In this document: positions 1 to 64,000 of the stretch, piece by piece
Layout of the letters: each line of letters opens with the position of its first letter
Position numbering within the stretch: the first letter of the stretch is position 1
NCBI RefSeq assembly: GCF_021729845.1
Contig: NZ_CP063397.1
Span: 1,936,001-2,000,000, forward strand
Reading direction: 5' to 3'
Length of the DNA: 64,000 nt
Source of the DNA: Rhizobium sp. SL42
GTDB taxonomy: Bacteria > Pseudomonadota > Alphaproteobacteria > Rhizobiales > Rhizobiaceae
Made by a program: the position numbers and the translations under genes
The notes under the pieces: model-generated
What the model was told of the DNA's origin: nothing
What the model saw: the letters and a program-made list of their open reading frames with translations, nothing else
Database searches by the model: none

Positions 1-287
1 CGCTTGCCCTGCTGACCATGCCCGTGTCCTGGCAGGCCGTCACCATGCCCGCATGGCTCGGGCTCGCTTATGTCTCGGTGTTCAGCATGCTGGTCGGTTT
101 CGTCTTCTGGTATCGCGGACTTGCGCTCGGAGGGATCGCCGCGGTCGGCCAGTTGCAATTGTTGCAGCCGTTTTTCGGCCTGGCCCTTGCCGCGACGCTG
201 CTGCACGAACAGGTGAGCCTCGGCATGCTGGCAAGCACGGTGGCGGTCGTGCTGTGCGTCGCCGGTGCAAAACGGTTCGCCCGGTAG
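1..287 (+). CDS. EamA/DMT-family permease, C-terminal part (cut by window start)
   Basis: The reading frame is open from the first bases of the window to a TAG stop, so this is the 3' end of a gene that starts upstream. The roughly 95 visible residues hold about three hydrophobic segments, with Gly- and Ala-rich helices of the kind that end drug/metabolite transporter (EamA) permeases, and a short basic tail (KRFAR). EamA proteins are ten-helix inner-membrane carriers, often exporters of amino acids or small metabolites. The substrate cannot be told from the fragment. A second EamA gene lies at 3972-4910, on the same strand but not in the same operon. Confidence 0.75.
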   Translation, partial: LALLTMPVSWQAVTMPAWLGLAYVSVFSMLVGFVFWYRGLALGGIAAVGQLQLLQPFFGLALAATLLHEQVSLGMLASTVAVVLCVAGAKRFAR

Positions 288-428
288 ACGGTATGCGCTG
301 ACAGGTCGTTGGCCCCATCAGTCGTTCACAGTCGCTGCTTGGGGGAGGGCTGGCCGCCGGGCATTCTGCACATGGCGACAGCCCGAAACAGGGTAGGGGC
401 ACTCCCTATTTTGCCTCTGGCTACCTGA

Positions 429-456
429 TTGACGCTTACGTGCACGTCAGATATTC
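429..456. promoter_or_regulatory. Candidate promoter and operator of the ETF dehydrogenase gene
   Basis: TTGACG (429-434) and ATATTC (451-456) are separated by 16 bp and could be -35 and -10 boxes. The perfect palindrome ACGTGCACGT (438-447) lies between them, and TGACG/CGTCA arms (430-434, 445-449) flank it. A palindrome between the promoter boxes is a typical repressor position. The regulator is unknown; ETF genes are often controlled together with fatty-acid or branched-chain amino-acid degradation, so such a regulator is one possibility. Confidence 0.35.
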
Positions 457-575
457 TCGTCCTTCACACCACCCTGCCGGAATTTGCGCCTGTGCGTGTC
501 GCGCTTCGGCTCGACAATCAGGTTGGGTTTTGTCAAGGAGATAGGCGCAAAGAACCGCCGCGCGGAGGATTGACG

Positions 576-2237
576 ATGAGCACTGAGATGGAACTGCCGG
601 AACGCGAAAGCATGGAATTCGACGTGGTGATCGTCGGCGCGGGGCCAGCGGGCCTGTCTGCGGCGATCCGGCTGAAACAGGTCAATCCGGACCTGACCGT
701 GGTCGTTCTGGAAAAGGGCGCCGAAGTCGGCGCGCATATCCTGTCGGGTGCCGTGGTCGATCCGATCGGCATCGACAAACTCTTGCCCGAATGGCGCAAA
801 GAGGCCGACCATCCGTTCAAGACGCCGGTCACCGATGACCAGTTTCTGCTTCTCGGGCCTGCTGGCTCCATCCGCTTGCCCAATTTTGCCATGCCGCCGC
901 TGATGAACAATCACGGCAATTACATCGTCTCGCTCGGCAATGTCTGTCGCTGGCTGGCCGGCCATGCCGAAGCGCTGGGCGTTGAAATCTATCCGGGCTT
1001 TGCTGCGACGGAAGTGCTTTACAACGACGAAGGTGCCGTCATCGGCGTGGCGACCGGCGACATGGGCATCGAGAAGAATGGCGAGCCGGGTCCGAACTTC
1101 ACCCGTGGTATGGAACTGCTCGGCAAATATGTGCTGATCGGCGAGGGCGTGCGCGGATCGCTGGCCAAGCAGCTGATCGCCAAATTTGACCTTTCCCGCG
1201 ACAGCGACGTCCAGAAATATGGTATCGGCCTGAAGGAACTCTGGCAGGTCAAGCCTGAGCACCACAAGCCGGGCCTCGTGCAGCACTCCTTCGGCTGGCC
1301 GCTCGGCATGAAGACCGGTGGCGGCTCCTTCCTCTATCACCTCGAGGACAACACGGTAGCGGTCGGTTTTGTCGTGCACCTCAACTACAAGAACCCCTAT
1401 CTCTATCCTTTCGAGGAATTCCAGCGCTTCAAGACCCATCCGGCGATCGCCAAGACCTTCGAAGGGGCAAAGCGCCTGTCCTATGGCGCCCGTGCGATCA
1501 CCGAAGGCGGCTATCAGTCGGTGCCGAAGCTGTCCTTCCCCGGCGGCGCGCTGATCGGCTGTTCCGCCGGCCTCGTCAATGTGCCGCGCATCAAGGGCAG
1601 CCACAATGCCGTGCTTTCGGGCATGCTCGCGGCCGACAAGATCGCCGATGCCATTGCCGCCGGCCGCGCCAATGACGAGCCGATCGAGATCGAAAACGAA
1701 TGGCGCAAGACCGATATCGGCAAGGATCTGAAGCGCGTGCGCAACGTCAAGCCGCTGTGGTCGAAGTTCGGTACCGCACTCGGCGTAGCGCTCGGCGGCC
1801 TCGACATGTGGATCAACCAGATCTTCGGCACCTCGCCGTTTACGCTGAAGCATGGCAAGACCGACGCCCAGTCGCTGGAGCCCGCTGCAAAACACAAGCC
1901 GATCGCCTATCCGAAGCCGGATGGCGTCCTGACCTTCGACCGCCTGTCGTCGGTCTTCCTGTCCAACACCAATCATGAGGAGGACCAACCGGTCCACCTC
2001 AAGGTCAAGGACATGGACCTGCAGAAGCGTTCCGAACTCGGTATCTTTGCCGGTCCCTCGACCCGCTACTGTCCGGCCGGCGTCTACGAATGGGTCGAAA
2101 AGGATGGCGAAGACGTCTTCGTCATCAACGCGCAGAACTGCGTGCACTGCAAGACCTGTGACATCAAGGACCCCAACCAGAACATCACCTGGGTTCCGCC
2201 ACAGGGCGGCGAGGGGCCGGTTTATCCAAATATGTAA
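576..2237 (+). CDS. Electron transfer flavoprotein-ubiquinone oxidoreductase (ETF dehydrogenase)
   Basis: A 553-residue inner-membrane-associated flavoprotein that passes electrons from reduced ETF (fed by acyl-CoA and other dehydrogenases) to ubiquinone. The N-terminus carries the FAD dinucleotide-binding motif GAGPAG (residues 21-26). The C-terminal ferredoxin-like part has the cysteines for a 4Fe-4S cluster: RYCPAG near 497 and NCVHCKTC near 522-528. Length and domain order match the family. The start at 576 is preferred over an in-frame start at 429 because GGAGG lies 7 bp upstream (564-568) and the extra 49 residues do not resemble the family. It is a single-gene unit followed by a hairpin terminator. 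No etfAB genes are in the window. Confidence 0.95.
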   Translation: MSTEMELPERESMEFDVVIVGAGPAGLSAAIRLKQVNPDLTVVVLEKGAEVGAHILSGAVVDPIGIDKLLPEWRKEADHPFKTPVTDDQFLLLGPAGSIRLPNFAMPPLMNNHGNYIVSLGNVCRWLAGHAEALGVEIYPGFAATEVLYNDEGAVIGVATGDMGIEKNGEPGPNFTRGMELLGKYVLIGEGVRGSLAKQLIAKFDLSRDSDVQKYGIGLKELWQVKPEHHKPGLVQHSFGWPLGMKTGGGSFLYHLEDNTVAVGFVVHLNYKNPYLYPFEEFQRFKTHPAIAKTFEGAKRLSYGARAITEGGYQSVPKLSFPGGALIGCSAGLVNVPRIKGSHNAVLSGMLAADKIADAIAAGRANDEPIEIENEWRKTDIGKDLKRVRNVKPLWSKFGTALGVALGGLDMWINQIFGTSPFTLKHGKTDAQSLEPAAKHKPIAYPKPDGVLTFDRLSSVFLSNTNHEEDQPVHLKVKDMDLQKRSELGIFAGPSTRYCPAGVYEWVEKDGEDVFVINAQNCVHCKTCDIKDPNQNITWVPPQGGEGPVYPNM

Positions 2238-2246
2238 GTGTCACGA

Positions 2247-2272
2247 AAGGGCCGCCAGTGTGCGGCCCTTCT
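2247..2272 (+). terminator. Intrinsic terminator after the ETF dehydrogenase gene
   Basis: A 9-bp perfect stem, AAGGGCCGC (2247-2255) with GCGGCCCTT (2262-2270), closes a 6-nt loop ten bases after the stop codon. The following U-tract is short and interrupted (CTTCGT). Confidence 0.7.
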
Positions 2273-2461
2273 TCGTATTGGGATGGCCCTGCATTTCAAC
2301 AGAAGGCGTGGCACTGCGGCGCGTTGTCCAAGTAAATCCGCGCGCCATCCGCCACAATTATGACGCGGTTGTTAATCGCCTCATCCTCGATTTAACCAGG
2401 CATTAACCATAAATTTCCTAGGCTTCTCGGCAGAAGAATCATCTCCGAGGACGTTTGATCC

Positions 2462-3076
2462 ATGACCATTTCCCGTCGCAGCCTGCTGATCGGCCTGCCG
2501 CTTCTCCTCGCCGGCTGCCAGTCCATGCCCAACCAGCAGGCGATGTATGGCGACGTCACGACCGAGCCCTTTCCGCTGAAAAAGGTACCGCTCGACAAGA
2601 TCAAGCCGGAACTGCGCCGTCAGGAAGTGGCCTATGAGACGGCCCATTCTGCGGGCACGGTTGTCGTCGACACACCCGAGCGCCGCCTCTACTACGTTCT
2701 CGGCGATGGTCGTGCGATGCGCTACGGCATCGGCGTCGGCCGCAACGGTTATGCGCTGGCGGGCAATGCCTATATCGGCCGCAAGGCGGAATGGCCGACC
2801 TGGACGCCGACACCCAACATGATCCGCCGCGACCCGGAAAAGAACCTGAAATATGCCGGCGGCCTGCCGGGAGGCCCGAACAATCCGCTCGGCGCCCGCG
2901 CCATGTATCTCTATCGCGGCGGCAACGATACGCTGTTTCGCCTGCACGGCACCAACCAGCCATGGTCGATCGGCGAGGCAATGTCGTCGGGCTGCGTGCG
3001 CATGATGAACCACGACGTCATCGATCTGTATGCCCGCACCAAGGTCGGCGACAAGGTTGTCGTGCTGCAGGCCTGA
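2462..3076 (+). CDS. L,D-transpeptidase (YkuD) lipoprotein
   Basis: A 204-residue periplasmic enzyme of the YkuD family, which makes 3-3 cross-links in peptidoglycan or anchors proteins to it. The N-terminus MTISRRSL has a twin-arginine-like start followed by a hydrophobic stretch and the lipobox LAGC (Cys19), so the protein is probably lipid-anchored. The catalytic signature is complete: the HGT histidine region, then SSGCVRM with the nucleophile Cys178. The gene stands alone between the ETF dehydrogenase gene and a convergent AraC regulator. Rhizobiales grow at the pole and carry many L,D-transpeptidases, so this is probably one of several paralogs. Confidence 0.92.
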   Translation: MTISRRSLLIGLPLLLAGCQSMPNQQAMYGDVTTEPFPLKKVPLDKIKPELRRQEVAYETAHSAGTVVVDTPERRLYYVLGDGRAMRYGIGVGRNGYALAGNAYIGRKAEWPTWTPTPNMIRRDPEKNLKYAGGLPGGPNNPLGARAMYLYRGGNDTLFRLHGTNQPWSIGEAMSSGCVRMMNHDVIDLYARTKVGDKVVVLQA

Positions 3077-3079
3077 TCC

Positions 3080-3850
3080 CTATTGACGCTTGCGCATCTG
3101 TGACGGGCTGACGCCCGTCAGTCGGCGGAACATTGCGATAAAGGCGGAGGGGTTGCTGTAGCCCAGCCGCTCCGCCACCCCATGAACGCTTTCTCCCTCA
3201 TCGAGCAGCGCAAGGGCGGTCAACAGCCGGAGCCGCTGGCGCCAGTCGTTGAACGACATGCCGAGCACCTCCTGGCAGCGGCGCGATAGCGTGCGTTCGG
3301 TGGTGCCGGCGCGGTTCGCCCATTCGGCAGCCGAGCGTTTGTCTCCCGGTTCCTGCTGCAACTGGCTGAGCATCGGGCCGAGCAGAATATCGTCGGTGGT
3401 CGGCAGATATTGTGCGAAACGGGGTGCTGCCCGCACCTGGTCGACGATCACCATCGCCAGTCGCAGATCGTCGGGCGTGCGCGGATGGCGGATGCCCCGC
3501 CGGGCGAAATCGGCGAGAATGGCTTTCAACAGGGCACTCAGATCCAGCGTGCATGGCTGCTGCGGCAGATCCGCGCAAAGCCCGGCCTCTATATGGGTCG
3601 TGACGTAAAGCACGTCCTGCGGGTTGATGGCATCGTGTTCGAAACCCGGCGGGATCCAGATGGCGTATTGGGGCGGTGACAGGAAGCGCACGCCTTCGAT
3701 GTTGATCTGGGCGATGCCCTGCAGGGCGTAATTCAATTCGCCCCAGACCTGACGCTTGGCGGGAAATCCGCTGCCGCCCTGGTAGCGAACGGTGCGGAAC
3801 GATATCGGTCGGGGTTGTTCGCCATCAATCCCTTCATGCGCATAGAGCAT
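3080..3850 (-). CDS. AraC-family transcriptional regulator with cupin-like sensor domain
   Basis: A protein of about 256 residues. The N-terminal half looks like an AraC-type ligand-binding cupin (conserved ISFRTVRYQGGSGFP and YAIWIPPGFEHDA). The C-terminal 100 residues form a double helix-turn-helix ending in the typical RLGYSNPSAFIAMFRRLTG region. The start MLYAHEG at 3850 is chosen because the nine extra residues from 3877 would overlap the divergent gene leader further. It lies divergent from the EamA permease at 3972-4910, with about 120 bp between the starts, an arrangement in which such regulators usually control the neighbouring exporter. The ligand is unknown. Confidence 0.88.
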   Translation of the reverse strand: MLYAHEGIDGEQPRPISFRTVRYQGGSGFPAKRQVWGELNYALQGIAQINIEGVRFLSPPQYAIWIPPGFEHDAINPQDVLYVTTHIEAGLCADLPQQPCTLDLSALLKAILADFARRGIRHPRTPDDLRLAMVIVDQVRAAPRFAQYLPTTDDILLGPMLSQLQQEPGDKRSAAEWANRAGTTERTLSRRCQEVLGMSFNDWRQRLRLLTALALLDEGESVHGVAERLGYSNPSAFIAMFRRLTGVSPSQMRKRQ

Positions 3851-3971
3851 GGCCGTTCTCCGCAATCTTGTGTCCAAAATTCATTATATAACGAAATCAG
3901 GACGCCTGCTAGAGAAAGGGGCGACGATCGCAGCCATCAGGGTTTGCGGTCCTGAAGGTGAGGCACGCAGG

Positions 3972-4910
3972 ATGACAATGGCAGCGCAGACGACCAGTCG
4001 GATGAGCCATGGCTTCGTTATGGCTCTGATCCCGCTGCTGACCATGTTGATATGGGCGGGCAATACCATCGTCACCAAGGCATCGGCCGGGTTGATCGAG
4101 CCGGCCTCGATCGCATTTTATCGCTGGCTGATTGCCCTCGTGCTGCTGACGCCTTTCGTCATGCGTGGTCTGTGGGCCAATCGCCGGCCGGCCCTGCGAC
4201 ACTGGTGGAAGCTGGCCGTGCTTGGAATGCTGGGCATGGTGATCTACCAGAGCCTCGCCTATGAGGCGGCCAAGACCACGACGGCGCTCAACATGGGGCT
4301 TCTGGCGGCACTGATGCCGCTGATTGCCATTTTCCTGGCTTCGGCTTTCGCCGGCGAGCGCCTAACCCGGTCGCGCATGCTGGGTGGGGCGTTGTCGCTG
4401 CTGGGGGTCGTTTATCTGATTTCCCACGGCGATCCGCTTCAGCTCCTGGCGGGCGGCCTTCATGTCGGTGACGCGCTGATGATCGTCGCCATCGTTGCCA
4501 ATTCCTTCTATGGCGTTTTGCTCAGGCGCTGGGCACTGCCGCTGCCGATGTGGCAGCAGATCTGGTGCCAGATCGCCGTGGCCACGGCGTTCCTGTTGCC
4601 GCTCTGGCTGCTCAGCGACATCAGTCCGATCACGGCGGACAACCTGCCGCTGGTCCTGTTCGCCGCCATTCCGACATCGCTTCTGGCGCCGTTCTGCTGG
4701 ATGATTGCCGTGCGCGAACTCGGCGCGGCACGCAGTGCGCTTTACATCAACCTGCTGCCGCTACTGGTGGCGGCGCTTGCATGGTTGCTGCTCGGCGAAA
4801 CCTTGGCTCTTTTCCACCTGGTCGGTGGTGGCATGGCGCTGGTCGGTGTGGCGATCGGCATGCGAAGCCAGGCTTCCATACGTGTTTCAACCACCGGCGA
4901 AAGGCCCTGA
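3972..4910 (+). CDS. EamA/DMT-family permease
   Basis: A 312-residue inner-membrane protein with about ten hydrophobic segments in two EamA repeats. The first repeat begins with PLLTMLIWAGNTIVTK, and the second lies in the C-terminal half with LLLGETL near the end, a typical EamA hallmark. The start at 3972 (MTMAAQ) is favoured over 3849 because the 41 upstream residues are hydrophilic, lack homology character and overlap the divergent regulator. Family members export amino acids, metabolites or drugs; the substrate here is unknown. The divergent AraC regulator is the likely controller. Confidence 0.88.
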   Translation: MTMAAQTTSRMSHGFVMALIPLLTMLIWAGNTIVTKASAGLIEPASIAFYRWLIALVLLTPFVMRGLWANRRPALRHWWKLAVLGMLGMVIYQSLAYEAAKTTTALNMGLLAALMPLIAIFLASAFAGERLTRSRMLGGALSLLGVVYLISHGDPLQLLAGGLHVGDALMIVAIVANSFYGVLLRRWALPLPMWQQIWCQIAVATAFLLPLWLLSDISPITADNLPLVLFAAIPTSLLAPFCWMIAVRELGAARSALYINLLPLLVAALAWLLLGETLALFHLVGGGMALVGVAIGMRSQASIRVSTTGERP

Positions 4911-4947
4911 TCGGAAAAAGCCCGGGCCGGCTCGGCGAAGGAATGTC

Positions 4948-6177
4948 TCAGCTGCGTGCCGTCCGCTTATCCAGCCCGACGGAGATCAGGAACACCACCA
5001 GGCCGAGTGCCGACAGGACCGAGCCGACGAAGCCGGTTGCGCCATAGCCGTAGCCGGCTGCGATGACCACGCCGCCGAGCCAGGCGCCGAGCGCGTTGGC
5101 TATGTTGAAGGCCGAATGGTTGGACGCGGCGGCGAGCGTCTGGGCGTCAGCCGCCACATCCATCAACCGGGTCTGCACGGCCGGGCATGCGGCAAAGCCG
5201 CAGCCGGTCAGGAAGACGCAGACGCACAGCATGATCGGGTTATGAGCCGTCAGCGAAAAGACCGCCATCAGCACGACATTGAAGGCGAGCACGCCGCCGA
5301 TGGTGCCGTTGAGGGAATAGTCGGCCATGCGCGAACCCACGACATTGCCGACATTCATGCCGATACCGAACAGCGCAAGCACGATGGCGACCATGGTGGT
5401 CGGCAGTCCGGCGGTGTCGGTCGTCGTCTTGGCGATATAGCTGAAGATCGCGAACATGCCGCCGAAACCGATTGCCGCCACGGCGAGCGAAAGCCAGACC
5501 TGCAGGCGCCCGAAGGCGCTGAGTTCACGGCGGATGCTGGCACCTTCGGCAACCTCGTCCTTCGGCAGATAGATCGCAATCAGCGCAACCGTCAGGCCGC
5601 CGATTGCAGCCACCATGAAGAACGCAGCCCGCCAGCTCATCAACTGGCCGAGGAAGGTCGCTATCGGCGTGCCGATGAGGGTGGCAATGGTCAGGCCGAG
5701 CATCACGCGGCCGACCGCGCGAACCCGCTTGTGTGGCGGAGCCATCGAAGCGGCCACCAGGGCCGCGACACCGAAATAGGCGCCATGCGGCAGGCCGGTG
5801 ATGAAGCGCAAGGCGGTGAAGGAGAGGAAGCCGGGCGCCATGGCGCTGGCGAAATTGCCGATGGCAAACAGGCTCATCAGCAGCAGAAGCAGGGTCTTGC
5901 GCGGCAGCTTGGCCGCAAGCGCTGCGATGATCGGTGCACCGATGACCACGCCGAGTGCATAGGCACTGATGACATTGCCGGCATCCGGTACGCTGACCTG
6001 ATAGGTGGTGGCGACCTCCGGCAGAAGGCCCATGATGACAAATTCGCCGGTGCCGATACCGAAGCCGCCGGCAGCCAGTGCAATTTCGATCAGCAGGACG
6101 GTGGCGGGCGATAGCTGGGCCGGATCGATCCGGCGGTCAACGAGGGAACGGTCGGCGGTCGTGCAGTCGGTCATCAA
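4948..6177 (-). CDS. MFS transporter, AraJ/YdhP-like efflux type
   Basis: A 409-residue major facilitator with twelve predicted membrane segments. The first helix region EFVIMGLLPEVA is the signature of the sugar/drug efflux subgroup that includes AraJ, YdhP and NepI. A cytoplasmic loop with basic residues follows helix 2 (AAKLPRK). These carriers export arabinosides, purine ribosides or drugs by proton antiport; the substrate here cannot be read from the sequence. The gene is convergent with the EamA permease, with only 37 bp between the stops. Its start region faces the lipid-kinase gene across about 250 bp. Confidence 0.9.
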   Translation of the reverse strand: MMTDCTTADRSLVDRRIDPAQLSPATVLLIEIALAAGGFGIGTGEFVIMGLLPEVATTYQVSVPDAGNVISAYALGVVIGAPIIAALAAKLPRKTLLLLLMSLFAIGNFASAMAPGFLSFTALRFITGLPHGAYFGVAALVAASMAPPHKRVRAVGRVMLGLTIATLIGTPIATFLGQLMSWRAAFFMVAAIGGLTVALIAIYLPKDEVAEGASIRRELSAFGRLQVWLSLAVAAIGFGGMFAIFSYIAKTTTDTAGLPTTMVAIVLALFGIGMNVGNVVGSRMADYSLNGTIGGVLAFNVVLMAVFSLTAHNPIMLCVCVFLTGCGFAACPAVQTRLMDVAADAQTLAAASNHSAFNIANALGAWLGGVVIAAGYGYGATGFVGSVLSALGLVVFLISVGLDKRTARS

Positions 6178-6431
6178 AACACCACGGGGCGCCGGCTGGG
6201 AGCGACGGCGCGTAGAGCTTCAGCAGAAGCAGGGAATGGAAGGCGGTCCTTGATGGACCGAAGCAAAGGCAGAATTGTTATTTATCATATCATTGTGCGC
6301 TGCGGCAAAGGCTTTTGTCCACGCCCTTGAATTTTAGCGCTTCGGACGCGATCTGTTGCGATAAGGAAACAATTGACGAAATGGCGCGTTGTCGCAAGCT
6401 GCGGCGCATGTTGGCACTGCGAAAGGACGAG

Positions 6432-7337
6432 ATGAAGATCACGGCTGTACTCAATCGCGACGGTGGTACCTTCAAGACCACCGACATGCAGGCCTATTGC
6501 GCCAGCGCCGTCAAGGCGTTCGCGGCCAAGGGGCATGATCTCGATTGCGCCGTGGTCGGCGGCGACGAGGTCGTTTCGGCGCTCGAAAAAGCCAGCATTT
6601 CCGGTGCGGATGCGCTGGTGGCGGGTGGCGGCGACGGCACGATTTCGGCCGCGGCGGGCGTCGCCTGGAAAGCCGGACTGCCGCTTGGCGTGGTTCCGGC
6701 CGGCACGATGAACCTGTTTGCCCGCTCGCTGAAACTGCCGCTGGATATCTGGAAGGTGCTCGACACGCTGGCCGATGCGCAGGTCCAGTCCGTCGACATC
6801 GCAACGGCCAATGGCCGTCCCTATGTGCACCAGTTTTCAGCTGGCCTTCACGCGCGCATGGTGCGCATGCGCAATTCGATGAATTTCGCCTCCAAGCTCG
6901 GCAAGATGCGCGCCAGCACCAATGCCGCCTTCGGCGTGATGCTGGATCCACCGCGTTTCGAGGTGATCTTCGACATCGACGGCGACGGCCGCAGCGACGA
7001 ACGGCCGGTCTCGGCCATTTCGGTGTCCAACAACCCGCTGGGCAACAATGCACTGTTCTTCGCCGATGACCTGACCACCGGCAAGCTTGGCGTCTATCTC
7101 GCCGATCCACTCGAGCCGACGGGCGTGTTTTCGCTGGCTTTCGATATCATGCGTGGGCGCTTCACGGACAATCAGGCGGTGACCGCCTCGACTGCCAAGG
7201 TACTGCGCCTGCATTTCCCCAAGCATCGTCAGGGGGCAGCCTGTGTTGTCGACGGTGAACTGCTGCGCATGCCGCGCGATGTCGAGATCAAGATCCACGC
7301 CGGCGAGTTGAAGGTGCTGGTTCCGGCGACGGCGTAG
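6432..7337 (+). CDS. Diacylglycerol-kinase catalytic-domain protein (lipid kinase-like)
   Basis: A 301-residue cytoplasmic protein of the DAGK/sphingosine-kinase/YegS fold. The phosphate-binding motif GGGDGT is at residues 65-70 and PAGTMNLFA follows, as in bacterial lipid kinases. The C-terminal half is the beta-rich DAGK accessory part with VVDGELL near the end. The start at 6432 is set by an AAAGGACG ribosome-binding site 4 bp upstream; an upstream in-frame start at 6315 would add 39 residues with no family likeness. Substrate not determined: diacylglycerol, phosphatidylglycerol or another lipid are possible. It is monocistronic and followed by a palindromic repeat. Confidence 0.88.
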   Translation: MKITAVLNRDGGTFKTTDMQAYCASAVKAFAAKGHDLDCAVVGGDEVVSALEKASISGADALVAGGGDGTISAAAGVAWKAGLPLGVVPAGTMNLFARSLKLPLDIWKVLDTLADAQVQSVDIATANGRPYVHQFSAGLHARMVRMRNSMNFASKLGKMRASTNAAFGVMLDPPRFEVIFDIDGDGRSDERPVSAISVSNNPLGNNALFFADDLTTGKLGVYLADPLEPTGVFSLAFDIMRGRFTDNQAVTASTAKVLRLHFPKHRQGAACVVDGELLRMPRDVEIKIHAGELKVLVPATA

Positions 7338-7365
7338 ACGAGTTTTCATGTGCCAGTCCGATAAC

Positions 7366-7431
7366 CTCTCCTCTGCCTTGACCGATATCTCCCCCTTGAG
7401 GGTGAGATATCGGTGTCGCCGACAGAGGGGG
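7366..7431. repeat. RIME-like rhizobial intergenic palindrome
   Basis: Two nested inverted repeats fill the gap between the lipid-kinase gene and the end of the opp operon. The inner one is ACCGATATCTC (7381-7391) with GAGATATCGGT (7404-7414). The outer one is CCTCTG (7370-7375) with CAGAGG (7423-7428). The CTCCCCC/GAGGGTGAG core and the AGAGGGGG edge resemble, from memory, the rhizobium-specific intergenic mosaic element. It could also serve as a bidirectional terminator between the two convergent genes. Confidence 0.5.
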
Positions 7432-7454
7432 ATACCCTTCGGGCAGGCAGTTTG

Positions 7455-9056
7455 CTATGCGAACGCGGCTGCGATCAGCGTCTTGGTATAGTCCTCTGCT
7501 GGCCGCTCGAAGATGGCTTCCGTATCGCCCTGCTCGACGATCTTGCCGTTCTTCATCACCACCACATGGTCTGACATCGCCCGGACCACTGACAGGTCAT
7601 GGCTGATGAAGACATAGGACAGGCCGTGCTTGGCCTGCAGGTCACGCAGCAGTTCGATGACCTGCAACTGAACCGATCGGTCGAGCGCGGAGGTCGGCTC
7701 GTCGAGCACGATGACCTTCGGTTTCAGGATGATCGAACGGGCGATGGCGATGCGTTGACGCTGGCCGCCGGAGAACTCGTGCGGATAGCGGTTGCGGGCT
7801 GCCGGATCGAGGCCCACTTCACTGAGGGCGGCGATTGCCCGCTTGTCGCGGTCTGCCTTGGTCAGTTGCGGCTCATGCACATAGAGGCCTTCGGTGATGA
7901 TCTCGCCGACGGTCTGGCGTGGCGAAAGGGAGCCGTAGGGGTCCTGGAACACCAGCTGCATCTGCCGGCGATAGGGCCGCATCTGGCTGCGGTCGAGCAG
8001 CGAGATATCCGTCGTCTCGAAGCGGTAGCGACCGTCCGACGCCAGCAGGCGCAGCAGTGCGCGACCGAGCGTCGACTTGCCCGAACCCGATTCTCCCACC
8101 ACGCCGATGGTCTGGCCCTGGCGCAGCGTCAGGCTGACATTGTCGACGGCACGGAACGTCTTCGTGCCCTTGAACAGCAGTCCGCCGCCAATGTTGAAAT
8201 CGACGACCACGTTGCGGCCCTCGAGCATGATCGGCGCGTCATCGGCGGGCGGTGCCTTGGTGCCATGCGGCTCGGCCGCCAGCAGCATCTTGGTATAGTC
8301 CGCCGTCGGTCGTTCGAAGATGTCCTCGCGCGAGCCCTGTTCGACGACCTCGCCGCGCCGCATCACGACGACGCGGTCGGCGACATGCTTGACCACGCCG
8401 AGATCATGGGTGATCAGCACGATCGCCATGCCGAAACGCTTCTGCAGGTCGGCGAGCAGGTCGAGGATCTGCGCCTGGATGGTAACGTCCAGCGCCGTGG
8501 TCGGCTCGTCGGCAATCAGCACGTCCGGCTCGTTAGCAAGTGCCATGGCGATCATCACGCGCTGGCGCTGGCCGCCGGAAAGCTCGTGCGGATAACTGTC
8601 GATGCGCCGGTTCGGGTCTGGAATACCGACCAGGTTGAGCAATTCGAGCACGCGTTCGCGCGCCTGTCGCTTGCCCATGCCGCGGTGGTAGCGCAGCGGC
8701 TCGGCGATCTGCCTGCCGATCGTGTAGAGCGGATCGAGCGAGGTCATCGGCTCCTGGAAGATCATGGTGATCTTCGAGCCGCGCACCTCGTTCAGTTCCT
8801 TCAGTCCGGCATGGGCAAGATCGGTCGCGCCGTAAAACGCCGAACCTTCGACCCGTCCGTTCGATGCCAGCAGCCCCATGATGCCCATCATCGTCTGGCT
8901 CTTGCCGGAACCGGATTCGCCGACGATGGCAAGGGTTTCGCCTTTCTTCACGTCGAAGGTGACACCCTTCACCGCCTGCACCTCGCCGTCCGGCGTGGTG
9001 AAGGTGACCTTGAGGTCCCTAACGGCAAGCACGTTGTTCATCTCTGTCTTGTCCAT
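7455..9056 (-). CDS. Peptide ABC transporter, fused double ATPase (OppD-OppF type)
   Basis: A 533-residue protein with two complete ABC ATPase domains in one chain. Domain 1 has Walker A GESGSGKS, signature LSGGQRQR and Walker [10 protein letters not shown]. Domain 2 starts near residue 280 with [18 protein letters not shown] and VIVLDEPTS. Each is followed by the oligopeptide-transporter-specific C-terminal extension. Most Opp systems have separate OppD and OppF subunits; the fused form is seen in YejF-like and many rhizobial systems. It powers uptake through the permeases encoded just upstream in the operon (2-bp gap to the preceding stop). Likely cargo is oligopeptides, inferred from the binding protein. 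Confidence 0.93.
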
Positions 9057-9058
9057 GC

Positions 9059-10189
9059 TTATCGGTCCTTCGGATCAAGCGCATCGCGCAGGCCGTCGCC
9101 AACGAAGTTGAGGGCAAACAGCGTGATGACGAAGAAGATCGCCGGGAAGATCAGGAGCCAGGGCGCACTCTGCATGTTCTTCGTGCCCTCCGAGATCAGC
9201 GTGCCCCAGCTGGCGAGCGGCGCCTGGACGCCGAGGCCGAGGAAGGACAGGAAGCTCTCGGTCAGGATCACCTGCGGCACCACGACGGTGACGAAGACGA
9301 TGACCGGTCCGACCGTGTTCGGGATGATGTGACGGCGGATGATCTGCCAGTCGGTGAGGCCGAGCGCCTGGGCTGCGCCGACGAATTCGCGGCGCTTCAG
9401 GGACAGGGTCTGGCCGCGCACGATGCGGGCCATTTCCAGCCATTGCACCGCGCCGATGACGGCAAAGATCAAGACGATCGAGCGGCCGAAGAACACCACC
9501 AGCACGACGACGAGGAAGACGAAGGGCAGCGAATAGATGATCTCGACGAGACGCATCATCACGTTGTCGACCCGCCCGCCGATATAGCCGGAGGTCGCGC
9601 CATAGATGACGCCGATCCCGAGCGATACCAGCGAGGCGGCAAGGCCGACGGCGATCGAGATCTGGCCGCCGAGCATGACGCGCACCAGAAGGTCGCGGCC
9701 GTTGCTGTCGGTGCCGAAGAGGAAATACTGCTGGTCGACCGAGCCGGTCAGGGTCATCGACAGCTCATCAGCGGAGGTTTCGGCGACGGTGGTGTTCTTG
9801 AATTCGTTGACCCGGTCGAAATAGCGCACGGAGCGCGGATCGATCGGACGTGCCGAGGTCACCTTGGCGGTGAACACGCCACTCTCGATCTCGAAGCTTT
9901 CCAGTGTCAGGCGCGCGCGCTTGGCGGTGCTTTCGGCAACCTCGGCCAGTGTCTGCGGATCCGGCCGTGGCGTCAGGCTCGGCGGGATGGAGACATAGGA
10001 CGGGAAGACCTGGTCATAGCTATGCGGCGAGACGAGCGGGCCGGCAAACGAGAACAGGCAGATCAGCAGCAGCACGACGCAGCCGGCCATGGCCGCCTTG
10101 TTGCGCCGGAAGCGCATCTTGGCCAGCTGCCCGAGGCTGCGGCCTTCGACGACAGGCGCATGAGATGTTGTCGTTGTTGTATCAGTCAT
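9059..10189 (-). CDS. Peptide ABC transporter permease (OppC type)
   Basis: A 376-residue inner-membrane permease. A first helix (residues 35-52) is followed by an unusually long periplasmic segment (about 53-160), then FGTDSNGRDLLVR and the five-helix binding-protein-dependent transport domain with an EAA-type loop. The start at 10189 (MTDTTT) is chosen; it overlaps the end of the upstream permease gene by 8 bp, typical of translational coupling. An alternative start at 10216 would add nine residues and more overlap. It forms the translocation channel with the OppB-type subunit. Confidence 0.92.
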   Translation of the reverse strand: MTDTTTTTSHAPVVEGRSLGQLAKMRFRRNKAAMAGCVVLLLICLFSFAGPLVSPHSYDQVFPSYVSIPPSLTPRPDPQTLAEVAESTAKRARLTLESFEIESGVFTAKVTSARPIDPRSVRYFDRVNEFKNTTVAETSADELSMTLTGSVDQQYFLFGTDSNGRDLLVRVMLGGQISIAVGLAASLVSLGIGVIYGATSGYIGGRVDNVMMRLVEIIYSLPFVFLVVVLVVFFGRSIVLIFAVIGAVQWLEMARIVRGQTLSLKRREFVGAAQALGLTDWQIIRRHIIPNTVGPVIVFVTVVVPQVILTESFLSFLGLGVQAPLASWGTLISEGTKNMQSAPWLLIFPAIFFVITLFALNFVGDGLRDALDPKDR

Positions 10190-11105
10190 GGCGGACCCTC
10201 GGATCGAGCAGGCCATAGGCGATGTCGACCAGCAGGTTGAAGACGATCACGAACAGCGCGACGAGAATGACGGTGCCCATGACCAGAGGATAATCGCGGT
10301 TGAGCGCGCCGAGCACGAAGTAGCGACCGACGCCGGGAATGGTGAAGATGCTTTCGACCACGGCGGAACCGGTGAGCAGGGCGGCGGCGCACGGGGCCAG
10401 ATAAGAGACCACCGGCAGCATGGCACCGCGCAGCGCGTGGGTGATGACCACCACCCGCGACGGCAGGCCATAAGCCTTGGCGGTGCGGATATGGTCGGTA
10501 TGCAGGGCCTCGATCATCGAGCCGCGTGTGAGGCGCGCAAACACGGCGAGCTGCGGAAGCGCAAGCGCCGTCATCGGCAGGATCAGGTTGCGGGCCGAAC
10601 CGTCACCCCAGCCACCGGCCGGCAGCCAGGACAGCATCACGGCAAAGATCAGCGTCAGCACGGGGCCGACGACGAAATTGGGCACGGTGACGCCAACGGT
10701 GGCAAAGGCCATCAGGCCGAAATCGAGCGCGCTGTTCTGGCGAAGGGCGGCAATGGTGCCGAGTGTCACGCCGCCGATCAGGGCGATCAGGATGGCGTAG
10801 AGCCCGAGTTCTACCGAATAGGGCAGGGCCTTGCCGATCAGCTCGGAAACCGTGTTGTCCTTGTAGATGAAACTTGGCCCGAAATCGCCGGTCGCGGCAT
10901 TGCCGAGATAGTTGACATATTGGCGCCACAGCGGCTGGTCGAGCTTGTAGGTGGCCATGATGTTGGCCATGGTTTGCGGCGGAAGCGGGCGTTCGAGATT
11001 GAACGGACCACCCGGCGCAAAACGCATCAGGAAGAACGAGATCGTCACGACGACGAACACCGTGGGCACGGCGCTCAGAAGTCGGCGCAGGACAAATGAG
11101 ATCAT
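10182..11105 (-). CDS. Peptide ABC transporter permease (OppB type)
   Basis: A 307-residue inner-membrane permease with six predicted helices. It shows the family start FVLRRLLSAVPTVFVVVTISFF and a C-terminal transport domain with the EAA-like segment RTAKAYGLPSR and ending ALLDPRVRHD-type residues. The start at 11105 gives the canonical OppB N-terminus; an in-frame start at 11249 would add 48 hydrophilic residues and run into the binding-protein gene. It is second in the operon after the binding protein, with a 59-bp gap, and overlaps the next permease gene by 8 bp. Confidence 0.93.
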   Translation of the reverse strand: MISFVLRRLLSAVPTVFVVVTISFFLMRFAPGGPFNLERPLPPQTMANIMATYKLDQPLWRQYVNYLGNAATGDFGPSFIYKDNTVSELIGKALPYSVELGLYAILIALIGGVTLGTIAALRQNSALDFGLMAFATVGVTVPNFVVGPVLTLIFAVMLSWLPAGGWGDGSARNLILPMTALALPQLAVFARLTRGSMIEALHTDHIRTAKAYGLPSRVVVITHALRGAMLPVVSYLAPCAAALLTGSAVVESIFTIPGVGRYFVLGALNRDYPLVMGTVILVALFVIVFNLLVDIAYGLLDPRVRHD

Positions 11106-11164
11106 GGTGAAAAAAGATGACGCGCGACAGCCATCATGCTGCCGCGCGTCATTCCCTATGTTCG

Positions 11165-12760
11165 TTATTCGGAAACGCTGAGGAACTTCGACAGGTGTTC
11201 GTTCACCGGATTGTCGCCCCAGCCCGAAACGCGCGAGGAAACCAGCCACAGGTTGGCGGTGTTCATCAGCGGCGCAATCGGCTGATCGTTCATCAGAACG
11301 CCTTCAGCCTTCTTCAGCTCGTCCATGCGCTTGGCCGGATCGGCTTCCTCGTAGGACTTCTTCATCAGCGCATCGAATTCCTCGTTCTTGTACTTGCCGT
11401 AGTTGAACGTGGTGTTGGTGCTGACGTTGAGGGCGAGGAAGTTTTCCGGATCGGCGTAGTCGGCGTTCCAGCCGGCGCGCGCCACGTTGAACTTGCCGCC
11501 TTCCTGCAGGTATGCGTAGTGCGAGGCCACGTCGAGATTGACCAGCGACACCTTGGCGCCAAAGGTGTTCTTCCACATGTCGGCGACGGCGGTTGCGACG
11601 CGTTCGTGGTTGGCGTTGGTGTTGTAGCGGATCTCGATTTCCAGCGGCTTGCCGCCTTCACCGTAACCGGCAGCCTTCATCAGCTCGACAGCCTTGTCTT
11701 CGCGGTCGATCTGCGACAGCGTCGCGAAGTCCGGCTGCGGACCCTGGCCATAACCTTCGAGGCCCGGCGGTACGAGGTTGTAGGCTGGAAGCTGGGCGCC
11801 GGCATAGATTTCCTGGGCCAGGAAGTCGCGGTCGACAGCCATCGAAAGCGCCCGGCGCACATTGACGTCGTTATAAGGCGGCTCGCGGTTGTCGAAGACG
11901 TAGTAGTAGGTGGCGAGACCCGGCGTCACGTGCACCTGGTCGTTATAACTTTCGCGCAGGCGCTTGATCTGGTCTGCCGAGAAATTGTAGACGAGGTCGA
12001 GTTCCTTGGCTTCGAAGCGGCGAACCGAAGCGGCATCGTCGTCGATCGGGTAGAAGATCACCTTGTCGAGCTTGACGTTGGCCGCATCCCAGTACTTTTC
12101 GTTCTTCACCACGGTCAGCGTGTCGTTCGGGACATGTGCCTGAAGCAGGAAGGCGCCATTGGTGACCATGTTGCCCGGCTTGACGAACTGGTCGCCGAAC
12201 TTCTCGAAATTGGCCTTGCTGATCGGCAGCGCGGTATAGTGCGCGAGCAGCTGCAGGAAGAACGGGGTCGGGCGCTCAAGCGTGATCTCGACGGTCTTGG
12301 CGTCGATCGCCTTGATGCCCAGCTGGTCGATCGGCACTTCGCCCTTGTTGGCCTTTTCGGCGTTCTTGATCGGATAAAGGATGTTGGCGTATTCAGCGGC
12401 GGTCTTGGGATCTTCGAGGCGGCGCATTGCAAAGACGAAGTCTTCAGCCGTGACCGGCGAGCCATCCGACCAGTTTGCATTTTCGCGGATCTTGAAGGTG
12501 TAGACCGTGCCGTCGTCGGACACCGTCCAGCTTTCGGCCGTGCCCGGAATGATCTCGCCCTTGGCGTCGAAAATCGTCAGGCCTTCGAACAGGTCGCGGA
12601 CGACGAAGCCTTCGATGTCGATCGAAATATGGGCATAGTCGAGTGTCTGCGGTTCGCCGGCATTGCCGCGATGCAGGACGGCTTCGGCAAATGCCGGAGC
12701 TGCACCCATGAGCATGGTACCGAACAGCAGTGAGGTCGCCAATTTTTGAATTTTTGTCAT
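11165..12760 (-). CDS. Peptide ABC transporter substrate-binding protein (OppA type)
   Basis: A 531-residue periplasmic binding protein of SBP family 5. A cleavable signal peptide (KIQKLATSLLFGTMLMGAAPAFA, cleaved after AFA near residue 25) precedes the mature domain. Family features include RGNAGEPQTLDYA near the mature N-terminus and the DGSPVTAEDFVFAMRR segment. The start at 12760 has the ribosome-binding site GGGGAG 8 bp upstream. It is the first gene of oppA-oppB-oppC-oppDF, transcribed leftwards. Its leader region carries a palindrome at 12919-12933 that may be an operator. OppA-type sequence suggests oligopeptide cargo; this is inferred from similarity. Confidence 0.92.
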   Translation of the reverse strand: MTKIQKLATSLLFGTMLMGAAPAFAEAVLHRGNAGEPQTLDYAHISIDIEGFVVRDLFEGLTIFDAKGEIIPGTAESWTVSDDGTVYTFKIRENANWSDGSPVTAEDFVFAMRRLEDPKTAAEYANILYPIKNAEKANKGEVPIDQLGIKAIDAKTVEITLERPTPFFLQLLAHYTALPISKANFEKFGDQFVKPGNMVTNGAFLLQAHVPNDTLTVVKNEKYWDAANVKLDKVIFYPIDDDAASVRRFEAKELDLVYNFSADQIKRLRESYNDQVHVTPGLATYYYVFDNREPPYNDVNVRRALSMAVDRDFLAQEIYAGAQLPAYNLVPPGLEGYGQGPQPDFATLSQIDREDKAVELMKAAGYGEGGKPLEIEIRYNTNANHERVATAVADMWKNTFGAKVSLVNLDVASHYAYLQEGGKFNVARAGWNADYADPENFLALNVSTNTTFNYGKYKNEEFDALMKKSYEEADPAKRMDELKKAEGVLMNDQPIAPLMNTANLWLVSSRVSGWGDNPVNEHLSKFLSVSE

Positions 12761-12903
12761 TTTGTTCTCCCCTTTCAGGCGTGATGGAAGGCCGAAACAG
12801 ACGAGAAAAAGACATGAAATACAAGAGGCCAAATTTAGTGCACGCGCCGGAATTGATCGAAGTCGGTGCAAACGCACGATTTCAAACGGAAATTTGATTC
12901 TGG

Positions 12904-12933
12904 CGCAATCAATGCAAAGATTGCGTCGCAATC
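12904..12933. promoter_or_regulatory. Repeated CGCAATC boxes upstream of oppA
   Basis: GATTGCG-T-CGCAATC (12919-12933) is a 15-bp palindrome with 7-bp perfect arms. A third copy of the half-site, CGCAATC, lies at 12904-12910 in direct orientation, one helical turn plus a few bases away. The array is about 145-175 bp upstream of the oppA start and just past the puuA-like stop. It looks like a binding site for a dimeric regulator; which one is unknown. Confidence 0.35.
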
Positions 12934-12978
12934 ACGACATTTTTAGTTGTCCGATAAAATTGGTATTGTTGATATCTG

Positions 12979-14337
12979 CTAGAGCCGCGCGAGATATGTC
13001 TGATAGTCGAAGCTGGAAACGGTGCGCAGATAGGCAATTGCCTCCTTGCGCTTCGTGTCGCCATAGAGCTTCTGGTAACCCGCACCGAAGACGTCGGCGA
13101 TGAACGGCGAATGGCGGAAACGATCGACCGCGGTCAGGAAATCATGCGTCAGCATGGCCGGATTTTCCGGTGCGCTGGTCGGCGTGGTGACCGGGCCGGG
13201 ATCGAGATCCTCGTCGAGGCCGAGCAGCATGCCGCCGAGAATGGCGGCGAGCAGCAGATGCGGATTGGCGTCGGCGCCGGCAACGCGGTGTTCGACACGG
13301 GCGGCAGGGCCATCCTTGTCTGGAATGCGCACGGCGGTGCCGCGATTGCCGAAGCCCCAGTCGACCTTGTCGGGCGCAAACGAACCCGGCTGGAAGCGGC
13401 GATAGGAATTGGCCAGCGGCGCAAAGATCAGCTGGGCGTCCTGCATGGTCTTCAGCATGCCAGCCGTCACCGAGCGCAGCTTCACCGGATCGCCGCCCTT
13501 GGCGTCAAGGATATTCCGGCCGTCCCTGTCGATGATCGAGGCGTGCACATGCAGGCCGGATCCGGCCTGGTCGCCATAGGGCTTGGCCATGCAGGTCGAG
13601 CGCAGGCCGAGGCGACGGGCGGCGAAATCGACGACGCGCTTCAGGTAGATGCAGTCGTCGGCTGCGGCCAGCGCGTCGGGCTTGTGCAGCAGGTTGACCT
13701 CGAACTGGCCCGGGCCGAATTCGGCGGTCGTCGCATCGGCCGGCAGGCCCATGTCGTCGCAGTAACGGCGGATGATCGAAAGATAGTCCTCCATCGCCGC
13801 CGTCGCGCTCATGTCATAGAGCTGGAAGCCGTTCGGCTCGCCGCGATAGGTCAGCGCCTTCGGCGGCGTCGGCTTGCCGGTTTCGCGCCAGTCGTCTTCG
13901 ATGACATAGAATTCGAGTTCGGTGGCGACCACCGGCGTCAGGCCGCGCTCCTCGTAGCGTTTCAGCACCTTGGCGAGGATGGCGCGCGGGCAGATGAAAT
14001 GCGGCTCGCCCTCCAGCGTGTGCATGGTGGCAAGCACCTGCTTGGAGCCCGCCGGTCCCCAGGGCAGGGAGGTGAGCGATGTCTTGTCCGGCACGCAGAT
14101 GCCGTCAGGGTCGCCAAGCGTCAGCGACAGGCCGGTAATGTCGTCATTGTCGTCGCCCCAGATGTCGAGCGATTGGGTCGAGGCCGGCAGCCGCACGGTA
14201 TTCTTCCAGACCTTCTCCTCGGCGCCGATCGGGATCATCTTGCCGCGCAGGTCGCCATTCATGCCGACAAGCAGCACTTCGATGCGTGCGGAAGCATCAG
14301 GTGTATTCAGGTCGGCGGCCTCGGTCTGTGCGGTCAT
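12979..14337 (-). CDS. puuA: Glutamine synthetase family protein, probable gamma-glutamylputrescine synthetase
   Basis: A 452-residue enzyme with the glutamine synthetase fold: an N-terminal beta-grasp (about 17-110) and a catalytic domain with the ATP/metal residues ELEFYVIE, EFGPGQFEVN, GSGLHVHASI and the RVEHRVAGADANP region. It lacks the adenylylation-loop sequence and length of true GlnA (about 470 residues), and the FGPGQFE/HVHASI forms are those of the PuuA/GlnT branch that joins glutamate to putrescine or other amines. It is divergent from a class III aminotransferase that uses similar amines, supporting a role in polyamine breakdown. It could act on ethanolamine or another amine; the substrate is inferred. 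Confidence 0.85.
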   Translation of the reverse strand: MTAQTEAADLNTPDASARIEVLLVGMNGDLRGKMIPIGAEEKVWKNTVRLPASTQSLDIWGDDNDDITGLSLTLGDPDGICVPDKTSLTSLPWGPAGSKQVLATMHTLEGEPHFICPRAILAKVLKRYEERGLTPVVATELEFYVIEDDWRETGKPTPPKALTYRGEPNGFQLYDMSATAAMEDYLSIIRRYCDDMGLPADATTAEFGPGQFEVNLLHKPDALAAADDCIYLKRVVDFAARRLGLRSTCMAKPYGDQAGSGLHVHASIIDRDGRNILDAKGGDPVKLRSVTAGMLKTMQDAQLIFAPLANSYRRFQPGSFAPDKVDWGFGNRGTAVRIPDKDGPAARVEHRVAGADANPHLLLAAILGGMLLGLDEDLDPGPVTTPTSAPENPAMLTHDFLTAVDRFRHSPFIADVFGAGYQKLYGDTKRKEAIAYLRTVSSFDYQTYLARL

Positions 14338-14387
14338 GCGGAAGGACTTTCATGGGCTCGATGGGCACGTTTCTGGCTGAAGGAACG

Positions 14388-14402
14388 AGGCACGCGGTGC
14401 CT
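14388..14402. promoter_or_regulatory. Palindrome in the divergent polyamine-gene promoter region
   Basis: AGGCAC-GCG-GTGCCT gives 6-bp perfect arms around a 3-bp centre, between the starts of the divergent GS-like gene (14337) and the aminotransferase gene (14534). It is a weak candidate for a shared operator. Confidence 0.25.
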
Positions 14403-14533
14403 TGCCAAACGCGTTTTGGAAGGTCATGTTCGTAGCCGATAAAGTTCCGCCTTTCAATGCGGAGGCAGGCGCCAGACCGGACCAAGATTGGCCGGGCGAG
14501 CGGTCCCATCGCCTCCGGCAAGGATCAGAAACC

Positions 14534-15907
14534 ATGAACAAGATTGCCTCCACCGCTTCCAATCTCGGTGCCATTGATGCCGCCCACCACCTGCATCCCT
14601 TCTCCAACATGAAGAAGCTGAATGCCGAAGGCACCAAGATCATCAACCGTGCGGATGGTGTGCATATCTGGGATTCCACCGGCAAGAAGTATCTCGACGC
14701 CTTTGCCGGCCTCTGGTGTGTCAATGTCGGCTACGGCCGCAAGTCGATCGCCGACGCGGCTTATGCGCAGATGCAGGAGCTTCCCTATTACAACACCTTC
14801 TTCGGCACGACGACGCCACCGACAACGCTGCTGGCTCAGAAGGTGGCGGAAAAGGCCGGTCCGACGCTCAACCACGTCTTTTTCTCCAATTCCGGCTCTG
14901 AAGCCTCCGATACCTGGTTCCGCATCGTGCGCGTCTACTGGAAAGCGCTTGGGCACGAGACCAAGACGCAGGTCATCGCCCGCAAGAATGGCTATCACGG
15001 CTCGACCGTTGCCGGCGCTTCGCTCGGCGGCATGAAGTGGATGCACGAACAGGGCAACCTGCCGATCGAGGGTATCCATCATATCAACCAGCCCTATTGG
15101 TATGCCGAGGGCGGCGACATGACGCCGGAGGACTTCGGCCTGAAGGTGGCGCGGGAGCTGGAAGACAAGATCATCGAACTGGGCGAGGAGAATGTCGCGG
15201 CCTTCGTGGCCGAGCCGATCCAGGGAGCCGGCGGCGTCATCGTTCCGCCGTCGACCTATTGGCCGGAGATCAAGCGCATCTGCGCCAAGTACAAGATCCT
15301 GCTGGTGGCGGATGAAGTCATCTGCGGTTTCGGCCGTCTCGGCACATGGTTCGGCCATCAATATTTCGGCTTCGAGCCGGATCTGGCCCCGATCGCCAAG
15401 GGCCTGTCGTCCGGCTATTTGCCGATCGGCGGCGTGCTGGTCTCCGACCGCGTCGCCCAGGTGATGATGGACGAGGTCGGCGATTTTTATCACGGCTATA
15501 CCTATTCGGGGCATCCGGTGGCGGCAGCCGCAGCGCTTGAGAATATCCGCATCATCGAGGAGGAGGGGCTGGTCGAGCGCGTGCGTGACGATATCGGTCC
15601 CTATCTTGCCGAGGCTCTGGCTTCGCTTGCCGACCACGACATGGTCGGTGAGGCGGTCAGTGTCGGACTGATGGGCGCCGTGCAGATTACCGCCGACAAG
15701 GCCACCCGCCAGCGTTTCAAGAAACCCGATGATACCGGCGCGTCTGTCCGCAACCAGTGTGTCAATGCCGGCGTGGTGTTGCGCGCCACCGGGGACCGCA
15801 TGCTGTTTTCGCCGCCACTGATCATCTCTCGCTCCGAGGTCGACCAGGCGGTCGGAGCCCTGCGCGACGGGCTGGACTGGCTGAAGGACAATCGCGGCGA
15901 GGGATGA
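14534..15907 (+). CDS. Class III PLP aminotransferase, probable putrescine/omega-amino acid:pyruvate type
   Basis: A 457-residue cytosolic enzyme of the fold-type I class III family. Visible marks are HLHPFSNMKKL at the N-terminus (typical of the SpuC/omega-aminotransferase branch), NSGSEASDTWFR, the NGYHGSTVAGASLGG segment, DEVICGFGRLG and PIAKGLSSGYLPIGG with the PLP-binding lysine. The start at 14534 is preceded by AAGGATC and an in-frame extension from 14402 has no family likeness. Placed head-to-head with the GS-like gene, it probably removes amino groups from polyamines or their gamma-glutamyl products. Beta-alanine or other omega-amino acids are alternatives. Confidence 0.88.
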   Translation: MNKIASTASNLGAIDAAHHLHPFSNMKKLNAEGTKIINRADGVHIWDSTGKKYLDAFAGLWCVNVGYGRKSIADAAYAQMQELPYYNTFFGTTTPPTTLLAQKVAEKAGPTLNHVFFSNSGSEASDTWFRIVRVYWKALGHETKTQVIARKNGYHGSTVAGASLGGMKWMHEQGNLPIEGIHHINQPYWYAEGGDMTPEDFGLKVARELEDKIIELGEENVAAFVAEPIQGAGGVIVPPSTYWPEIKRICAKYKILLVADEVICGFGRLGTWFGHQYFGFEPDLAPIAKGLSSGYLPIGGVLVSDRVAQVMMDEVGDFYHGYTYSGHPVAAAAALENIRIIEEEGLVERVRDDIGPYLAEALASLADHDMVGEAVSVGLMGAVQITADKATRQRFKKPDDTGASVRNQCVNAGVVLRATGDRMLFSPPLIISRSEVDQAVGALRDGLDWLKDNRGEG

Positions 15908-15948
15908 GGCGTTCATTGGTGCTGCCGCGGGAGAAATTCTCAGTGGCG

Positions 15949-15969
15949 TGATAGGCTTCGATCCTATCA
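15949..15969. promoter_or_regulatory. Probable autoregulatory operator of the toxin-antitoxin pair
   Basis: TGATAGG (15949-15955) and CCTATCA (15963-15969) are 7-bp perfect arms around a 7-bp centre, ending 12 bp before the antitoxin start. Ribbon-helix-helix antitoxins typically repress their own operon from such a site. Confidence 0.5.
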
Positions 15970-15981
15970 TTTGGAGCACTC

Positions 15982-16194
15982 ATGCGCACCTTGGTCGATA
16001 TTCCGGAAACACAAATAGAAGCCCTGGACAAGCTTGCTGCCCAGAAGCAGGTCTCCCGTGCTGATCTCATCAGGGAGGCTGTGGGCGATTTGCTGGATCG
16101 GCAGAAAGACGATGCTGTCCGCAACGGTTTCGGGCTTTGGGGCAATACGGAGGATGGGCTGTCGATACAGCGCCGACTTCGCTCCGAATGGTGA
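15982..16194 (+). CDS. Ribbon-helix-helix (CopG/MetJ-type) antitoxin
   Basis: A 70-residue protein. The N-terminal 45 residues (RTLVDIPETQIEALDKLA then SRADLIREAVGDLL) fit the beta-alpha-alpha ribbon-helix-helix DNA-binding fold. The C-terminal tail ending in RRLRSEW is the part that in this family wraps the toxin. The gene overlaps the PIN toxin start by 7 bp (ATG at 16188, stop at 16192-16194), the classic antitoxin-first operon. A palindrome just upstream is the probable autoregulation site. It is presumably functional as a repressor even though the partner toxin frame is broken. Confidence 0.88.
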   Translation: MRTLVDIPETQIEALDKLAAQKQVSRADLIREAVGDLLDRQKDDAVRNGFGLWGNTEDGLSIQRRLRSEW

Positions 16195-16554
16195 AAGTCC
16201 TTTTCGATACCAATATCGTAATTGATATCCTCAACGGCTTCCCTGAGGCGTTGGAGGTCGTGAATACTTATCCAGAGCCGGCGATCAGCATAATCACCTG
16301 GATCGAGGTCATGGTCGGGGCTCCGGCAAGTTTTGGCGACGCCACACGCGCATTTCTCAAAGGTTTCGACGTGATTGGTTTGTCGCAGGATGTTGCTGAC
16401 GAGGCGGTTACGGTGCGGCAAAACCATCGGCTGAAACTACCCCGATGCCATGATATGGGCATCGGCAAGGGCGAATGGTCTCTTGTTGTTAACTCGTGAT
16501 ACCAAGGGCTTTCCGCGTCAGCATCTCGACATCAGAGTGCCATATGAACTCTGA
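16188..16554 (+). pseudogene. PIN-domain toxin (VapC-like), frameshifted
   Basis: The first 85 codons encode a normal PIN ribonuclease start (VKVLFDTNIVIDILNG with the first acidic residue in LFDTN, then ITWIEVM with the second). After Pro85 a run of four C (16440-16443) shifts the frame. Read as is, the protein ends at 16499 without the late acidic residue. Skipping one C restores LPDAMIWASARANGLLLLTR, the conserved PIN C-terminus, to a stop at 16552-16554. So the predicted product lacks its catalytic Asp86 and C-terminal strand. Either the toxin is inactivated or the extra C is a sequencing or phase-variation event. The antitoxin gene upstream is intact. Confidence 0.85.
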
Positions 16555-16559
16555 TGTCG
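16527..16559 (+). terminator. Hairpin ending the toxin-antitoxin operon
   Basis: CGACATCAGAG (16527-16537) and CTCTGATGTCG (16549-16559) form an 11-bp perfect stem with an 11-nt loop. It overlaps the restored toxin stop codon and sits between two convergent genes. No U-tract follows on the plus strand. Confidence 0.55.
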
Positions 16560-16574
16560 AACTAGGCAGGTCCA

Positions 16575-17351
16575 TCACGGCATGAACTGACCGCCGTTCA
16601 CGTCGATTGTCTGGCCGGTGATGTAGCCCGACAGCATGTCCGAGGCGAGGAAGAGATAGGCGCCGACGCAATCGTCGGACGTGCCCGCCCGTTTCAGCGG
16701 TACGGCAGATGCCACCTGCTCGGCCTGGCCGGGCAGCGCATAGTTGTCCTGGAACGGGGTTGCGATGAAGCCCGGCGCCACGGCATTGACGCGTATGCCG
16801 TATTTGCCGAATTCCAGCGCCATGCCCTTGGTGACCGCGCCGACAAAGGCCTTGGACGAGCCATAGACGCCTGACCCGGCGGTGCCGCCGGTTCGAGCCG
16901 CAACCGAAGTGGTGTTGATGATGAAGCCGCCGTGTTTCTTCAGGTGCGGCAGTGCGGAATGGCTGGTCGAGATGACCGAGCGGGCATTGACGTCCATCAC
17001 CCTGTCGTAGTGCGCGTCCGTCATGTCCTCATAGGCCACGCGGGCAATCATGCTGCCGGCATTGTTGACCAGGCCGTCGAGCCGGCCAAACGCCTGTGCC
17101 ACCTGGTCGACCGCCGTCGCCATCTCGGCAGAGTTCGTCGCATCGGCCTTGATGGCAATGACCTTGCCGCCGGACGCCGTGATTTCGCCGGCGATCGCTT
17201 CTGCAGCCTCGGCCTTGGAATTGTAGTGCAGGCCGACCAGAGCCCCCTGGGCGGCAAAGGCGCGTGCCAGCGCTGCACCGATACCACTCGAGGCACCGGT
17301 GATAAGCACGGCTTTGCCGGAAATGTCTGGAATGGTGAGGTGATCGGTCAT
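16575..17351 (-). CDS. SDR-family NAD(P)-dependent oxidoreductase
   Basis: A 258-residue cytosolic classical short-chain dehydrogenase/reductase with the cofactor motif TGASSGIG (residues 18-25), NNAGS, the catalytic Ser of NTTSVAA and YGSSK (Tyr and Lys). The C-terminus GYITGQTIDVNGGQFMP is typical of 3-oxoacyl-ACP reductase-like members. The substrate is unknown: sugars, steroids and acyl thioesters are all possible in this family. It is a single gene, convergent with the toxin-antitoxin operon. Confidence 0.92.
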   Translation of the reverse strand: MTDHLTIPDISGKAVLITGASSGIGAALARAFAAQGALVGLHYNSKAEAAEAIAGEITASGGKVIAIKADATNSAEMATAVDQVAQAFGRLDGLVNNAGSMIARVAYEDMTDAHYDRVMDVNARSVISTSHSALPHLKKHGGFIINTTSVAARTGGTAGSGVYGSSKAFVGAVTKGMALEFGKYGIRVNAVAPGFIATPFQDNYALPGQAEQVASAVPLKRAGTSDDCVGAYLFLASDMLSGYITGQTIDVNGGQFMP

Positions 17352-17459
17352 GCGGCAATCCTTTTGTTGCCGGACAAGCTTAGACCGGTCATGCCGTCAC
17401 TTGGCAAGACCGGTCTGAAGAATATCCGTTCCCCGCTGCGCGCAGCGGAGGATCTTGTC

Positions 17460-17747
17460 TCAAGCGGCTTGCCACGCGAAGGGAAGCGGCGCCTCGCGGA
17501 AGGCGAAGCGATCGAGATGGCTGGAAACCACGCCCTTCATTCGTTCGAGCACCTCGGCGTTCTCGCCCTCGATGACGACGATCAGGCCGGCCTCGTCCGA
17601 TGTCATGGTCGCCGTCGCTTCCGAGAATTTGACCACGCCCTTGTTATCCGTGAGTTCGACCTCGAGCTTGTGTGCCCAGTGCTTGCACAGCTGCTGGACA
17701 TATTTCCAGCCGTGTTGGGTGGTCACCGTTGCCGTTACTTTCGCCAT
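17460..17747 (-). CDS. DUF2218 domain protein
   Basis: A 95-residue small protein that fills a single DUF2218 domain (YVQQLCKHWAHKLEV then GVVKFSEATATMTSDEAGLIVVIEG). The function of the family is not established. From memory, DUF2218 domains are also found next to or fused to siderophore-interacting reductases. It begins 2 bp after the stop of the PadR regulator gene and is surely in one operon with it. The PadR partner has a His-rich N-terminus like the metal-sensing NfeR/YqjI group, so a link to iron or metal handling is a reasonable guess only. Confidence 0.82.
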   Translation of the reverse strand: MAKVTATVTTQHGWKYVQQLCKHWAHKLEVELTDNKGVVKFSEATATMTSDEAGLIVVIEGENAEVLERMKGVVSSHLDRFAFREAPLPFAWQAA

Positions 17748-17749
17748 GA

Positions 17750-18358
17750 TCAGAGCCTTTCGATCTTGCTGGCCGCTTCGTCGAGAATGCGGGCCACTTC
17801 CAGTTGGGTTTCGCGTGTCACGCCGTCAAGGGCGAGGCGGTCCTGCAGGGCGGCGCGCAGATTGTGCATGGCACGGCGAACCGGTGCCGCGTCCGTGCGT
17901 TCGGTGACCTTGGCAAGGGCTGTCAGGCGCGCCATCGCGGTGGCCACCTCGTCGGCGCGCTCGGCCAGATGCTGGCGACCCGCTTCGGTGATGCCGAGCA
18001 GCTTGCGCGGACCGTCGCTTGCTTGCTCGTCGGCAAGGCCCATGTCGAGCAGCAGCGTCATGGTCGGATAGACCACGCCGGGGCTTGGTGCATAGGCGCC
18101 ACCCGAGAGGGTTTCGATTTCGCGGATCAGGTCGTAGCCATGGCGCGGCTGTTCCTCGATCAGCTTCAGCAGCACGAGGCGCAGTTCGCCGCTCTCGAAC
18201 ATCCTGCGGCGTTCGCCGCCACGTCCGCGGGGTCCGCCTTCCGGCCGGCCGCCGAAGGGGCCTCCATGCCGCATACCATGACGGATGCCATCACATGCGC
18301 CGTGCATGGCGCGGGCAAACCTGTCGCGTCCTTTGTGATCATAGTTCGAATGTCTCAT
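17750..18358 (-). CDS. PadR-family regulator with His/Gly-rich N-terminal extension (YqjI/NfeR-like)
   Basis: A 202-residue protein. Residues 1-52 are rich in His, Gly and Arg (His3, 8, 19, 27 and 31; GGPFGGRPEGGPRGRGG). Residues 54-130 form the PadR winged helix (LVLLKLIEEQPRHGYDLIREIE and SPGVVYPTMTLLLDMGL). A helical C-terminal dimerisation part follows. This layout matches the nickel-responsive iron-homeostasis regulator YqjI/NfeR. The start at 18358 is chosen because the 19 extra residues from 18415 would cross the palindrome at 18391-18406. It probably represses its own operon with the DUF2218 gene. Confidence 0.85.
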   Translation of the reverse strand: MRHSNYDHKGRDRFARAMHGACDGIRHGMRHGGPFGGRPEGGPRGRGGERRRMFESGELRLVLLKLIEEQPRHGYDLIREIETLSGGAYAPSPGVVYPTMTLLLDMGLADEQASDGPRKLLGITEAGRQHLAERADEVATAMARLTALAKVTERTDAAPVRRAMHNLRAALQDRLALDGVTRETQLEVARILDEAASKIERL

Positions 18359-18390
18359 CTGGGTTTCTTTCTGATAGGTTTCAATTGCAT

Positions 18391-18406
18391 CTAAGATATA
18401 TCTTAG
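18391..18406. promoter_or_regulatory. Probable PadR operator
   Basis: CTAAGATATATCTTAG is a perfect 16-bp palindrome 32 bp upstream of the PadR start. It is flanked by a second symmetric pair, TTGCAT (18385-18390) and ATGCAA (18415-18420). The high symmetry and position point to autoregulation. Confidence 0.6.
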
Positions 18407-18567
18407 TGCGATCAATGCAAGAGCGGCTGCGATTAATTTTTAACAAGATGCAGGGCAGGGCCGTGCGGCGCTTTCGGCGGGATGGCGCTTGGCCTATCGT
18501 CGTGCAAATCAACGCGACAGCATTCGGGCGCGGCTGGTGAACGGGCAAGGCAGCAGGAGAAACAACA

Positions 18568-19041
18568 ATGACCGACAAGCGCCACGAGTATAAGGTGACC
18601 GTTACCTGGCAGGGTAATACCGGAACCGGTACGTCCGGTTACCGCGACTACGGCCGCGACCATGTGATTTCGGCGGAAGGAAAGCCCGACATCCTCGCCT
18701 CTTCGGACGTCGCCTTTCGCGGTGATGCCGCCCGCTGGAACCCCGAAGACCTGTTCCTCGCCTCGTTGTCTGCCTGTCACAAGCTCTGGTACCTGCACTT
18801 CTGCGCCGTCTCAGGCGTCATCGTCACCCACTACGAAGATCACGCCGAAGGGGTGATGGAAATCGACGCGGAAGGCACCGGCCGCTTCACCGACGTGCTG
18901 TTGAAGCCGCGCGTGACGATCAAGGCCGGCACCTATCCTGACATCGCTGCCGAACTGCATGCAGAGGCACACGAAAAATGCTTCATCGCCAATTCGGTCA
19001 ATTTCCCGGTCCGCTGTCAGGCCGAGATCATCGAGGCGTGA
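18568..19041 (+). CDS. OsmC-family peroxiredoxin-like protein
   Basis: A 157-residue cytosolic protein of the OsmC/Ohr superfamily. The N-terminal beta half precedes the helix with NPEDLFLASLSACHKLWYLHFCA, which holds the two family cysteines, about 20 residues apart. The C-terminal beta-alpha part ends with AHEKCFIANSVNFPV. Members reduce organic hydroperoxides with two cysteines. It is divergent from the PadR gene but about 210 bp away from it. The start at 18568 follows GCAGGAGAAAC, a good ribosome-binding site. Confidence 0.9.
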   Translation: MTDKRHEYKVTVTWQGNTGTGTSGYRDYGRDHVISAEGKPDILASSDVAFRGDAARWNPEDLFLASLSACHKLWYLHFCAVSGVIVTHYEDHAEGVMEIDAEGTGRFTDVLLKPRVTIKAGTYPDIAAELHAEAHEKCFIANSVNFPVRCQAEIIEA

Positions 19042-19172
19042 CGACAATGGCACCGTCGAGCGGCGGCGCGGGTGCTGCGACGCCCGTATTTCAGCGGCCG
19101 ACGCGATCCGCCACCTAGGTATCTGGCGCCTGGATCAGGAGACCGACGGCCGTGGAAGAGGCTTTTGTCGCC

Positions 19173-19625
19173 TCAGGTCGTCGTGGATTCTCGAGCCGCA
19201 AAATAGGCGCGCAATCCATCAGACAGCGCCGTGTAGCGCGCCTCGGTCGATTTCGGAGCGTCATTCCACGAATAACCCATGCAAGCGGGCCGATGGCGCT
19301 TGTCCTCCGGCTCCGAAGCGTATCGCGGCATGATATGGGCATGCAGTGCAGGTTCCGCATTGCCCCAGATCTCGTAGTTGACCCGAGCGCAATCGGTCAC
19401 CTCGATGAGCGCGTCACCGATCAGTGCCATGTCGCCGAGAAATGCGACCCGCTCCAGAGGTCCAAGAGCATTGAGGCTGGGCACAACGGGATCCGCCAGC
19501 AACAGGCAATATCCGGCAAGGGGCTGTACGTCGCCGATCACCAGCCAGCCGGAGGCAAGCCGCGAAATGACGAACGGATTTGTACCGGCCCGCGCCATCG
19601 CAACCCTTTGTTCGATCAAATTCAT
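19173..19625 (-). CDS. HIT-family protein with altered histidine triad
   Basis: A protein of about 150 residues that resembles HIT hydrolases/transferases of nucleotides (CARVNYEIWGNAEPALHAHIMPRY). The canonical triad is His-x-His-x-His. Here the first, structural His is Ala (A-L-H-A-H-I-M-P), while the nucleophilic and third His remain. The start is placed at ATG 19625, 9 bp after GGAG; ATG 19631 is an alternative, and a start at 19841 would add about 70 residues with no domain likeness. Its 3' end is convergent with the OsmC gene. Substrate unknown. Confidence 0.75.
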   Translation of the reverse strand: MNLIEQRVAMARAGTNPFVISRLASGWLVIGDVQPLAGYCLLLADPVVPSLNALGPLERVAFLGDMALIGDALIEVTDCARVNYEIWGNAEPALHAHIMPRYASEPEDKRHRPACMGYSWNDAPKSTEARYTALSDGLRAYFAARESTTT

Positions 19626-19874
19626 GGTCATGGTCTCCGAAAGGCAACCGGATCTGCCCGGTTTTTGTCCGACGATGGTGTGTTTCGCCATGCGCGACGA
19701 TCGCTGGAGCTGCTGATCCCCGTGCGCGGTGCAGCGCAGAAGGGTGCCGATCCCGTTGTGACGTCCTTGGAGCCGAACGGCCTGCCTGCCATTTGCCGCT
19801 CGGCATGGAGCCGGGCAGCCGACAAGGGAATATGGAGACACAAGACCCCGGCACGACGCCGAGGCCGCGCTTCC

Positions 19875-21377
19875 TCACTGAAACGCCGTCTCGAAGAAGC
19901 TTCTGAGCTTGCGCGAATGCAGCTTTTCCTTCGGCATCGCGCCGAGTTTCTGCAGTGCCCGGATGCCGATCTGCAGGTGCTGGCTGACCTGGGTCTTATA
20001 GAAGGCTGTCGCCATGCCCGGCAGTTTCAGTTCGCCATGCAGCGGCTTGTCGGAGACGCAGAGCAGGGTGCCGTAAGGCACGCGGAAGCGAAAGCCGTTG
20101 GCGGCGATGGTGGCCGATTCCATGTCGAGTGCAATCGCGCGCGACTGTGACAGACGCTTGACCGGTCCGCGCTGGTCGCGCAGTTCCCAATTGCGGTTGT
20201 CGATCGTGGCGACCGTTCCGGTGCGCATGATGCGTTTCAGCTCGAAGCCTTCGTAGCCGGTGACTTCCTCGACTGCATCCTCGAGCGCAAGCTGCACTTC
20301 GGCGAGCGCCGGGATCGGCACCCAGACCGGAATGTCGTCGTCGAGAACATGGTCCTCGCGCACATAGGCATGGGCAAGCACATAGTCGCCGAGCCGCTGG
20401 CTGTTCCTGAGGCCGGCGCAATGGCCGAGCATCAGCCAGGCATGCGGCCGAAGCACTGCGATGTGGTCGGTGATCGTCTTGGCGTTGGACGGGCCGACGC
20501 CGATATTGACCAGCGTGATGCCGGCATGGCCCTTCATCTTCAGGTGATAGGCCGGCATCTGGGGCAGCCGTCCGAGAGACACACCCTCGCTTGGCTCGGT
20601 ATCGCCGGGCTTGGTGATGATGTTGCCGGGCTCGACAAAGGCCGTATAGCCGTCACCGCCGTCTGCCATCAGCTTACGGGCATAAGCGCAGAACTCGTCG
20701 ACATAGAACTGGTAATTCGTGAACAGCACGAAGTTCTGGAAATGTTTGGCGCCGGTTGCCGTGTAGTGCGACAGGCGGGCCAGCGAATAGTCGATGCGCT
20801 GGGCGGTGAACGGCGCAAGCGGATGAGGCTCGCCCGGCTTCGGCTCGTATTCGCCATTGGCGATCTCGTCATCGGTGACGGCAAGGTCCGGCGTATCGAA
20901 GATATCGCGCAGCTGCATGTCGGCGAGACCGCCGGCCGAGGCCTCGACATGCGCGCCTTCGGCGAAGGCGAAATGCAGCGGGATCGGGGTCGCCGACTCG
21001 GACACGATGACCGGAACCTGATGATTGCGCATCAGATGCCCGAGTTGTTCCTTCAGGTAGTGGCGAAACAGAGTCGGGCGCGTGATCGTGGTGGTGTAGA
21101 GGCCCGGAGACGTGACATGTCCGTAGGCGAGACGGGTGTCGATATGGCCGAAGCTTGTCGTCTCGAGCGCAACCTGCGGATAAAATGACCGGTAGCGGCC
21201 CGCGATCGGTCCACCTTGCGCAAGGCCGCCAAAGGCATCAATCAGAAAGTCGGTATTGCGCTCGTAGAGCGCAGTCAGCGCATCGACCGCTTCGGTGGCA
21301 TTGTTGAACGCCTGCGGTTCATACGGCTTGGGGCTGATGAAATTGACGGGTGCGGAAATAGGGATTCGTGTGTTCAT
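19875..21377 (-). CDS. amn: AMP nucleosidase
   Basis: A 500-residue enzyme that splits AMP into adenine and ribose 5-phosphate and so lowers the AMP pool. The N-terminal roughly 170-residue AMP-nucleosidase-specific domain is followed by a phosphorylase-like domain with NIGVGPSNAKTITDHIAVLRP and the DMESATIAANGFRFRVPYGTLLCVSD motif, which binds the ribose. Length equals that of Escherichia coli Amn and its relatives. It is a single gene, start MNTRIPI at 21377. Confidence 0.94.
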   Translation of the reverse strand: MNTRIPISAPVNFISPKPYEPQAFNNATEAVDALTALYERNTDFLIDAFGGLAQGGPIAGRYRSFYPQVALETTSFGHIDTRLAYGHVTSPGLYTTTITRPTLFRHYLKEQLGHLMRNHQVPVIVSESATPIPLHFAFAEGAHVEASAGGLADMQLRDIFDTPDLAVTDDEIANGEYEPKPGEPHPLAPFTAQRIDYSLARLSHYTATGAKHFQNFVLFTNYQFYVDEFCAYARKLMADGGDGYTAFVEPGNIITKPGDTEPSEGVSLGRLPQMPAYHLKMKGHAGITLVNIGVGPSNAKTITDHIAVLRPHAWLMLGHCAGLRNSQRLGDYVLAHAYVREDHVLDDDIPVWVPIPALAEVQLALEDAVEEVTGYEGFELKRIMRTGTVATIDNRNWELRDQRGPVKRLSQSRAIALDMESATIAANGFRFRVPYGTLLCVSDKPLHGELKLPGMATAFYKTQVSQHLQIGIRALQKLGAMPKEKLHSRKLRSFFETAFQ

Positions 21378-21693
21378 GACGCATTATAGGAAAGAGTGAT
21401 TGACAAGCAAACGACGTTTTGGTGACGAATTTCAGAATTCAGCGGCAGGTCACGTCTTGCAGAAGCAGCGGTCGGCGCGATCTCGTCGGGTTTTGAGTTT
21501 TGCTGCCTGGGGCGGCGACCGTATCGCTCGCCATCGGATGCTGGCGGCGGCATGAAGCGCGTGTCGGATCAAGCCAAGATTTAGAATATAGAAATATTTA
21601 AATTTTGCGGACGCTTTCCTGCAGATGGTATGCAGCCTACAATGCAACCGTTGTTCCGTCCTGGTGGACGGGACCGTTTGGAGGGCGATTGTC
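21378..21693. other. Non-coding stretch between amn and the glycine-zipper gene
   Basis: A divergent intergenic region of 316 bp. It has an AT-rich patch at 21570-21610. No convincing coding frame, RNA gene or strong palindrome was seen; it presumably holds the promoters of the two divergent genes. Confidence 0.6.
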
Positions 21694-21984
21694 ATGGATA
21701 TCGCATCAATCCTGGCCCAGATCATCGGTGGCGCGGCCGGTGGAACGGCGGGCGGCAAAATTCTGAAGGATTCGGATCTCGGTCAGATCGGCAATCTGCT
21801 TGCCGGTGCGATCGGCGGCGTTGGCGGCGGAACGATTCTGGGGTCGCTTCTCGGAGCGGGAGGAGCCGCTGCCGGTGGCGTCGATATCGCAGCCCTTGCC
21901 GGCCAGTTTGTCGGCGGCGGCGTCGCGGGCCTGGTCGTGCAGGTGGTCGTCGGCCTGATCAAGAACAAGCTGCTGGCCAAATAG
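21694..21984 (+). CDS. Small glycine-zipper membrane protein, conserved hypothetical
   Basis: A 96-residue protein beginning MDIASILAQIIGG, with GGAGGGC 5-11 bp upstream of the start. It is made of Gly/Ala-rich hydrophobic helices with repeated small-xxx-small spacing (GGAAGGTAGG, GAIGGVGGG, GAGGAAAGG, GGGVAG) and ends in the basic tail IKNKLLAK. Such glycine zippers pack in membranes or form oligomers. Similar short proteins are, from memory, common in Rhizobiales, but no function is known. A second tiny gene lies convergent at 22048-22218. Confidence 0.7.
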   Translation: MDIASILAQIIGGAAGGTAGGKILKDSDLGQIGNLLAGAIGGVGGGTILGSLLGAGGAAAGGVDIAALAGQFVGGGVAGLVVQVVVGLIKNKLLAK

Positions 21985-22047
21985 GCGGTGACTGCAGGCC
22001 AACTGGCCGAGGCCGAGCTTCAGCCCGGGCCAGACGCAAATCCATGC

Positions 22048-22218
22048 TTAGAAGACAGCCTTGCACAGCGGGCTGCCGGGAAGGCCGCAGTTCGATATTG
22101 CGGCTGCCTGCCCGTGCCGCAAGCCGGGTCCGGTGGAGACGACCAGCTGGGCGAACAGGAAGGCGAAAACCGCCATGGTCAGTGTCAGAATGGTCATGCG
22201 GCGAGAAAGCGTGCTCAT
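22048..22218 (-). CDS. Short membrane-anchored or secreted peptide, hypothetical
   Basis: A 56-residue protein starting MSTLSRRM, with one hydrophobic helix (about residues 9-28, TILTLTMAVFAFLFAQLV) and a short outside tail with two cysteines near the end (SNCGLPGSPLCKAVF). GGAG lies 9 bp before the start. The helix could be an uncleaved anchor or a signal peptide. The two Cys could make a disulfide in the periplasm. No family recognised. Confidence 0.5.
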   Translation of the reverse strand: MSTLSRRMTILTLTMAVFAFLFAQLVVSTGPGLRHGQAAAISNCGLPGSPLCKAVF

Positions 22219-22378
22219 GTAAAAGTCTCCAGTCCCTTGTCCCTGTGACCGACTATGCTGACAACTGGCTGAACAACTTCTGAGAACCGGGTTCATCCGG
22301 CATTCAGGATGGCGCGCCGCATTCCATGCCGGCCAGGCAGGTACCTTGGAACGAGACGCGGGCTGATGCGGTGACCGT

Positions 22379-23275
22379 TTACAATTCGGCTCTCACAAAG
22401 ATCTCCGTCACCCAGTCGAGAAACACGCGCAGGCGCGCCGCGGTATGCCGGTTCTGTGGATAGACCGCCGAAAGCGGCGTGGGCGAGGGGGGATGGTCCG
22501 GCAGAACCTCGACAAGACGCCCCTCGGCGAGATCCTGGGCCAGCCGGTAGCGCGGCGCCTGCATCAGGCCGAAGCCAAGACGGCAAAGCTCCGTCATCGT
22601 GTCGGAATTGTTGACCGTTACACGCGAGCCGAGCGCGACCAGCCGGACCTGCCCGCCGTCCATGAATTCGAGCGGCATCACCTCGCCGGTGCGCGACGAG
22701 ACGAAGCCGACGCACAGATGCCGGGCCTCAAGCTCGGCGGGTGTGGCCGGAATGCCGTGGCGAGCGAGATAGGCGGGGCTGGCGCAGGTGACTTCGTTGA
22801 TCGTCGCAAGCCGGCGCGCGATCAGGCCGCTATCGGCCAGCTCCCCGGCGCGAAGGGCGCAATCGACGCCTTCCCGCACCATATCGACCAGCCGGTCACC
22901 CTGGCCGATATGCAGATCGAGACCGGGATAACGTTCGAGAAACGCCGGCAGCTTCGGCAAAAGGAAGGTTCGCGTCAGCAGCGGGTGTGCATCGATCCGC
23001 AAAAGCCCGCGCGGGCGGCTGTCGCGAAAGGCCGATTCCGCCTCCTCGATGTCTGAAAGAATGGCCAGGCAGCGCTGGTAATGCGCCTGTCCTTCCAGCG
23101 TCGGCGTCACATGCCGCGTCGTGCGCTCCAGGAGCCGGGCGCCGAGATCCGCCTCCAGCTGCTTGATCGCTTCTGTTGCCGTCGATCGGCCCAGTCCGCG
23201 ATCGGCCGCCGCCGCAGAAAAACTGCGCCGCTCCACTACGCGAACAAAGAGCTGCATGCGATCCAGACGGTCCAT
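22379..23275 (-). CDS. LysR-family transcriptional regulator
   Basis: A 298-residue regulator: N-terminal winged helix (MDRLDRMQLFVRVVERRSFSAAAADRGLGRSTATEAIKQLE region, residues 1-60) and a C-terminal periplasmic-binding-protein-like effector domain. The HTH and the RPRGLLRIDAHP linker place it near the group that regulates adjacent dehydrogenases. It is divergent from an SDR gene with 103 bp between the starts, the standard arrangement for LysR control. Two short palindromes lie in that gap: ATTATAAT (23299-23306) and ATATC-GG-GATAT (23336-23347). Confidence 0.92.
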   Translation of the reverse strand: MDRLDRMQLFVRVVERRSFSAAAADRGLGRSTATEAIKQLEADLGARLLERTTRHVTPTLEGQAHYQRCLAILSDIEEAESAFRDSRPRGLLRIDAHPLLTRTFLLPKLPAFLERYPGLDLHIGQGDRLVDMVREGVDCALRAGELADSGLIARRLATINEVTCASPAYLARHGIPATPAELEARHLCVGFVSSRTGEVMPLEFMDGGQVRLVALGSRVTVNNSDTMTELCRLGFGLMQAPRYRLAQDLAEGRLVEVLPDHPPSPTPLSAVYPQNRHTAARLRVFLDWVTEIFVRAEL

Positions 23276-23378
23276 GCCGTATTGTTCGCACTGTCAGAAT
23301 TATAATGTCAAGTTCTGCATGATTGTTTGAGTTTCATATCGGGATATCTTCTCGGCAGACAGAACAAGGAGCGTCTTC

Positions 23379-24119
23379 ATGACTGAGAACAGCAACAGAT
23401 CCGCCATCGTTACCGGCTCGTCCAAGGGCATCGGCGCGGCGATCGCCAGGCGTCTTGCCGGTGATGGCTTTGCCGTCGTGGTCAATTATGCAAGCGGCGC
23501 CGATGCCGCCGCAGCCGTTGTCGACCAGATCGAGGCGGCAGGCGGCCGTGCCGTCGCCGTGAAGGCCGATATCGCTTCCAGCGATGGCATGAAGGCACTC
23601 TTCGATACTGCCGAAGAGGTTTTCGGCGGCGTCGACGTGCTGGTCAACAATGCCGGCATCATGCAGCTTTCGCCGATCGCAGAGACGCCGGACGTGGCTT
23701 TCGAGCGCCAGGTCGCGATCAATCTCGGCGGCGTCTTTCGCGGCATGCGCGAGGGCGCAAATCGCATCCGTCCCGGCGGCCGCATCATCAGCTTTTCGAC
23801 CAGCGTCGTCGGTCTCTACCAGCCGGCCTATGGCGTCTATGCCGCGACCAAGGCGGGGGTGGAGGCCATGACCCATATCCTGGCAAAGGAACTCGGCCCG
23901 AAGGCGATCACCGTCAATGCGGTAGCACCGGGCCCGGTCGAGACCGAACTGTTCATGAAGGGCAAGTCGGACGAACTGGTCAACACGATTGCCGGCATGA
24001 ACCCGTTGAAGCGGCTCGGCCAGCCGGATGACATTGCAGGTGTCGTGTCCTTCCTTGCCGGTGCCGATGGCGGCTGGGTCAACGGCCAGGTGATCCGCGC
24101 CAATGGCGGCGTGGTCTGA
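23379..24119 (+). CDS. SDR-family oxidoreductase, probable LysR-regulated
   Basis: A 246-residue classical short-chain dehydrogenase with TGSSKGIG (residues 10-17), NNAGIM, the catalytic Ser in SFSTSV, Tyr/Lys in YAATK, and the C-terminus GGWVNGQVIRANGGVV. AAGGAGCG precedes the start. It forms a likely operon with the tautomerase gene 39 bp downstream. The substrate is unknown. The LysR/SDR/tautomerase trio suggests metabolism of a small reactive aldehyde, quinone or keto compound. Confidence 0.92.
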   Translation: MTENSNRSAIVTGSSKGIGAAIARRLAGDGFAVVVNYASGADAAAAVVDQIEAAGGRAVAVKADIASSDGMKALFDTAEEVFGGVDVLVNNAGIMQLSPIAETPDVAFERQVAINLGGVFRGMREGANRIRPGGRIISFSTSVVGLYQPAYGVYAATKAGVEAMTHILAKELGPKAITVNAVAPGPVETELFMKGKSDELVNTIAGMNPLKRLGQPDDIAGVVSFLAGADGGWVNGQVIRANGGVV

Positions 24120-24158
24120 AACATCCCGATCGCAAGCGGAGAAAACCAGGAGAACAAG

Positions 24159-24371
24159 ATGCCTTTCGTCAATATCAAGACCCCGGAAGGGGCGCTGTCC
24201 AGGAGCCAGAAGGAAGAAATCGTCCATCGGACGACCGCCATGCTGGTCGAGTATCTTTCCGAGGCGGCCCGACCGCATACGATGGTGCTGATAGAAGAAG
24301 TCAAGGATGGCGGTTACGCCCGCGCCGATATGGTCTTCACCATCCCGGACGCCTATCGCGCCGTCGACTAG
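24159..24371 (+). CDS. 4-oxalocrotonate tautomerase family protein
   Basis: A 70-residue protein with the N-terminal Pro1 after the start Met (MPFVNIKTPEG), the catalytic base of the tautomerase superfamily. The sequence then follows the short 4-OT beta-alpha-beta fold (LSRSQKEEIVHRTTAMLVEYL then TMVLIEEVKDGGYARAD). CAGGAGAAC is upstream. It follows the SDR gene with a 39-bp gap and is probably cotranscribed. The natural substrate is unknown. Confidence 0.88.
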   Translation: MPFVNIKTPEGALSRSQKEEIVHRTTAMLVEYLSEAARPHTMVLIEEVKDGGYARADMVFTIPDAYRAVD

Positions 24372-24393
24372 CGTCGTTCACGCCGCAAAAGAT

Positions 24394-24420
24394 CGGGCGG
24401 GGGATCGCTCCCGCCGCCCG
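24394..24420. terminator. Hairpin between convergent tautomerase and DUF2147 genes
   Basis: CGGGCGG (24394-24400) and CCGCCCG (24414-24420) form a 7-bp stem, with an inner GGG/CCC pairing in the loop. On the plus strand it is followed by GTTCCCCTCTTTAT, a pyrimidine-rich stretch. Confidence 0.45.
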
Positions 24421-24452
24421 GTTCCCCTCTTTATAGTAAAGGTGTCAGTCGA

Positions 24453-24788
24453 TCAGAGCCGTGACCAGGTCTGGCTCTTGCACAGCACGGCGAGAACGCA
24501 GCCCTTCATCTTCAGCGAGCTGCCGGAGACGGTGCCAGATCCCGAATAGGTCTTGTCCGTTTCCGGATCGGTGATTTCGCCGGAATAGCTGTCGCCGCTT
24601 CCCGACATCTTGCCGATCTGCTTGCCGGTGAACTTGCCGCTTTTCAGCGTGACGCAGAATGCGCCGCCACAAGGCGCGATCTCGGCCGTGGCGCCGGTTG
24701 CCGTCTTCCAATTGCCCTCGATGGGCTCGGCTGCCTGCGCGGTGATGGCCGAAAACGCCAGCGCGGCTGCAATGATGATGGTCCGCAT
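24453..24788 (-). CDS. DUF2147 family secreted protein
   Basis: A 111-residue protein with a signal peptide (MRTIIIAAALAFSAITAQA, cleaved after AQA) followed by a short beta-barrel-type DUF2147 domain (EGNWKTATGATAEIAPCGGAFCV, then SGEITDPETDKTYSGSGTV). Two cysteine pairs may form disulfides in the periplasm. The start at 24788 has the ribosome-binding site GGGAGGAG 9-16 bp upstream; a start at 24947 would break the signal peptide. The function of DUF2147 is not established. It is a single gene. Confidence 0.8.
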   Translation of the reverse strand: MRTIIIAAALAFSAITAQAAEPIEGNWKTATGATAEIAPCGGAFCVTLKSGKFTGKQIGKMSGSGDSYSGEITDPETDKTYSGSGTVSGSSLKMKGCVLAVLCKSQTWSRL

Positions 24789-25302
24789 GTTTGATGTCTC
24801 CTCCCGAGATGATGGTGCCAGCCGCTGAACCCGCGTGTTGTCCGCGGAAATCACGGGTCCATCGGTTAAGAAATATCTTACGCACACGTAAAGGTAAAAT
24901 GCAATCCGCTGCATTTGACGTCTGTGGACGAGGCGAAAAACCGGCATTTCCGGGCTTCGTAAAAACCGCCTTCGAATTTCGTGGTGAACAATCGGTTGAT
25001 TTCCAGAACTGAAATTTTCGTAAATTTCACCGCAAATTCCTTAAAATGCAGGGCATCCGATGCTTAACAAAAACCCAAGTTTACGAAGCATTTGTACTTT
25101 GTTTTCAGCAAATTAAGCATGCATTTTAAGCGACCATTGAAAGCCTTCCGGCATAGTTGGGTCATCAAACGAGCAGGGAAAAACCCGCCGATACCTGAAG
25201 GTTCGAAACGCCACGCAAGAAGATGGCAACGGTCCGGAAGGCGCTCCGAAAGGGGCAAAACAGGGACAGTTTAAACCACTAGGCTAGACAGGGACAAATC
25301 CG
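24789..25302. other. Low-GC intergenic stretch between DUF2147 and Sel1 genes
   Basis: A gap of about 510 bp that is clearly AT-richer (24850-25140) than its surroundings. Short frames at 25064-25258 and 25092-25274 show no domain or convincing start. The AGGGACAAATCCG before 25303 is the ribosome-binding site of the Sel1 gene. Nothing else supportable was seen. Confidence 0.5.
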
Positions 25303-25569
25303 ATGGCACGCTTTGAAATGCGCAATTCCGAAATGGCCACAATGGGTGGCGAAACCCGAGCCGATGTCTTCTGCGACATGGGTCTGATGTACGCAACCGG
25401 CCGCGGTTGCCCGATCGACCTGGTCTCGGCGCACAAGTGGCTGAACATCGCCGCGATCAAGGGATGCGAGCGCGCCGCCGAGCTGCGTGCCGATCTCGCC
25501 CAGACGATGAGCAAGCCCGATCTCGCCGCAGCGCTGCGCGCCGCACGCGAATGGATGACCATCCACTGA
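25303..25569 (+). CDS. Minimal Sel1-repeat protein
   Basis: An 88-residue protein with one Sel1-like repeat: ADVFCDMGLMYATGRGCPIDLVSAHKWLNIAAIKG (residues about 20-54, shown here in halves ADVFCDMGLMYATGRG and CPIDLVSAHKWLN), then a helical tail. Sel1 repeats are tetratricopeptide-like helical pairs used for protein-protein contacts. There is no signal peptide. Sel1 proteins normally have several repeats, so a single one may act as an adapter or be a relic. The gene is monocistronic, preceded by an AT-rich promoter region and followed by a structured trailer and terminator at 25671-25714. Confidence 0.72.
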   Translation: MARFEMRNSEMATMGGETRADVFCDMGLMYATGRGCPIDLVSAHKWLNIAAIKGCERAAELRADLAQTMSKPDLAAALRAAREWMTIH

Positions 25570-25670
25570 AGAAGATTACCCCGCCTGTGGCGGGGGCTGA
25601 AAAAGCACAAGAACCCTGAAGAGGGGAACGTGGCGGGGGACCTTTGGACGGGGCCAGTGCCAACACATCC

Positions 25671-25714
25671 GAACCGCGACCGGCAGGAACAAGGCCGGCG
25701 CGGTTCTTTTTATT
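25671..25714 (+). terminator. Strong intrinsic terminator downstream of the Sel1 gene
   Basis: The stem GAACCGCG (25671-25678) with CGCGGTTC (25699-25706), an inner CCGGC/GCCGG pairing, and the U-run TTTTTATT (25707-25714) make a textbook terminator. It lies about 100 bp after the Sel1 stop. The intervening stretch holds another hairpin, CCCCGCC-TGT-GGCGGGG (25579-25595). Confidence 0.8.
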
Positions 25715-25729
25715 GCAGGTTGGCCGCCG

Positions 25730-26842
25730 CTACGCCAGCGACGCCAGAACCTTGGGCAGCGCATCTTCGAGAAGATCCATATCGGCCGACAGGCCGGTCG
25801 ATATACGGATGCAGCGGTTGAGCGGCGCGACACCGGGCATACGAATGAAAACACCATGTTCCATCAGTCCATCGACGATCGCACGCGCATAGACGCCGTC
25901 TCGGCCAGCATCGACAGTGACGAAATTCGTCGCGGATCTGAGCGGTTTGAGGCCATTGGCCGTGGCGATGGCTGAAATGCGCGTGCGCGATTCCGCGATC
26001 CGGGAAAGCACATCCGACAGATAGGCCTGGTCCTTCAGCGCCGCGAGGGCGGCTTCCGTCGAAAGTCGCGGCATGCCGAAATGATTGCGGATCTTGTCGA
26101 AGGCGGAAACCGTGCCCGCCGTCCCGATGCCATAGCCGACGCGTGCGCCGGCAAGACCATAGGCCTTGGAGAATGTCCGCGTGCGGATCACGTTGGGCAG
26201 GTCGATCAAGGCATCGGCCGCCGGGATCGAGCCCGCCGGTGCCGTTTCGCTATAGGCTTCGTCCAGAACGAGCAGGGTCGTCTCGGGCAGGGAGCGGGCA
26301 AAGGCGACAATCGCGTCCGCATCCCACCAGCTGCCCATCGGATTGTCGGGATTGGCGAAATAGACGAGCGGCGCATCCACCGCCTTGACGGCTGCAAGCA
26401 GTCCGTCGAGGTCTTCGCGGTCGTCGCGATAGGGCACGGTGACCAGGCGACCGCCGAAGCCGTTTACATGGAAATTGAAGGTCGGATAGCCGCCGAGCGA
26501 CGTGACGACCGGCATGCCTGGCTCGATCACCAGTCGGACGATCAGGCCGAGCAGGTCGTCTATGCCTTCGCCGATGACGAAATTCTCCGGCTTGAGCGAC
26601 AGATGTGTCGCCAGCGCGGTCTTCAGGGCGTGGTTTTCCGGATCATTGTATTTCCAGATCTCGACCGATTTTTCGGCAATCCTGGCGATGACGGAGGGAG
26701 CAGGCCCGAAGCCGCTTTCATTCGCTCCGATCCGGGCTTTCACCGGCAGTCCGCGTTGGCGCTCGATGGCCTCTGGTCCGATGAAAGGCACCGTTGCCGG
26801 CAGGGAAGATGTCAGGGGCGTGAAGCGAGAAAAGGCGGACAT
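25730..26842 (-). CDS. PLP-dependent aminotransferase, HisC-like
   Basis: A 370-residue class I/II aminotransferase resembling histidinol-phosphate aminotransferase (GANESGFGPAP near the N-terminus, then the PLP-region YFANPDNPMGSWW, VLDEAYSET, and RTFSKAYGLAGARVGYGIG with the PLP lysine). There is no his operon nearby, so it may act on aromatic or other amino acids. The start at 26842 (MSAFSRFTP) is preferred; the in-frame start at 26917 would add 25 residues without family likeness. The 3' end is close to the Sel1 terminator. Confidence 0.85.
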   Translation of the reverse strand: MSAFSRFTPLTSSLPATVPFIGPEAIERQRGLPVKARIGANESGFGPAPSVIARIAEKSVEIWKYNDPENHALKTALATHLSLKPENFVIGEGIDDLLGLIVRLVIEPGMPVVTSLGGYPTFNFHVNGFGGRLVTVPYRDDREDLDGLLAAVKAVDAPLVYFANPDNPMGSWWDADAIVAFARSLPETTLLVLDEAYSETAPAGSIPAADALIDLPNVIRTRTFSKAYGLAGARVGYGIGTAGTVSAFDKIRNHFGMPRLSTEAALAALKDQAYLSDVLSRIAESRTRISAIATANGLKPLRSATNFVTVDAGRDGVYARAIVDGLMEHGVFIRMPGVAPLNRCIRISTGLSADMDLLEDALPKVLASLA

Positions 26843-26954
26843 GCGATGCTGGGATCCCTGGCAGATGTTGAACTTTGCCCACAATAGGATTCCGCAGGAC
26901 GCGCGCAAGGGCGGCAAGACGGGTCAAAGGCCCGCTTCAGACGTTTTGCAGCAA

Positions 26955-27365
26955 TCAGCGTCCGAGGCGCGCGCCGTTTCCATTGGTGAATGGCTTGATC
27001 GGCGCTTCCATCTTTTCACCCAGCATGAAGTCGGCACGCACGATCCGGTGCAGCATGGCCTCCGGGATGGGCCGGATGAATTTCACGCCGACCCGGTTGC
27101 CGTTTCGATAGGCTTCCGCGCAGCCGATGCGATCGGCAAGGCCGACGACCTGCAGGTAATAATGCGAGGACAGCCCGATGGTCGTGGTCATCACAAGCGC
27201 AGCGCCGCCTTGCGAGATGTCCACGACTTCACAACTGCGGATCGTGATGCCGCTGAGCCCCGGGCTGACCGCCATCACCTTGGCGGGACGCTGAACGTAG
27301 AAGCGTTCCCATTTGCGCTCGTACATTTCCGACTTGACGGTCGCCAGATGCGTTGCGTTTTCCAT
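26955..27365 (-). CDS. PilZ-domain protein with canonical c-di-GMP motif
   Basis: A protein of about 136 residues made of a single PilZ domain. RKWER (residues 17-21) supplies an RxxxR element and DISQGG (49-54) the D/NxSxxG element, so c-di-GMP binding is likely. The start ATG at 27365 is used (an upstream TTG at 27371 is possible). No other domain is present. The role could be to pass c-di-GMP level to motility, exopolysaccharide or another partner. A second PilZ protein is encoded just upstream on the same strand; the diguanylate cyclase at 38255-40177 is a possible source of the signal. Confidence 0.83.
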   Translation of the reverse strand: MENATHLATVKSEMYERKWERFYVQRPAKVMAVSPGLSGITIRSCEVVDISQGGAALVMTTTIGLSSHYYLQVVGLADRIGCAEAYRNGNRVGVKFIRPIPEAMLHRIVRADFMLGEKMEAPIKPFTNGNGARLGR

Positions 27366-27568
27366 TATCAATCTCGCGTTCCAAGCCCGGTGTTGCTTGC
27401 ACTGTGGGTTCTAATATTTGCATTAGCGTCAATAGGATCAGTCAAGTTTTAGGTATCTTCGTTTTACCGAATATGAGGAGGAAGAGACCGCAGGAAAATA
27501 CTGTGATGAAGCGCGTTGCATGCTGAACCGGCGCGCCAAGCTCTGTCTCGCCGCGCCGCGTGTCGATT

Positions 27569-27922
27569 TTAGTGGTTGAGTTCGAAGGACAGACGGACAA
27601 CGTGATGCAGGAATTCGGGGTCGATCAGCATGTTGAAGCCGATCGTCAGTTTTTCGGCTTCGCGGCGGACCAGCGTGCAGCCGATTTCATCGTGGATGCC
27701 AAGGATCTCCAGGAAGAAGTTGCTCGGCATCGGCAGATGCGGCGAGACTTCAAGCTCAGCCCCGTGCAGGGATATCGTGCGGATCAGGCAGCGGAGTGAG
27801 GTTTTCGTGCTCAGGTGATGGCCGACGAATATGATCTTGCCCGGCCTGTCGATCTTGAACTTTTCGAAGACCTTGTCCTGCGGAATGTTGGCTTTTGCGT
27901 CTGGTATCATCTGTAAGGGCAT
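27569..27922 (-). CDS. PilZ-like protein with altered c-di-GMP motif
   Basis: A 117-residue protein of PilZ shape (KFKIDRPGKIIFVGHHL then LIRTISLHGAELEVS). The D/NxSxxG signature has Thr49 in place of Asp or Asn (TISLHG), and the RxxxR element is reduced to a single arginine (Arg26). So it may not bind c-di-GMP and could act as a partner or use another ligand. AAAGGAGGG precedes the start. It is encoded 200 bp upstream of the canonical PilZ gene on the same strand, so the two could be one transcript or an old tandem duplication. Confidence 0.75.
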   Translation of the reverse strand: MPLQMIPDAKANIPQDKVFEKFKIDRPGKIIFVGHHLSTKTSLRCLIRTISLHGAELEVSPHLPMPSNFFLEILGIHDEIGCTLVRREAEKLTIGFNMLIDPEFLHHVVRLSFELNH

Positions 27923-28174
27923 TTCACCCTCCTTTGGTGATCTTGCACGGTCCCAAATTAACGCATCTTCTTCGACACTTTCTCTATCCGATCGTTAAAA
28001 TGCGATGCAAATCGGTTTTTTGCTTTGGACTCAGGTGTTTACCCTCGGCCGCAGGACAAACGGCGCCATCCGGCGCTTGACCGGAATTCGCCACAAAGCT
28101 AGGCCTTGATCTTTCATCCGCTGCCTCTGTTCGGGATGGTGGCACTGTTCAGGATTTGAGACGAGGCGCGACAC

Positions 28175-29392
28175 GTGGCGGGCAGATTGGTGATCATCGG
28201 TGCGGGCCAGGCTGGATTTGCCCTGGCGGCGAAACTTCGGACGCTGAAGGACGAGCGACCTATCACGCTTCTGGGTGCGGAGCCCTGCCTTCCCTACCAG
28301 CGTCCGCCGCTGTCGAAAAAATACCTGCTCGGTGAGATGAGCTTTGATCGCCTGCTGTTTCGCCCGGAGAGCTGGTACGAGGAGAATAACGTCGAGATCC
28401 GGCTCTCGACACCGGTCGAGGCAATCGATCGAGTGGCCAAGCAGGTTCGCCTCTATGACGGTTCGGTGCTGGACTATGAGACGCTGGTATTTGCCACCGG
28501 CGCGACGCCGCGGCGCCTGCCACCCCAGATCGGCGGCGATCTCGACGGCGTCTATACCGCGCGCGACAAGGCCGATGCCGACCGTCTCGCCGATGAGATG
28601 AAGGCGGGGCGGCGTCTGCTGATCGTCGGCGGCGGCTATATCGGGCTGGAGGCGGCAGCCGTTGCGCGCAAGCTGGGTCTTGACGTGACCCTGATTGAAA
28701 TGACCGATCGTATTCTGGCCCGCGTCGCAGCGAGTGAAACTGCCGACGCGATGCGTGCGATCCATGCGGCCCAGGGTGTGATCATTCGCGAAAAGACCGG
28801 CCTCACCCGGTTGATCGGCGAGGACGGGCGGGTCAAGGCGGCCGAACTGTCGGATGGCAGCGTCATCGATGTAGATTTGGTCATTGCCGGCATCGGCGTC
28901 GTGCCCAATGATCGGATTGCTGCGGAAGCCGGGATCGAAACCGCCAATGGCATCCTCGTGAACGACATGGAGCAAAGCTCCGACCCGAATGTCTATGCCG
29001 TGGGCGATTGCGCGGTCTTCGACTGGAAGGGGCAGAAGATCCGGCTCGAGTCGGTGCAGAATGCCGTGGACCAGGCGGAAGCTGCGGCAACCAATCTGGC
29101 GGGCGCTACGCTGCCTTATCGGCCAAAGCCGTGGTTCTGGTCGGATCAGTACGATGTCAAGCTGCAGATCGCCGGCTTCAATCTTGGCTACGACGAGACG
29201 GTTGTCCGGCCCGGCGCAAGGGAAGGCAGCCTGTCCGTCTGGTATTTTTCCGGGGGCGAATTCATCGCTGTCGATGCGATCAATGACGCCAAGGCGTATG
29301 TCGCCGGAAAGAAGCTTCTCGATCTGGGCCGTACCCCTGACAAGGCGGTCATCGCCGACCCCGCGGTGGACCTGAAGACCCTGATCACCTGA
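28175..29392 (+). CDS. FAD-dependent ferredoxin/rubredoxin reductase-type oxidoreductase
   Basis: A 405-residue flavoprotein with an N-terminal FAD motif GAGQAG (residues 9-14), RPPLSKKYL (typical of putidaredoxin/rhodocoxin-type reductases), a second dinucleotide motif GGGYIG for NAD(P)H near residue 153, and the C-terminal reductase domain with PWFWSDQYDVKLQIAG. It reduces a ferredoxin or other small carrier in front of an oxygenase or P450. The start is GTG at 28175 (GAGG 8 bp upstream). No ferredoxin or oxygenase gene is adjacent. A strong terminator follows. Confidence 0.9.
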   Translation: MAGRLVIIGAGQAGFALAAKLRTLKDERPITLLGAEPCLPYQRPPLSKKYLLGEMSFDRLLFRPESWYEENNVEIRLSTPVEAIDRVAKQVRLYDGSVLDYETLVFATGATPRRLPPQIGGDLDGVYTARDKADADRLADEMKAGRRLLIVGGGYIGLEAAAVARKLGLDVTLIEMTDRILARVAASETADAMRAIHAAQGVIIREKTGLTRLIGEDGRVKAAELSDGSVIDVDLVIAGIGVVPNDRIAAEAGIETANGILVNDMEQSSDPNVYAVGDCAVFDWKGQKIRLESVQNAVDQAEAAATNLAGATLPYRPKPWFWSDQYDVKLQIAGFNLGYDETVVRPGAREGSLSVWYFSGGEFIAVDAINDAKAYVAGKKLLDLGRTPDKAVIADPAVDLKTLIT

Positions 29393-29432
29393 TACGCGGA
29401 CCTGCAAAGGCAACGTCAATATATAGAGACAG

Positions 29433-29467
29433 AAAGGGGCCCCGGTTTTTTCACCGGGGCCCCTTTT
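29433..29467 (+). terminator. Strong intrinsic terminator after the ferredoxin reductase gene
   Basis: AAAGGGGCCCCGGT (29433-29446) and ACCGGGGCCCCTTT (29453-29466) make a 14-bp perfect stem with the 6-nt loop TTTTTC, followed by T. The symmetric A/T flanks could let it work in both directions, also for the integrase gene side. Confidence 0.85.
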
Positions 29468-29560
29468 GCGTTGTGACGATAACTGTTATCTAGAATAACA
29501 AAATCGAGCAATATCAAAGTGATGGTAGCGCTATCATATCACTTACAAAAAAATGAACTG

Positions 29561-30496
29561 CTAGTTTGCCGCCGCACGCTCCAGAACGGGCACACACATG
29601 TCGAGATCATGCGAGGCGAGGTGTGCGTATCGCATGGTCATTGTCAGCGTCTGATGGCCGAGCCACATCTGAACGCGTCGGATGTCGATTCCGCCCTGGA
29701 CAAGACGGGAAGCGCAGGTATGGCGCAGCACATGCGGTACCACGTCCTTGTCGTCGCCGAGACCGATCGCCTCCTTGGCATTGTGCCAGGCGATCCGGAA
29801 CTTTTGCTGGTCGATCTCCGAGAACGGGCCAGGGAAACGTCGATCCGAGGCCGAGATCGCCGCCGCCGCCCGGTGGGTGAGGGGAACAGAGCGGGAGCGA
29901 CCCGACTTGGTCACCCAGAAGGTGGCACGGTGCGCGTTCAGATCGCCCCAGCGCAGGTCCGTGCCTTCACTGAGACGAGCGCCGGTATCCACCAGGAACG
30001 TGCAGAAGCGGTAGTACAGTTCGTTATGCGCGCGGATTTCGGCAAACAGCAATTCCTCTTCGTTTCGATCGAGGAAGCGGATACGCCCGGCCTTTTCCTT
30101 TTCGCGCTTGAATTCGGGCAGACTGTAGACATCTCCCATTTTATACGCCTTTCGCAGCAGTTTGCTTAAGGCCGCCATCTTTCGATTGATGGTGGCGTTG
30201 CTGTTACCGCGTTTGCGCAATTTTCCAATCAACTGGTCGAGCATCTCCTGGGAAAAGGTCGAGAAGCCCGGAATATCCAACATGTCATGAAGCTCGGCGA
30301 TGAAGTTAGTGACGTTGTATTTGTGGCTGCCATTGAGCCAGAGGATGTCGCCATATTTCGCGAACAGCGCGCGCAGCGATGTGTCGCGAACTTCAAAAAG
30401 CTTGTTCGCGGACCCATACTGATAATGAACGGAATAGGAAGGCACTTCGACGGCTGTGTCGAATGCCTCGCTTTTTTCCGATATCATGTTGTTCAC
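29561..30496 (-). CDS. Tyrosine recombinase/phage-type integrase, complete and isolated
   Basis: A 311-residue site-specific recombinase of the XerC/phage integrase type. The N-terminal SAM-like core-binding domain (about 30-125) precedes the catalytic domain with Arg174 (TGARLSE), Lys198, His255 and Arg258 (HVLRH), His281 (LGHQ) and nucleophile Tyr290 (MRYAH), all present. GTG at 30496 is used as start because GAGG lies 7-10 bp upstream; ATG 30487 is an alternative. No excisionase, phage or transposon gene accompanies it. Its neighbour on the left is a terminator, and on the right is a porin gene that carries one arm of a long inverted repeat. The natural target is unknown. Confidence 0.93.
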   Translation of the reverse strand: MNNMISEKSEAFDTAVEVPSYSVHYQYGSANKLFEVRDTSLRALFAKYGDILWLNGSHKYNVTNFIAELHDMLDIPGFSTFSQEMLDQLIGKLRKRGNSNATINRKMAALSKLLRKAYKMGDVYSLPEFKREKEKAGRIRFLDRNEEELLFAEIRAHNELYYRFCTFLVDTGARLSEGTDLRWGDLNAHRATFWVTKSGRSRSVPLTHRAAAAISASDRRFPGPFSEIDQQKFRIAWHNAKEAIGLGDDKDVVPHVLRHTCASRLVQGGIDIRRVQMWLGHQTLTMTMRYAHLASHDLDMCVPVLERAAAN

Positions 30497-30716
30497 GCGA
30501 TTGCCTCACTACGATCCGGCCAGCGACATGCGGGCCTCACGAGATCGAATATCGTTATACATTATAAAAAGTATAGATCATAATTGCGCAGAAGCACGGA
30601 TGGTGGAGTTTTTTCCTCACGTAACGATGCATGCCGGCAACAGTCGTCACAACTGGCCAGCTCTGGACATTTCAAAACCTGTATCTGGCAAAACCACGTC
30701 TTGACGGGTTTTGAGT

Positions 30717-30742
30717 GAGATCCGGCCCGAAGGCCGGATCTC
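30717..30742 (-). terminator. Hairpin at the end of the leftward porin gene
   Basis: GAGATCCGGCC and GGCCGGATCTC form an 11-bp stem with a CGAA tetraloop, 20 bp past the porin stop on the minus strand. The run after it, TCACTCAAAA, is a poor U-tract. Confidence 0.6.
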
Positions 30743-30762
30743 GTATCGATCCGCAGAACGGA

Positions 30763-31800
30763 TTAGAACGAACGCTGCAGACGAACGAAGCCGTCCCATA
30801 CGCCGTCATCAGCTGCGTCTTCGTCGAAGTAGTTGACGGCAACCTTGGCAGTCAGGCCTTCGGTGACCTTGTAGTCGAGGGTCAGGCCGGCCTTCCAGGC
30901 GTCGTTGCTGGAGTCGAAGTCGTCAGCCGAAACCAGGCCATAGCTGTCCCAGTACTGAACGCCAGGCGTCAGGGTGAACTTGTCGCTCAGCTTGACGGCG
31001 TATTCGGCAGCAACGGTCCATTCGGAAACGTCGTAGTAGGCGTTTGCGCCGGTCGAGTAGATGGCGGCCAGGCCGAATGTGCCCGGACCAACGTCAGCCA
31101 GCAGCTTTGCACGGATCGCGCCGTTTTCTGCTGCGAAGTCGTAAGAACCGAGAAGTTCTGCCGTTACAACGCCGAAGGTCGCAGCGATCTGGCCTTCAAC
31201 GCCGAGGTTGTCGTTGTCATCATAGAAGGTGTCGAAGTCGCCGGAATAGGTCTTCGTCAGCTCGTCGAGGAAAACGCCAGCCGAGAATGCATCGGCAGTG
31301 TACTGATAGCCGATTGCGTTGATGCGGTTCGAGCCGAGATCGTCGGTTTCGCCCGAGAGATCGTTATCCCAGTAGTTGTACATGTAGCCGACCTTCAGGC
31401 CGCCGACAGTGATGTAGGCTTCGTCGATCTCGAGGTCGTTGCCCGAACCGCTGTCGGTGCCATCGCTTTCAGCCCAGGTGCGGACTGCGATGTAGGAACC
31501 AACGGTGCCGAGTTCGGAATCGCTCTTGGCTTCGAAGTTGATCTTGGCGCGGGTGCGCATGTTCCAGTCGAGGTCTTCGTTGTCGTCTTCGGAGAACTGG
31601 GTCTCGAAGCGAACGTAACCGCTGATCTTGAGGCAGGTTTCCGAACCCGGGATGTAGAAGTAGCCGGTGCCGAAAGCGTCGCAAACGCGAACGTATTCCA
31701 TCGGCTCAGGCTCGGCTGCAACGATAGCGTCGGCAGCCTGGGCGCCAGATACTACAGCGAGAGCTGCAGCGGAGCCGAGAAGAAGGCTCTTGATGTTCAT
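30763..31800 (-). CDS. Outer-membrane porin, Omp2/RopA type (leftward copy)
   Basis: A 345-residue outer-membrane beta-barrel of the alphaproteobacterial porin_2 family. The signal peptide MNIKSLLLGSAAALAVVSGA(QA) is cleaved after AQA. The mature N-terminus EYVRVCDAFGTGYFYIPG is the Omp2 hallmark, with a second Cys in ETCL. The C-terminus FVRLQRSF ends in Phe, the beta-barrel assembly signal. It is trimeric and allows diffusion of small solutes. The start at 31800 is set by the GGAGG site and by identity with its divergent partner (32769-33758). Its first 155 nt and leader are almost the same as those of the partner. Confidence 0.95.
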   Translation of the reverse strand: MNIKSLLLGSAAALAVVSGAQAADAIVAAEPEPMEYVRVCDAFGTGYFYIPGSETCLKISGYVRFETQFSEDDNEDLDWNMRTRAKINFEAKSDSELGTVGSYIAVRTWAESDGTDSGSGNDLEIDEAYITVGGLKVGYMYNYWDNDLSGETDDLGSNRINAIGYQYTADAFSAGVFLDELTKTYSGDFDTFYDDNDNLGVEGQIAATFGVVTAELLGSYDFAAENGAIRAKLLADVGPGTFGLAAIYSTGANAYYDVSEWTVAAEYAVKLSDKFTLTPGVQYWDSYGLVSADDFDSSNDAWKAGLTLDYKVTEGLTAKVAVNYFDEDAADDGVWDGFVRLQRSF

Positions 31801-31817
31801 TATTGACCTCCAGTCAA
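31646..31817 (-). repeat. 172-bp inverted repeat, left arm (start of leftward porin)
   Basis: Read on the minus strand, this segment matches 32752-32923 on the plus strand over 172 bp with only two mismatches (both in the Ala-Ala codons of the mature N-terminus). It spans the Shine-Dalgarno region, the whole signal peptide and the first mature residues through CCCGGG. Codon-level identity beyond what protein constraint would require points to recent conversion or duplication. Confidence 0.9.
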
Positions 31818-32054
31818 TTATAGACCAGAGCGCGTCAATTATTTCCATATTATTATTTGAAATTAGATAGTTAGTGGAGTATTGCCCGCAGGCGCCCGCG
31901 TCGTGCCGCCTGCTTTCGGCCGCTGAACGTGCCAAAATGGTGCCCAGGTGGCATAGCCGCCGACGCTTGGAGAGGGCGTGCGCAACCATGAACCTGTGCA
32001 GCTCTGCAATGCAGGCACCACACGCAATCGAAGGAACTTGGGAATTTTGTTGAA

Positions 32055-32145
32055 TGGCGGAGAGGATGGGATTCGAACCCACGATACGCTTTTGACGTAT
32101 ACTCCCTTAGCAGGGGAGCGCCTTCGACCACTCGGCCACCTCTCC
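32055..32145 (-). tRNA. tRNA-Ser (anticodon GCU)
   Basis: Read on the minus strand from 32145, the gene folds as a class II tRNA: acceptor GGAGAGG paired with CCTCTCC (32059-32065), discriminator G at 32058 and CCA encoded at 32055-32057. The anticodon stem CTCCC/GGGAG holds loop CTGCTAA, so the anticodon is GCT (reads AGC and AGU serine codons). A variable arm with ACG/CGT pairing and T-loop GTTCGAATC are present. It lies between the two divergent porin genes and is transcribed in the same direction as the leftward porin. Confidence 0.96.
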
Positions 32146-32768
32146 GGTGCGGCCTGATTATGTGCTTGAATCGGCGATTGCAAGGGATTTTCGCATCTCT
32201 GCACATTTTACCTGACCGGGTGCTCGATTTTCCAGGTCTTTGCACGCGGGACATGGCGCCGGGACCTGGCCGATTCTCGAATCGCAAAACTTTTCTGCGT
32301 GTGATTCTGCTTCGCCGGGCAAAAACCGGTGGCCGCTCGCAGCGTTTTGCGTCAATCGCCGCGCTATATATAAAGGAGACGCACGACGCGGTTGCGAACA
32401 GGAATTGCGCTGCAGCAGGGGATCTCGGTGTTTTTGGCCGGAAATTGATCGATGTTTTGAGCTGGCCCAACCCGTCCTCCGGCCGCTAAGTCCCCATTTC
32501 CTAAGGGGTTTCTTAACGAACTGTAAATTTTTAATGATCCCTGGACACGGTTTTGTGTCCTTTGAGCAACAATGCAGACGGAAGGGTTCCCGGTTTCTAT
32601 TCATTCCGCTGTTTGGTGATTGCATGACCGGCCGCGTTTTGTATTTTCAACATCGGAAGCGAGGCGGTGGATCGTCCGTCTTCTGAGAAACCGACGGGGA
32701 TGGGGCAGGAACTGCTGTCCTTCAGCCAATTTGGCCAGACCCATACGAAACTTGACTGGAGGTCAATA
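32146..32768. other. Long leader/intergenic region between tRNA-Ser and rightward porin
   Basis: No convincing gene in 620 bp. The region must carry the tRNA promoter (leftward) and the rightward porin promoter. Visible landmarks are a TATATATAA stretch near 32364-32372, an AT-rich block near 32510-32535 and the hairpin GGACAC-GGTTTT-GTGTCC (32543-32560) followed by TTTGAG, which could end a short transcript or shape the porin leader. No CRISPR or coding frame with a domain was seen. Confidence 0.5.
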
Positions 32769-32923
32769 ATGAACATCAAGAGCCTTCTTCTCGGCTCCGC
32801 TGCAGCTCTCGCTGTAGTATCTGGCGCCCAGGCTGCCGACGCTATCGTTGCTGCTGAGCCTGAGCCGATGGAATACGTTCGCGTTTGCGACGCTTTCGGC
32901 ACCGGCTACTTCTACATCCCGGG
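32752..32923 (+). repeat. 172-bp inverted repeat, right arm (start of rightward porin)
   Basis: Inverted partner of 31646-31817. The identity starts at TTGACTGGAGGTCAA, 17 bp before the start codon, and ends sharply after the CCCGGG of the mature N-terminus, where the two porins diverge. Only two mismatches lie in the 172 bp. Confidence 0.9.
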
Positions 32924-33758
32924 CACCGAAACCTGCCTCCAGATCGGTGGTTGGGTTCGTGCACAGGTCGACTTCGGACCGAACGCTGACTCTGGTTCGG
33001 ACAACGACTACGACATGCGCGCTTCGGCCCTCGTAACGGTTGACGCAAAGTCGGACACCGAGCTCGGCGTTCTGCAGTCCTTCATCGCTCTCGAAAGCGA
33101 CATCTCCGTCGACAACGAAGCCCAGGGCTTCTACGCTGACGAAGCCTTCCTCGCTCTCGGCGGCTTCAAGGCTGGCTGGTTCTACAACTGGTGGGATCTG
33201 GGTATCGCTGGCGAAACCGACGGCCTCGGCAACCAGACCGAATTCGTCTCCTTCTCCTACACCTACACCGCAGAATCCTTCTCGATCGGCGCTTCGGTTG
33301 ACGAAATCCAGTCCATCGTGACGGATACCGCTGACATCGGCCTGTCGGGCACTGTCACCGCGACCTTCGGTCCGGCTTCGATCGCCATCCTCGGCGGTTA
33401 CGACTTCGACGTAGAAGAAGGCGCAGTTCGCGCTATCGGTTCGGCTGAAGTCGGCCCGGGCACCTTCTACCTCGCTGGTATCTACTCGTCTGACCCGAGC
33501 GCCTACTACGACGACGCTGAATGGTCGGTTGCTGCTTCCTACGCCTTCAAGGCAACGGACAAGCTGACCGTTACCCCGGGCATCCAGTACTGGGATAACC
33601 TCGAAGACGGCGGCGCATACGTCGGCGGCGACAAGCTGAAGTACGGCATCACGCTCGACTACAAGCCTGTTGAAAACCTGCTGGCCCGTCTGTCGGTTCA
33701 GTACGACGACGTAACCGACAACCCGTACGGTTACTTCCGTCTGCAGCGCGCATTCTAA
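32769..33758 (+). CDS. Outer-membrane porin, Omp2/RopA type (rightward copy)
   Basis: A 329-residue porin_2 family outer-membrane barrel with the same signal peptide and mature N-terminus (EYVRVCDAFGTGYFYIPG, then ETCL) as the leftward copy and the C-terminal FRLQRAF ending in Phe. After about residue 55 it differs strongly from its partner in loops and length, so the two probably form pores of different selectivity. Codon choice is highly biased (Ala GCT, Thr ACC, Tyr TAC), a sign of strong expression. A good terminator follows. The arrangement of two divergent copies around about 1 kb is the one known for Brucella omp2a and omp2b. Confidence 0.95.
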   Translation: MNIKSLLLGSAAALAVVSGAQAADAIVAAEPEPMEYVRVCDAFGTGYFYIPGTETCLQIGGWVRAQVDFGPNADSGSDNDYDMRASALVTVDAKSDTELGVLQSFIALESDISVDNEAQGFYADEAFLALGGFKAGWFYNWWDLGIAGETDGLGNQTEFVSFSYTYTAESFSIGASVDEIQSIVTDTADIGLSGTVTATFGPASIAILGGYDFDVEEGAVRAIGSAEVGPGTFYLAGIYSSDPSAYYDDAEWSVAASYAFKATDKLTVTPGIQYWDNLEDGGAYVGGDKLKYGITLDYKPVENLLARLSVQYDDVTDNPYGYFRLQRAF

Positions 33759-33781
33759 TTCAATCCTCGGATTGGATAGGG

Positions 33782-33808
33782 AAAGCCCGGCCTTGTGCCG
33801 GGCTTTTT
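33782..33808 (+). terminator. Intrinsic terminator after the rightward porin
   Basis: AAAGCCCGG (33782-33790) and CCGGGCTTT (33798-33806) form a 9-bp stem, 7-nt loop, and run into TTTTTCC. Confidence 0.85.
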
Positions 33809-33895
33809 CCGTTTTGGCCGACATTGCCGACAAATGGTCGTGCATGTCCTCTCGCCGATAAAGCCAAGGGCGTCGTCTCGACTGAGCTGTTTCGA

Positions 33896-34777
33896 CTAGA
33901 TGGCTCTGCTGAGGAACCCGGCGATCTGCCCGGGCAGGTCCTCAAGATCCAGCAGCGGGGCATGGCCCTGGCCAGCCGCCGTTACCACAACCAGACCCGG
34001 ATGCCGCTCACCCATTGCATCGACAGTATCTGATGACAGAAGCCTGGAATGTTGCCCCCGGATCACCATGACCGGATGGCCGGCCAGCAATGCAAACTGC
34101 GGCCACAGATCGGCAAGCGGTTGGTTGAAGTCCGCGGCGCGGAACTGCGCCCCGATTTCAGGATCATAGTCTGTGACGATCTCGCCCTCGGTTTCCCGGT
34201 AGATCGCGGTTGCCAGGCCTTGCCAGTCTTCGTCGGACAAGGCCGGAAATTCGGCCCCATGCGCCGCCTTCAGGATCAGGGCCGCCTCGGCAAATGTCTG
34301 CGGCTTTCGTCGCCCGCCGAGATACGCCTGGATCTGTCGCAATCCATCGACCTCGAGAACAGGCCCGATATCGTTGAGAATGACGCTGGCGATCCGATCC
34401 AGATGGGTGATCGCAAGCACATGCAGGATCAGCCCTCCGCGCGATGTGCCGATGAAATGGGCCTTGTCGATTGCCAGGTGATCGAGAACCGCCATCACAT
34501 CCATGGCCTCCACCGGGATCGTGTAACGGGAAGGATCCGGATCGCGGTCCGATAGCCCGCGCCCGCGCGAGGTGATGCTGATGACCTTGAAACGATGCGG
34601 CGCTGAGGACAGGATTGCCGCAAGTGCCTCAAAGTCACGGCCATTGCGGGTCAGCCCAGGCAGGCAGACGACGGGCAGGCCGGCGTTTTCAGAGCCAAGA
34701 ATGCGGACATGAAGCTTGAGGCCATCGGGAACGCTGACGAAGTGATCCTTGATGCTGACGGTCGCGTGTTCGTGCAT
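33896..34777 (-). CDS. Alpha/beta hydrolase
   Basis: A 293-residue cytosolic hydrolase of the alpha/beta fold. It has the oxyanion region CLPGLTRNGRDFE, the nucleophile elbow GTSRG (Ser near residue 111) and the catalytic His in GQGHAP near the C-terminus; the catalytic Asp is probably in the preceding strand. RNAGLTR-type members include esterases, haloperoxidase-like and lactone hydrolases. GGAGAACC precedes the start. It is convergent with the porin, with its 3' end about 90 bp past the porin terminator. Substrate unknown. Confidence 0.88.
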   Translation of the reverse strand: MHEHATVSIKDHFVSVPDGLKLHVRILGSENAGLPVVCLPGLTRNGRDFEALAAILSSAPHRFKVISITSRGRGLSDRDPDPSRYTIPVEAMDVMAVLDHLAIDKAHFIGTSRGGLILHVLAITHLDRIASVILNDIGPVLEVDGLRQIQAYLGGRRKPQTFAEAALILKAAHGAEFPALSDEDWQGLATAIYRETEGEIVTDYDPEIGAQFRAADFNQPLADLWPQFALLAGHPVMVIRGQHSRLLSSDTVDAMGERHPGLVVVTAAGQGHAPLLDLEDLPGQIAGFLSRAI

Positions 34778-34837
34778 TTGGTTCTCCGCTTAGTGGTGCT
34801 GGAGAACACGCTATCAGAAGATCTGCGGCCGCGTCGA

Positions 34838-36922
34838 TCAGCGGCCGAAGCGCAGATCGTGCACGATGTCCGTCTCCTGGCCGAGCCGGCTCTTGTAGAC
34901 CTGATAGTTTTCCATGACCCGCTGCACATAATTGCGGGTTTCGGGGAAGGGGATGCGCTCGATCCAGTCGACGACCTCGTCGATCGACTTGCCGCGCGGG
35001 TCGCCGTAACGGCCGATCCATTCCGGCACTTTCCGGGGGCCGGCATTATAGGCAATGAAGGTCATGATGTAGGAGCCGCCGAACGTGTCGATCTGCTCGC
35101 CGAGATAATGCGCGCCGAGCGTGGCATTGAAGCCGGGGTCGCTGGTCAGTTTGGCCGGTGCATAGGCAAGCCCGTGCCGGGCAGCCACGCCTTTTGCCGT
35201 CGAGGGCAGTAATTGCAACAGGCCGCGCGCATTTGCCGGCGAAACGGCGGCCGGGTTGAAGGCGCTTTCCTGCCGCGCGATGGCATAGGCCAAAGCCTTG
35301 CCGGAGCCGGCGATGTTGGCGGAGGCGGGGATGACGCCGATCGGGAAGGCAAGGGCCGGCACGTTGATGCCGCGCGCATAGGCGGTTTTGCCGATCTGCA
35401 GCGAAAGCTGGTGCCCGCCTTCGGATTTTTCCGCACGCGAACTGAGGAGAGCAAGTTCGCCGGGATTGTCGAGCTGTTCGGCAAGCGCCCGGTACAGACT
35501 TTGCGCACGCCAGCCGTGCCCGGCCGCTTCATAGCGTGAAATGGCCTGAACCGCTTCACGCGAGGCAAAAAGATCCCGCTCGGCGGGAGACGGTGCCGGA
35601 TATGGGATCTTGATTGCGCCCATCTGTACCCGCGCGCTGGCCAGCTGGCCGTAAAAGGTGCTTGGATGCTGGGCTGCACGATTGAAATAGTCGCGCGCCT
35701 TGCCATCGCCGGCAGCCTCGGCTGCACGGCCAAGCCAGTACCAGCCGCGTGACGCCGAAAGCGGACGGTTGGATACCTCCAGAATGCGCTGGAAGTGTTT
35801 CTGTGCCGTCTGCGGATCCTTCAGGCCGCGCAAGGCATACCAGCCGGCGTGGAATTCGGCATCGGCAACATCGGCCGTCTCGCTCGCCGCATGGCGGGCG
35901 GTGACCTGGTAGGCGGCGCGGAATTTGCCGAGATCGGCAAGCCCACGCGCCACGATCCGCTGTTCATTCCACCATTCGCCGGTATTCACCAGCTTGGCCT
36001 TTTCGCGTGGCATCTGCTCGAGAAGCTTGGCGGCGTCTTCATACTTGTCCTGGCGGCGCAGGGTCTCGATCCGGATGAAGAGATAGGCCGGATCGGAGGC
36101 CCAGCGGCTGTCGACCGATTTGATCAGCGCGGCGGCATTGCCGGATTTCTGGATCAGTGCCGCCCAGGCATTGTAGAGGGATTGCGCCTCGCCAAGCGAC
36201 GAGAAGCGTTTGGCCTGGCTCGTGCGACCGCGATACATCAGGTAGTCCATGCGCGTCTTGTGATCGGCCGGCCGCAGAAGTGCGGCGAACTCGCCGAGAA
36301 TCCTGTCTTCCGTCGGCTTGTCGAGCCCATCTTCGTACCAGAGCTTGCGGATCACCTTGGCCGCCTGCGCCGGGTTTCCGGTTGCAAGATGCGCGCGCGC
36401 CAGCAGTATCGCGCCCTCGGTCGTTTCGGCTGCGGAATTCCCGAATGCGGCGAGAACGCCTTTCGCAGGAGGGTTTTCCCGATAGAGTGCCCGCTCCGAA
36501 TTGGCACGGAAGGATTTCAATCCGGGCCAGCCCTTGAGATCACGCTGGGCGGTGGCGATTTCGCTGGACGATACGTCGCGCAAGCCTGACATGGCGATCG
36601 ACCAGGTCAGCATATGGCGATCGAGCCCCGCTGCCATCCTGTCGCGAATGGCAAGCGCCTTGGCGCCATCCTTGTCCGATAGCGCGTCGAGGCCTGCCTT
36701 CAGCAGCGGGTTGACCGATGCAGCAGGCGAGGAGGTCTTCGGAATGGTGCCGGTGGTCTCGAAGGATGGAGGTTCGGCCTTCATCGGGGCAAAGCCGAGC
36801 GGCTTCGCCGCCGGAACCGGAACGACGGCCGGGACGTCGGAAAGCGCGGCGACGTTCTGTACGCCAATGAGCGCGGCCATGCCGAGCCCCAGGACCGAGA
36901 CAAACAGAGACGACTTTCTCAT
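34838..36922 (-). CDS. Soluble lytic murein transglycosylase (Slt type)
   Basis: A 694-residue periplasmic enzyme. The signal peptide is in the first 25-27 residues (SLFVSVLGLGMAALIGVQNVAA region). A long superhelical U-domain of tandem helical repeats follows (about 90-500). The C-terminal SLT domain begins near residue 540 with the catalytic Glu552 in RQESAFNP, then NARGLLQL and AYNAGP. It cuts the MurNAc-GlcNAc bond of peptidoglycan with formation of anhydro ends. The start at 36922 removes a 26-residue extension that would hide the signal peptide. It is upstream-divergent from dapA, and the alpha/beta hydrolase gene lies 60 bp downstream. Confidence 0.92.
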   Translation of the reverse strand: MRKSSLFVSVLGLGMAALIGVQNVAALSDVPAVVPVPAAKPLGFAPMKAEPPSFETTGTIPKTSSPAASVNPLLKAGLDALSDKDGAKALAIRDRMAAGLDRHMLTWSIAMSGLRDVSSSEIATAQRDLKGWPGLKSFRANSERALYRENPPAKGVLAAFGNSAAETTEGAILLARAHLATGNPAQAAKVIRKLWYEDGLDKPTEDRILGEFAALLRPADHKTRMDYLMYRGRTSQAKRFSSLGEAQSLYNAWAALIQKSGNAAALIKSVDSRWASDPAYLFIRIETLRRQDKYEDAAKLLEQMPREKAKLVNTGEWWNEQRIVARGLADLGKFRAAYQVTARHAASETADVADAEFHAGWYALRGLKDPQTAQKHFQRILEVSNRPLSASRGWYWLGRAAEAAGDGKARDYFNRAAQHPSTFYGQLASARVQMGAIKIPYPAPSPAERDLFASREAVQAISRYEAAGHGWRAQSLYRALAEQLDNPGELALLSSRAEKSEGGHQLSLQIGKTAYARGINVPALAFPIGVIPASANIAGSGKALAYAIARQESAFNPAAVSPANARGLLQLLPSTAKGVAARHGLAYAPAKLTSDPGFNATLGAHYLGEQIDTFGGSYIMTFIAYNAGPRKVPEWIGRYGDPRGKSIDEVVDWIERIPFPETRNYVQRVMENYQVYKSRLGQETDIVHDLRFGR

Positions 36923-37141
36923 CCAAACACCAGATCTATATGCGCCACCTCTCCAGTAAGGCGAAGCCTTGCTTAACAAGTCCTTAACCGGGGTGATCAC
37001 ATTCCGTCGATCAGCCCGTTGAAACTATCACAAAAGCACGCGACATGCGCTTGTCGCACCCGAAGGCGCGAAGTAATGTGCCCCCGATTTAAATAGAGAA
37101 TGCGGCCGAAGCGTGGATATCGGCCCTGAGGAGTTCAGTGC

Positions 37142-38026
37142 ATGTTTCAGGGATCGATTCCCGCTCTCGTTACCCCCTTCACAGAAGCGGGTACTGTTGA
37201 TGAAGCCGCTTTCGCCGCGCATGTCGAGTGGCAGATCGCCGAAGGTTCATCCGGTCTCGTGCCGGTCGGCACCACAGGAGAATCGCCAACCCTCTCCCAC
37301 GCCGAGCACAAGCGTGTCGTCGAGCTCTGTATCGAGGTGGCGGCCAAGCGCGTGCCGGTGATTGCCGGTGCCGGCTCCAACAACACCAAGGAAGCGATCG
37401 ACCTCGCACAGCATGCTGAAAAGGCCGGTGCGGATGCCTTGCTGGTCGTGACGCCCTACTACAACAAGCCGACACAGAAGGGCCTGATCGGCCACTATGC
37501 CGCGATCGCAGAGGCCGTGACGCTGCCGATCATCATCTACAATATCCCGGGACGTTCGGTGGTCGACATGACGCCGGAGACCATGGGCGTGCTCGCCAAG
37601 GCGCACAAGAACATTGTCGGCGTGAAAGATGCGACCGGGAAGATCGAGCGCGTGTCCGAGCAGCGCATCACCTGCGGACAGGATTTTATCCAGCTGTCCG
37701 GCGAAGATGCAACCGCGCTTGGCTTCAACGCCCATGGCGGCGTCGGCTGCATTTCGGTGACCGCCAATGTCGCACCGCGCCTTTCGGCCGAATTCCAGGC
37801 CGCCATGCTGGCCGGTGATTATGCAAAGGCGCTGGACTATCAGGATCGCCTGATGCCGCTGCACAAGGCCATCTTCATGGAGCCGGGGCTGTGCGGGGCG
37901 AAATACGCGCTCAACCGCCTCGGCCGGATGAGCCGCACCGTGCGCCTGCCGCTGCTGGGCACGCTGGAGGCCTCGACGGAGGCCGCGATCGACGCGGCGC
38001 TGAAGCATGCGGGACTGGTGAACTGA
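37142..38026 (+). CDS. dapA: 4-hydroxy-tetrahydrodipicolinate synthase
   Basis: A 294-residue TIM-barrel aldolase that condenses pyruvate with aspartate semialdehyde in the diaminopimelate/lysine pathway. The Schiff-base Lys162 (VGVKDATGK) and Tyr133 (IIYNIPGR) and the motif [13 protein letters not shown] are present. Length and start ([13 protein letters not shown]) fit the family. It supplies diaminopimelate for the cell wall as well as lysine. In alphaproteobacteria dapA is often followed by smpB, as here, though a diguanylate cyclase gene is interposed. Confidence 0.96.
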
Positions 38027-38254
38027 TCGGTCGCCAGCGTGCGGTTGGCTGACCAGCGAGGTTTCCGGACGCTGGATGCCGCGTTAGGTCGCGAGTGGCT
38101 CTGGAAAGAAACCCGGCGTTTGCGGCGGCTTGGCAAGTCGCTGCCCATCGCCGCCGGGTTAATGGTTTAGACACAAGTTTTCTGGCCGTTGTAACGCTTG
38201 GTTTAGCTGGTGCAGCTAAAGTACCGATTTCGGCGAAACGCTTCGGAAAGACTC

Positions 38255-40177
38255 GTGGACGCGCTCTTCAACCATCTTTTGGCCAACTGTGCCATCATTC
38301 TGTTCGGAATTCTGGCCTGGACCAATCTGCCGCAGCGCAAAGGTCCAGAACGTTTCTCTTCATCCGTTCGTTTCGGAATGTTCTTTGGTGTGTGCGCCAT
38401 GGCCGTCATGCTGCGCCCTTATGAGATCCAACCGGGCATCCACGTCGATCTCAGAACGGTTCCACTGTCGATCGCGGGTCTCGTCGGGGGCTGGCCCGCC
38501 GGCGTCGTTGCAGCATCGATGGCAAGCCTCCTGCGCATCTGGCTGGGAGGAGCGGGCGCGCTGCCGGGGGTCACGGTGATCGTTTTGACGACCGGCGTCG
38601 GCATCCTAGCGTCGGTATGGCTCGATCGCCGCTATGCCAATTATCGTGAAATTGCCGCCTTTTCCGCCCTCGTTGCTCTGGCGGACCTGGTAGCGCTTTT
38701 GGTGTTCACCCGCAGTTCTGCCCTAGAAGAGATGCAAGGGGGCGCACCGTTTTGGGTGGGTCTGGTTTTTGTGGCCACGATCTTCGGCTCCCTGGCCGTC
38801 TTTGCCGAACTGCGACGGCGCGATACCAATCAAAGCTTGAAGATGTACGAAGCGGCGATCCAGTCGCTTCCGGAAAGCCTCAACGTCAAAGACAAGGAGG
38901 GGCGTTTTCTTCTCGCGAACGCGGCCACCGCGCGGCTGATGAGCCAGGAATCGCCGAAGTCGCTGTTGGGTCGCACCATCCATGATTTCTACCCCTCGGA
39001 CATCGCCGACATGTTTCGAAAAGAGGAACTTGACGTTCTCTCGCAAGAGTGTGCCAAAATGTCGGAGCAGGAATTCGTTCACAAAGATGGACGGCATCTG
39101 GTCCTCTCTACATTGAAGGCTCCGCTGCATGACGAGTCGGGAGCGCTCTTCGGCCTGGTCACGCACAACCGGGATCTGACGGAGAAGAAGCGCCTGCTTC
39201 GTGCGCTTGCAGAGAGCGAGAAGAGGGCCAATATCGCGCTCAGCAATATGGCCGACGGCCTGATCATGTTTGATGCCGAGCTCAATGTAGTCTTCTGCAA
39301 CGAACAGTATCGCGCCATGTTTCCATTGACAGCAGACGTGCGAATTCCGGGCGTTCCGGCCCGGACGATCCTTCAGACTGCGATCGCACGCGGGGAGTTC
39401 AAAGATATCGCGCCGGAAAAGGTTACGGAATTCATCGAAGGTGCCATGTCACGCCTCAGGCTTCCCGGTATCGTTCAGTTCCCCCTATACGACGGTCGAT
39501 GGGTCGAATCGCGCACCACGCCGTTTGAGGACGGGGGATGCCTGGTCGTGTGCTCCGACATTACGCGCTCGAAGCGAGACGAGGAGGAATTGCGCGACCT
39601 GAACGTCAAGCTCAGCGAAATGGCCATGACGGACAGCCTGACGGAGCTTCTGAACCGCCGTGCCTTCGACACCGCGCTAGCCTCCGAGATTGGTCATTGC
39701 CAGGCACGGGGTTCGACCCTGAGTTTGCTGATGATCGATGTGGATCGCTTCAAGGCCTACAATGACACCTATGGCCACACGACCGGCGACGACTGCTTGA
39801 AAAGGGTTGCGCAGGTCGTGCGCTCAATCGCGCAACGTCCCGGCGACCGTGCGGCCCGATACGGTGGAGAGGAGATGGCGGTCGTATTGCCCAACGCCTC
39901 TGAAGAGGGTGCGCTGGCGCTCGCGCATGAACTGAAGACAAGAATCCGCGCTCTCGACATTCCGCATATTGGCAGCGAGAAGGGCGTGGTGACCGTCAGT
40001 ATCGGAATCGCGACTTTGGATGGGTTTTCTCGCGGCGTGACGCCGGTTCAGTTGGTTCGTAATGCTGACGAAGCGCTTTACCGCGCCAAGGCATCTGGTC
40101 GCGACGCGGTCCGAAGCTGGGAGACGAGCGGTTTCGAGCCGAAAGAGAAAATTCAGGTCGCAGATGCTGCATCGTGA
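38255..40177 (+). CDS. Membrane diguanylate cyclase with 5TM-LYT-like sensor, two PAS domains and GGDEF
   Basis: A protein of about 640 residues. The N-terminus (about 1-190) has five to six membrane helices of the 5TMR-LYT type. Two PAS-type regions follow: ESLNVKDKEGRFLLANAATARLM at about 205-320, and NMADGLIMFDAELNVVFCNEQY at about 340-450. The C-terminal GGDEF domain (about 470-630) has the active site GGEEM. The inhibitory RxxD site RPGD lies five residues before it, so product inhibition is likely. GTG 38255 is the chosen start (GGAAAG 4 bp upstream); GTG 38210 adds 15 residues but has no ribosome-binding site. It lies between dapA and smpB and makes c-di-GMP in response to an unknown signal. 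Confidence 0.9.
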   Translation: MDALFNHLLANCAIILFGILAWTNLPQRKGPERFSSSVRFGMFFGVCAMAVMLRPYEIQPGIHVDLRTVPLSIAGLVGGWPAGVVAASMASLLRIWLGGAGALPGVTVIVLTTGVGILASVWLDRRYANYREIAAFSALVALADLVALLVFTRSSALEEMQGGAPFWVGLVFVATIFGSLAVFAELRRRDTNQSLKMYEAAIQSLPESLNVKDKEGRFLLANAATARLMSQESPKSLLGRTIHDFYPSDIADMFRKEELDVLSQECAKMSEQEFVHKDGRHLVLSTLKAPLHDESGALFGLVTHNRDLTEKKRLLRALAESEKRANIALSNMADGLIMFDAELNVVFCNEQYRAMFPLTADVRIPGVPARTILQTAIARGEFKDIAPEKVTEFIEGAMSRLRLPGIVQFPLYDGRWVESRTTPFEDGGCLVVCSDITRSKRDEEELRDLNVKLSEMAMTDSLTELLNRRAFDTALASEIGHCQARGSTLSLLMIDVDRFKAYNDTYGHTTGDDCLKRVAQVVRSIAQRPGDRAARYGGEEMAVVLPNASEEGALALAHELKTRIRALDIPHIGSEKGVVTVSIGIATLDGFSRGVTPVQLVRNADEALYRAKASGRDAVRSWETSGFEPKEKIQVADAAS

Positions 40178-40314
40178 TCTTGTCCCGAGCACCAGAGGTG
40201 ACCTTCACCTATTGGCATGATTGCGTGTGACCGCGAATAGCCCGGGCGATCGAAATTGTGCCGCAGTCGTCACGGGTTGAATTCAGCGAGGTTCCACTGC
40301 TGAGGCGTGATGGC

Positions 40315-40345
40315 GAGGCCAGTGTCAGGATGCGGGACTGGCCTC
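40315..40345. terminator. Hairpin between the cyclase and smpB
   Basis: GAGGCCAGT (40315-40323) and ACTGGCCTC (40337-40345) give a 9-bp perfect stem with a 13-nt loop, about 140 bp after the cyclase stop; TTTATTTCC lies 15 bp further on. It may be a weak terminator before the smpB promoter. Confidence 0.4.
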
Positions 40346-40465
40346 AGTCTACGTCGCCGCCTTTATTTCCACCCCGTCCTATACTACATGGTAACCCAAC
40401 AATCGCGCTCCGCCCAGGCGCGGTCGAAATGCCACAAAATCCCGGGCGAAACGGAAGATCAGGCC

Positions 40466-40945
40466 ATGGCCCCCAAAGGCTCACAGCGCACCATCAACAA
40501 GATCGTCGCGGAAAACCGCAAGGCGCGCTTCAACTACGAGATCATCGACACCTACGAGGCCGGTCTGGTTCTGACCGGCACCGAGGTCAAGTCTCTGCGC
40601 GAAGGCAAGGCCAATATCGCCGAATCCTATGCGTCTGACGAAGGCGACGAGATCTGGCTGATCAATTCCCATCTGCCGGAATATCTGCAGGCCAATCGCT
40701 TCAATCACGAGCCGCGTCGCCGTCGCAAGCTGCTGCTGTCGAAGCGCGAGATCCATCGCCTGCGCAATTCGATCAATCGCGAAGGCATGACGCTGGTGCC
40801 GTTGAAGATCTATTTCAACGAAAAGGGCAGGGCGAAGCTCGAACTGGCGCTCGCCAAGGGCAAGAAACTGCATGACAAGCGCGAGACCGAGAAGGAGCGC
40901 GACTGGAACCGGCAGAAGAGCCGCCTGCTGAAGACGGGTGGTTGA
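40466..40945 (+). CDS. smpB: SsrA-binding protein
   Basis: A 159-residue RNA-binding protein that brings tmRNA to stalled ribosomes. The OB-fold core shows [37 protein letters not shown] and the basic C-terminal tail [19 protein letters not shown] that mimics mRNA in the A site. The start at 40466 gives the standard N-terminus MAPKGSQ; the extension from 40307 has no likeness. It overlaps nothing; the next gene begins 5 bp after its stop. The ssrA RNA is not in this window. Confidence 0.96.
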
Positions 40946-40949
40946 TCGG

Positions 40950-41369
40950 ATGAGTGTATCGCATTTGAAGGTCACCGTCGGCCCCTTCGTGTTCGAAGCT
41001 CGCTTCGAGCTGGAAAAAGCGCCGGAAACCTGCCGGCTCTTCCAGACCTTCCTGCCGTTCCGCAACCAGACCATTCATTCGCGCTGGAGCGGCGAGGCGG
41101 TCTGGGTCCCGCTCGGCGATTTCCAGTTCGGTCCGGGTTTCGAGAACCACACCTGCCATCCGTCGCGCGGCGATATCCTGCTCTATCCCGGTGGCTACAG
41201 CGAAACCGAATTGCTGTTTGCCTATGGCAGTTCGCATTTCGCCAGCAAGATGGGCGCGCTTGCCGGCAATCATTTCCTCACCCTGACCAAGGGACAGGAC
41301 CAACTCGAAGCCATGGGCAAGATGGTGCTGTGGCAGGGCGCGCAACCGATTGCGTTCGAGCCGGTCTGA
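40950..41369 (+). CDS. DUF3830 family protein (cyclophilin-like fold)
   Basis: A 139-residue protein filling one DUF3830 domain, a family with a cyclophilin-like beta-barrel and, from memory, unknown function (LEKAPETCRLFQTFLPF, then HSRWSGEAVWVPLGDF, then LLYPGGYSETELLFAYG). It starts 5 bp after the smpB stop at ATG 40950 and is probably cotranscribed with smpB. An in-frame GTG at 40938 overlaps smpB and is possible. Its stop is 3 bp from the end of the convergent ada gene. Confidence 0.8.
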   Translation: MSVSHLKVTVGPFVFEARFELEKAPETCRLFQTFLPFRNQTIHSRWSGEAVWVPLGDFQFGPGFENHTCHPSRGDILLYPGGYSETELLFAYGSSHFASKMGALAGNHFLTLTKGQDQLEAMGKMVLWQGAQPIAFEPV

Positions 41370-41371
41370 TA

Positions 41372-42454
41372 TCAGCCGTTTGCTGATTGTCGATTGGGCA
41401 TGGCTTCGACCATGCGGCGCTCGTGCTCGAGTAGCCATTGCTTGCGCCACAGCCCGCCGCCATATCCCGTAAGGCTGCCATCGGCCCCGATCACCCGGTG
41501 GCAGGCGATCACGATTGCGATCTGGTTCGCGCCATTGGCGCGGGCAACAGCCCTGACGGCTGACGGTCGATCGATGTCAGCGGCGAGCCCGGAATAACTG
41601 CGGGTTACCCCGATCGGGATCTGTCGCAGCGCCTGCCAGACGGCGCGTTCGAACGCGGTTCCGTGGCCGGCAAGCCGGGTCTGGAACGGGGCCGCCGAAC
41701 CGTTGAAATAATCGTAGAGTTCGGCCGAGATTTGCTCGATCACCACGTTGCGCCCGAGTGCGACCGCCTGGCCGTTCAGCTTCTGCAGCCGGCGGATCTC
41801 GTTCGGCAGGGCAGGGCGATCGGCAAACTCCAACAGGTGCAGGGCATGATCGTCGGCGATGGCCATCATCGGGCCGATCGGCGTCTCGATCCAATCCGCC
41901 TTGAGCAGGGATCGACCCTTGAGTTCGGCAGGGGCTGCGCCAAACAACTGGGTGATGGCATGACGGAAACCGCTGCCCGACTCGTAGCCGGCATCGAGTT
42001 GCGCATCGATCACCGCTTCGCCCTGCGAAAGGGTCTGGGCGGCTTGGCCCGCTCGCCTCAGTCTGGCGATCTCCAGAAAGCTCATGCCGAACCGCTTCTT
42101 GAAGTTGCGACGCACCGTCGAGGGGTCGTGACCGAGCGCGACAAGATCGTCCTCGCTCCAGCGTCGGGAGGGATCCATATCAAGGGCCTCCAGCAGGCTT
42201 TTCACCAATGGATCCGGCGTGCCGTAGGCCAGCATTGGACGGCAGCGTTTGCATGGCCGGAAACCGGCCTCCATGCAGGCGGCCATCGTCTCTTCGAAAA
42301 TGCAGTTTTCCGGCCGCGGCTTGCGCGCGCTACAGGTGAAACGGCAAAAGATCTTGGTGGATGTCACGCAGACATAGGCAAAGCCGTCATAGGCGGCGTC
42401 GCGATTGACGAGTGCGGTATAGAGCGTGTCGTGGGTGGGGCGTTTGAACAGCAT
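41372..42454 (-). CDS. ada: Bifunctional DNA-repair protein and transcriptional activator Ada
   Basis: A 360-residue protein with three parts. The N-terminal zinc domain has Cys37, Cys41, Cys68 and Cys71 (FCRFTC, PCKRC), matching the methyl-phosphotriester acceptor and zinc ligands. The middle AraC-type helix-turn-helix spans about 85-185. The C-terminal O6-methylguanine-DNA methyltransferase has the acceptor Cys318 in IACHRVI (usually PCHR; Pro is Ala here) and GYGGG. Such proteins repair alkylated DNA and switch on the adaptive response. Start at 42454. It is a single gene, convergent with the DUF3830 gene. Confidence 0.93.
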   Translation of the reverse strand: MLFKRPTHDTLYTALVNRDAAYDGFAYVCVTSTKIFCRFTCSARKPRPENCIFEETMAACMEAGFRPCKRCRPMLAYGTPDPLVKSLLEALDMDPSRRWSEDDLVALGHDPSTVRRNFKKRFGMSFLEIARLRRAGQAAQTLSQGEAVIDAQLDAGYESGSGFRHAITQLFGAAPAELKGRSLLKADWIETPIGPMMAIADDHALHLLEFADRPALPNEIRRLQKLNGQAVALGRNVVIEQISAELYDYFNGSAAPFQTRLAGHGTAFERAVWQALRQIPIGVTRSYSGLAADIDRPSAVRAVARANGANQIAIVIACHRVIGADGSLTGYGGGLWRKQWLLEHERRMVEAMPNRQSANG

Positions 42455-42568
42455 TCGGAGATGCTAGCGCAAAGCGGACGTTTTGCCGCCGAAAATCGGG
42501 CGCCGATATTGCTCAATTTCTTTGAGCGAGGACGAAGGAGGCAATCCTCGCTCCTCGGCTCGACGTGT

Positions 42569-43156
42569 TCAGTGGTCGTGTTCGCTTGCCGGCACGGGCT
42601 CGGTGATCACGCGCGGCGCTGCCCGCTCGCTCGGGTCACGACCGATTTCCGCCTTCAGCGTCATCAGGTCGATGAAATGATCCGACTGGCGACGCAGGTC
42701 ATCGGCGATCATCGGCGGCTGGGTTGCCATCGTCGAGACCACGGAAACCTTGCGGCCCCGGCGCTGCAGCGCTTCGACCAGTGTGGTGAAATCCCCGTCG
42801 CCGGAGAAGATCACCAGATGATCGACGGTTTCCGACTGCTCCATCGCGTCGATGGCCAGCTCGATATCCATATTGCCCTTCACCTTGCGGCGGCCCATGG
42901 AGTCCGTGAACTCCTTGGCCGGCTTGGTAATGACCTTGTAGCCATTGTAGTCGAGCCAATCGATCAGCGGTCGGATCGACGAATATTCCTGATCCTCGAT
43001 CAGCGCCGTATAGTAATAGGCGCGCAGCAGATAACCGCGCTTCTGGAAGGCCTTGAGCAGCTTGCGGTAGTCGATATCAAAGCCAAGGCTCTTGGAAGCA
43101 GCGTAGAGATTGGCGCCGTCGATAAAAAGGGCGATCTTCTCGCGGGGGTCGAACAT
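42569..43156 (-). CDS. NYN/LabA-like PIN-fold protein
   Basis: A protein of about 195 residues with the NYN domain, a PIN-like fold related to RNases and LabA. The acidic motif residues are visible: ALFIDGANLY, GNMDIELAIDAME and FSGDGDFTTLVEALQRRGRKV. The start at 43156 (MFDPREK, with AGGA upstream) is preferred over 43177. These proteins are thought to act as metal-dependent RNases; the target is unknown. It is divergent from rpoZ with 295 bp between the starts, which include the palindrome TTCATATATGAA (43257-43268). Confidence 0.85.
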   Translation of the reverse strand: MFDPREKIALFIDGANLYAASKSLGFDIDYRKLLKAFQKRGYLLRAYYYTALIEDQEYSSIRPLIDWLDYNGYKVITKPAKEFTDSMGRRKVKGNMDIELAIDAMEQSETVDHLVIFSGDGDFTTLVEALQRRGRKVSVVSTMATQPPMIADDLRRQSDHFIDLMTLKAEIGRDPSERAAPRVITEPVPASEHDH

Positions 43157-43451
43157 CGGAATTATCCTTGAATGCAAATATTCATGCGGGGCAAAAAGTA
43201 ATCAAAACAAGACTTTGCCTTTCAACTTCAGAGCACCCCAGGTACATTAAGAAGTGTTCATATATGAAAATATGTAGGGCAGGATTTCTAATATTCCAAG
43301 CACGCACAGGTTGAATCAGGTGACGCTTTTTGGCTTTCCCGCGTTTTATTGGCCGTTCCGGCAAGGGAGAATGACGAAAAACTTGAATTTCCCCTCTATT
43401 GATTGTATCGCAGCCCCAATCCCATGCATTCATGACCGCAAAGGACAGGCA

Positions 43452-43850
43452 ATGGCCCGTGTCACCGTTGAAGACTGTATCGACAAAGTCGAAAATCGCT
43501 TTGAGCTCGTGTTGCTCGCAAGCCATCGCGCCCGCCAGATTTCACAAGGCGCACCGATCACCATCGATCGCGACAAGGACAAGAACCCCGTCGTCGCTCT
43601 GCGCGAAATTGCCGACGAGACCTTGTCCCCCGACGATCTGAAGGAAGATCTGATCCATTCGCTGCAGAAGCATGTCGAAGTCGACGAGCCGGAGCAGGAT
43701 TCGGGTTCGATGATTGCCGGCTCTGGCGCCTCCAAGACCGACGACGAGGATGACATGCCGGAAACCGTGACTTTCGACCAGATGTCGGAAGAAGATCTTT
43801 TGGCCGGTATTGAAGGCCTCGTGCCGCCGGAAAAGAGCGACGATTACTAA
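43452..43850 (+). CDS. rpoZ: RNA polymerase omega subunit
   Basis: A 132-residue protein with the omega N-terminal helix region [28 protein letters not shown] and [20 protein letters not shown] longer acidic C-terminal tail ends in PPEKSDDY, common in alphaproteobacteria. AGGACAGG precedes the start at 43452; the upstream frame from 43311 is not conserved-looking. It helps RNA polymerase assembly and contributes to the ppGpp site, fitting its place directly before the rsh gene. A hairpin terminator separates the two. Confidence 0.95.
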
Positions 43851-43897
43851 TCGTCAACAGGTCAGACTTTAGTCTGCTTCGGACGGTTGAATTGCGT

Positions 43898-43926
43898 GCG
43901 CCAGTCACACAGACTGGCGCGCTTTT
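43898..43926 (+). terminator. Terminator or attenuator between rpoZ and rsh
   Basis: GCGCCAGTC (43898-43906) and GACTGGCGC (43912-43920) form a 9-bp perfect stem with loop ACACA, then GCTTTTCG. A second palindrome, CAGACT-TT-AGTCTG (43863-43876), lies just before it. The rsh start follows 20 bp after the T-run. Confidence 0.7.
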
Positions 43927-43946
43927 CGTTTCTGGGAGACGTCTGA

Positions 43947-46175
43947 ATGATGCGGCAGTATGAGCTTGTGGAGCGGGTACAGAAGTACAAGCCCGATGCC
44001 AATGAAGCTCTTCTCAACAAGGCTTATGTCTATGCCATGCAAAAGCATGGCAAGCAGACGCGTGCCAGTGGCGATCCCTATATCTCCCATCCGCTCGAGG
44101 TCGCTGCTATCCTCACCGACATGCGTCTCGATGAATCGACGATTGCCGTTGCCCTGCTGCACGACACGATTGAAGACACATCCGCGACCCGTGCCGAGAT
44201 CGATGAACTGTTCGGCGAGGATATCGGTCGCCTCGTCGAAGGCCTGACCAAGCTCAAGAAGCTCGATCTGGTCTCTAAAAAGGCCAAGCAGGCGGAAAAC
44301 CTGCGCAAGCTGCTGCTCGCCATTTCCGATGACGTGCGCGTACTGCTGGTCAAGCTCGCCGATCGTCTGCACAACATGCGCACGCTCGAGCATATGCGCG
44401 ACGACAAACGCGCCCGCATCTCGGAAGAAACGATGGAAATCTATGCGCCGCTTGCCGGTCGCATGGGTATGCAGGACATGCGTGACGAGCTGGAGGATCT
44501 GTCCTTCCGTTACATCAATCCCGAAGCCTATGAGACCGTGACCCAGCGGCTCGCGGAACTGTCGACCCGAAATGAAGGGCTGATCACCAAGATCGAGGAT
44601 GAGTTGCGTGACCTGCTCGTCGCCAACGGACTGCTCAACACTTCCGTCAAGGGCCGGCAGAAGAAGCCCTATTCGGTTTTCCGCAAGATGCAGTCGAAGT
44701 CGCTGTCCTTCGAACAACTATCCGATGTCTACGGTTTCCGGATTCTGGTCGATGACATTCCCGGCTGCTACCGGGCGCTCGGCATCGTGCATACGCGTTG
44801 GCGCGTCGTGCCGGGCCGCTTCAAGGACTATATCTCCACCCCGAAGCAGAATGACTACCGGTCGATCCACACGACCATCGTCGGTCCGTCGCGCCAGCGT
44901 ATCGAACTGCAGATCCGCACGAGCCGCATGCACGAGATCGCCGAATTCGGTATTGCCGCGCACGCCCTCTACAAGGATGGCGAAAACGGCGAGCCGGGTG
45001 AACTGCTGTCGAGGGAGAGCAATGCCTATTCCTGGCTGCGCCACACGATCGAGGCGCTTGCCGAAGGTGACAGCCCGGAAGAATTCCTCGAGCACACCAA
45101 GCTCGAGCTGTTCCAGGACCAGGTCTTCTGTTTCACGCCCAAGGGCAAGCTGATCGCGCTGCCGCGCGGCGCGACCCCGATCGACTTTGCCTATGCGGTC
45201 CACACCAACATCGGCGATACGACCGTGGGTGCCAAGATCAACGGGTCGATCATGCCGCTGGTCACGCGCTTGTCGAATGGCGACGAAGTTGAGATCATCC
45301 GCTCTGGCGTCCAGGTTCCACCAGCCGCCTGGGAAGAGATCGTCGTCACTGGCAAGGCCCGCGCCGCCATCCGCCGCGCCACGCGCATGGCGATCCGCAA
45401 GCAATATGCCGGTCTGGGACAGCGTATCCTCGAGCGCACGTTCGAGCGCGCCGGCAAGGTCTTCTCGAAGGACAATCTCCGCCCGGTCCTGCACCGGCTG
45501 GGCCAACGCGATGTCGAGGACGCCATCGCTTCCGTCGGTCGCGGTGAAATGTCGTCGCTGGATGTCCTGCGCGCCGTCTATCCGGACTATCAGGACGAGC
45601 GTGTCACCGTGAAGCCGAATGCCGATGAGGGGTGGTTCGCGATGAACAGCGCCAACGGCATGGTCTTCAAGATTCCGGGCAAGTCCAGGCCGGTTGGCGA
45701 TGCGCCGACAGCGGGCGACGGGCCGGAGCCACTGCCGATCCGCGGTCTTTCGGGCAATGCCGAAGTGCATTTCGGTCCGGCGGGCGCTGTCCCGGGCGAT
45801 CGCATCGTCGGTATCATGGAAGACGACAGGCGGATCACCATCTATCCGATCCAGGCCTCGGCGCTGCAGCGTTTCGATGACGAGCCAGAGCGCTGGATCG
45901 ATGTGCGCTGGGATCTGGACGAGGCGAACAAATCGCGATTCGTCGCGCGCATCCTGATCAATGCCTTGAACGAGCCGGGCACGCTTGCCACGGTTGCGCA
46001 AAGCATCGCACGCCTCGATATCAACATCCGCGTGCTCAACATGATCCGGATTGCCACCGATTTCACAGAGATGGGCCTTGATGTCGAGGTTTGGGATCTG
46101 CGCCAGCTCAACCAGCTGATCGGTGAACTCAAGGAACTCGACTGTATCTCAACGGTCAAGCGGATCTACGACTGA
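43947..46175 (+). CDS. rsh: Bifunctional (p)ppGpp synthetase/hydrolase (RelA/SpoT homolog)
   Basis: A 742-residue stringent-response enzyme. The N-terminal HD hydrolase domain (about 20-180) has HPLEVAAIL, LLHDTIEDT and KLADRLHNMRTL. The synthetase domain (about 220-350) has RVKGRQKKPYSVFRKM-type and SFEQLSDVYGFRILV motifs. The TGS domain (about 385-450), RIS-type and ACT domains follow, the latter at the C-terminus (NMIRIATDFTEMGLDVEVWDL). Both active halves look intact, as in the single Rsh of Rhizobiales. It sits right after rpoZ; a terminator hairpin 20 bp upstream suggests it has its own promoter or is attenuated. Confidence 0.95.
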   Translation: MMRQYELVERVQKYKPDANEALLNKAYVYAMQKHGKQTRASGDPYISHPLEVAAILTDMRLDESTIAVALLHDTIEDTSATRAEIDELFGEDIGRLVEGLTKLKKLDLVSKKAKQAENLRKLLLAISDDVRVLLVKLADRLHNMRTLEHMRDDKRARISEETMEIYAPLAGRMGMQDMRDELEDLSFRYINPEAYETVTQRLAELSTRNEGLITKIEDELRDLLVANGLLNTSVKGRQKKPYSVFRKMQSKSLSFEQLSDVYGFRILVDDIPGCYRALGIVHTRWRVVPGRFKDYISTPKQNDYRSIHTTIVGPSRQRIELQIRTSRMHEIAEFGIAAHALYKDGENGEPGELLSRESNAYSWLRHTIEALAEGDSPEEFLEHTKLELFQDQVFCFTPKGKLIALPRGATPIDFAYAVHTNIGDTTVGAKINGSIMPLVTRLSNGDEVEIIRSGVQVPPAAWEEIVVTGKARAAIRRATRMAIRKQYAGLGQRILERTFERAGKVFSKDNLRPVLHRLGQRDVEDAIASVGRGEMSSLDVLRAVYPDYQDERVTVKPNADEGWFAMNSANGMVFKIPGKSRPVGDAPTAGDGPEPLPIRGLSGNAEVHFGPAGAVPGDRIVGIMEDDRRITIYPIQASALQRFDDEPERWIDVRWDLDEANKSRFVARILINALNEPGTLATVAQSIARLDINIRVLNMIRIATDFTEMGLDVEVWDLRQLNQLIGELKELDCISTVKRIYD

Positions 46176-46222
46176 ACCTTCCGGTCGGTTGCCTTGCCGT
46201 TCCCACATGCTGCGGCATGCAG

Positions 46223-46242
46223 TGTGGCCCGTCCGGGCCACA
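46223..46242 (+). terminator. Hairpin after rsh
   Basis: TGTGGCCC-GTCC-GGGCCACA is an 8-bp perfect stem about 50 bp after the rsh stop. There is no T-run, so termination is only a possibility. Confidence 0.4.
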
Positions 46243-46412
46243 TTGGCGGCGACCTGCCTTACTTTTAGTCACTATTCTGCCTAAAACGTAAACCTGAAGG
46301 GCCTAGACATGCGCCTTGCGCATGGCTGGTGTCGCCAATCAGGACTGGTGGTTTGTGCGGCGCAATATTATCTTCTCCTCAACAGATGAAACACAGAACT
46401 GAGGACAGAAAA

Positions 46413-46565
46413 ATGTTTGCTCCTATCCGTAAATTTGCTCGTGCCCTTCGCGTCCCGACTGTTGCCGAGCGCGAAATGAACTACCTGAACGGCGCCCGTG
46501 ACCTGGTTGACCTGGAATATCGTCAGCGCGAAATCGATCGTGGCGCTTTCCGTCGCGGCTTCTAA
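46413..46565 (+). CDS. DUF1127 family small protein
   Basis: A 50-residue basic/acidic peptide (MFAPIRKFARALRVPTVAER, then EYRQREIDRGAFRRGF) that matches the DUF1127/YjiS domain near its C-terminus. GAGGACAG lies 6-13 bp before the start at 46413. Short DUF1127 proteins occur in many copies in Rhizobiales; in Agrobacterium and Rhodobacter they have been linked to RNA turnover and phosphate/carbon adaptation, but the role of this one is not known. It is a free-standing unit with its own terminator at 46600-46628. Confidence 0.82.
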   Translation: MFAPIRKFARALRVPTVAEREMNYLNGARDLVDLEYRQREIDRGAFRRGF

Positions 46566-46599
46566 GCTGATCGATCCTATCCGATCGTGATGATTTCGA

Positions 46600-46628
46600 C
46601 GCCGGCTTTAGTGCCGGCGTTCGCTTTT
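46600..46628 (+). terminator. Terminator after the DUF1127 gene
   Basis: ACGCCGGC (46600-46607) and GCCGGCGT (46614-46621) make an 8-bp stem with loop TTTAGT, followed by TCGCTTTT. Confidence 0.75.
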
Positions 46629-46693
46629 GGGCCTGATGTCGAATTTCGGACCGGCTCTTGCGGGATGCATGTTCGATCCACTACATGTGCAGC

Positions 46694-47281
46694 ATGCTGT
46701 TCAGACGCCGCCAACCACAGCCCTTGTCACAGAAACTCCGGGACTTCTTCTGGCCCCGCAAGGGTTTCGTGCGTTCGGTGCACTATGTACGCAAGCGGAT
46801 CCTGCGACTGACGGCGTCGCCGCATGCGATCGCGGCCGGAGTGGCTGCAGGCGTCATCTCTTCCTGGACGCCCTTCATGGGCTTGCACATCGTGCTCGCG
46901 CTTGCCATCGCCTATCTGATCGCCGGCAATCTTGCCGCCGCCGCTCTTGGCACGGCATTCGGAAATCCGCTGACCTTTCCGCTGATCTGGGCTTCCACCT
47001 GGGAAGTCGGCGAAGTCATGCTCGGTCGCGGTGGACCCCAACAGGGAGCCCCGCTCGACTTGCATCATCTTTTGCATTCCCTTGATCTGACCCATTTGTG
47101 GGAGCCGGTATTGAAGCCGATGTTGATCGGCGCAATTCCGCTGGCCGCCATCAGCGCGGCTGTGATCTACGGCGTGACTTACTGGGCGGTGCACGGCTTT
47201 CAGGGCCGGCGGCGCAGTCATCTGGCAATCCGAGCCCGCCAGCGTCTGGCCGAGGCACTCGACGGAACCGCGAGCGTCTGA
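46694..47281 (+). CDS. DUF2062 membrane protein
   Basis: A protein of about 195 residues. The basic N-terminus ([22 protein letters not shown]) leads into the DUF2062 core with [21 protein letters not shown] and [11 protein letters not shown], then two to three more hydrophobic segments. DUF2062 proteins are inner-membrane proteins of unknown function, regularly encoded beside acpS-lepB in alphaproteobacteria. The start at 46694 (MLFRRRQ) is one of two options; 46658 adds 12 residues. The stop is 2 bp from the acpS start, so they are coupled. Confidence 0.85.
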
Positions 47282-47283
47282 TC

Positions 47284-47688
47284 ATGATCATCGGCCTTGG
47301 AAGCGACCTCATCGACATCAGGCGGGTGGAAAAGTCCATCGAGCGCTTCGGCGACCGCTTTACCCATCGTTGTTTCACCGAAATCGAGCGCATGAAGTCG
47401 GATGGCCGCAAGAACCGCGCGGCCTCCTATGCCAAGCGTTTCGCCGCCAAGGAAGCCATGTCCAAGGCGCTCGGAACGGGCATTGCCCAGAATGTCTTCT
47501 GGAAAGACATGGGCGTGGTTAATCTGCCATCCGGCAAGCCGACGATGAAGCTGACCGGCGGGGCGCAAACCATTCTGCTTGGCCTGATGCCGCCCGGCCA
47601 TGTGCCATCCATTCATTTGACAATCACCGACGACTACCCGCTAGCCCAGGCATTCGTCATCATTGAAGCCCTGCCGGAGAGCCGCTGA
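47284..47688 (+). CDS. acpS: Holo-acyl-carrier-protein synthase
   Basis: A 134-residue enzyme that moves the 4'-phosphopantetheine of CoA to apo-ACP. The family motifs [14 protein letters not shown] (magnesium Asp) and [14 protein letters not shown] are present. The start at 47284 is ATG directly after the DUF2062 stop. It is part of the block DUF2062-acpS-lepB-rnc-era. Confidence 0.95.
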
Positions 47689-47785
47689 GCTGCTTGGTCG
47701 CGCCTGTTTGCCACCGTCGGCGGTTGCCGCGTCGATGCGAACCGACTAGACAGGGCAAGAAATTCGCAAAAAGGAATAGAACCGC

Positions 47786-48529
47786 GTGAGCGAACGAGCT
47801 GAAAAGACGCATAGCGCCCTTTGGGAGAACATCAAGGTCATCATTCAGGCCCTGCTGCTGGCCATGGTCATCCGCACCGTGTTCTTCCAGCCTTTCACGA
47901 TCCCGTCCGGATCGATGATGCCGACGCTCTTGGTTGGCGACTACATCTTCGTCAACAAGTTTTCCTATGGTTATTCGAAGTATTCGCTGCCTTTCTCGCC
48001 GAACCTGTTCGAGGGCCGTATCTTCGAAAGCGCGCCGGAGCGCGGCGATATCGTCGTGTTCCGCTTCCCGCCGAACCCGAAGATCGACTATATCAAGCGC
48101 CTTGTCGGCCTGCCGGGCGACCGTATCCAGGTGATCGACGGTGTGCTGAACATCAACGGCCAGCCGGTACCGCGGGCGCCGGACGGTGCGTTTACCTCCG
48201 ACTACCGCATGGACCCGGGCACGGATGTGCCGGTCTTCCGCGAAACCATGGACAATGGCGTCACCTATCAGACGCTTGACCAGGCACCGGATACCCGTGG
48301 CGACAACACCCGCGAGTTCATCGTGCCCGAAGGCCATTACTTCATGATGGGCGACAATCGCGACAACTCGCTCGATAGCCGCTTCGATGTCGGCTTCGTG
48401 CCGGCCGAAAACCTGATCGGCCGCGCTTCTGTGATCTTCTTCTCGCTTGGCAACGACACCTCGTTCCGCGAGATCTGGAAATGGCCTGCCAACATGCGTT
48501 GGGACCGTCTTTTCAAGGTTGTCGAATGA
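47786..48529 (+). CDS. lepB: Signal peptidase I
   Basis: A 247-residue inner-membrane protease that removes signal peptides. One N-terminal helix (about 18-35) is followed by the catalytic Ser in PSGSMMPTL, the Lys in YIKRLVGLPGD and the conserved GDNRDNSLDSR. The start is GTG at 47786 with AAGGAATAG upstream. It overlaps the next gene, rnc, by 4 bp (ATGA), giving translational coupling. Confidence 0.96.
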   Translation: MSERAEKTHSALWENIKVIIQALLLAMVIRTVFFQPFTIPSGSMMPTLLVGDYIFVNKFSYGYSKYSLPFSPNLFEGRIFESAPERGDIVVFRFPPNPKIDYIKRLVGLPGDRIQVIDGVLNINGQPVPRAPDGAFTSDYRMDPGTDVPVFRETMDNGVTYQTLDQAPDTRGDNTREFIVPEGHYFMMGDNRDNSLDSRFDVGFVPAENLIGRASVIFFSLGNDTSFREIWKWPANMRWDRLFKVVE

Positions 48530-49248
48530 AAAAGGCAAGAGGGCTCGGCGAAGAGGATTGGAAGCAGCTTGAAGCTGTGATCGGTCATAGCTTTGCCGAG
48601 CGCGAACGGCTGCAGCGGGCGCTCACGCATGCGAGCGCCCATGTCTCGAAGAGCCGTGGCGATTACGAACGCATGGAATTCCTCGGTGACCGGGTGCTCG
48701 GCCTCTGTGTCGCCGAACTGCTGTTTTCCATCTATCGCAATGCGACGGAAGGGGAGCTTTCCGTTCGCTTCAACCAACTGGTCAGTGCCGAGACCTGCGC
48801 TGCGGTTGCCGACGAGATGGAGCTTCATCGCTACATCCGCACCGGCGCCGACGTGAAGGCAATCACCGCGTCGAACATGCTCAATGTACGCGCCGATGTC
48901 GTCGAAAGCCTGATTGCCGCGATCTATCTCGATGCCGGCCTGGAGGCTGCACGCGGTTTCATCCTGCGTTTCTGGACGGCTCGCGCCAGCCGCGCAGATG
49001 GCGCCCGCCGCGATGCCAAGACGGAACTGCAGGAATGGGCGCATGCCAAACATTCGGCATCGCCAATATATAAGGTTGCCGAACGCTCCGGACCGGATCA
49101 TGATCCCCGCTTTACGGTGATCGTCGAAATCCCCGGCGTGAAGCCGGAAACGGGAACGGACCGTTCCAAGCGTGCCGCCGAACAGGTGGCAGCCACAAAG
49201 ATTCTCGAACGCGAAGGCATCTGGGCCAAGACTCCAGACGCAAACTGA
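48526..49248 (+). CDS. rnc: Ribonuclease III
   Basis: A 240-residue double-strand RNase: endonuclease domain (about 12-160) with the signature ERMEFLGDRVLGL and VVESLIAAIYLDAG, and a C-terminal dsRNA-binding domain (about 160-235) ending in RAAEQVAATKILE. It matures rRNA and some mRNAs. The ATG at 48526 overlaps the lepB stop. The next gene, era, follows directly. Confidence 0.96.
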   Translation: MKKARGLGEEDWKQLEAVIGHSFAERERLQRALTHASAHVSKSRGDYERMEFLGDRVLGLCVAELLFSIYRNATEGELSVRFNQLVSAETCAAVADEMELHRYIRTGADVKAITASNMLNVRADVVESLIAAIYLDAGLEAARGFILRFWTARASRADGARRDAKTELQEWAHAKHSASPIYKVAERSGPDHDPRFTVIVEIPGVKPETGTDRSKRAAEQVAATKILEREGIWAKTPDAN

Positions 49249-49257
49249 TTGGAAGAT

Positions 49258-50214
49258 ATGACAGAGAACCAAACTCCTGACGTCGGTGAAGCGCCCGACG
49301 CCAACCCGACCCGCACCGGCCCGACCCGATCCGGTTTCGTTGCGCTGATCGGTCCGACCAATGCCGGCAAGTCGACCCTGGTCAATCGTTTCGTCGGCGC
49401 CAAGGTGTCGATCGTCAGCCACAAGGTGCAGACGACGCGCGCCGTGATGCGCGGCATCGCGATCCACAAGAACGCCCAGATCGTCTTCATGGACACGCCG
49501 GGCATCTTCAAGCCGCGTCGCAAGCTCGATCGTGCCATGGTCACCTCGGCCTGGGGCGGCGCCAAGGATGCCGACCTGATCCTGCTCCTTATCGACAGCG
49601 AGCGCGGCCTGCGCGGCGATGCCGAAGCGATCCTCGAGGCGCTGAAGGATGTGCCGCAGCCGAAGATCCTTGTGCTGAACAAGATCGACCGTGTCGAGCG
49701 CGAAGCGCTGCTCAAGCTGGCGACCACCGCCAACGAGACTGTCAAGTTCGACCGCACCTTCATGATCTCTGCAACCACCGGTTCCGGCTGCGAAGACATC
49801 ATGGATTATCTGGCCGATACGTTCCCGGAAGGTCCCTGGTATTATCCTGAGGATCAGATCTCCGATCTGCCGATGCGCCAGCTTGCCGCCGAAATCACCC
49901 GCGAGAAGCTGTTCCTGCGCCTGCATCAGGAGCTTCCCTATTCGTCCCATGTGGAGACGGAGAAATGGGAAGAGCGCAAGGATGGATCGGTGCGCATCGA
50001 GCAGGTCATCTATGTCGAGCGCGACAGCCAGAAGAAGATCGTGCTCGGCAAGAACGGCGAGGCGATCAAGTCGATCTCCAGTTCGTCCCGCCGCGAGATG
50101 TCGGAAATCCTCGAGCAGCAGGTGCATCTCTTCCTGTTCGTCAAGGTTCGCGAAAACTGGGGCAACGATCCGGAACGCTTCCGCGAAATGGGTCTGGAAT
50201 TCCCGCGCGACTGA
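49258..50214 (+). CDS. era: GTPase Era
   Basis: A 318-residue ribosome-assembly GTPase: G1 GPTNAGKS, G3 DTPG and G4 NKID motifs in the N-terminal GTPase domain, and the KH RNA-binding domain in the last 80-90 residues (KKIVLGKNGEAIKSI). It binds the 3' end of 16S rRNA. ATG 49258 is the chosen start; an in-frame TTG at 49249 is also possible. It follows rnc by 9 bp. The downstream neighbour recO is separated from it by two genes here. Confidence 0.95.
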   Translation: MTENQTPDVGEAPDANPTRTGPTRSGFVALIGPTNAGKSTLVNRFVGAKVSIVSHKVQTTRAVMRGIAIHKNAQIVFMDTPGIFKPRRKLDRAMVTSAWGGAKDADLILLLIDSERGLRGDAEAILEALKDVPQPKILVLNKIDRVEREALLKLATTANETVKFDRTFMISATTGSGCEDIMDYLADTFPEGPWYYPEDQISDLPMRQLAAEITREKLFLRLHQELPYSSHVETEKWEERKDGSVRIEQVIYVERDSQKKIVLGKNGEAIKSISSSSRREMSEILEQQVHLFLFVKVRENWGNDPERFREMGLEFPRD

Positions 50215-50229
50215 CGTCGCGCGGTTTGC

Positions 50230-51375
50230 CTAAGCCGTCAGGCGTCGGGCGACAAAGCTGGAGATCGCCGGGCCGATCAGGATGATCAGCAACAGGCGCG
50301 TGGTCTGCAGGGCCATGACGAAGGACATGTCGACTGGCGTCGAGGCGGCGATGATGGCGACTGAATCGAGCCCGCCCGGGCTCGTCGCCAGATAGGCGGT
50401 AAGCGGATCGATCCCCTTCAGCCACCAGAGCAGGAAGGCCAGCCCGCCGCAAAAGCCCATCAGCAGCACGATCGAGCCGACAACTTGGGGCAGGGCGCTT
50501 GCCGCATGACGCAGGATGCGCCGGGTGAAGCTGAGCCCGATCTTCCATCCGAGCAGTCCGTAGGCCGCCGCCAGCAGCCATTCGGGCAGGTCGATCGTGA
50601 TGTAACCCAGCACATGAAGTGCAGTAGTGGCGATCATCGGCAGCAGCATCGTGCCGGCTGGCATCCTGAGTTTTGCCCCGATCAGGGCTGCTACAAGCGC
50701 GACAGCCACGGTTTTCGCCAACTCGATCCAGTCGGTTGGCGGAAACCAGACGACGGCCTGGGCTGCGCCGGCTTCGACGTTGAAGACGAAAGCGGCCATG
50801 ATCGAGGCGCCGGTGGCGACAAACACGACCCGCAGATATTGCATGAAGGCAACGAGGCGGGCGTCGGCGCCATGGGCTTCCGCCATCAGCACCATGGCCG
50901 ATGCCGCGCCGGCCGACGTGCCCCAGACCGCAGTCGTGCCCGGCAGGATGTCGGCCTTGGCGATCAGGTAACCGAGCAGGCTGCTGGCCGCGATGACGGC
51001 GAGCACGATGGCGAGGAAGATCGGCCAGTCATGCGCCACGGCTTTCAGGGTTTCGAGATCCAGCGATCTCGCGATGATACAGCCGATCAGCGAATGAGCC
51101 ACGATATAGGGCACGCGATGCACGGAAAGCCGCGCACCATTGGTCGCCACCAGGATGGCGCCGGCCATCGGCCCGAGCAGGAGTGCGCCCGGAATATGGC
51201 TGAGAAACAGCGCCGCCGAGAGCGCGAAGGAGACCAATGCCAGGATAGCCCAGCGGATTGGTGTCGGCAGCGAGGTCAGCAGTCCGGCGGGCGGTGCTGG
51301 TACCGGTGCCACGGCCATCGGGCCTTCATCCGTCGCCATGGCTTCCGGACTGTTTTGACCCTGATCGTCGGACAT
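50230..51375 (-). CDS. AbrB-family membrane protein (duplicated AbrB domain, AmoA/YdaE-like)
   Basis: A 381-residue polytopic inner-membrane protein with two AbrB-type membrane repeats (PGALLLGPMAGAILVA-type glycine motif in the first, and PEWLLAAAYGLLGWKIGL in the second; an SPGGLDSVA motif near the end). The family is often annotated as ammonia monooxygenase or AbrB regulator, but it is a membrane carrier-like family with no established substrate. It lies on the opposite strand between era and recO and is divergent from a TetR regulator. Confidence 0.82.
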   Translation of the reverse strand: MSDDQGQNSPEAMATDEGPMAVAPVPAPPAGLLTSLPTPIRWAILALVSFALSAALFLSHIPGALLLGPMAGAILVATNGARLSVHRVPYIVAHSLIGCIIARSLDLETLKAVAHDWPIFLAIVLAVIAASSLLGYLIAKADILPGTTAVWGTSAGAASAMVLMAEAHGADARLVAFMQYLRVVFVATGASIMAAFVFNVEAGAAQAVVWFPPTDWIELAKTVAVALVAALIGAKLRMPAGTMLLPMIATTALHVLGYITIDLPEWLLAAAYGLLGWKIGLSFTRRILRHAASALPQVVGSIVLLMGFCGGLAFLLWWLKGIDPLTAYLATSPGGLDSVAIIAASTPVDMSFVMALQTTRLLLIILIGPAISSFVARRLTA

Positions 51376-51473
51376 GCGCTGCTCCGTCTTTCATCTCGGT
51401 CGCCCTTTGACGAAAAGGCTGGACGAAACGTCGAAATAGTCAATAAATGAGGCAAGGCTCACAATTGAAATTT

Positions 51474-52106
51474 ATGAAGATGGTCTCGCAAAAGTCAAGT
51501 TTGACGACGCTGCCCACTGCCAAGGAACCCAAGCGAAAGCGTGGTATCGCGCGTGTTGCCAAGCTTCTGGACGCCGGTGCCGCAGTCTTTGCCGAACAAG
51601 GTTACAAGGCCGCGACAATGACCGAGATAGCCGCAAGGGCAGGGGCACCTATCGGCTCGCTCTACCAGTTTTTCCCCAGCAAGGATCTGCTCGCGGACGC
51701 TTTGGTCGCCCGCTACGCGGAACATCTTGCGACGGAGCTTGAGGCGATTCGCCTGGCCGCCCCGCAATTGCAGGCGGAAGGCCTCTCGCAGAGACTGCTG
51801 GAAATGTTTCTGGCGCATGCATCGGAGCGGAGCCTGGTTCTCAGCCTGCTCGATGCGCGCTGGGAGCAACCCGGTGTGCGGCCCGGGGTGTTGCGGGCCA
51901 GCTTGCGGCAGCAGATCGCGGCGATCCTCGGCGCCTGGCGTCCATCGCTTGGCGACGAGGAGCGGCAGGCCATGGCCGCTGTCGTGCTGGAAGCGATGAA
52001 GGCGATGGCCCAGTTCCATCAGGAGGGTGCCTTCCCCGGCAAGTCTCTGACGCTGGCACATTGGCGTCGCTGGGTGGTCACCTATCTTGCCGATATGGCC
52101 GGATGA
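51474..52106 (+). CDS. TetR-family transcriptional regulator
   Basis: A protein of about 210 residues. A basic N-terminus (AKEPKRKRGIARVAKLL) leads into the TetR helix-turn-helix (MTEIAARAGAPIGSLYQFFPSKDLLADAL, about 50-80). The C-terminal helical ligand-binding half is variable, ending in LAHWRRWVVTYLADMAG. The start is either 51474 or 51480 (MKMVSQ). It is divergent from the AbrB-type membrane gene and most likely controls it; the ligand is unknown. Confidence 0.85.
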   Translation: MKMVSQKSSLTTLPTAKEPKRKRGIARVAKLLDAGAAVFAEQGYKAATMTEIAARAGAPIGSLYQFFPSKDLLADALVARYAEHLATELEAIRLAAPQLQAEGLSQRLLEMFLAHASERSLVLSLLDARWEQPGVRPGVLRASLRQQIAAILGAWRPSLGDEERQAMAAVVLEAMKAMAQFHQEGAFPGKSLTLAHWRRWVVTYLADMAG

Positions 52107-52156
52107 GGCCTCCGCTGCGGTTGTTATTCATGCCGCGACTGGAGTAGAATCCACCG

Positions 52157-52930
52157 ATGCAATGGACAGATGAAGCAATCCTTCTCGGTGTGCGGCGACA
52201 TGGTGAAACCAGTGTCATCGCCGAAATGATGACGCGTCAGCGCGGCCGTCATCTCGGGATGGTGCGCTCCGGTCGCTCCCGCACGATGCAGCCGGTCCTG
52301 CAGCCTGGAAACCGGCTGGAGGTGACATGGCGCGCGCGTCTCGACGAGCATATCGGCGAGTATCGGGTCGAGCCGGTGGAGTTGCGGGCGGGACGGCTGA
52401 TGGAGAGTGCCACAGCCGTCTACGGCGTTCAGGCGCTCGGCTCGTTGCTCCGGTTGCTGCCCGAACGGGACCCGCATCCGCATCTTTTCGAGGCACTTGA
52501 TGTGATCCTCGATCACCTGCACGAACCGGCCTCGGCCGGGGAACTCTTCGTGCGCTTCGAACTGGCGCTGCTCGATGATCTGGGATTCGGTCTCGATCTG
52601 GAAGAATGTGCAGCCACCGGCGGACGTGAGGATCTGGTCTTTGTCTCGCCAAAAACGGGCCGTGCGGTCAGCCGCGCTGCAGGTCAGCCCTGGGCCGACA
52701 AGATGTTGGCATTGCCCGACTTCCTCTCTCCGGGAACGAGGCGGGCCGCAGATCCTGAAAGCCTGGCACGGGCGTTTCAGTTGACCCGCTATTTTCTCGA
52801 TCGCCATGTCTACGTGCCGCGCGGGCTTGAGGCCGGCACGGCACGCGAAGGGTTTTGTCAGGCAGCATTGAAGACCTTGCGGTCGCTGGCCGAGCCCGCC
52901 GAATTGGCTGCGCCGAAGAAAATTTCCTGA
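52157..52930 (+). CDS. recO: DNA repair protein RecO
   Basis: A 257-residue RecF-pathway protein. The N-terminal OB fold shows [43 protein letters not shown] residues (in the first 40), and a helical C-terminal part with [14 protein letters not shown] follows. The usual zinc-cysteine motif of some RecO proteins is not evident. It loads RecA onto SSB-coated DNA. Its last 73 bp overlap the 3' end of a convergent small gene (52858-53112). Confidence 0.92.
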
Positions 52931-53112
52931 TCTTCCGGCGCAGACTTCTGCATATGTTGGTGAATGGCCACCTGAAGGTCGCCAATGCTGCGGTAGCTGC
53001 CGCCATCCAGATCAATGACTGGATACTTCACGGCAATGAACTTGAACCGATCACCGTCGGGTATGGTGATTCCGACCGGAATCCCGGCATATTCGATGAC
53101 TTGCTTCTTCAT
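52858..53112 (-). CDS. Conserved hypothetical protein, 84 residues
   Basis: A small protein ([20 protein letters not shown], then [29 protein letters not shown]) of a type that, from memory, recurs in Rhizobiales with no known function. GGGGA lies 8 bp before the start, a good ribosome-binding site. Predicted as a small alpha/beta fold without membrane segments. The 3' end overlaps recO by 73 bp in convergent orientation, so one of the two C-termini may be shorter in reality. Confidence 0.6.
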
Positions 53113-53511
53113 AACAATATTCCCCGCCCGTGCGCTGCACGGAGCAAAACTAGATGTCGATGTATTGGGTTCAGTGCTTGCGCAGTGTCACATTCGACAG
53201 GTGCATTTGAGATAGGATTTGCCCATCACAAAGCGCGGGGTAATCTGCCAGGATCGGGCGGTATCATGAAATACAACTGGCATTTCGCTGACCTCCTTCT
53301 TTGGCTGCGGTCTCAGTATTGAAGACCATATGCTGGGATCGTAGTCAGTATCGAACCAGCTTCCACAAGGTAGGTGCCTGATGCGAATCCGTCAACGGGG
53401 GTGTCGATAAAAATAAAATAATTTTCTGCCAATGTTCGCAGGTGCACAAAATGAGGCAAAATTGATCCGCTCCGGCCGAAAAGCCGAAATATAATCTCAT
53501 TTGGAGCAAAT
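53113..53511. other. Non-coding stretch between the small hypothetical gene and the MFS gene
   Basis: About 400 bp with no convincing gene. It contains an AT-rich block (53405-53425) and a short CGGC-CGAAAA-GCCG hairpin near 53475-53490, on the 3' side of the MFS gene. A tiny frame at 53266-53322 (18 codons) has no support. The promoter of the leftward small gene must be here. Confidence 0.5.
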
Positions 53512-54735
53512 TTAAGCCGCGACGACAGCCGGGCGGTCGACCGCCTTCTCGCGAATGGGCCAATGCACCACAGCCGCGAACAGGCCGAGGACTACACCCA
53601 GCCACCAGACCTGGTCATAGGTGCCGAAGCGGTCGTAGAGATAGCCGCCCATCCACACGCCGAGGAAGGAGCCGATCTGGTGCGACAGGAACACCAGGCC
53701 GCCCAGCAGGCCGAGATGGCGCGTGCCGAACATGATCGCCACGAGGCCGTTTGTCGGCGGCACGGTGGACAGCCAAAGCAGGCCCATCACGGCGGCAAAG
53801 ATCACCACGGATGCCGGCGACTGTGGCAACAGCAGGAAGGCCGTCACCGCGATCGAGCGGCCGATATAGATCAGCGCCAGGAAATAGGGCTTGGAATAAC
53901 GCTGGCCGATAACCCCGGCGGCAAGCGAGCCGATGATGTTGAAGAAGCCGATCAGCGCCATGGCGATCACGGCATAGCTTGCCTCGATGCCAATATCGCC
54001 GAGATAGGCGGGAAAGTGCGCGGTGATGAAAGCCACCTGGAAGCCGCAGACGAAGAAGCCGGTGGTCAGCAGCAGGTAGCTTTTATGCGTCAATGCTTCC
54101 TTCAGCGCGGCCGCGACCGTCTGCTCATACTGCGCCTTCGATTGGCTGCCGGAACTGGCGTTGCCGCGCAGCGGATAGGCGAGCAGCGGCACGATCAGCA
54201 TCATCATCGACATATAGACCAGCCCGTCCGACCAGCCGACGGCTGAAATCAGTCCCTGGCTTAGAGGCGCAAACAGGAACATCCCGGCCGAGCCGGCCGC
54301 CGTGCCGATGCCGAACGCCATGGAGCGCTGTTCGGGCGTCACATTGCGGGCGAATGCCGACAGGATCACGCTGAACGAGCCGGCGCCGATGGCCGTACCG
54401 ACCAGCACGCCGCCACCGATATGCAGCCAGATGGGGGCCGCCGCATGCGCCATCATCAACAGGCCGAGCGCATACAGCACGCCGGACATGACGATAACCC
54501 GGCCGGTGCCATATTTGTCAGCGAGTGCGCCGAAGAACGGCTGGCTGAGGCCCCAGCACAGGTTCTGCACCGCCATCGCCAGGCCGAAGGTCGAGCGGTC
54601 CCAGCCGCGATCCGCGAGCATGGGCAACTGGAAGAAGCCCATGGCCGAGCGCGGGCCGAAGGTCATCACGGCAACCAGCGACCCGGCAATGATGATCAGC
54701 CAGGGCATTGTCGGGCGGCTTGCAGTCGTGGCCAT
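53512..54735 (-). CDS. MFS transporter
   Basis: A 407-residue twelve-helix major facilitator with the loop 2-3 motif GALADKYGTGR and repeated Gly-rich helices. The similarity class is near the oxalate/formate and monocarboxylate-type or unspecified drug-type MFS carriers; the substrate is not known. It begins 144 bp downstream of the MOSC gene on the same strand and could be the last gene of that cluster. Confidence 0.88.
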   Translation of the reverse strand: MATTASRPTMPWLIIIAGSLVAVMTFGPRSAMGFFQLPMLADRGWDRSTFGLAMAVQNLCWGLSQPFFGALADKYGTGRVIVMSGVLYALGLLMMAHAAAPIWLHIGGGVLVGTAIGAGSFSVILSAFARNVTPEQRSMAFGIGTAAGSAGMFLFAPLSQGLISAVGWSDGLVYMSMMMLIVPLLAYPLRGNASSGSQSKAQYEQTVAAALKEALTHKSYLLLTTGFFVCGFQVAFITAHFPAYLGDIGIEASYAVIAMALIGFFNIIGSLAAGVIGQRYSKPYFLALIYIGRSIAVTAFLLLPQSPASVVIFAAVMGLLWLSTVPPTNGLVAIMFGTRHLGLLGGLVFLSHQIGSFLGVWMGGYLYDRFGTYDQVWWLGVVLGLFAAVVHWPIREKAVDRPAVVAA

Positions 54736-54879
54736 GAGATTCGTCTCCTCTTATGTCGAAACGATAGCCGAGGTCTGCCGGCGGCAGAAACGCCAAATGG
54801 TGAAGTGGCCATCAAATGAATTGATCGACGTCAGTCTGTGCGGGGTGGTGACCGACTGGGGGACCGGCCGATCCTGCTG

Positions 54880-55728
54880 TCAGCGCCGCTTGATTGCCCA
54901 GTTTTCCGCACGCTTTTCGACAATGGTCACCTGATCGCCGACGGCGATTGCGCCTTCGCCCCGCGGCACGGCATTCCAGCCGAACAGTGGGCCGGGAACG
55001 CGGCGGTCGGCGGACATGCGGATGCGCCCCATGGCCGGGATCGGATTGGCGCCTTCGCGCGATCCCGTCGTCTGGTCCTGGCTGGTCATGATGCAGCGGG
55101 CACACGGCTTGACCAGATCGTAGCGAATCCCGCCGATTTCCAGCGCCGTCCAGCCATCTTCGGCCCAGGCCTCGTCGCAATCGACGACGATATTCGGTCG
55201 GAATCGTTCCATGCCGACCGTGCCTTCTCCATGTTTGCTCATGTCTTCGTTCAGGGCTCGCAGCGAGCCGGTGGTCGTCACCAGAACCTGATAGCCGTCG
55301 GCGAAGCTGACAGGACTGCCGTCGCCGGCCCATTCCTTGCTGGCAAGACGTCGGGCATCCGTGTCGAAGAACACCAGTTTCATCGCCGTGCCGAACCAGG
55401 CCGACAGGGTCGCGTTGGTGGCATCGTCTGCCACTGCGGCGCTGACGATCGATTTCCACACGGCAACGTCCATGCGGCTGTCCGGCTGTGGAGGATGGAC
55501 CAGCGCCTCGCGGCCATAATCCAGCGTCAGGCGCACACCGATCTCGGTCGGAACGACCGCGAGTGTGGCAAGAGCCGGCAACTCGCGCTGGGTGATGAAT
55601 TGACCCGTCGGATCGACGATCATCATGCGTCGGTCCCCGGCAAGCCCCATGGCCTCGATGCGGGCGGAGGGTACGGTGATGCCGCGGGCACTCTTCAGGG
55701 GGAATATATTGAGTTCGGTGACCTGCAT
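54880..55728 (-). CDS. MOSC-domain protein (YcbX/mARC type)
   Basis: A protein of about 282 residues: an N-terminal MOSC beta-barrel (about 1-115, LNIFPLKSARGI) and the C-terminal MOSC domain with the conserved cysteine in KPCARCIMTSQDQTTG, the ligand to molybdenum in YcbX/mARC-type enzymes. These reduce N-hydroxylated bases with electrons from a redox partner. The start at 55728 (MQVTELN) has GAGG upstream; 55746 adds six residues. It begins 8 bp after the HD-domain gene stop. Confidence 0.88.
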   Translation of the reverse strand: MQVTELNIFPLKSARGITVPSARIEAMGLAGDRRMMIVDPTGQFITQRELPALATLAVVPTEIGVRLTLDYGREALVHPPQPDSRMDVAVWKSIVSAAVADDATNATLSAWFGTAMKLVFFDTDARRLASKEWAGDGSPVSFADGYQVLVTTTGSLRALNEDMSKHGEGTVGMERFRPNIVVDCDEAWAEDGWTALEIGGIRYDLVKPCARCIMTSQDQTTGSREGANPIPAMGRIRMSADRRVPGPLFGWNAVPRGEGAIAVGDQVTIVEKRAENWAIKRR

Positions 55729-55735
55729 GACAGCC

Positions 55736-56389
55736 TCAGATTTCATCGTGGAACAGGGACAGGAAGTGGGTCAGGCGCTCGTGCCGCTCGGTGGCAAGAT
55801 CGCGGCCGGCCGCCGTCTGGAACCCGTCGGAGAGCTTCAGCAGCTTGGCCGGGAAATGGTCGATGGCAAAACGCCTGTCGTCAAGTGGCCGGTCTCTGGC
55901 CTCGGGGTCGGCCGGATCGTAGAGCCCCGAGCTCATGCGGCCGGCAATATAGAAACAGCGTGCCACGCCGACCATGCCGATCGCGTCAAGCCTGTCAGCA
56001 TCCTGCAGGATCTTCGCTTCGGTACTTTCCGGGGCGATGTTGGCGGAAAAGCTGTGCGTCAGAACGGCATGGGAGACGGCTGCGATCCGGGTATCGTTCC
56101 AGCCGAGGCCGGCAAGGATGCCGGATGCCTTTTCGGCCGCCAGACGGGATGCCTGGGCGCGCAGTGGCGAGTCTTTCTCGACCGCCACGCAATCGTGCAG
56201 CAGCACGGCTGCAGCCAGCACCTCGCCAATTCCCCCCTCGCTTGCGTGAATGCGCATCGCGTTGCGGAACACGCGGTGGATATGGGCGATGTCATGCGAG
56301 CCGTCATCCGTATCCACAGCGTACGGCAGGAGTTGCGCAGCCAGGGCTTCGAAAGGCGCAAAGGCGGTTGCGGTCAATGTCTCGGGCAT
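55736..56389 (-). CDS. HD-domain phosphohydrolase
   Basis: A protein of about 217 residues with the metal-binding HD signature (HDIAHIHRVFRNA, then LLHDCVA, and DADRLDAIG further on). Such small HD hydrolases act on nucleotides or similar phosphates. The start at 56389 (MPETLTA) is chosen because the 42 upstream residues are basic, lack family character and overlap the DUF2339 gene. It is between DUF2339 and MOSC genes on the same strand with short gaps, suggesting one transcript. Confidence 0.85.
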   Translation of the reverse strand: MPETLTATAFAPFEALAAQLLPYAVDTDDGSHDIAHIHRVFRNAMRIHASEGGIGEVLAAAVLLHDCVAVEKDSPLRAQASRLAAEKASGILAGLGWNDTRIAAVSHAVLTHSFSANIAPESTEAKILQDADRLDAIGMVGVARCFYIAGRMSSGLYDPADPEARDRPLDDRRFAIDHFPAKLLKLSDGFQTAAGRDLATERHERLTHFLSLFHDEI

Positions 56390-56453
56390 GATGATTCCAC
56401 GCGGTTTCGGCACGCCATTTAGACCGTCCTCATTACCTCTCGCAATTGGGGCG

Positions 56454-59264
56454 TCAGCCTTTCTCCGCCGCCTCTTCTGTCGGCGCAGGGAGATTTGCCC
56501 CGGTTTCAGCTTCAATGCCGGTGCTCGGCGATGACCTTCTGCTGAGGATCTTCTGATAGAACAGCCCTATGCCGATCAGCACCGCGCCAAGCCCGATGAA
56601 GGACAGGGCCCTCAGCACGCCTTCGAGATTGCTCATGTCGATCAGAAACGCCTTGCCGACCGACAGCATGACCAGCACCGCAGAGGCGATGCGCAGGCTG
56701 CGGGCGTTCAGCCGGGAGCCGAGCACCAGAAGCCCAACGCCGATCATAAGCCAGGCGACCGAATAGCTGTAGGTCTCAGCCTGCAGGAAGCCCTTCCATT
56801 CGGCAATGAATTCGCCCTGCCAGAAGCGGCGCACGCTGAGCGTCACCCAGGCAAAGCCGAGGGCCGCGCCACTGACGGCCAGGAGCGTCACATAGGGCAG
56901 GGGCCGCTTGTCGCGGGCGTATAGGGCCAGCCCGGCATAGGCGAGGCCAGGCAAAAGGTAGCCGATCAGCAGCAGGTTGATCAGCGGCCAGTTGCCCGTG
57001 TTTTCCCCGGTGAAGAACGGGTTCAGCGCGCCGAGATGCGCAGTCAGCACCTGCAGCATGGAAATCACGCCGGCCGCCATCGACCCGTAGCGGAACACCG
57101 GGCTTGGCGATTTCAGATCCAGCGTCATCATGATCCCGGAAAGGCCGATGAACAGCAGCGTGTAGATCGATTGCTCACCGAGCGTCGGCACGCTGTCGTC
57201 GAGCACGCCGCCGTTCATCGCATGGCGGATGAGGATTGCGACGGCAAGAAGACCGAGCAGGCTGGCGATCGCCTGCAAGGCGTTGCGGACGCGCGCGCCC
57301 GGCCATTGACGCAATTCGTAGGCCGCCACTGCGGCCAGAAGTGCCGGGATGCCATAACCGGGCAGAAGCGCGTTGAAAAGCGGCGTCCTTCCCAGCGCGT
57401 CCGCACCAACCAGCGTCGGCTCCCAGCCGATGCGCAGCAGCACGCCGACCGAGGCTGCCGCCATCATCCACGGCAATCCACTCCAGGGGCGCAGGCGCGT
57501 AGCCATCAGGAAAGCAAAACCGAGCACAGAGAGAAGGATGGTCGTGACGATGCCGTCGGTCAGTGCATGCAGGGCGAACGCCAAAGCTGCGAAACTGCCG
57601 GCAACTAACAGGTCGCGGGCGCGCTGCAGGTCATTCTGTCGATCGATCTTGCCGATCACCTCGGCCGCAGCAATCAGCACGAGACCGACTGCAATCCCGT
57701 AGATGCCATGGGTCCAGTCGCGGCTGTAGACGCCGTAGAAGACGAAGCTGACCGCGGCGAGCACGGTCGGAACGGCGACCGCAATTCCGGCCCACAGCGT
57801 GGCGAAGATCGGATCGCTTGCGCCGCGATGGCGGATGAAGGCAAGGCCGAGCAGCAGGAATATCCCGCCGAGCCCCAGAGACACGACGATCTGCAAACCG
57901 CCAAGGCTGGGCAGGGCGGCAGTATTGCCCAGCGCCGAGCCGAGCATCCAGAGAACATTCGTCGTCAACGCGGCTTCGGCCAGGACAAGTAGAACGGCGC
58001 CGCTTGTCGCAAGCACGGTCGGCCAGAATGCGCCATGACGGGCAGCACCTGCCGCCGCAAGCGACGCGATCAGTACCGCTGAGGCATAGAGGGGAAAGAG
58101 ATCCGCCACGCTGCCGACGAGCAGAAATGCCAGCGCCGGCAAGAGCACGGCGAGCGCCATCGTGATGTCGAGGCCAACGGCGCCGCGAATAGCGAGTTTG
58201 CCAAGATTTTCCCAGGACACAGCCGTATCGTCCGGCTCCGCGCTGAATGTCGTGCCCGGCCAGATCAGCAGCCAACTGGCGACCATGGCAATCAACGCCA
58301 GCGTCGCCGGCGTCAGGTCCACCGGCTCGCTGAAGGCGATATAGACCAGCGCCCAGAGTCCGAGACCGGCATGGGCCATCGAAGGCACGATGTTCCAGCC
58401 CCGGAAACGCGAGGCGGCAGCCGTGGCGATCAGAGATACCGTGAGGAAGCCGAACAGTGTCCACGGGCTTGGCGAGGTGCTGGAAACCAGCGCCGGCGTG
58501 ATCATCGAGCCGGCGAGACCAAGTCCTGCCAGCGCCTGGCCATGCAGCATCGACAGGCTAAGCACGGCAAAGGCCACGAGCGACAGAAGCAGGAAGGCGG
58601 TGGTCGCTCCGATGAAGTCGTAGACACCGTGTGCCGCATAGATCGCGCCGAACAGCGTCAGCGCTCCGGCGGCTGTCAGGATGCCCGGGATCATTGCGTT
58701 TTCATGCAGAGCCGCCATCTTCGGCAAGGCCTTGCGCCGCACGAGTTCACCGCCGGCAAACAGGAGCAGACCGAACAGGGCGGCAAGCGTCAGCCGGACA
58801 GCCGGACCGAGCAGACCGCTTTCGATCGAATAGCGCACGAGGAACAGTCCGCCGAGCGCCAGGGCAAGGCCACCCGCCCAGACCGCCCAGCGTGCACCGA
58901 GCAGGTTTTCGAGCGTGTCGGAATTTCCGGCCGACGGCGTGCGCGCTGCAATGGTCTCAGCGTCCGCCGCACTCGCCGGTGTCACGTCAACAGCATGCTC
59001 GCTTGTTTCGACGTCCCGGTCCGCGTCCGCTTCGCCTACTTCGATTGCAGCCACAACGGGCGGCTGTTCCGGCGATTGCTGGCCAACGTCCTTCGGCGCA
59101 AGGCTCGGTGCGGTTTCGGGCGAGACGGCGGGTGCTGCAAGCGGCATCGCCAGCCGCTCGTTCAGGCTGGCCATATCGTGCTCGAGCTTTGAAATGCGCT
59201 TGCTCGCACCGCGCTGGGTGACGAACAGGATGCCGACAAGGATCAGGACCAGGGTTTCGAGCAT
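56454..59264 (-). CDS. DUF2339 large polytopic membrane protein
   Basis: A 936-residue inner-membrane protein. After one N-terminal anchor helix comes a coiled, acidic/Ala-rich segment (about 20-130), then about 25 hydrophobic helices to the end. It matches DUF2339, a large conserved bacterial family without a known function. The start at 59264 (MLETLVLILVGILFV) is used. A hydrophilic C-terminal tail ends in EEAAEKG. It is the first gene of a leftward cluster with the HD and MOSC genes. Confidence 0.88.
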   Translation of the reverse strand: MLETLVLILVGILFVTQRGASKRISKLEHDMASLNERLAMPLAAPAVSPETAPSLAPKDVGQQSPEQPPVVAAIEVGEADADRDVETSEHAVDVTPASAADAETIAARTPSAGNSDTLENLLGARWAVWAGGLALALGGLFLVRYSIESGLLGPAVRLTLAALFGLLLFAGGELVRRKALPKMAALHENAMIPGILTAAGALTLFGAIYAAHGVYDFIGATTAFLLLSLVAFAVLSLSMLHGQALAGLGLAGSMITPALVSSTSPSPWTLFGFLTVSLIATAAASRFRGWNIVPSMAHAGLGLWALVYIAFSEPVDLTPATLALIAMVASWLLIWPGTTFSAEPDDTAVSWENLGKLAIRGAVGLDITMALAVLLPALAFLLVGSVADLFPLYASAVLIASLAAAGAARHGAFWPTVLATSGAVLLVLAEAALTTNVLWMLGSALGNTAALPSLGGLQIVVSLGLGGIFLLLGLAFIRHRGASDPIFATLWAGIAVAVPTVLAAVSFVFYGVYSRDWTHGIYGIAVGLVLIAAAEVIGKIDRQNDLQRARDLLVAGSFAALAFALHALTDGIVTTILLSVLGFAFLMATRLRPWSGLPWMMAAASVGVLLRIGWEPTLVGADALGRTPLFNALLPGYGIPALLAAVAAYELRQWPGARVRNALQAIASLLGLLAVAILIRHAMNGGVLDDSVPTLGEQSIYTLLFIGLSGIMMTLDLKSPSPVFRYGSMAAGVISMLQVLTAHLGALNPFFTGENTGNWPLINLLLIGYLLPGLAYAGLALYARDKRPLPYVTLLAVSGAALGFAWVTLSVRRFWQGEFIAEWKGFLQAETYSYSVAWLMIGVGLLVLGSRLNARSLRIASAVLVMLSVGKAFLIDMSNLEGVLRALSFIGLGAVLIGIGLFYQKILSRRSSPSTGIEAETGANLPAPTEEAAEKG

Positions 59265-59441
59265 GCTGCCTCGCGGTAGGTACTTTGGGTTGGGCAACAC
59301 TAGCGTTTTTCGGCCGAGGTGAAAGAGCGCAAGATCACGTGCCGCTGCAGCCGAACAAGCCTTTATGCAAACGTGCTTGCATTCCGAAGGGAAACTTCCT
59401 AAATCGGATTCGCCGGCAGCAGCCGGTTTTCTTTGGATTTT

Positions 59442-59464
59442 ATTATGCTCAAATTGAGCATAAT
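59442..59464. promoter_or_regulatory. Operator upstream of nadA, NadQ-like
   Basis: ATTATGCTCAA (59442-59452) and TTGAGCATAAT (59454-59464) are 11-bp perfect arms around a single central A, 19 bp before the nadA start. The motif and place fit the operator of NadQ, the predicted NAD regulator of Rhizobiales nadABC operons (from memory). The regulator gene itself is not in the window. Confidence 0.75.
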
Positions 59465-59483
59465 TATGGGAGGAGAGGCCGCC

Positions 59484-60563
59484 ATGGAAGACGCAAATGC
59501 ACTGAAGGCCGATACGGCCAGGGCATCGTCACGTACCGCCGCCGAGCGTTTCGGCGTGCTGGAGCGTCCTGACCTCAGCTATACCCCGGCCGTCGCCAAG
59601 GAAACCGCGCATCTCTATGACAAGGTGCGGGATTTCATTCCGGCAATCGAATGGCCTGTGTTCGCCCCCTATATCCATGCGATCAATCGTATCAAGAAGG
59701 AGCGTGGCGCGGTCATCCTCGCCCACAACTACCAGACGCCGGAGATTTTCCACTGCGTCGCCGACATCAAGGGCGATTCGCTGCAGCTCGCCCGCGATGC
59801 TACCCGTGTTGATGCGGAGATCATCGTCCAGTGTGGCGTGCATTTCATGGCCGAGACCTCGAAACTGCTCAATCCGGCAAAGACCGTTCTGATCCCGGAT
59901 GGCCGCGCCGGCTGTTCCCTGTCGGAATCGATCACCGGCGCCGATGTCCGTCTTTTGAGACAGCGGTATCCTGGCGTGCCGGTTGTCACCTATGTCAACA
60001 CCTCCGCTGATGTGAAGGCCGAGACCGATATCTGCTGTACCTCGGCCAATGCGGTTGACGTGGTCAACAGTTTCGACAGCGACACGGTCCTGTGCATCCC
60101 GGACGAGTATCTGGCGATGAACGTCGCCAACCAGACGACCAAGAAGATCCTGACCTGGAAAGGCCATTGCGAGGTGCACGAGCGCTTCACGGCCGACGAA
60201 CTGCTCGAATACAAGCGCGCCGATCCCCGCATCGAGATCGTCGCGCACCCGGAATGCCATCCGAGCGTGCTTGCGGTCTCCGACTATGCCGGCTCGACCA
60301 AGGGCATGATCGACTACGTCAAGACGAATAGGCCGGCTCGCGTGCTGCTGGTCACCGAATGCTCGATGGCCTCGAATATCCAGGTCGAACTGCCCGACGT
60401 CGACTTCGTCAAGCCATGCAATCTCTGTCCGCACATGAAGCGGATCACCCTGCCGAAGATCCTCGACAGCCTGCTCTATATGACGGAGGAGGTGACAGTG
60501 GATCCGGCGATTGCCGGCCGCGCGCGCTTGGCAGTCGAGCGGATGATCAATTTGAAGAACTAG
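59484..60563 (+). CDS. nadA: Quinolinate synthase
   Basis: A 359-residue 4Fe-4S enzyme that condenses iminoaspartate with dihydroxyacetone phosphate to quinolinate. Cluster and active-site Cys regions are visible: [12 protein letters not shown], a second Cys in [12 protein letters not shown] and the C-terminal CNLCPHM. Substrate motifs are AHNYQTPEI and [15 protein letters not shown] lies upstream of ATG 59484. It is the first gene of nadA-nadB-nadC, under a NadQ-like palindrome. Confidence 0.96.
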
Positions 60564-60594
60564 GAATGCCCGGCCGGCGCTGGGGGAGGCAGAC

Positions 60595-62187
60595 ATGGCA
60601 ATCAATCTAGAATCGATGCGGCCGCAATCCTGGCAGGGGATCGACGACATCGTCATCGTCGGCGGCGGACTGGCGGGGCTGTTCTGCGCCCTGAAGCTGA
60701 GCCCGCGTCCGGTGACGATCCTGGCGGCAGCACCCATCGGGCAGGGAGCGTCTTCTGCCTGGGCGCAGGGCGGCATCGCGGCGGCCATGAGCCCCGGCGA
60801 CAGTTTCGACAAGCATCTCTCCGATACGGTCGCCGCCGGTGCCGGGATAGTCGAAGAAAAGATCGCCCGGCTGATGATCTCGGAAGGCCCGGACCGGATA
60901 CATGACCTTCTCGCCTACGGCGTGCCGTTCGACCGCGATCTGGAAGGCCATCTGCTGCTGTCGCGCGAGGCCGCCCATTCCGAACGCCGCATCGTGCGTG
61001 TGGCCGGAGATCGGGCCGGTGGGGCGATCATGGAGGCCCTGATCGCGGCTGTCCGCCGCACCCCATCGATCCGAGTCATGGAAGGTTATGTCGTCGAGGA
61101 ACTCATCGCCGAAGGGCGCTTCGTCTCCGGTGTTGTCGCCCGCCCGGACGCCGGACAATCGAAGAGCCGCGTCGCCTTTCCCGCCCGTGCCGTCGTGCTG
61201 TGCTCCGGTGGCGTCGGGCATCTCTACAAGGTGACCACCAACCCGCCGGAAGCGCGCGGCACGGGTGTCGGCATGGCGGCGAAGGCCGGCGCGATGATCG
61301 CCGATGCCGAATTTGTCCAGTTCCACCCGACGGCCATCGACATCGGCCATTATCCGGCGCCTCTGGCAACCGAAGCCCTGCGCGGCGATGGCGCGATCCT
61401 GGTCAACAAGGCCGGCCATCGCTTCATGACCGACCTGCATCCCGAGGCCGAACTTGCGCCACGCGACATCGTTGCGCGCGGCGTCTTCGCCGAGGTTTCA
61501 GCCGGGCGTGGTGCGTTCCTCGATTGCACCAGGGCGGTCGGCAGTCATTTTCCCACGCAGTTCCCGACGGTCTATGCCTCCTGCATGGCGGCCGGCATCG
61601 ATCCCGTCACCCAGCCGATACCGGTTGTGCCGGCGGTGCACTATCACATGGGGGGCGTTGCCGTGGATGCCGATGGTCGCACCTCGCTCGATGGTCTGTG
61701 GGCGGCCGGGGAAGTGACCTCGACCGGCGTGCATGGCGCCAATCGGCTGGCGTCGAATTCATTGCTCGAAGCGGTGGTCTTTGCCGGACGCATCGCCGAT
61801 CATATCAAGGGACTGATGCCCGAGGCGACGCTGTATGAGTGGCCGAAAACGGCCGGTGAGAACGACGATCTGGTGACCGTCGAGGACAGTCCGCAACTGC
61901 GGACCCTCCGCCAGTTGATGAGCACCCATGCCGGCGTCATCCGCGACGGTGAAGGCCTGAAGACGCTGATCCGCGAAATCGCCCGCCTGGAACGGGAGAA
62001 CAGCCGCGTACGCTTCAGCAATATGGCAGCCGTTGCAAAGCTGATTGCCGTCGGTGCCTTGCAGCGGACGGAGAGCCGGGGCGCACACATGCGCGCGGAT
62101 TTTCCCGAAACAAGCGACGCCCAGCGTCATCGCACCTACATGACACTCAAGGATGCCAATCGCATCGTTGCCGAGATCATCGGCTGA
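60595..62187 (+). CDS. nadB: L-aspartate oxidase
   Basis: A 530-residue flavoenzyme that oxidises aspartate to iminoaspartate for NadA. The FAD motif VGGGLAGL is at residues 21-28, and the family motifs [31 protein letters not shown] and [13 protein letters not shown] are present. GGGAGGC precedes the start. It lies 31 bp after nadA and 20 bp before nadC in the same operon. Confidence 0.96.
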
Positions 62188-62207
62188 GACAGGAAAAGGA
62201 CAGCATC

Positions 62208-63113
62208 ATGACCGGCAGCCTTCGTCCCGAACTCTCGCCGCTGATGGTTGACGATCTTGTGCGTGCCGCACTGATTGAAGATCTCGGTCGCGCCGGTGAT
62301 ATCACCACCTATGCGACGATCGGGCCGGAAAAGAGGGCTCTCGCCGCGATGAACAGCCGTGAGCATGGCGTGGTAGCCGGCCTGCCGCTTGCCCGCGCTG
62401 CCTTTCGCCTGCTTGATCCAGCGCTCCGCTTCGAGGCGCTTGTCGCCGATGGTGACCGCGTCGTGCCCGGCCAGCCGCTGGCGCGGGTCGAAGGTCCTGC
62501 GCGTGCGGTATTGTCTGCGGAGCGCGTCGCGCTGAACTTCCTCATGCATCTCTCCGGCGTTGCAAGCTATACCGCCCGTTTCGCCGATGAGATCGCCCAT
62601 ACCAGCGCCCGTGTGACCTGCACGCGCAAGACCTTGCCGGGACTGCGTTCTGTGGAGAAATATGCGGTGCGGCTCGGCGGCGGTTCGAACCATCGCTACG
62701 GCCTGGACGATGCCATCCTGATCAAGGACAACCACATCGCCGTGTCTGGCGGCGTCGCATCGGCGATCCTTGCGGCGCGTGCCTATGCCGGTCATCTGGT
62801 CAAGGTCGAGGTGGAGGTCGATGGGCTGGAGCAGATGCGCGAAGCACTGGCGGCCCGGCCCGATGCAATTCTGCTCGACAATATGACCCCGGACATGCTG
62901 CGCGAAGCGGTGGAAATCAACCGCAAGCACCACGGCCTGTCCGTGGAAGCCTATGCCGAAATCCCGGCCCGGATTGCCCTGGAAGCGTCCGGCAACGTCA
63001 ATCTCCAGACCATCAAAGCCATCGCGGAGACGGGTGTCGATTACATCTCGACCTCGAAGATCACCATGGCTGCCCCGACACTCGACATCGGCCTCGATAT
63101 CGAACTCGAATAA
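62208..63113 (+). CDS. nadC: Nicotinate-nucleotide pyrophosphorylase (carboxylating)
   Basis: A 301-residue quinolinate phosphoribosyltransferase that makes nicotinate mononucleotide from quinolinate and PRPP. Hallmarks are RKTLPGLRSVEKYAVRLGGG, HRYGLDDAILIKDNH and the C-terminal EASGNVNLQTIKA. AGGAAAAGGACAGC is upstream of the start. It is the last gene of the nadABC operon. Confidence 0.96.
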   Translation: MTGSLRPELSPLMVDDLVRAALIEDLGRAGDITTYATIGPEKRALAAMNSREHGVVAGLPLARAAFRLLDPALRFEALVADGDRVVPGQPLARVEGPARAVLSAERVALNFLMHLSGVASYTARFADEIAHTSARVTCTRKTLPGLRSVEKYAVRLGGGSNHRYGLDDAILIKDNHIAVSGGVASAILAARAYAGHLVKVEVEVDGLEQMREALAARPDAILLDNMTPDMLREAVEINRKHHGLSVEAYAEIPARIALEASGNVNLQTIKAIAETGVDYISTSKITMAAPTLDIGLDIELE

Positions 63114-63356
63114 TTTTGGTACCTAAAAGGACTATATTTGTCGATGTATCCTGCCGCCAGGTCCCAAACTGTTATTGCTTAATTAATATTTATCAATGTC
63201 TTGGCTGAATATTAGCAGTGTGATGCGCTACTTTTCAGGGGTGATTATTGGTTTTTGACGCCTCAGATCGAATCTCCTAGCCCGAAATCGTTCTCAGATT
63301 TTGTTTTTGCGTACTGCGGATACAAACATCGAAGCCCTTTTCATAAGGAGGTTTGT

Positions 63357-63950
63357 ATGACGAGTATTACATCTATGTCGGGCAGCGGAACCGCTGGCTC
63401 AACTCTCTCTATTTCCAGCCTCGATACGAATGGCGACGGTGTCGTCAGCGCCGAGGAACTCGAAGCGGCCAAGCCTTCCCGAACGCAGGATCCGACGGTC
63501 GAGAGCGAAAATGCGGCGACCGGCATGGCCTCCCAACTAACCAGCAGCCTGATCACCATGCTGCTCGAGAGCCGTGCCGGCCAGGCGGAAGGTAATCACC
63601 AGCCGAGCGAGCATGCACGCGACCTCTTTGCCACCATTGATGCAGACGCCGATGGCACGGTGACGCAGGAGGAATTCGTCACTGGACGGCCTGCTGACAT
63701 GAGCGAGGAAGAGGCGATCAGCCTGTTTTCTGCCGCCGACCGCGAGGGCCTGGGCTCTCTGACCGAGGCTCAGTTCGTTGAGGCTTTTGAGGTCAGCGGA
63801 CCGCCAATGGCTGCGCCGCCGGTAGCAGATGCGCAATCCGGCGATGACGGCTCGACGATCAGTCTTCTCGACGTTCTCGACGAGATGCAGAGGGTGATCG
63901 ACGCCTACCGAGAGAATGCCGACGTTTCGTCGGAAATCGATCCGGCCTGA
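63357..63950 (+). CDS. EF-hand calcium-binding protein
   Basis: A 197-residue protein with two canonical EF-hand loops: residues 23-34 (DTNGDGVVSAEE) and 95-106 (DADADGTVTQEE), each with the Asp/Asn-Gly pattern and final Glu. A third, weaker loop (about 126-138) has lost its ligand residues. AAGGAGG precedes ATG 63357. Ser/Thr/Gly-rich N-terminal residues 1-20 lack a clear signal peptide, so location is uncertain; such repeats in rhizobia are usually secreted or surface. The partner process is unknown. Confidence 0.82.
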   Translation: MTSITSMSGSGTAGSTLSISSLDTNGDGVVSAEELEAAKPSRTQDPTVESENAATGMASQLTSSLITMLLESRAGQAEGNHQPSEHARDLFATIDADADGTVTQEEFVTGRPADMSEEEAISLFSAADREGLGSLTEAQFVEAFEVSGPPMAAPPVADAQSGDDGSTISLLDVLDEMQRVIDAYRENADVSSEIDPA

Positions 63951-64000
63951 TAGCCAATGCCGGGCTGTGGCGGCAGTCCGGTATTCAGGCCGTCTTCGCC

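Follow-up and report, generated by a model that had tools for sequence, protein, structure and literature searches.

A candidate DNA-inversion switch at a paired porin locus of Rhizobium sp. SL42 and other Rhizobiaceae

Described systems and the layout of the SL42 porin locus

Genetic switches that act by inverting a piece of DNA are already known, for example fimS with FimB/FimE, an invertible promoter segment bounded by inverted repeats with a tyrosine recombinase gene adjacent. The porin locus described here resembles fimS in that inverted repeats bound a segment with a candidate promoter region and a tyrosine recombinase gene lies adjacent. It differs in serving two alternative genes, rather than the ON and OFF states of one operon, and in a candidate crossover site that overlaps the ribosome-binding site (RBS) and is followed by ~180 bp of homogenised coding sequence.

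The other close comparison is with Brucella, where the linked porin genes omp2a and omp2b face opposite ways, ~830 bp apart, and exchange sequence; the excerpted text reports expression of omp2b only and describes conversion between the copies with no recombinase involved (PMC7050475). The terms 'inver' and 'recombinase' are absent from the text of that paper on the omp2 locus. Two papers on inversion in Brucella concern, in their excerpts, a 944-kb inversion unrelated to the porin locus (PMC4081994, PMC5596481). Among Rhizobiaceae, paired porins are represented by ropA1/ropA2 of Sinorhizobium and Agrobacterium, which the SL42 pair resembles. Excerpts of two papers name RopA1 as the receptor of many phages, S. 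meliloti phages among them, and describe a phage-resistant Agrobacterium mutant in which ropA1 and ropA2 were fused by a 1,203-bp deletion (PMC10132094, PMC6992544); that event, unlike the one proposed here, was a deletion fusing both genes and not an inversion. In the open-licence literature we recognised no description of inversion at this porin locus, nor of its architecture. That architecture comprises two porins, one leader that would shuttle between them, candidate sites at the RBS, arms homogenised within the coding sequence, a recombinase that falls outside the invertase models, and a distribution over 45/109 sampled genera.

The 64,000-nt window, the whole stretch of SL42 DNA that we analysed, holds two divergent porin genes, both Porin_2 (PF02530) and 51% identical: a left porin of 345 aa (30763..31800, minus strand) and a right porin of 329 aa (32769..33758, plus strand), the latter matching no solved structure by sequence. 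Their 5' ends lie in the two arms of an inverted repeat (left, 31646..31817, minus; right, 32752..32923, plus). The initial annotation had described a near-perfect 172-bp repeat that covers the RBS, signal peptide and first mature residues of both porins and ends sharply, and all of this was borne out. The arms span those features at agreeing coordinates and are reverse complements whose sole mismatches over the 172 nt compared are at 31714 and 31717; just upstream only 11/40 positions agree, and downstream mismatches resume at offset 172. A looser search lengthened the arms to 31610-31817 and 32752-32959 (208 nt, 95% identity), and when 251 bp spanning the left arm served as query, the 5.17-Mb genome gave two matches, these two arms. 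The likeness to Brucella omp2a/omp2b drawn in the same annotation is fair for layout and conversion, going by the excerpted account (PMC7050475): here too two linked Porin_2 genes stand in opposite orientation, and arms homogenised within genomes point to conversion between the copies. By contrast with Brucella, where conversion extends over the genes, the SL42 arms are confined to the 5' ends, a distinction drawn from the published description, and the locus also departs from Brucella as described in having a linked recombinase and a spacer that is inverted between species.

The spacer between the arms measures ~0.93 kb (31818..32751). It contains a tRNA-Ser(GCT) gene (32055..32145, minus; ARAGORN and Rfam RF00005), which we used as an orientation marker. 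A conserved leader recognised by sequence comparison (32693..32751, plus; blocks GGGATGGGGCAGG, GCTGTCCTTCAGC and CCAGACCC) is joined to the right porin in this assembly, and the left porin faces the spacer end without it. Upstream of the leader we noted by eye a promoter-like TTGCAT-16-TATTTT (32620..32647, plus) in a stretch partly conserved across genera; it was not among the results of a consensus promoter scan, which found one site against 1.2 expected by chance. A search of Rfam with the leader region, at E up to 1, found no family. Each arm opens, around the Shine-Dalgarno sequence at its upstream edge, with a dyad, TTGAC-TGGAG-GTCAA, which we consider a candidate crossover site (left, 31803..31817, minus, core GACTGGAGGTC at 31805-31815; right, 32752..32766, plus, core at 32754-32764). 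The tyrosine recombinase gene, whose product is the proposed inversion enzyme, lies at 29561..30496 (minus; 311 aa). The initial annotation had been silent on the tRNA-Ser(GCT), the recombinase gene, the dyad and the single conserved leader.

Spacer orientation and leader position among relatives

We took the locus from same-genus genomes and oriented it by flanking genes. The spacer tRNA pointed either way, with flank order unchanged. In state A, that of this window, the left porin is the one nearer to the tRNA (218-289 nt, against 615-650 nt for the right porin); in state B the right porin is the nearer (200-257 nt, against 586-716 nt for the left). Outside these distances fall G024 (3192 nt, near side), G035 (342 nt) and G008, which is ambiguous with 290 and 670 nt. 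Inverted repeats around the segment and its occurrence in both orientations, here between species, are two of the features of a DNA-inversion expression switch. The initial annotation had offered inversion and ongoing conversion as options, and had suggested checking whether only one orientation occurs; that check, run between species, found both. Traces of conversion were present too, in that an arm resembles its partner in the same genome more closely than it does the arms of other genomes.

On a flank-protein tree of 36 genomes (14 A, 22 B), at least 8 orientation changes were needed, compared with 11.4 ± 1.4 for shuffled state labels (2000 shuffles, 2.6% at or below 8). This tree included G013, which is without the recombinase, and excluded G001, G008, G016, G018, G060, G072, G076, G081 and G082 (contig-end break, no spacer, or ambiguous) as well as G075, whose contig carries too few flank genes. 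A 24-genome tree gave 7 changes. As judged by this comparison, the spacer has inverted repeatedly between species. The flip recurs yet retains some phylogenetic signal, so that flipping, by the same measure, is not free.

Pairwise alignments located the reversal. Between G030 and G034, the recombinase-side flank (86% over 2001 nt) and the left porin body (93% over 798 nt) match on the same strand, the right porins match at 66% over 456 nt, and the spacer matches over 814 nt on the opposite strand and nowhere on the same strand. L143 and L154 gave a comparable picture, with flanks at 91% over 1866 nt and spacer matches of 945 nt on the opposite strand and 0 on the same. All 14 of the opposite-state pairs listed match more on the opposite strand, and all 8 same-state control pairs match on the same strand only; in four Mesorhizobium pairs there is additionally a same-strand spacer match of 162-173 nt.

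A turn of the entire porin block, rather than of the spacer alone, is rejected for G030/G034, where the left porin is on the same strand and the spacer on the opposite one. It is disfavoured in the genus by a tree of 50 porin bodies, on which side changes 9 times and near/far position 16 times. It does fit the best opposite-state pair in Mesorhizobium, L196/L198, where one member's left porin matches the right porin of its counterpart at 92.6% and the porins seem to have turned together with the spacer. This pair, the same-strand matches in Mesorhizobium and the 9 side changes count against a simple spacer switch. We set aside a tRNA-driven mechanism, since leader position still varies among five Shinella loci whose porins have no tRNA between them (L174 differs from L161, L163, L166 and L171).

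Assemblers may orient a segment between long inverted repeats at random, and most of these genomes are drafts, several with contigs that end within the arms. We nonetheless regard an assembly artefact as highly improbable, because both states occur in assemblies of at most five contigs (A in G000 and G074; B in G010, G014, G032 and G062) and track clades better than shuffled labels do. Both leader positions are moreover found in records titled chromosome (L161 right, L197 left).

The leader marks one end of the spacer. Over 40 nt its mean pairwise identity is 0.93 (37 genomes), against 0.34 at the opposite spacer end (36 genomes), and it is recognisable in Sinorhizobium, Shinella, Neorhizobium, Mesorhizobium, Nitratireductor and Chelativorans. 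The main promoter is probably located at this end. Comparison of 80 named loci, many of them apparently duplicate records of the same-genus genomes so that the two sets are not independent, shows exactly one leader in 59/59 loci with two readable sites. It is on the recombinase-side porin in 24/59 and on the other porin in 35/59. The remaining 21 comprised 14 without a readable site, 6 with a single site, and L165, with four sites and one leader. Where a same-genus locus has the recombinase and its assembly spans both porins, the porins are divergent; among the 59 readable named loci, 8 have porins converging on the recombinase (Sinorhizobium, Ensifer, Metarhizobium), where exchange between the sites would act alike.

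These observations bear on whether conversion alone, copying leaders and arms between the genes with nothing inverting today, could explain the locus. Homogenised arms would be its product, and the excerpted account of Brucella provides a precedent (PMC7050475). Against it, the entire spacer, tRNA included, is reversed between relatives, and copying would often leave two leaders or none where we find exactly one per two-site locus. We consider it very unlikely as the whole explanation.

Recombinase, dyads and homogenised arms

The recombinase passes the Phage_integrase profile PF00589 at 96.5 bits (cut-off 27.1). Residues R174, K197, H255, R258, H281 and Y290 are invariant across 9 aligned relatives, and we take their roles to be catalytic. 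The protein falls below the NCBIfam cut-offs for XerD (89 vs 329.6) and XerC (83.7 vs 335.15), and, a further difference from switches such as fimS, lies far below the two cut-offs for tyrosine-type DNA invertases (35.8 vs 222; 30.3 vs 221). Its own genome holds only two further matches, both distant. The closest named relative, at 97% identity, is from Rhizobium sp. 18065 (the window's own record was possibly absent); others nearby are in records named Ciceribacter, Peteryoungia, Rhizobium rosettiformans and Agrobacterium albertimagni. The gene is present in 44/63 genus genomes (E below 1e-100) and in 139/394 sampled family genomes, covering 45/109 genera.

The inversions could be real and yet arise by ordinary RecA-type recombination between the arms, the recombinase having some other task and the dyad being an mRNA hairpin at the RBS. 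This is the main rival to a recombinase-driven switch. Near-identical arms of ~190 bp are long enough for homologous recombination, and porin conversion free of a recombinase is described for Brucella in the excerpts of PMC7050475. Comparison of loci nevertheless shows an association of recombinase and porin that counts against this rival: for the best 80 of 294 named relatives, the recombinase adjoins a porin match in 79, and in the exception, L185, the contig ends ~300 bp from the recombinase.

Genomes without the recombinase also speak against the rival: in most of them the porins share a strand or the second site is degenerate. Among the 19 genus genomes lacking a close recombinase match, which are interrelated and so represent few independent cases, porins are on the same strand in 16 (G004, only 66% complete, G007, G011, G012, G015, G026, G029, G033, G063, G064, G068, G069, G083, G084, G085 and G086) and form a divergent pair in three (G008, G013 and G065, the left porin of G065 being a remnant). 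Where such tandem loci were readable, the second porin's site was degenerate; G013 likewise has one degenerate site, and its arms are mismatched close to the start codon. G008 counts against a recombinase-bound switch: it has no recombinase, yet both of its sites are intact.

The core motif was followed through 394 family genomes. Copies of GACTGGAGGTC before an ATG on both strands were found in 112/139 genomes with the recombinase and 28/255 without (Fisher p 9e-45, uncorrected for relatedness). The 27/139 recombinase genomes without the two-strand motif, a point against the switch, include some whose contigs end at the locus. The loose form of the pattern also catches chance matches: of its three matches in this genome, one is away from the porins; a stricter form returned the two porin sites only in this genome and nothing in a reversed control. 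At least one copy was found in 199/255 genomes without the recombinase, a point for the RecA and hairpin reading. Because it is kept there, the motif, on its distribution, has another role besides recombination.

The dyad takes the form CTGAC-TGGAG-GTCAG in Sinorhizobium and Mesorhizobium, and TTTTGAC-TGGAG-GTCAAAA in Metarhizobium and Neorhizobium. Half-sites at the non-leader end covary, with 128 Watson-Crick pairs against 99 ± 5.5 expected by a shuffling test that ignores relatedness (29 distinct sites; 0/2000 shuffles). At the leader end covariation is weak by the same test, which counts against the switch (48 pairs against 44.5 ± 2.1; 14 sites; 7%), and the -2/+2 pair there is T-G in 32/62, which would still pair in RNA, as a hairpin would allow.

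Mismatch along the arms was scored in 30-nt bins from the start codon. Between partner arms of one genome it was 0.000, 0.016, 0.041, 0.027, 0.041 and 0.095 (25 pairs, L122-L154), and between genomes 0.013, 0.116, 0.146, 0.105, 0.098 and 0.140. A second set (31 pairs, L155-L201) gave 0.005, 0.030, 0.044, 0.055, 0.054 and 0.066 within genomes and 0.071, 0.253, 0.250, 0.244, 0.202 and 0.206 between them. Comparison thus shows arms homogenised within each genome, and in both sets partner arms are most alike beside the dyad, although the first bin is highly conserved and has little power. In nine tandem porin pairs without the recombinase, first-bin mismatch was 0.081. The profile fits exchange that begins at the arm edge; recombination of the RecA type has against it that identity peaks at the upstream edge and not mid-arm, subject to the same low power in the first bin. 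Taking both sides together, we hold the RecA and hairpin explanation to be rather unlikely.

The proposed switch

Our preferred reading, which we think likely, is that the locus is a DNA-inversion switch moving one expression leader between two porins. The spacer would carry a single conserved promoter/leader at one end and would be bounded by the inverted dyad copies, each overlapping a porin's RBS. We infer that the linked tyrosine recombinase catalyses inversion by recombining at or beside the dyads, which would place the exact crossover point there. By inversion the leader would pass to the opposite porin, presumably also within a strain, and the leader-joined porin, the right one in this assembly, would be the strongly expressed one. 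Exchange would start beside the dyad, and conversion running from there into the coding sequence would keep both signal-peptide regions alike. RecA recombination between the arms could act likewise or additionally. The likely benefit would be escape from phages, through a change of the surface porin that serves as their receptor in rhizobia, or a tuning of permeability, because in the excerpted sources RopA1 is a phage receptor, ropA1 and ropA2 are fused in a phage-resistant mutant (PMC10132094, PMC6992544), and Brucella combines omp2b expression with conversion (PMC7050475).

We lean, by a narrow degree, towards extending this reading to the family as a form of phase variation, in which a dedicated recombinase would flip one leader between two major porins, with the RBS dyads as crossover sites, and would exchange the phage-receptor porin in one step. 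Porins are abundant rhizobial surface proteins. If the extension is true, such a switch would be present in about one third of sampled Rhizobiaceae genomes, and paired porin loci so far explained by conversion alone would acquire a recombinase-based reading. Clonal cultures of well-known symbionts may then be mixed in phage sensitivity and permeability.

Spacer length and porin copies

The one-contig assembly of relative G082 (L101/L137) lacked the entire spacer that separates the arms of the porin inverted repeat, tRNA-Ser included, and its two porin bodies were directly joined at about codon 46–50. This absence reflects either assembly collapse or true loss. At the G024 locus (L056, positions 7084–10263), the part of the spacer running from the left porin to the tRNA was ∼3 kb longer than usual. 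Additional porin copies were also seen: G035 (L067) had two porins on each side of the spacer, G026 (L058) had a run of four porins, and the recombinase locus of Neorhizobium galegae (L165) likewise carried four.

Orientation and the recombinase gene

The reading frame of the tyrosine recombinase gene adjoining the porins (29561–30496 in the window) was broken in the draft genome G030 (L062). The spacer there was in state B, whereas its near relative G034 had the window's orientation, state A. Where same-genus loci lacked the recombinase, the unit formed by the tandem porins together with the tRNA itself lay in one direction or the other relative to its flanks, one group comprising L044, L045, L048, L065, L111, L112 and L115, and the other L040, L061, L114 and L116. 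These two orientations are perhaps the result of older or RecA-type inversion.

Sequence upstream of the leader end

Ahead of the leader end, the leader being the conserved block beside the right porin, a stretch of ∼200 nt (window 32551–32751) contains further blocks conserved across genera, among them a hairpin-like GCTG-TCCTT-CAGC. These blocks had no match in Rfam, and are possibly a regulated 5′ UTR.

Contig edges at the dyad

Two draft contigs started exactly at the dyad (TTGAC-TGGAG-GTCAA in the window), which surrounds the ribosome-binding site at the arm edge: L093 (G072) at its start, and L120 (G327) at its oriented start. Such starts are expected at the edge of a repeat. They are a convenient marker of these loci in short-read assemblies.
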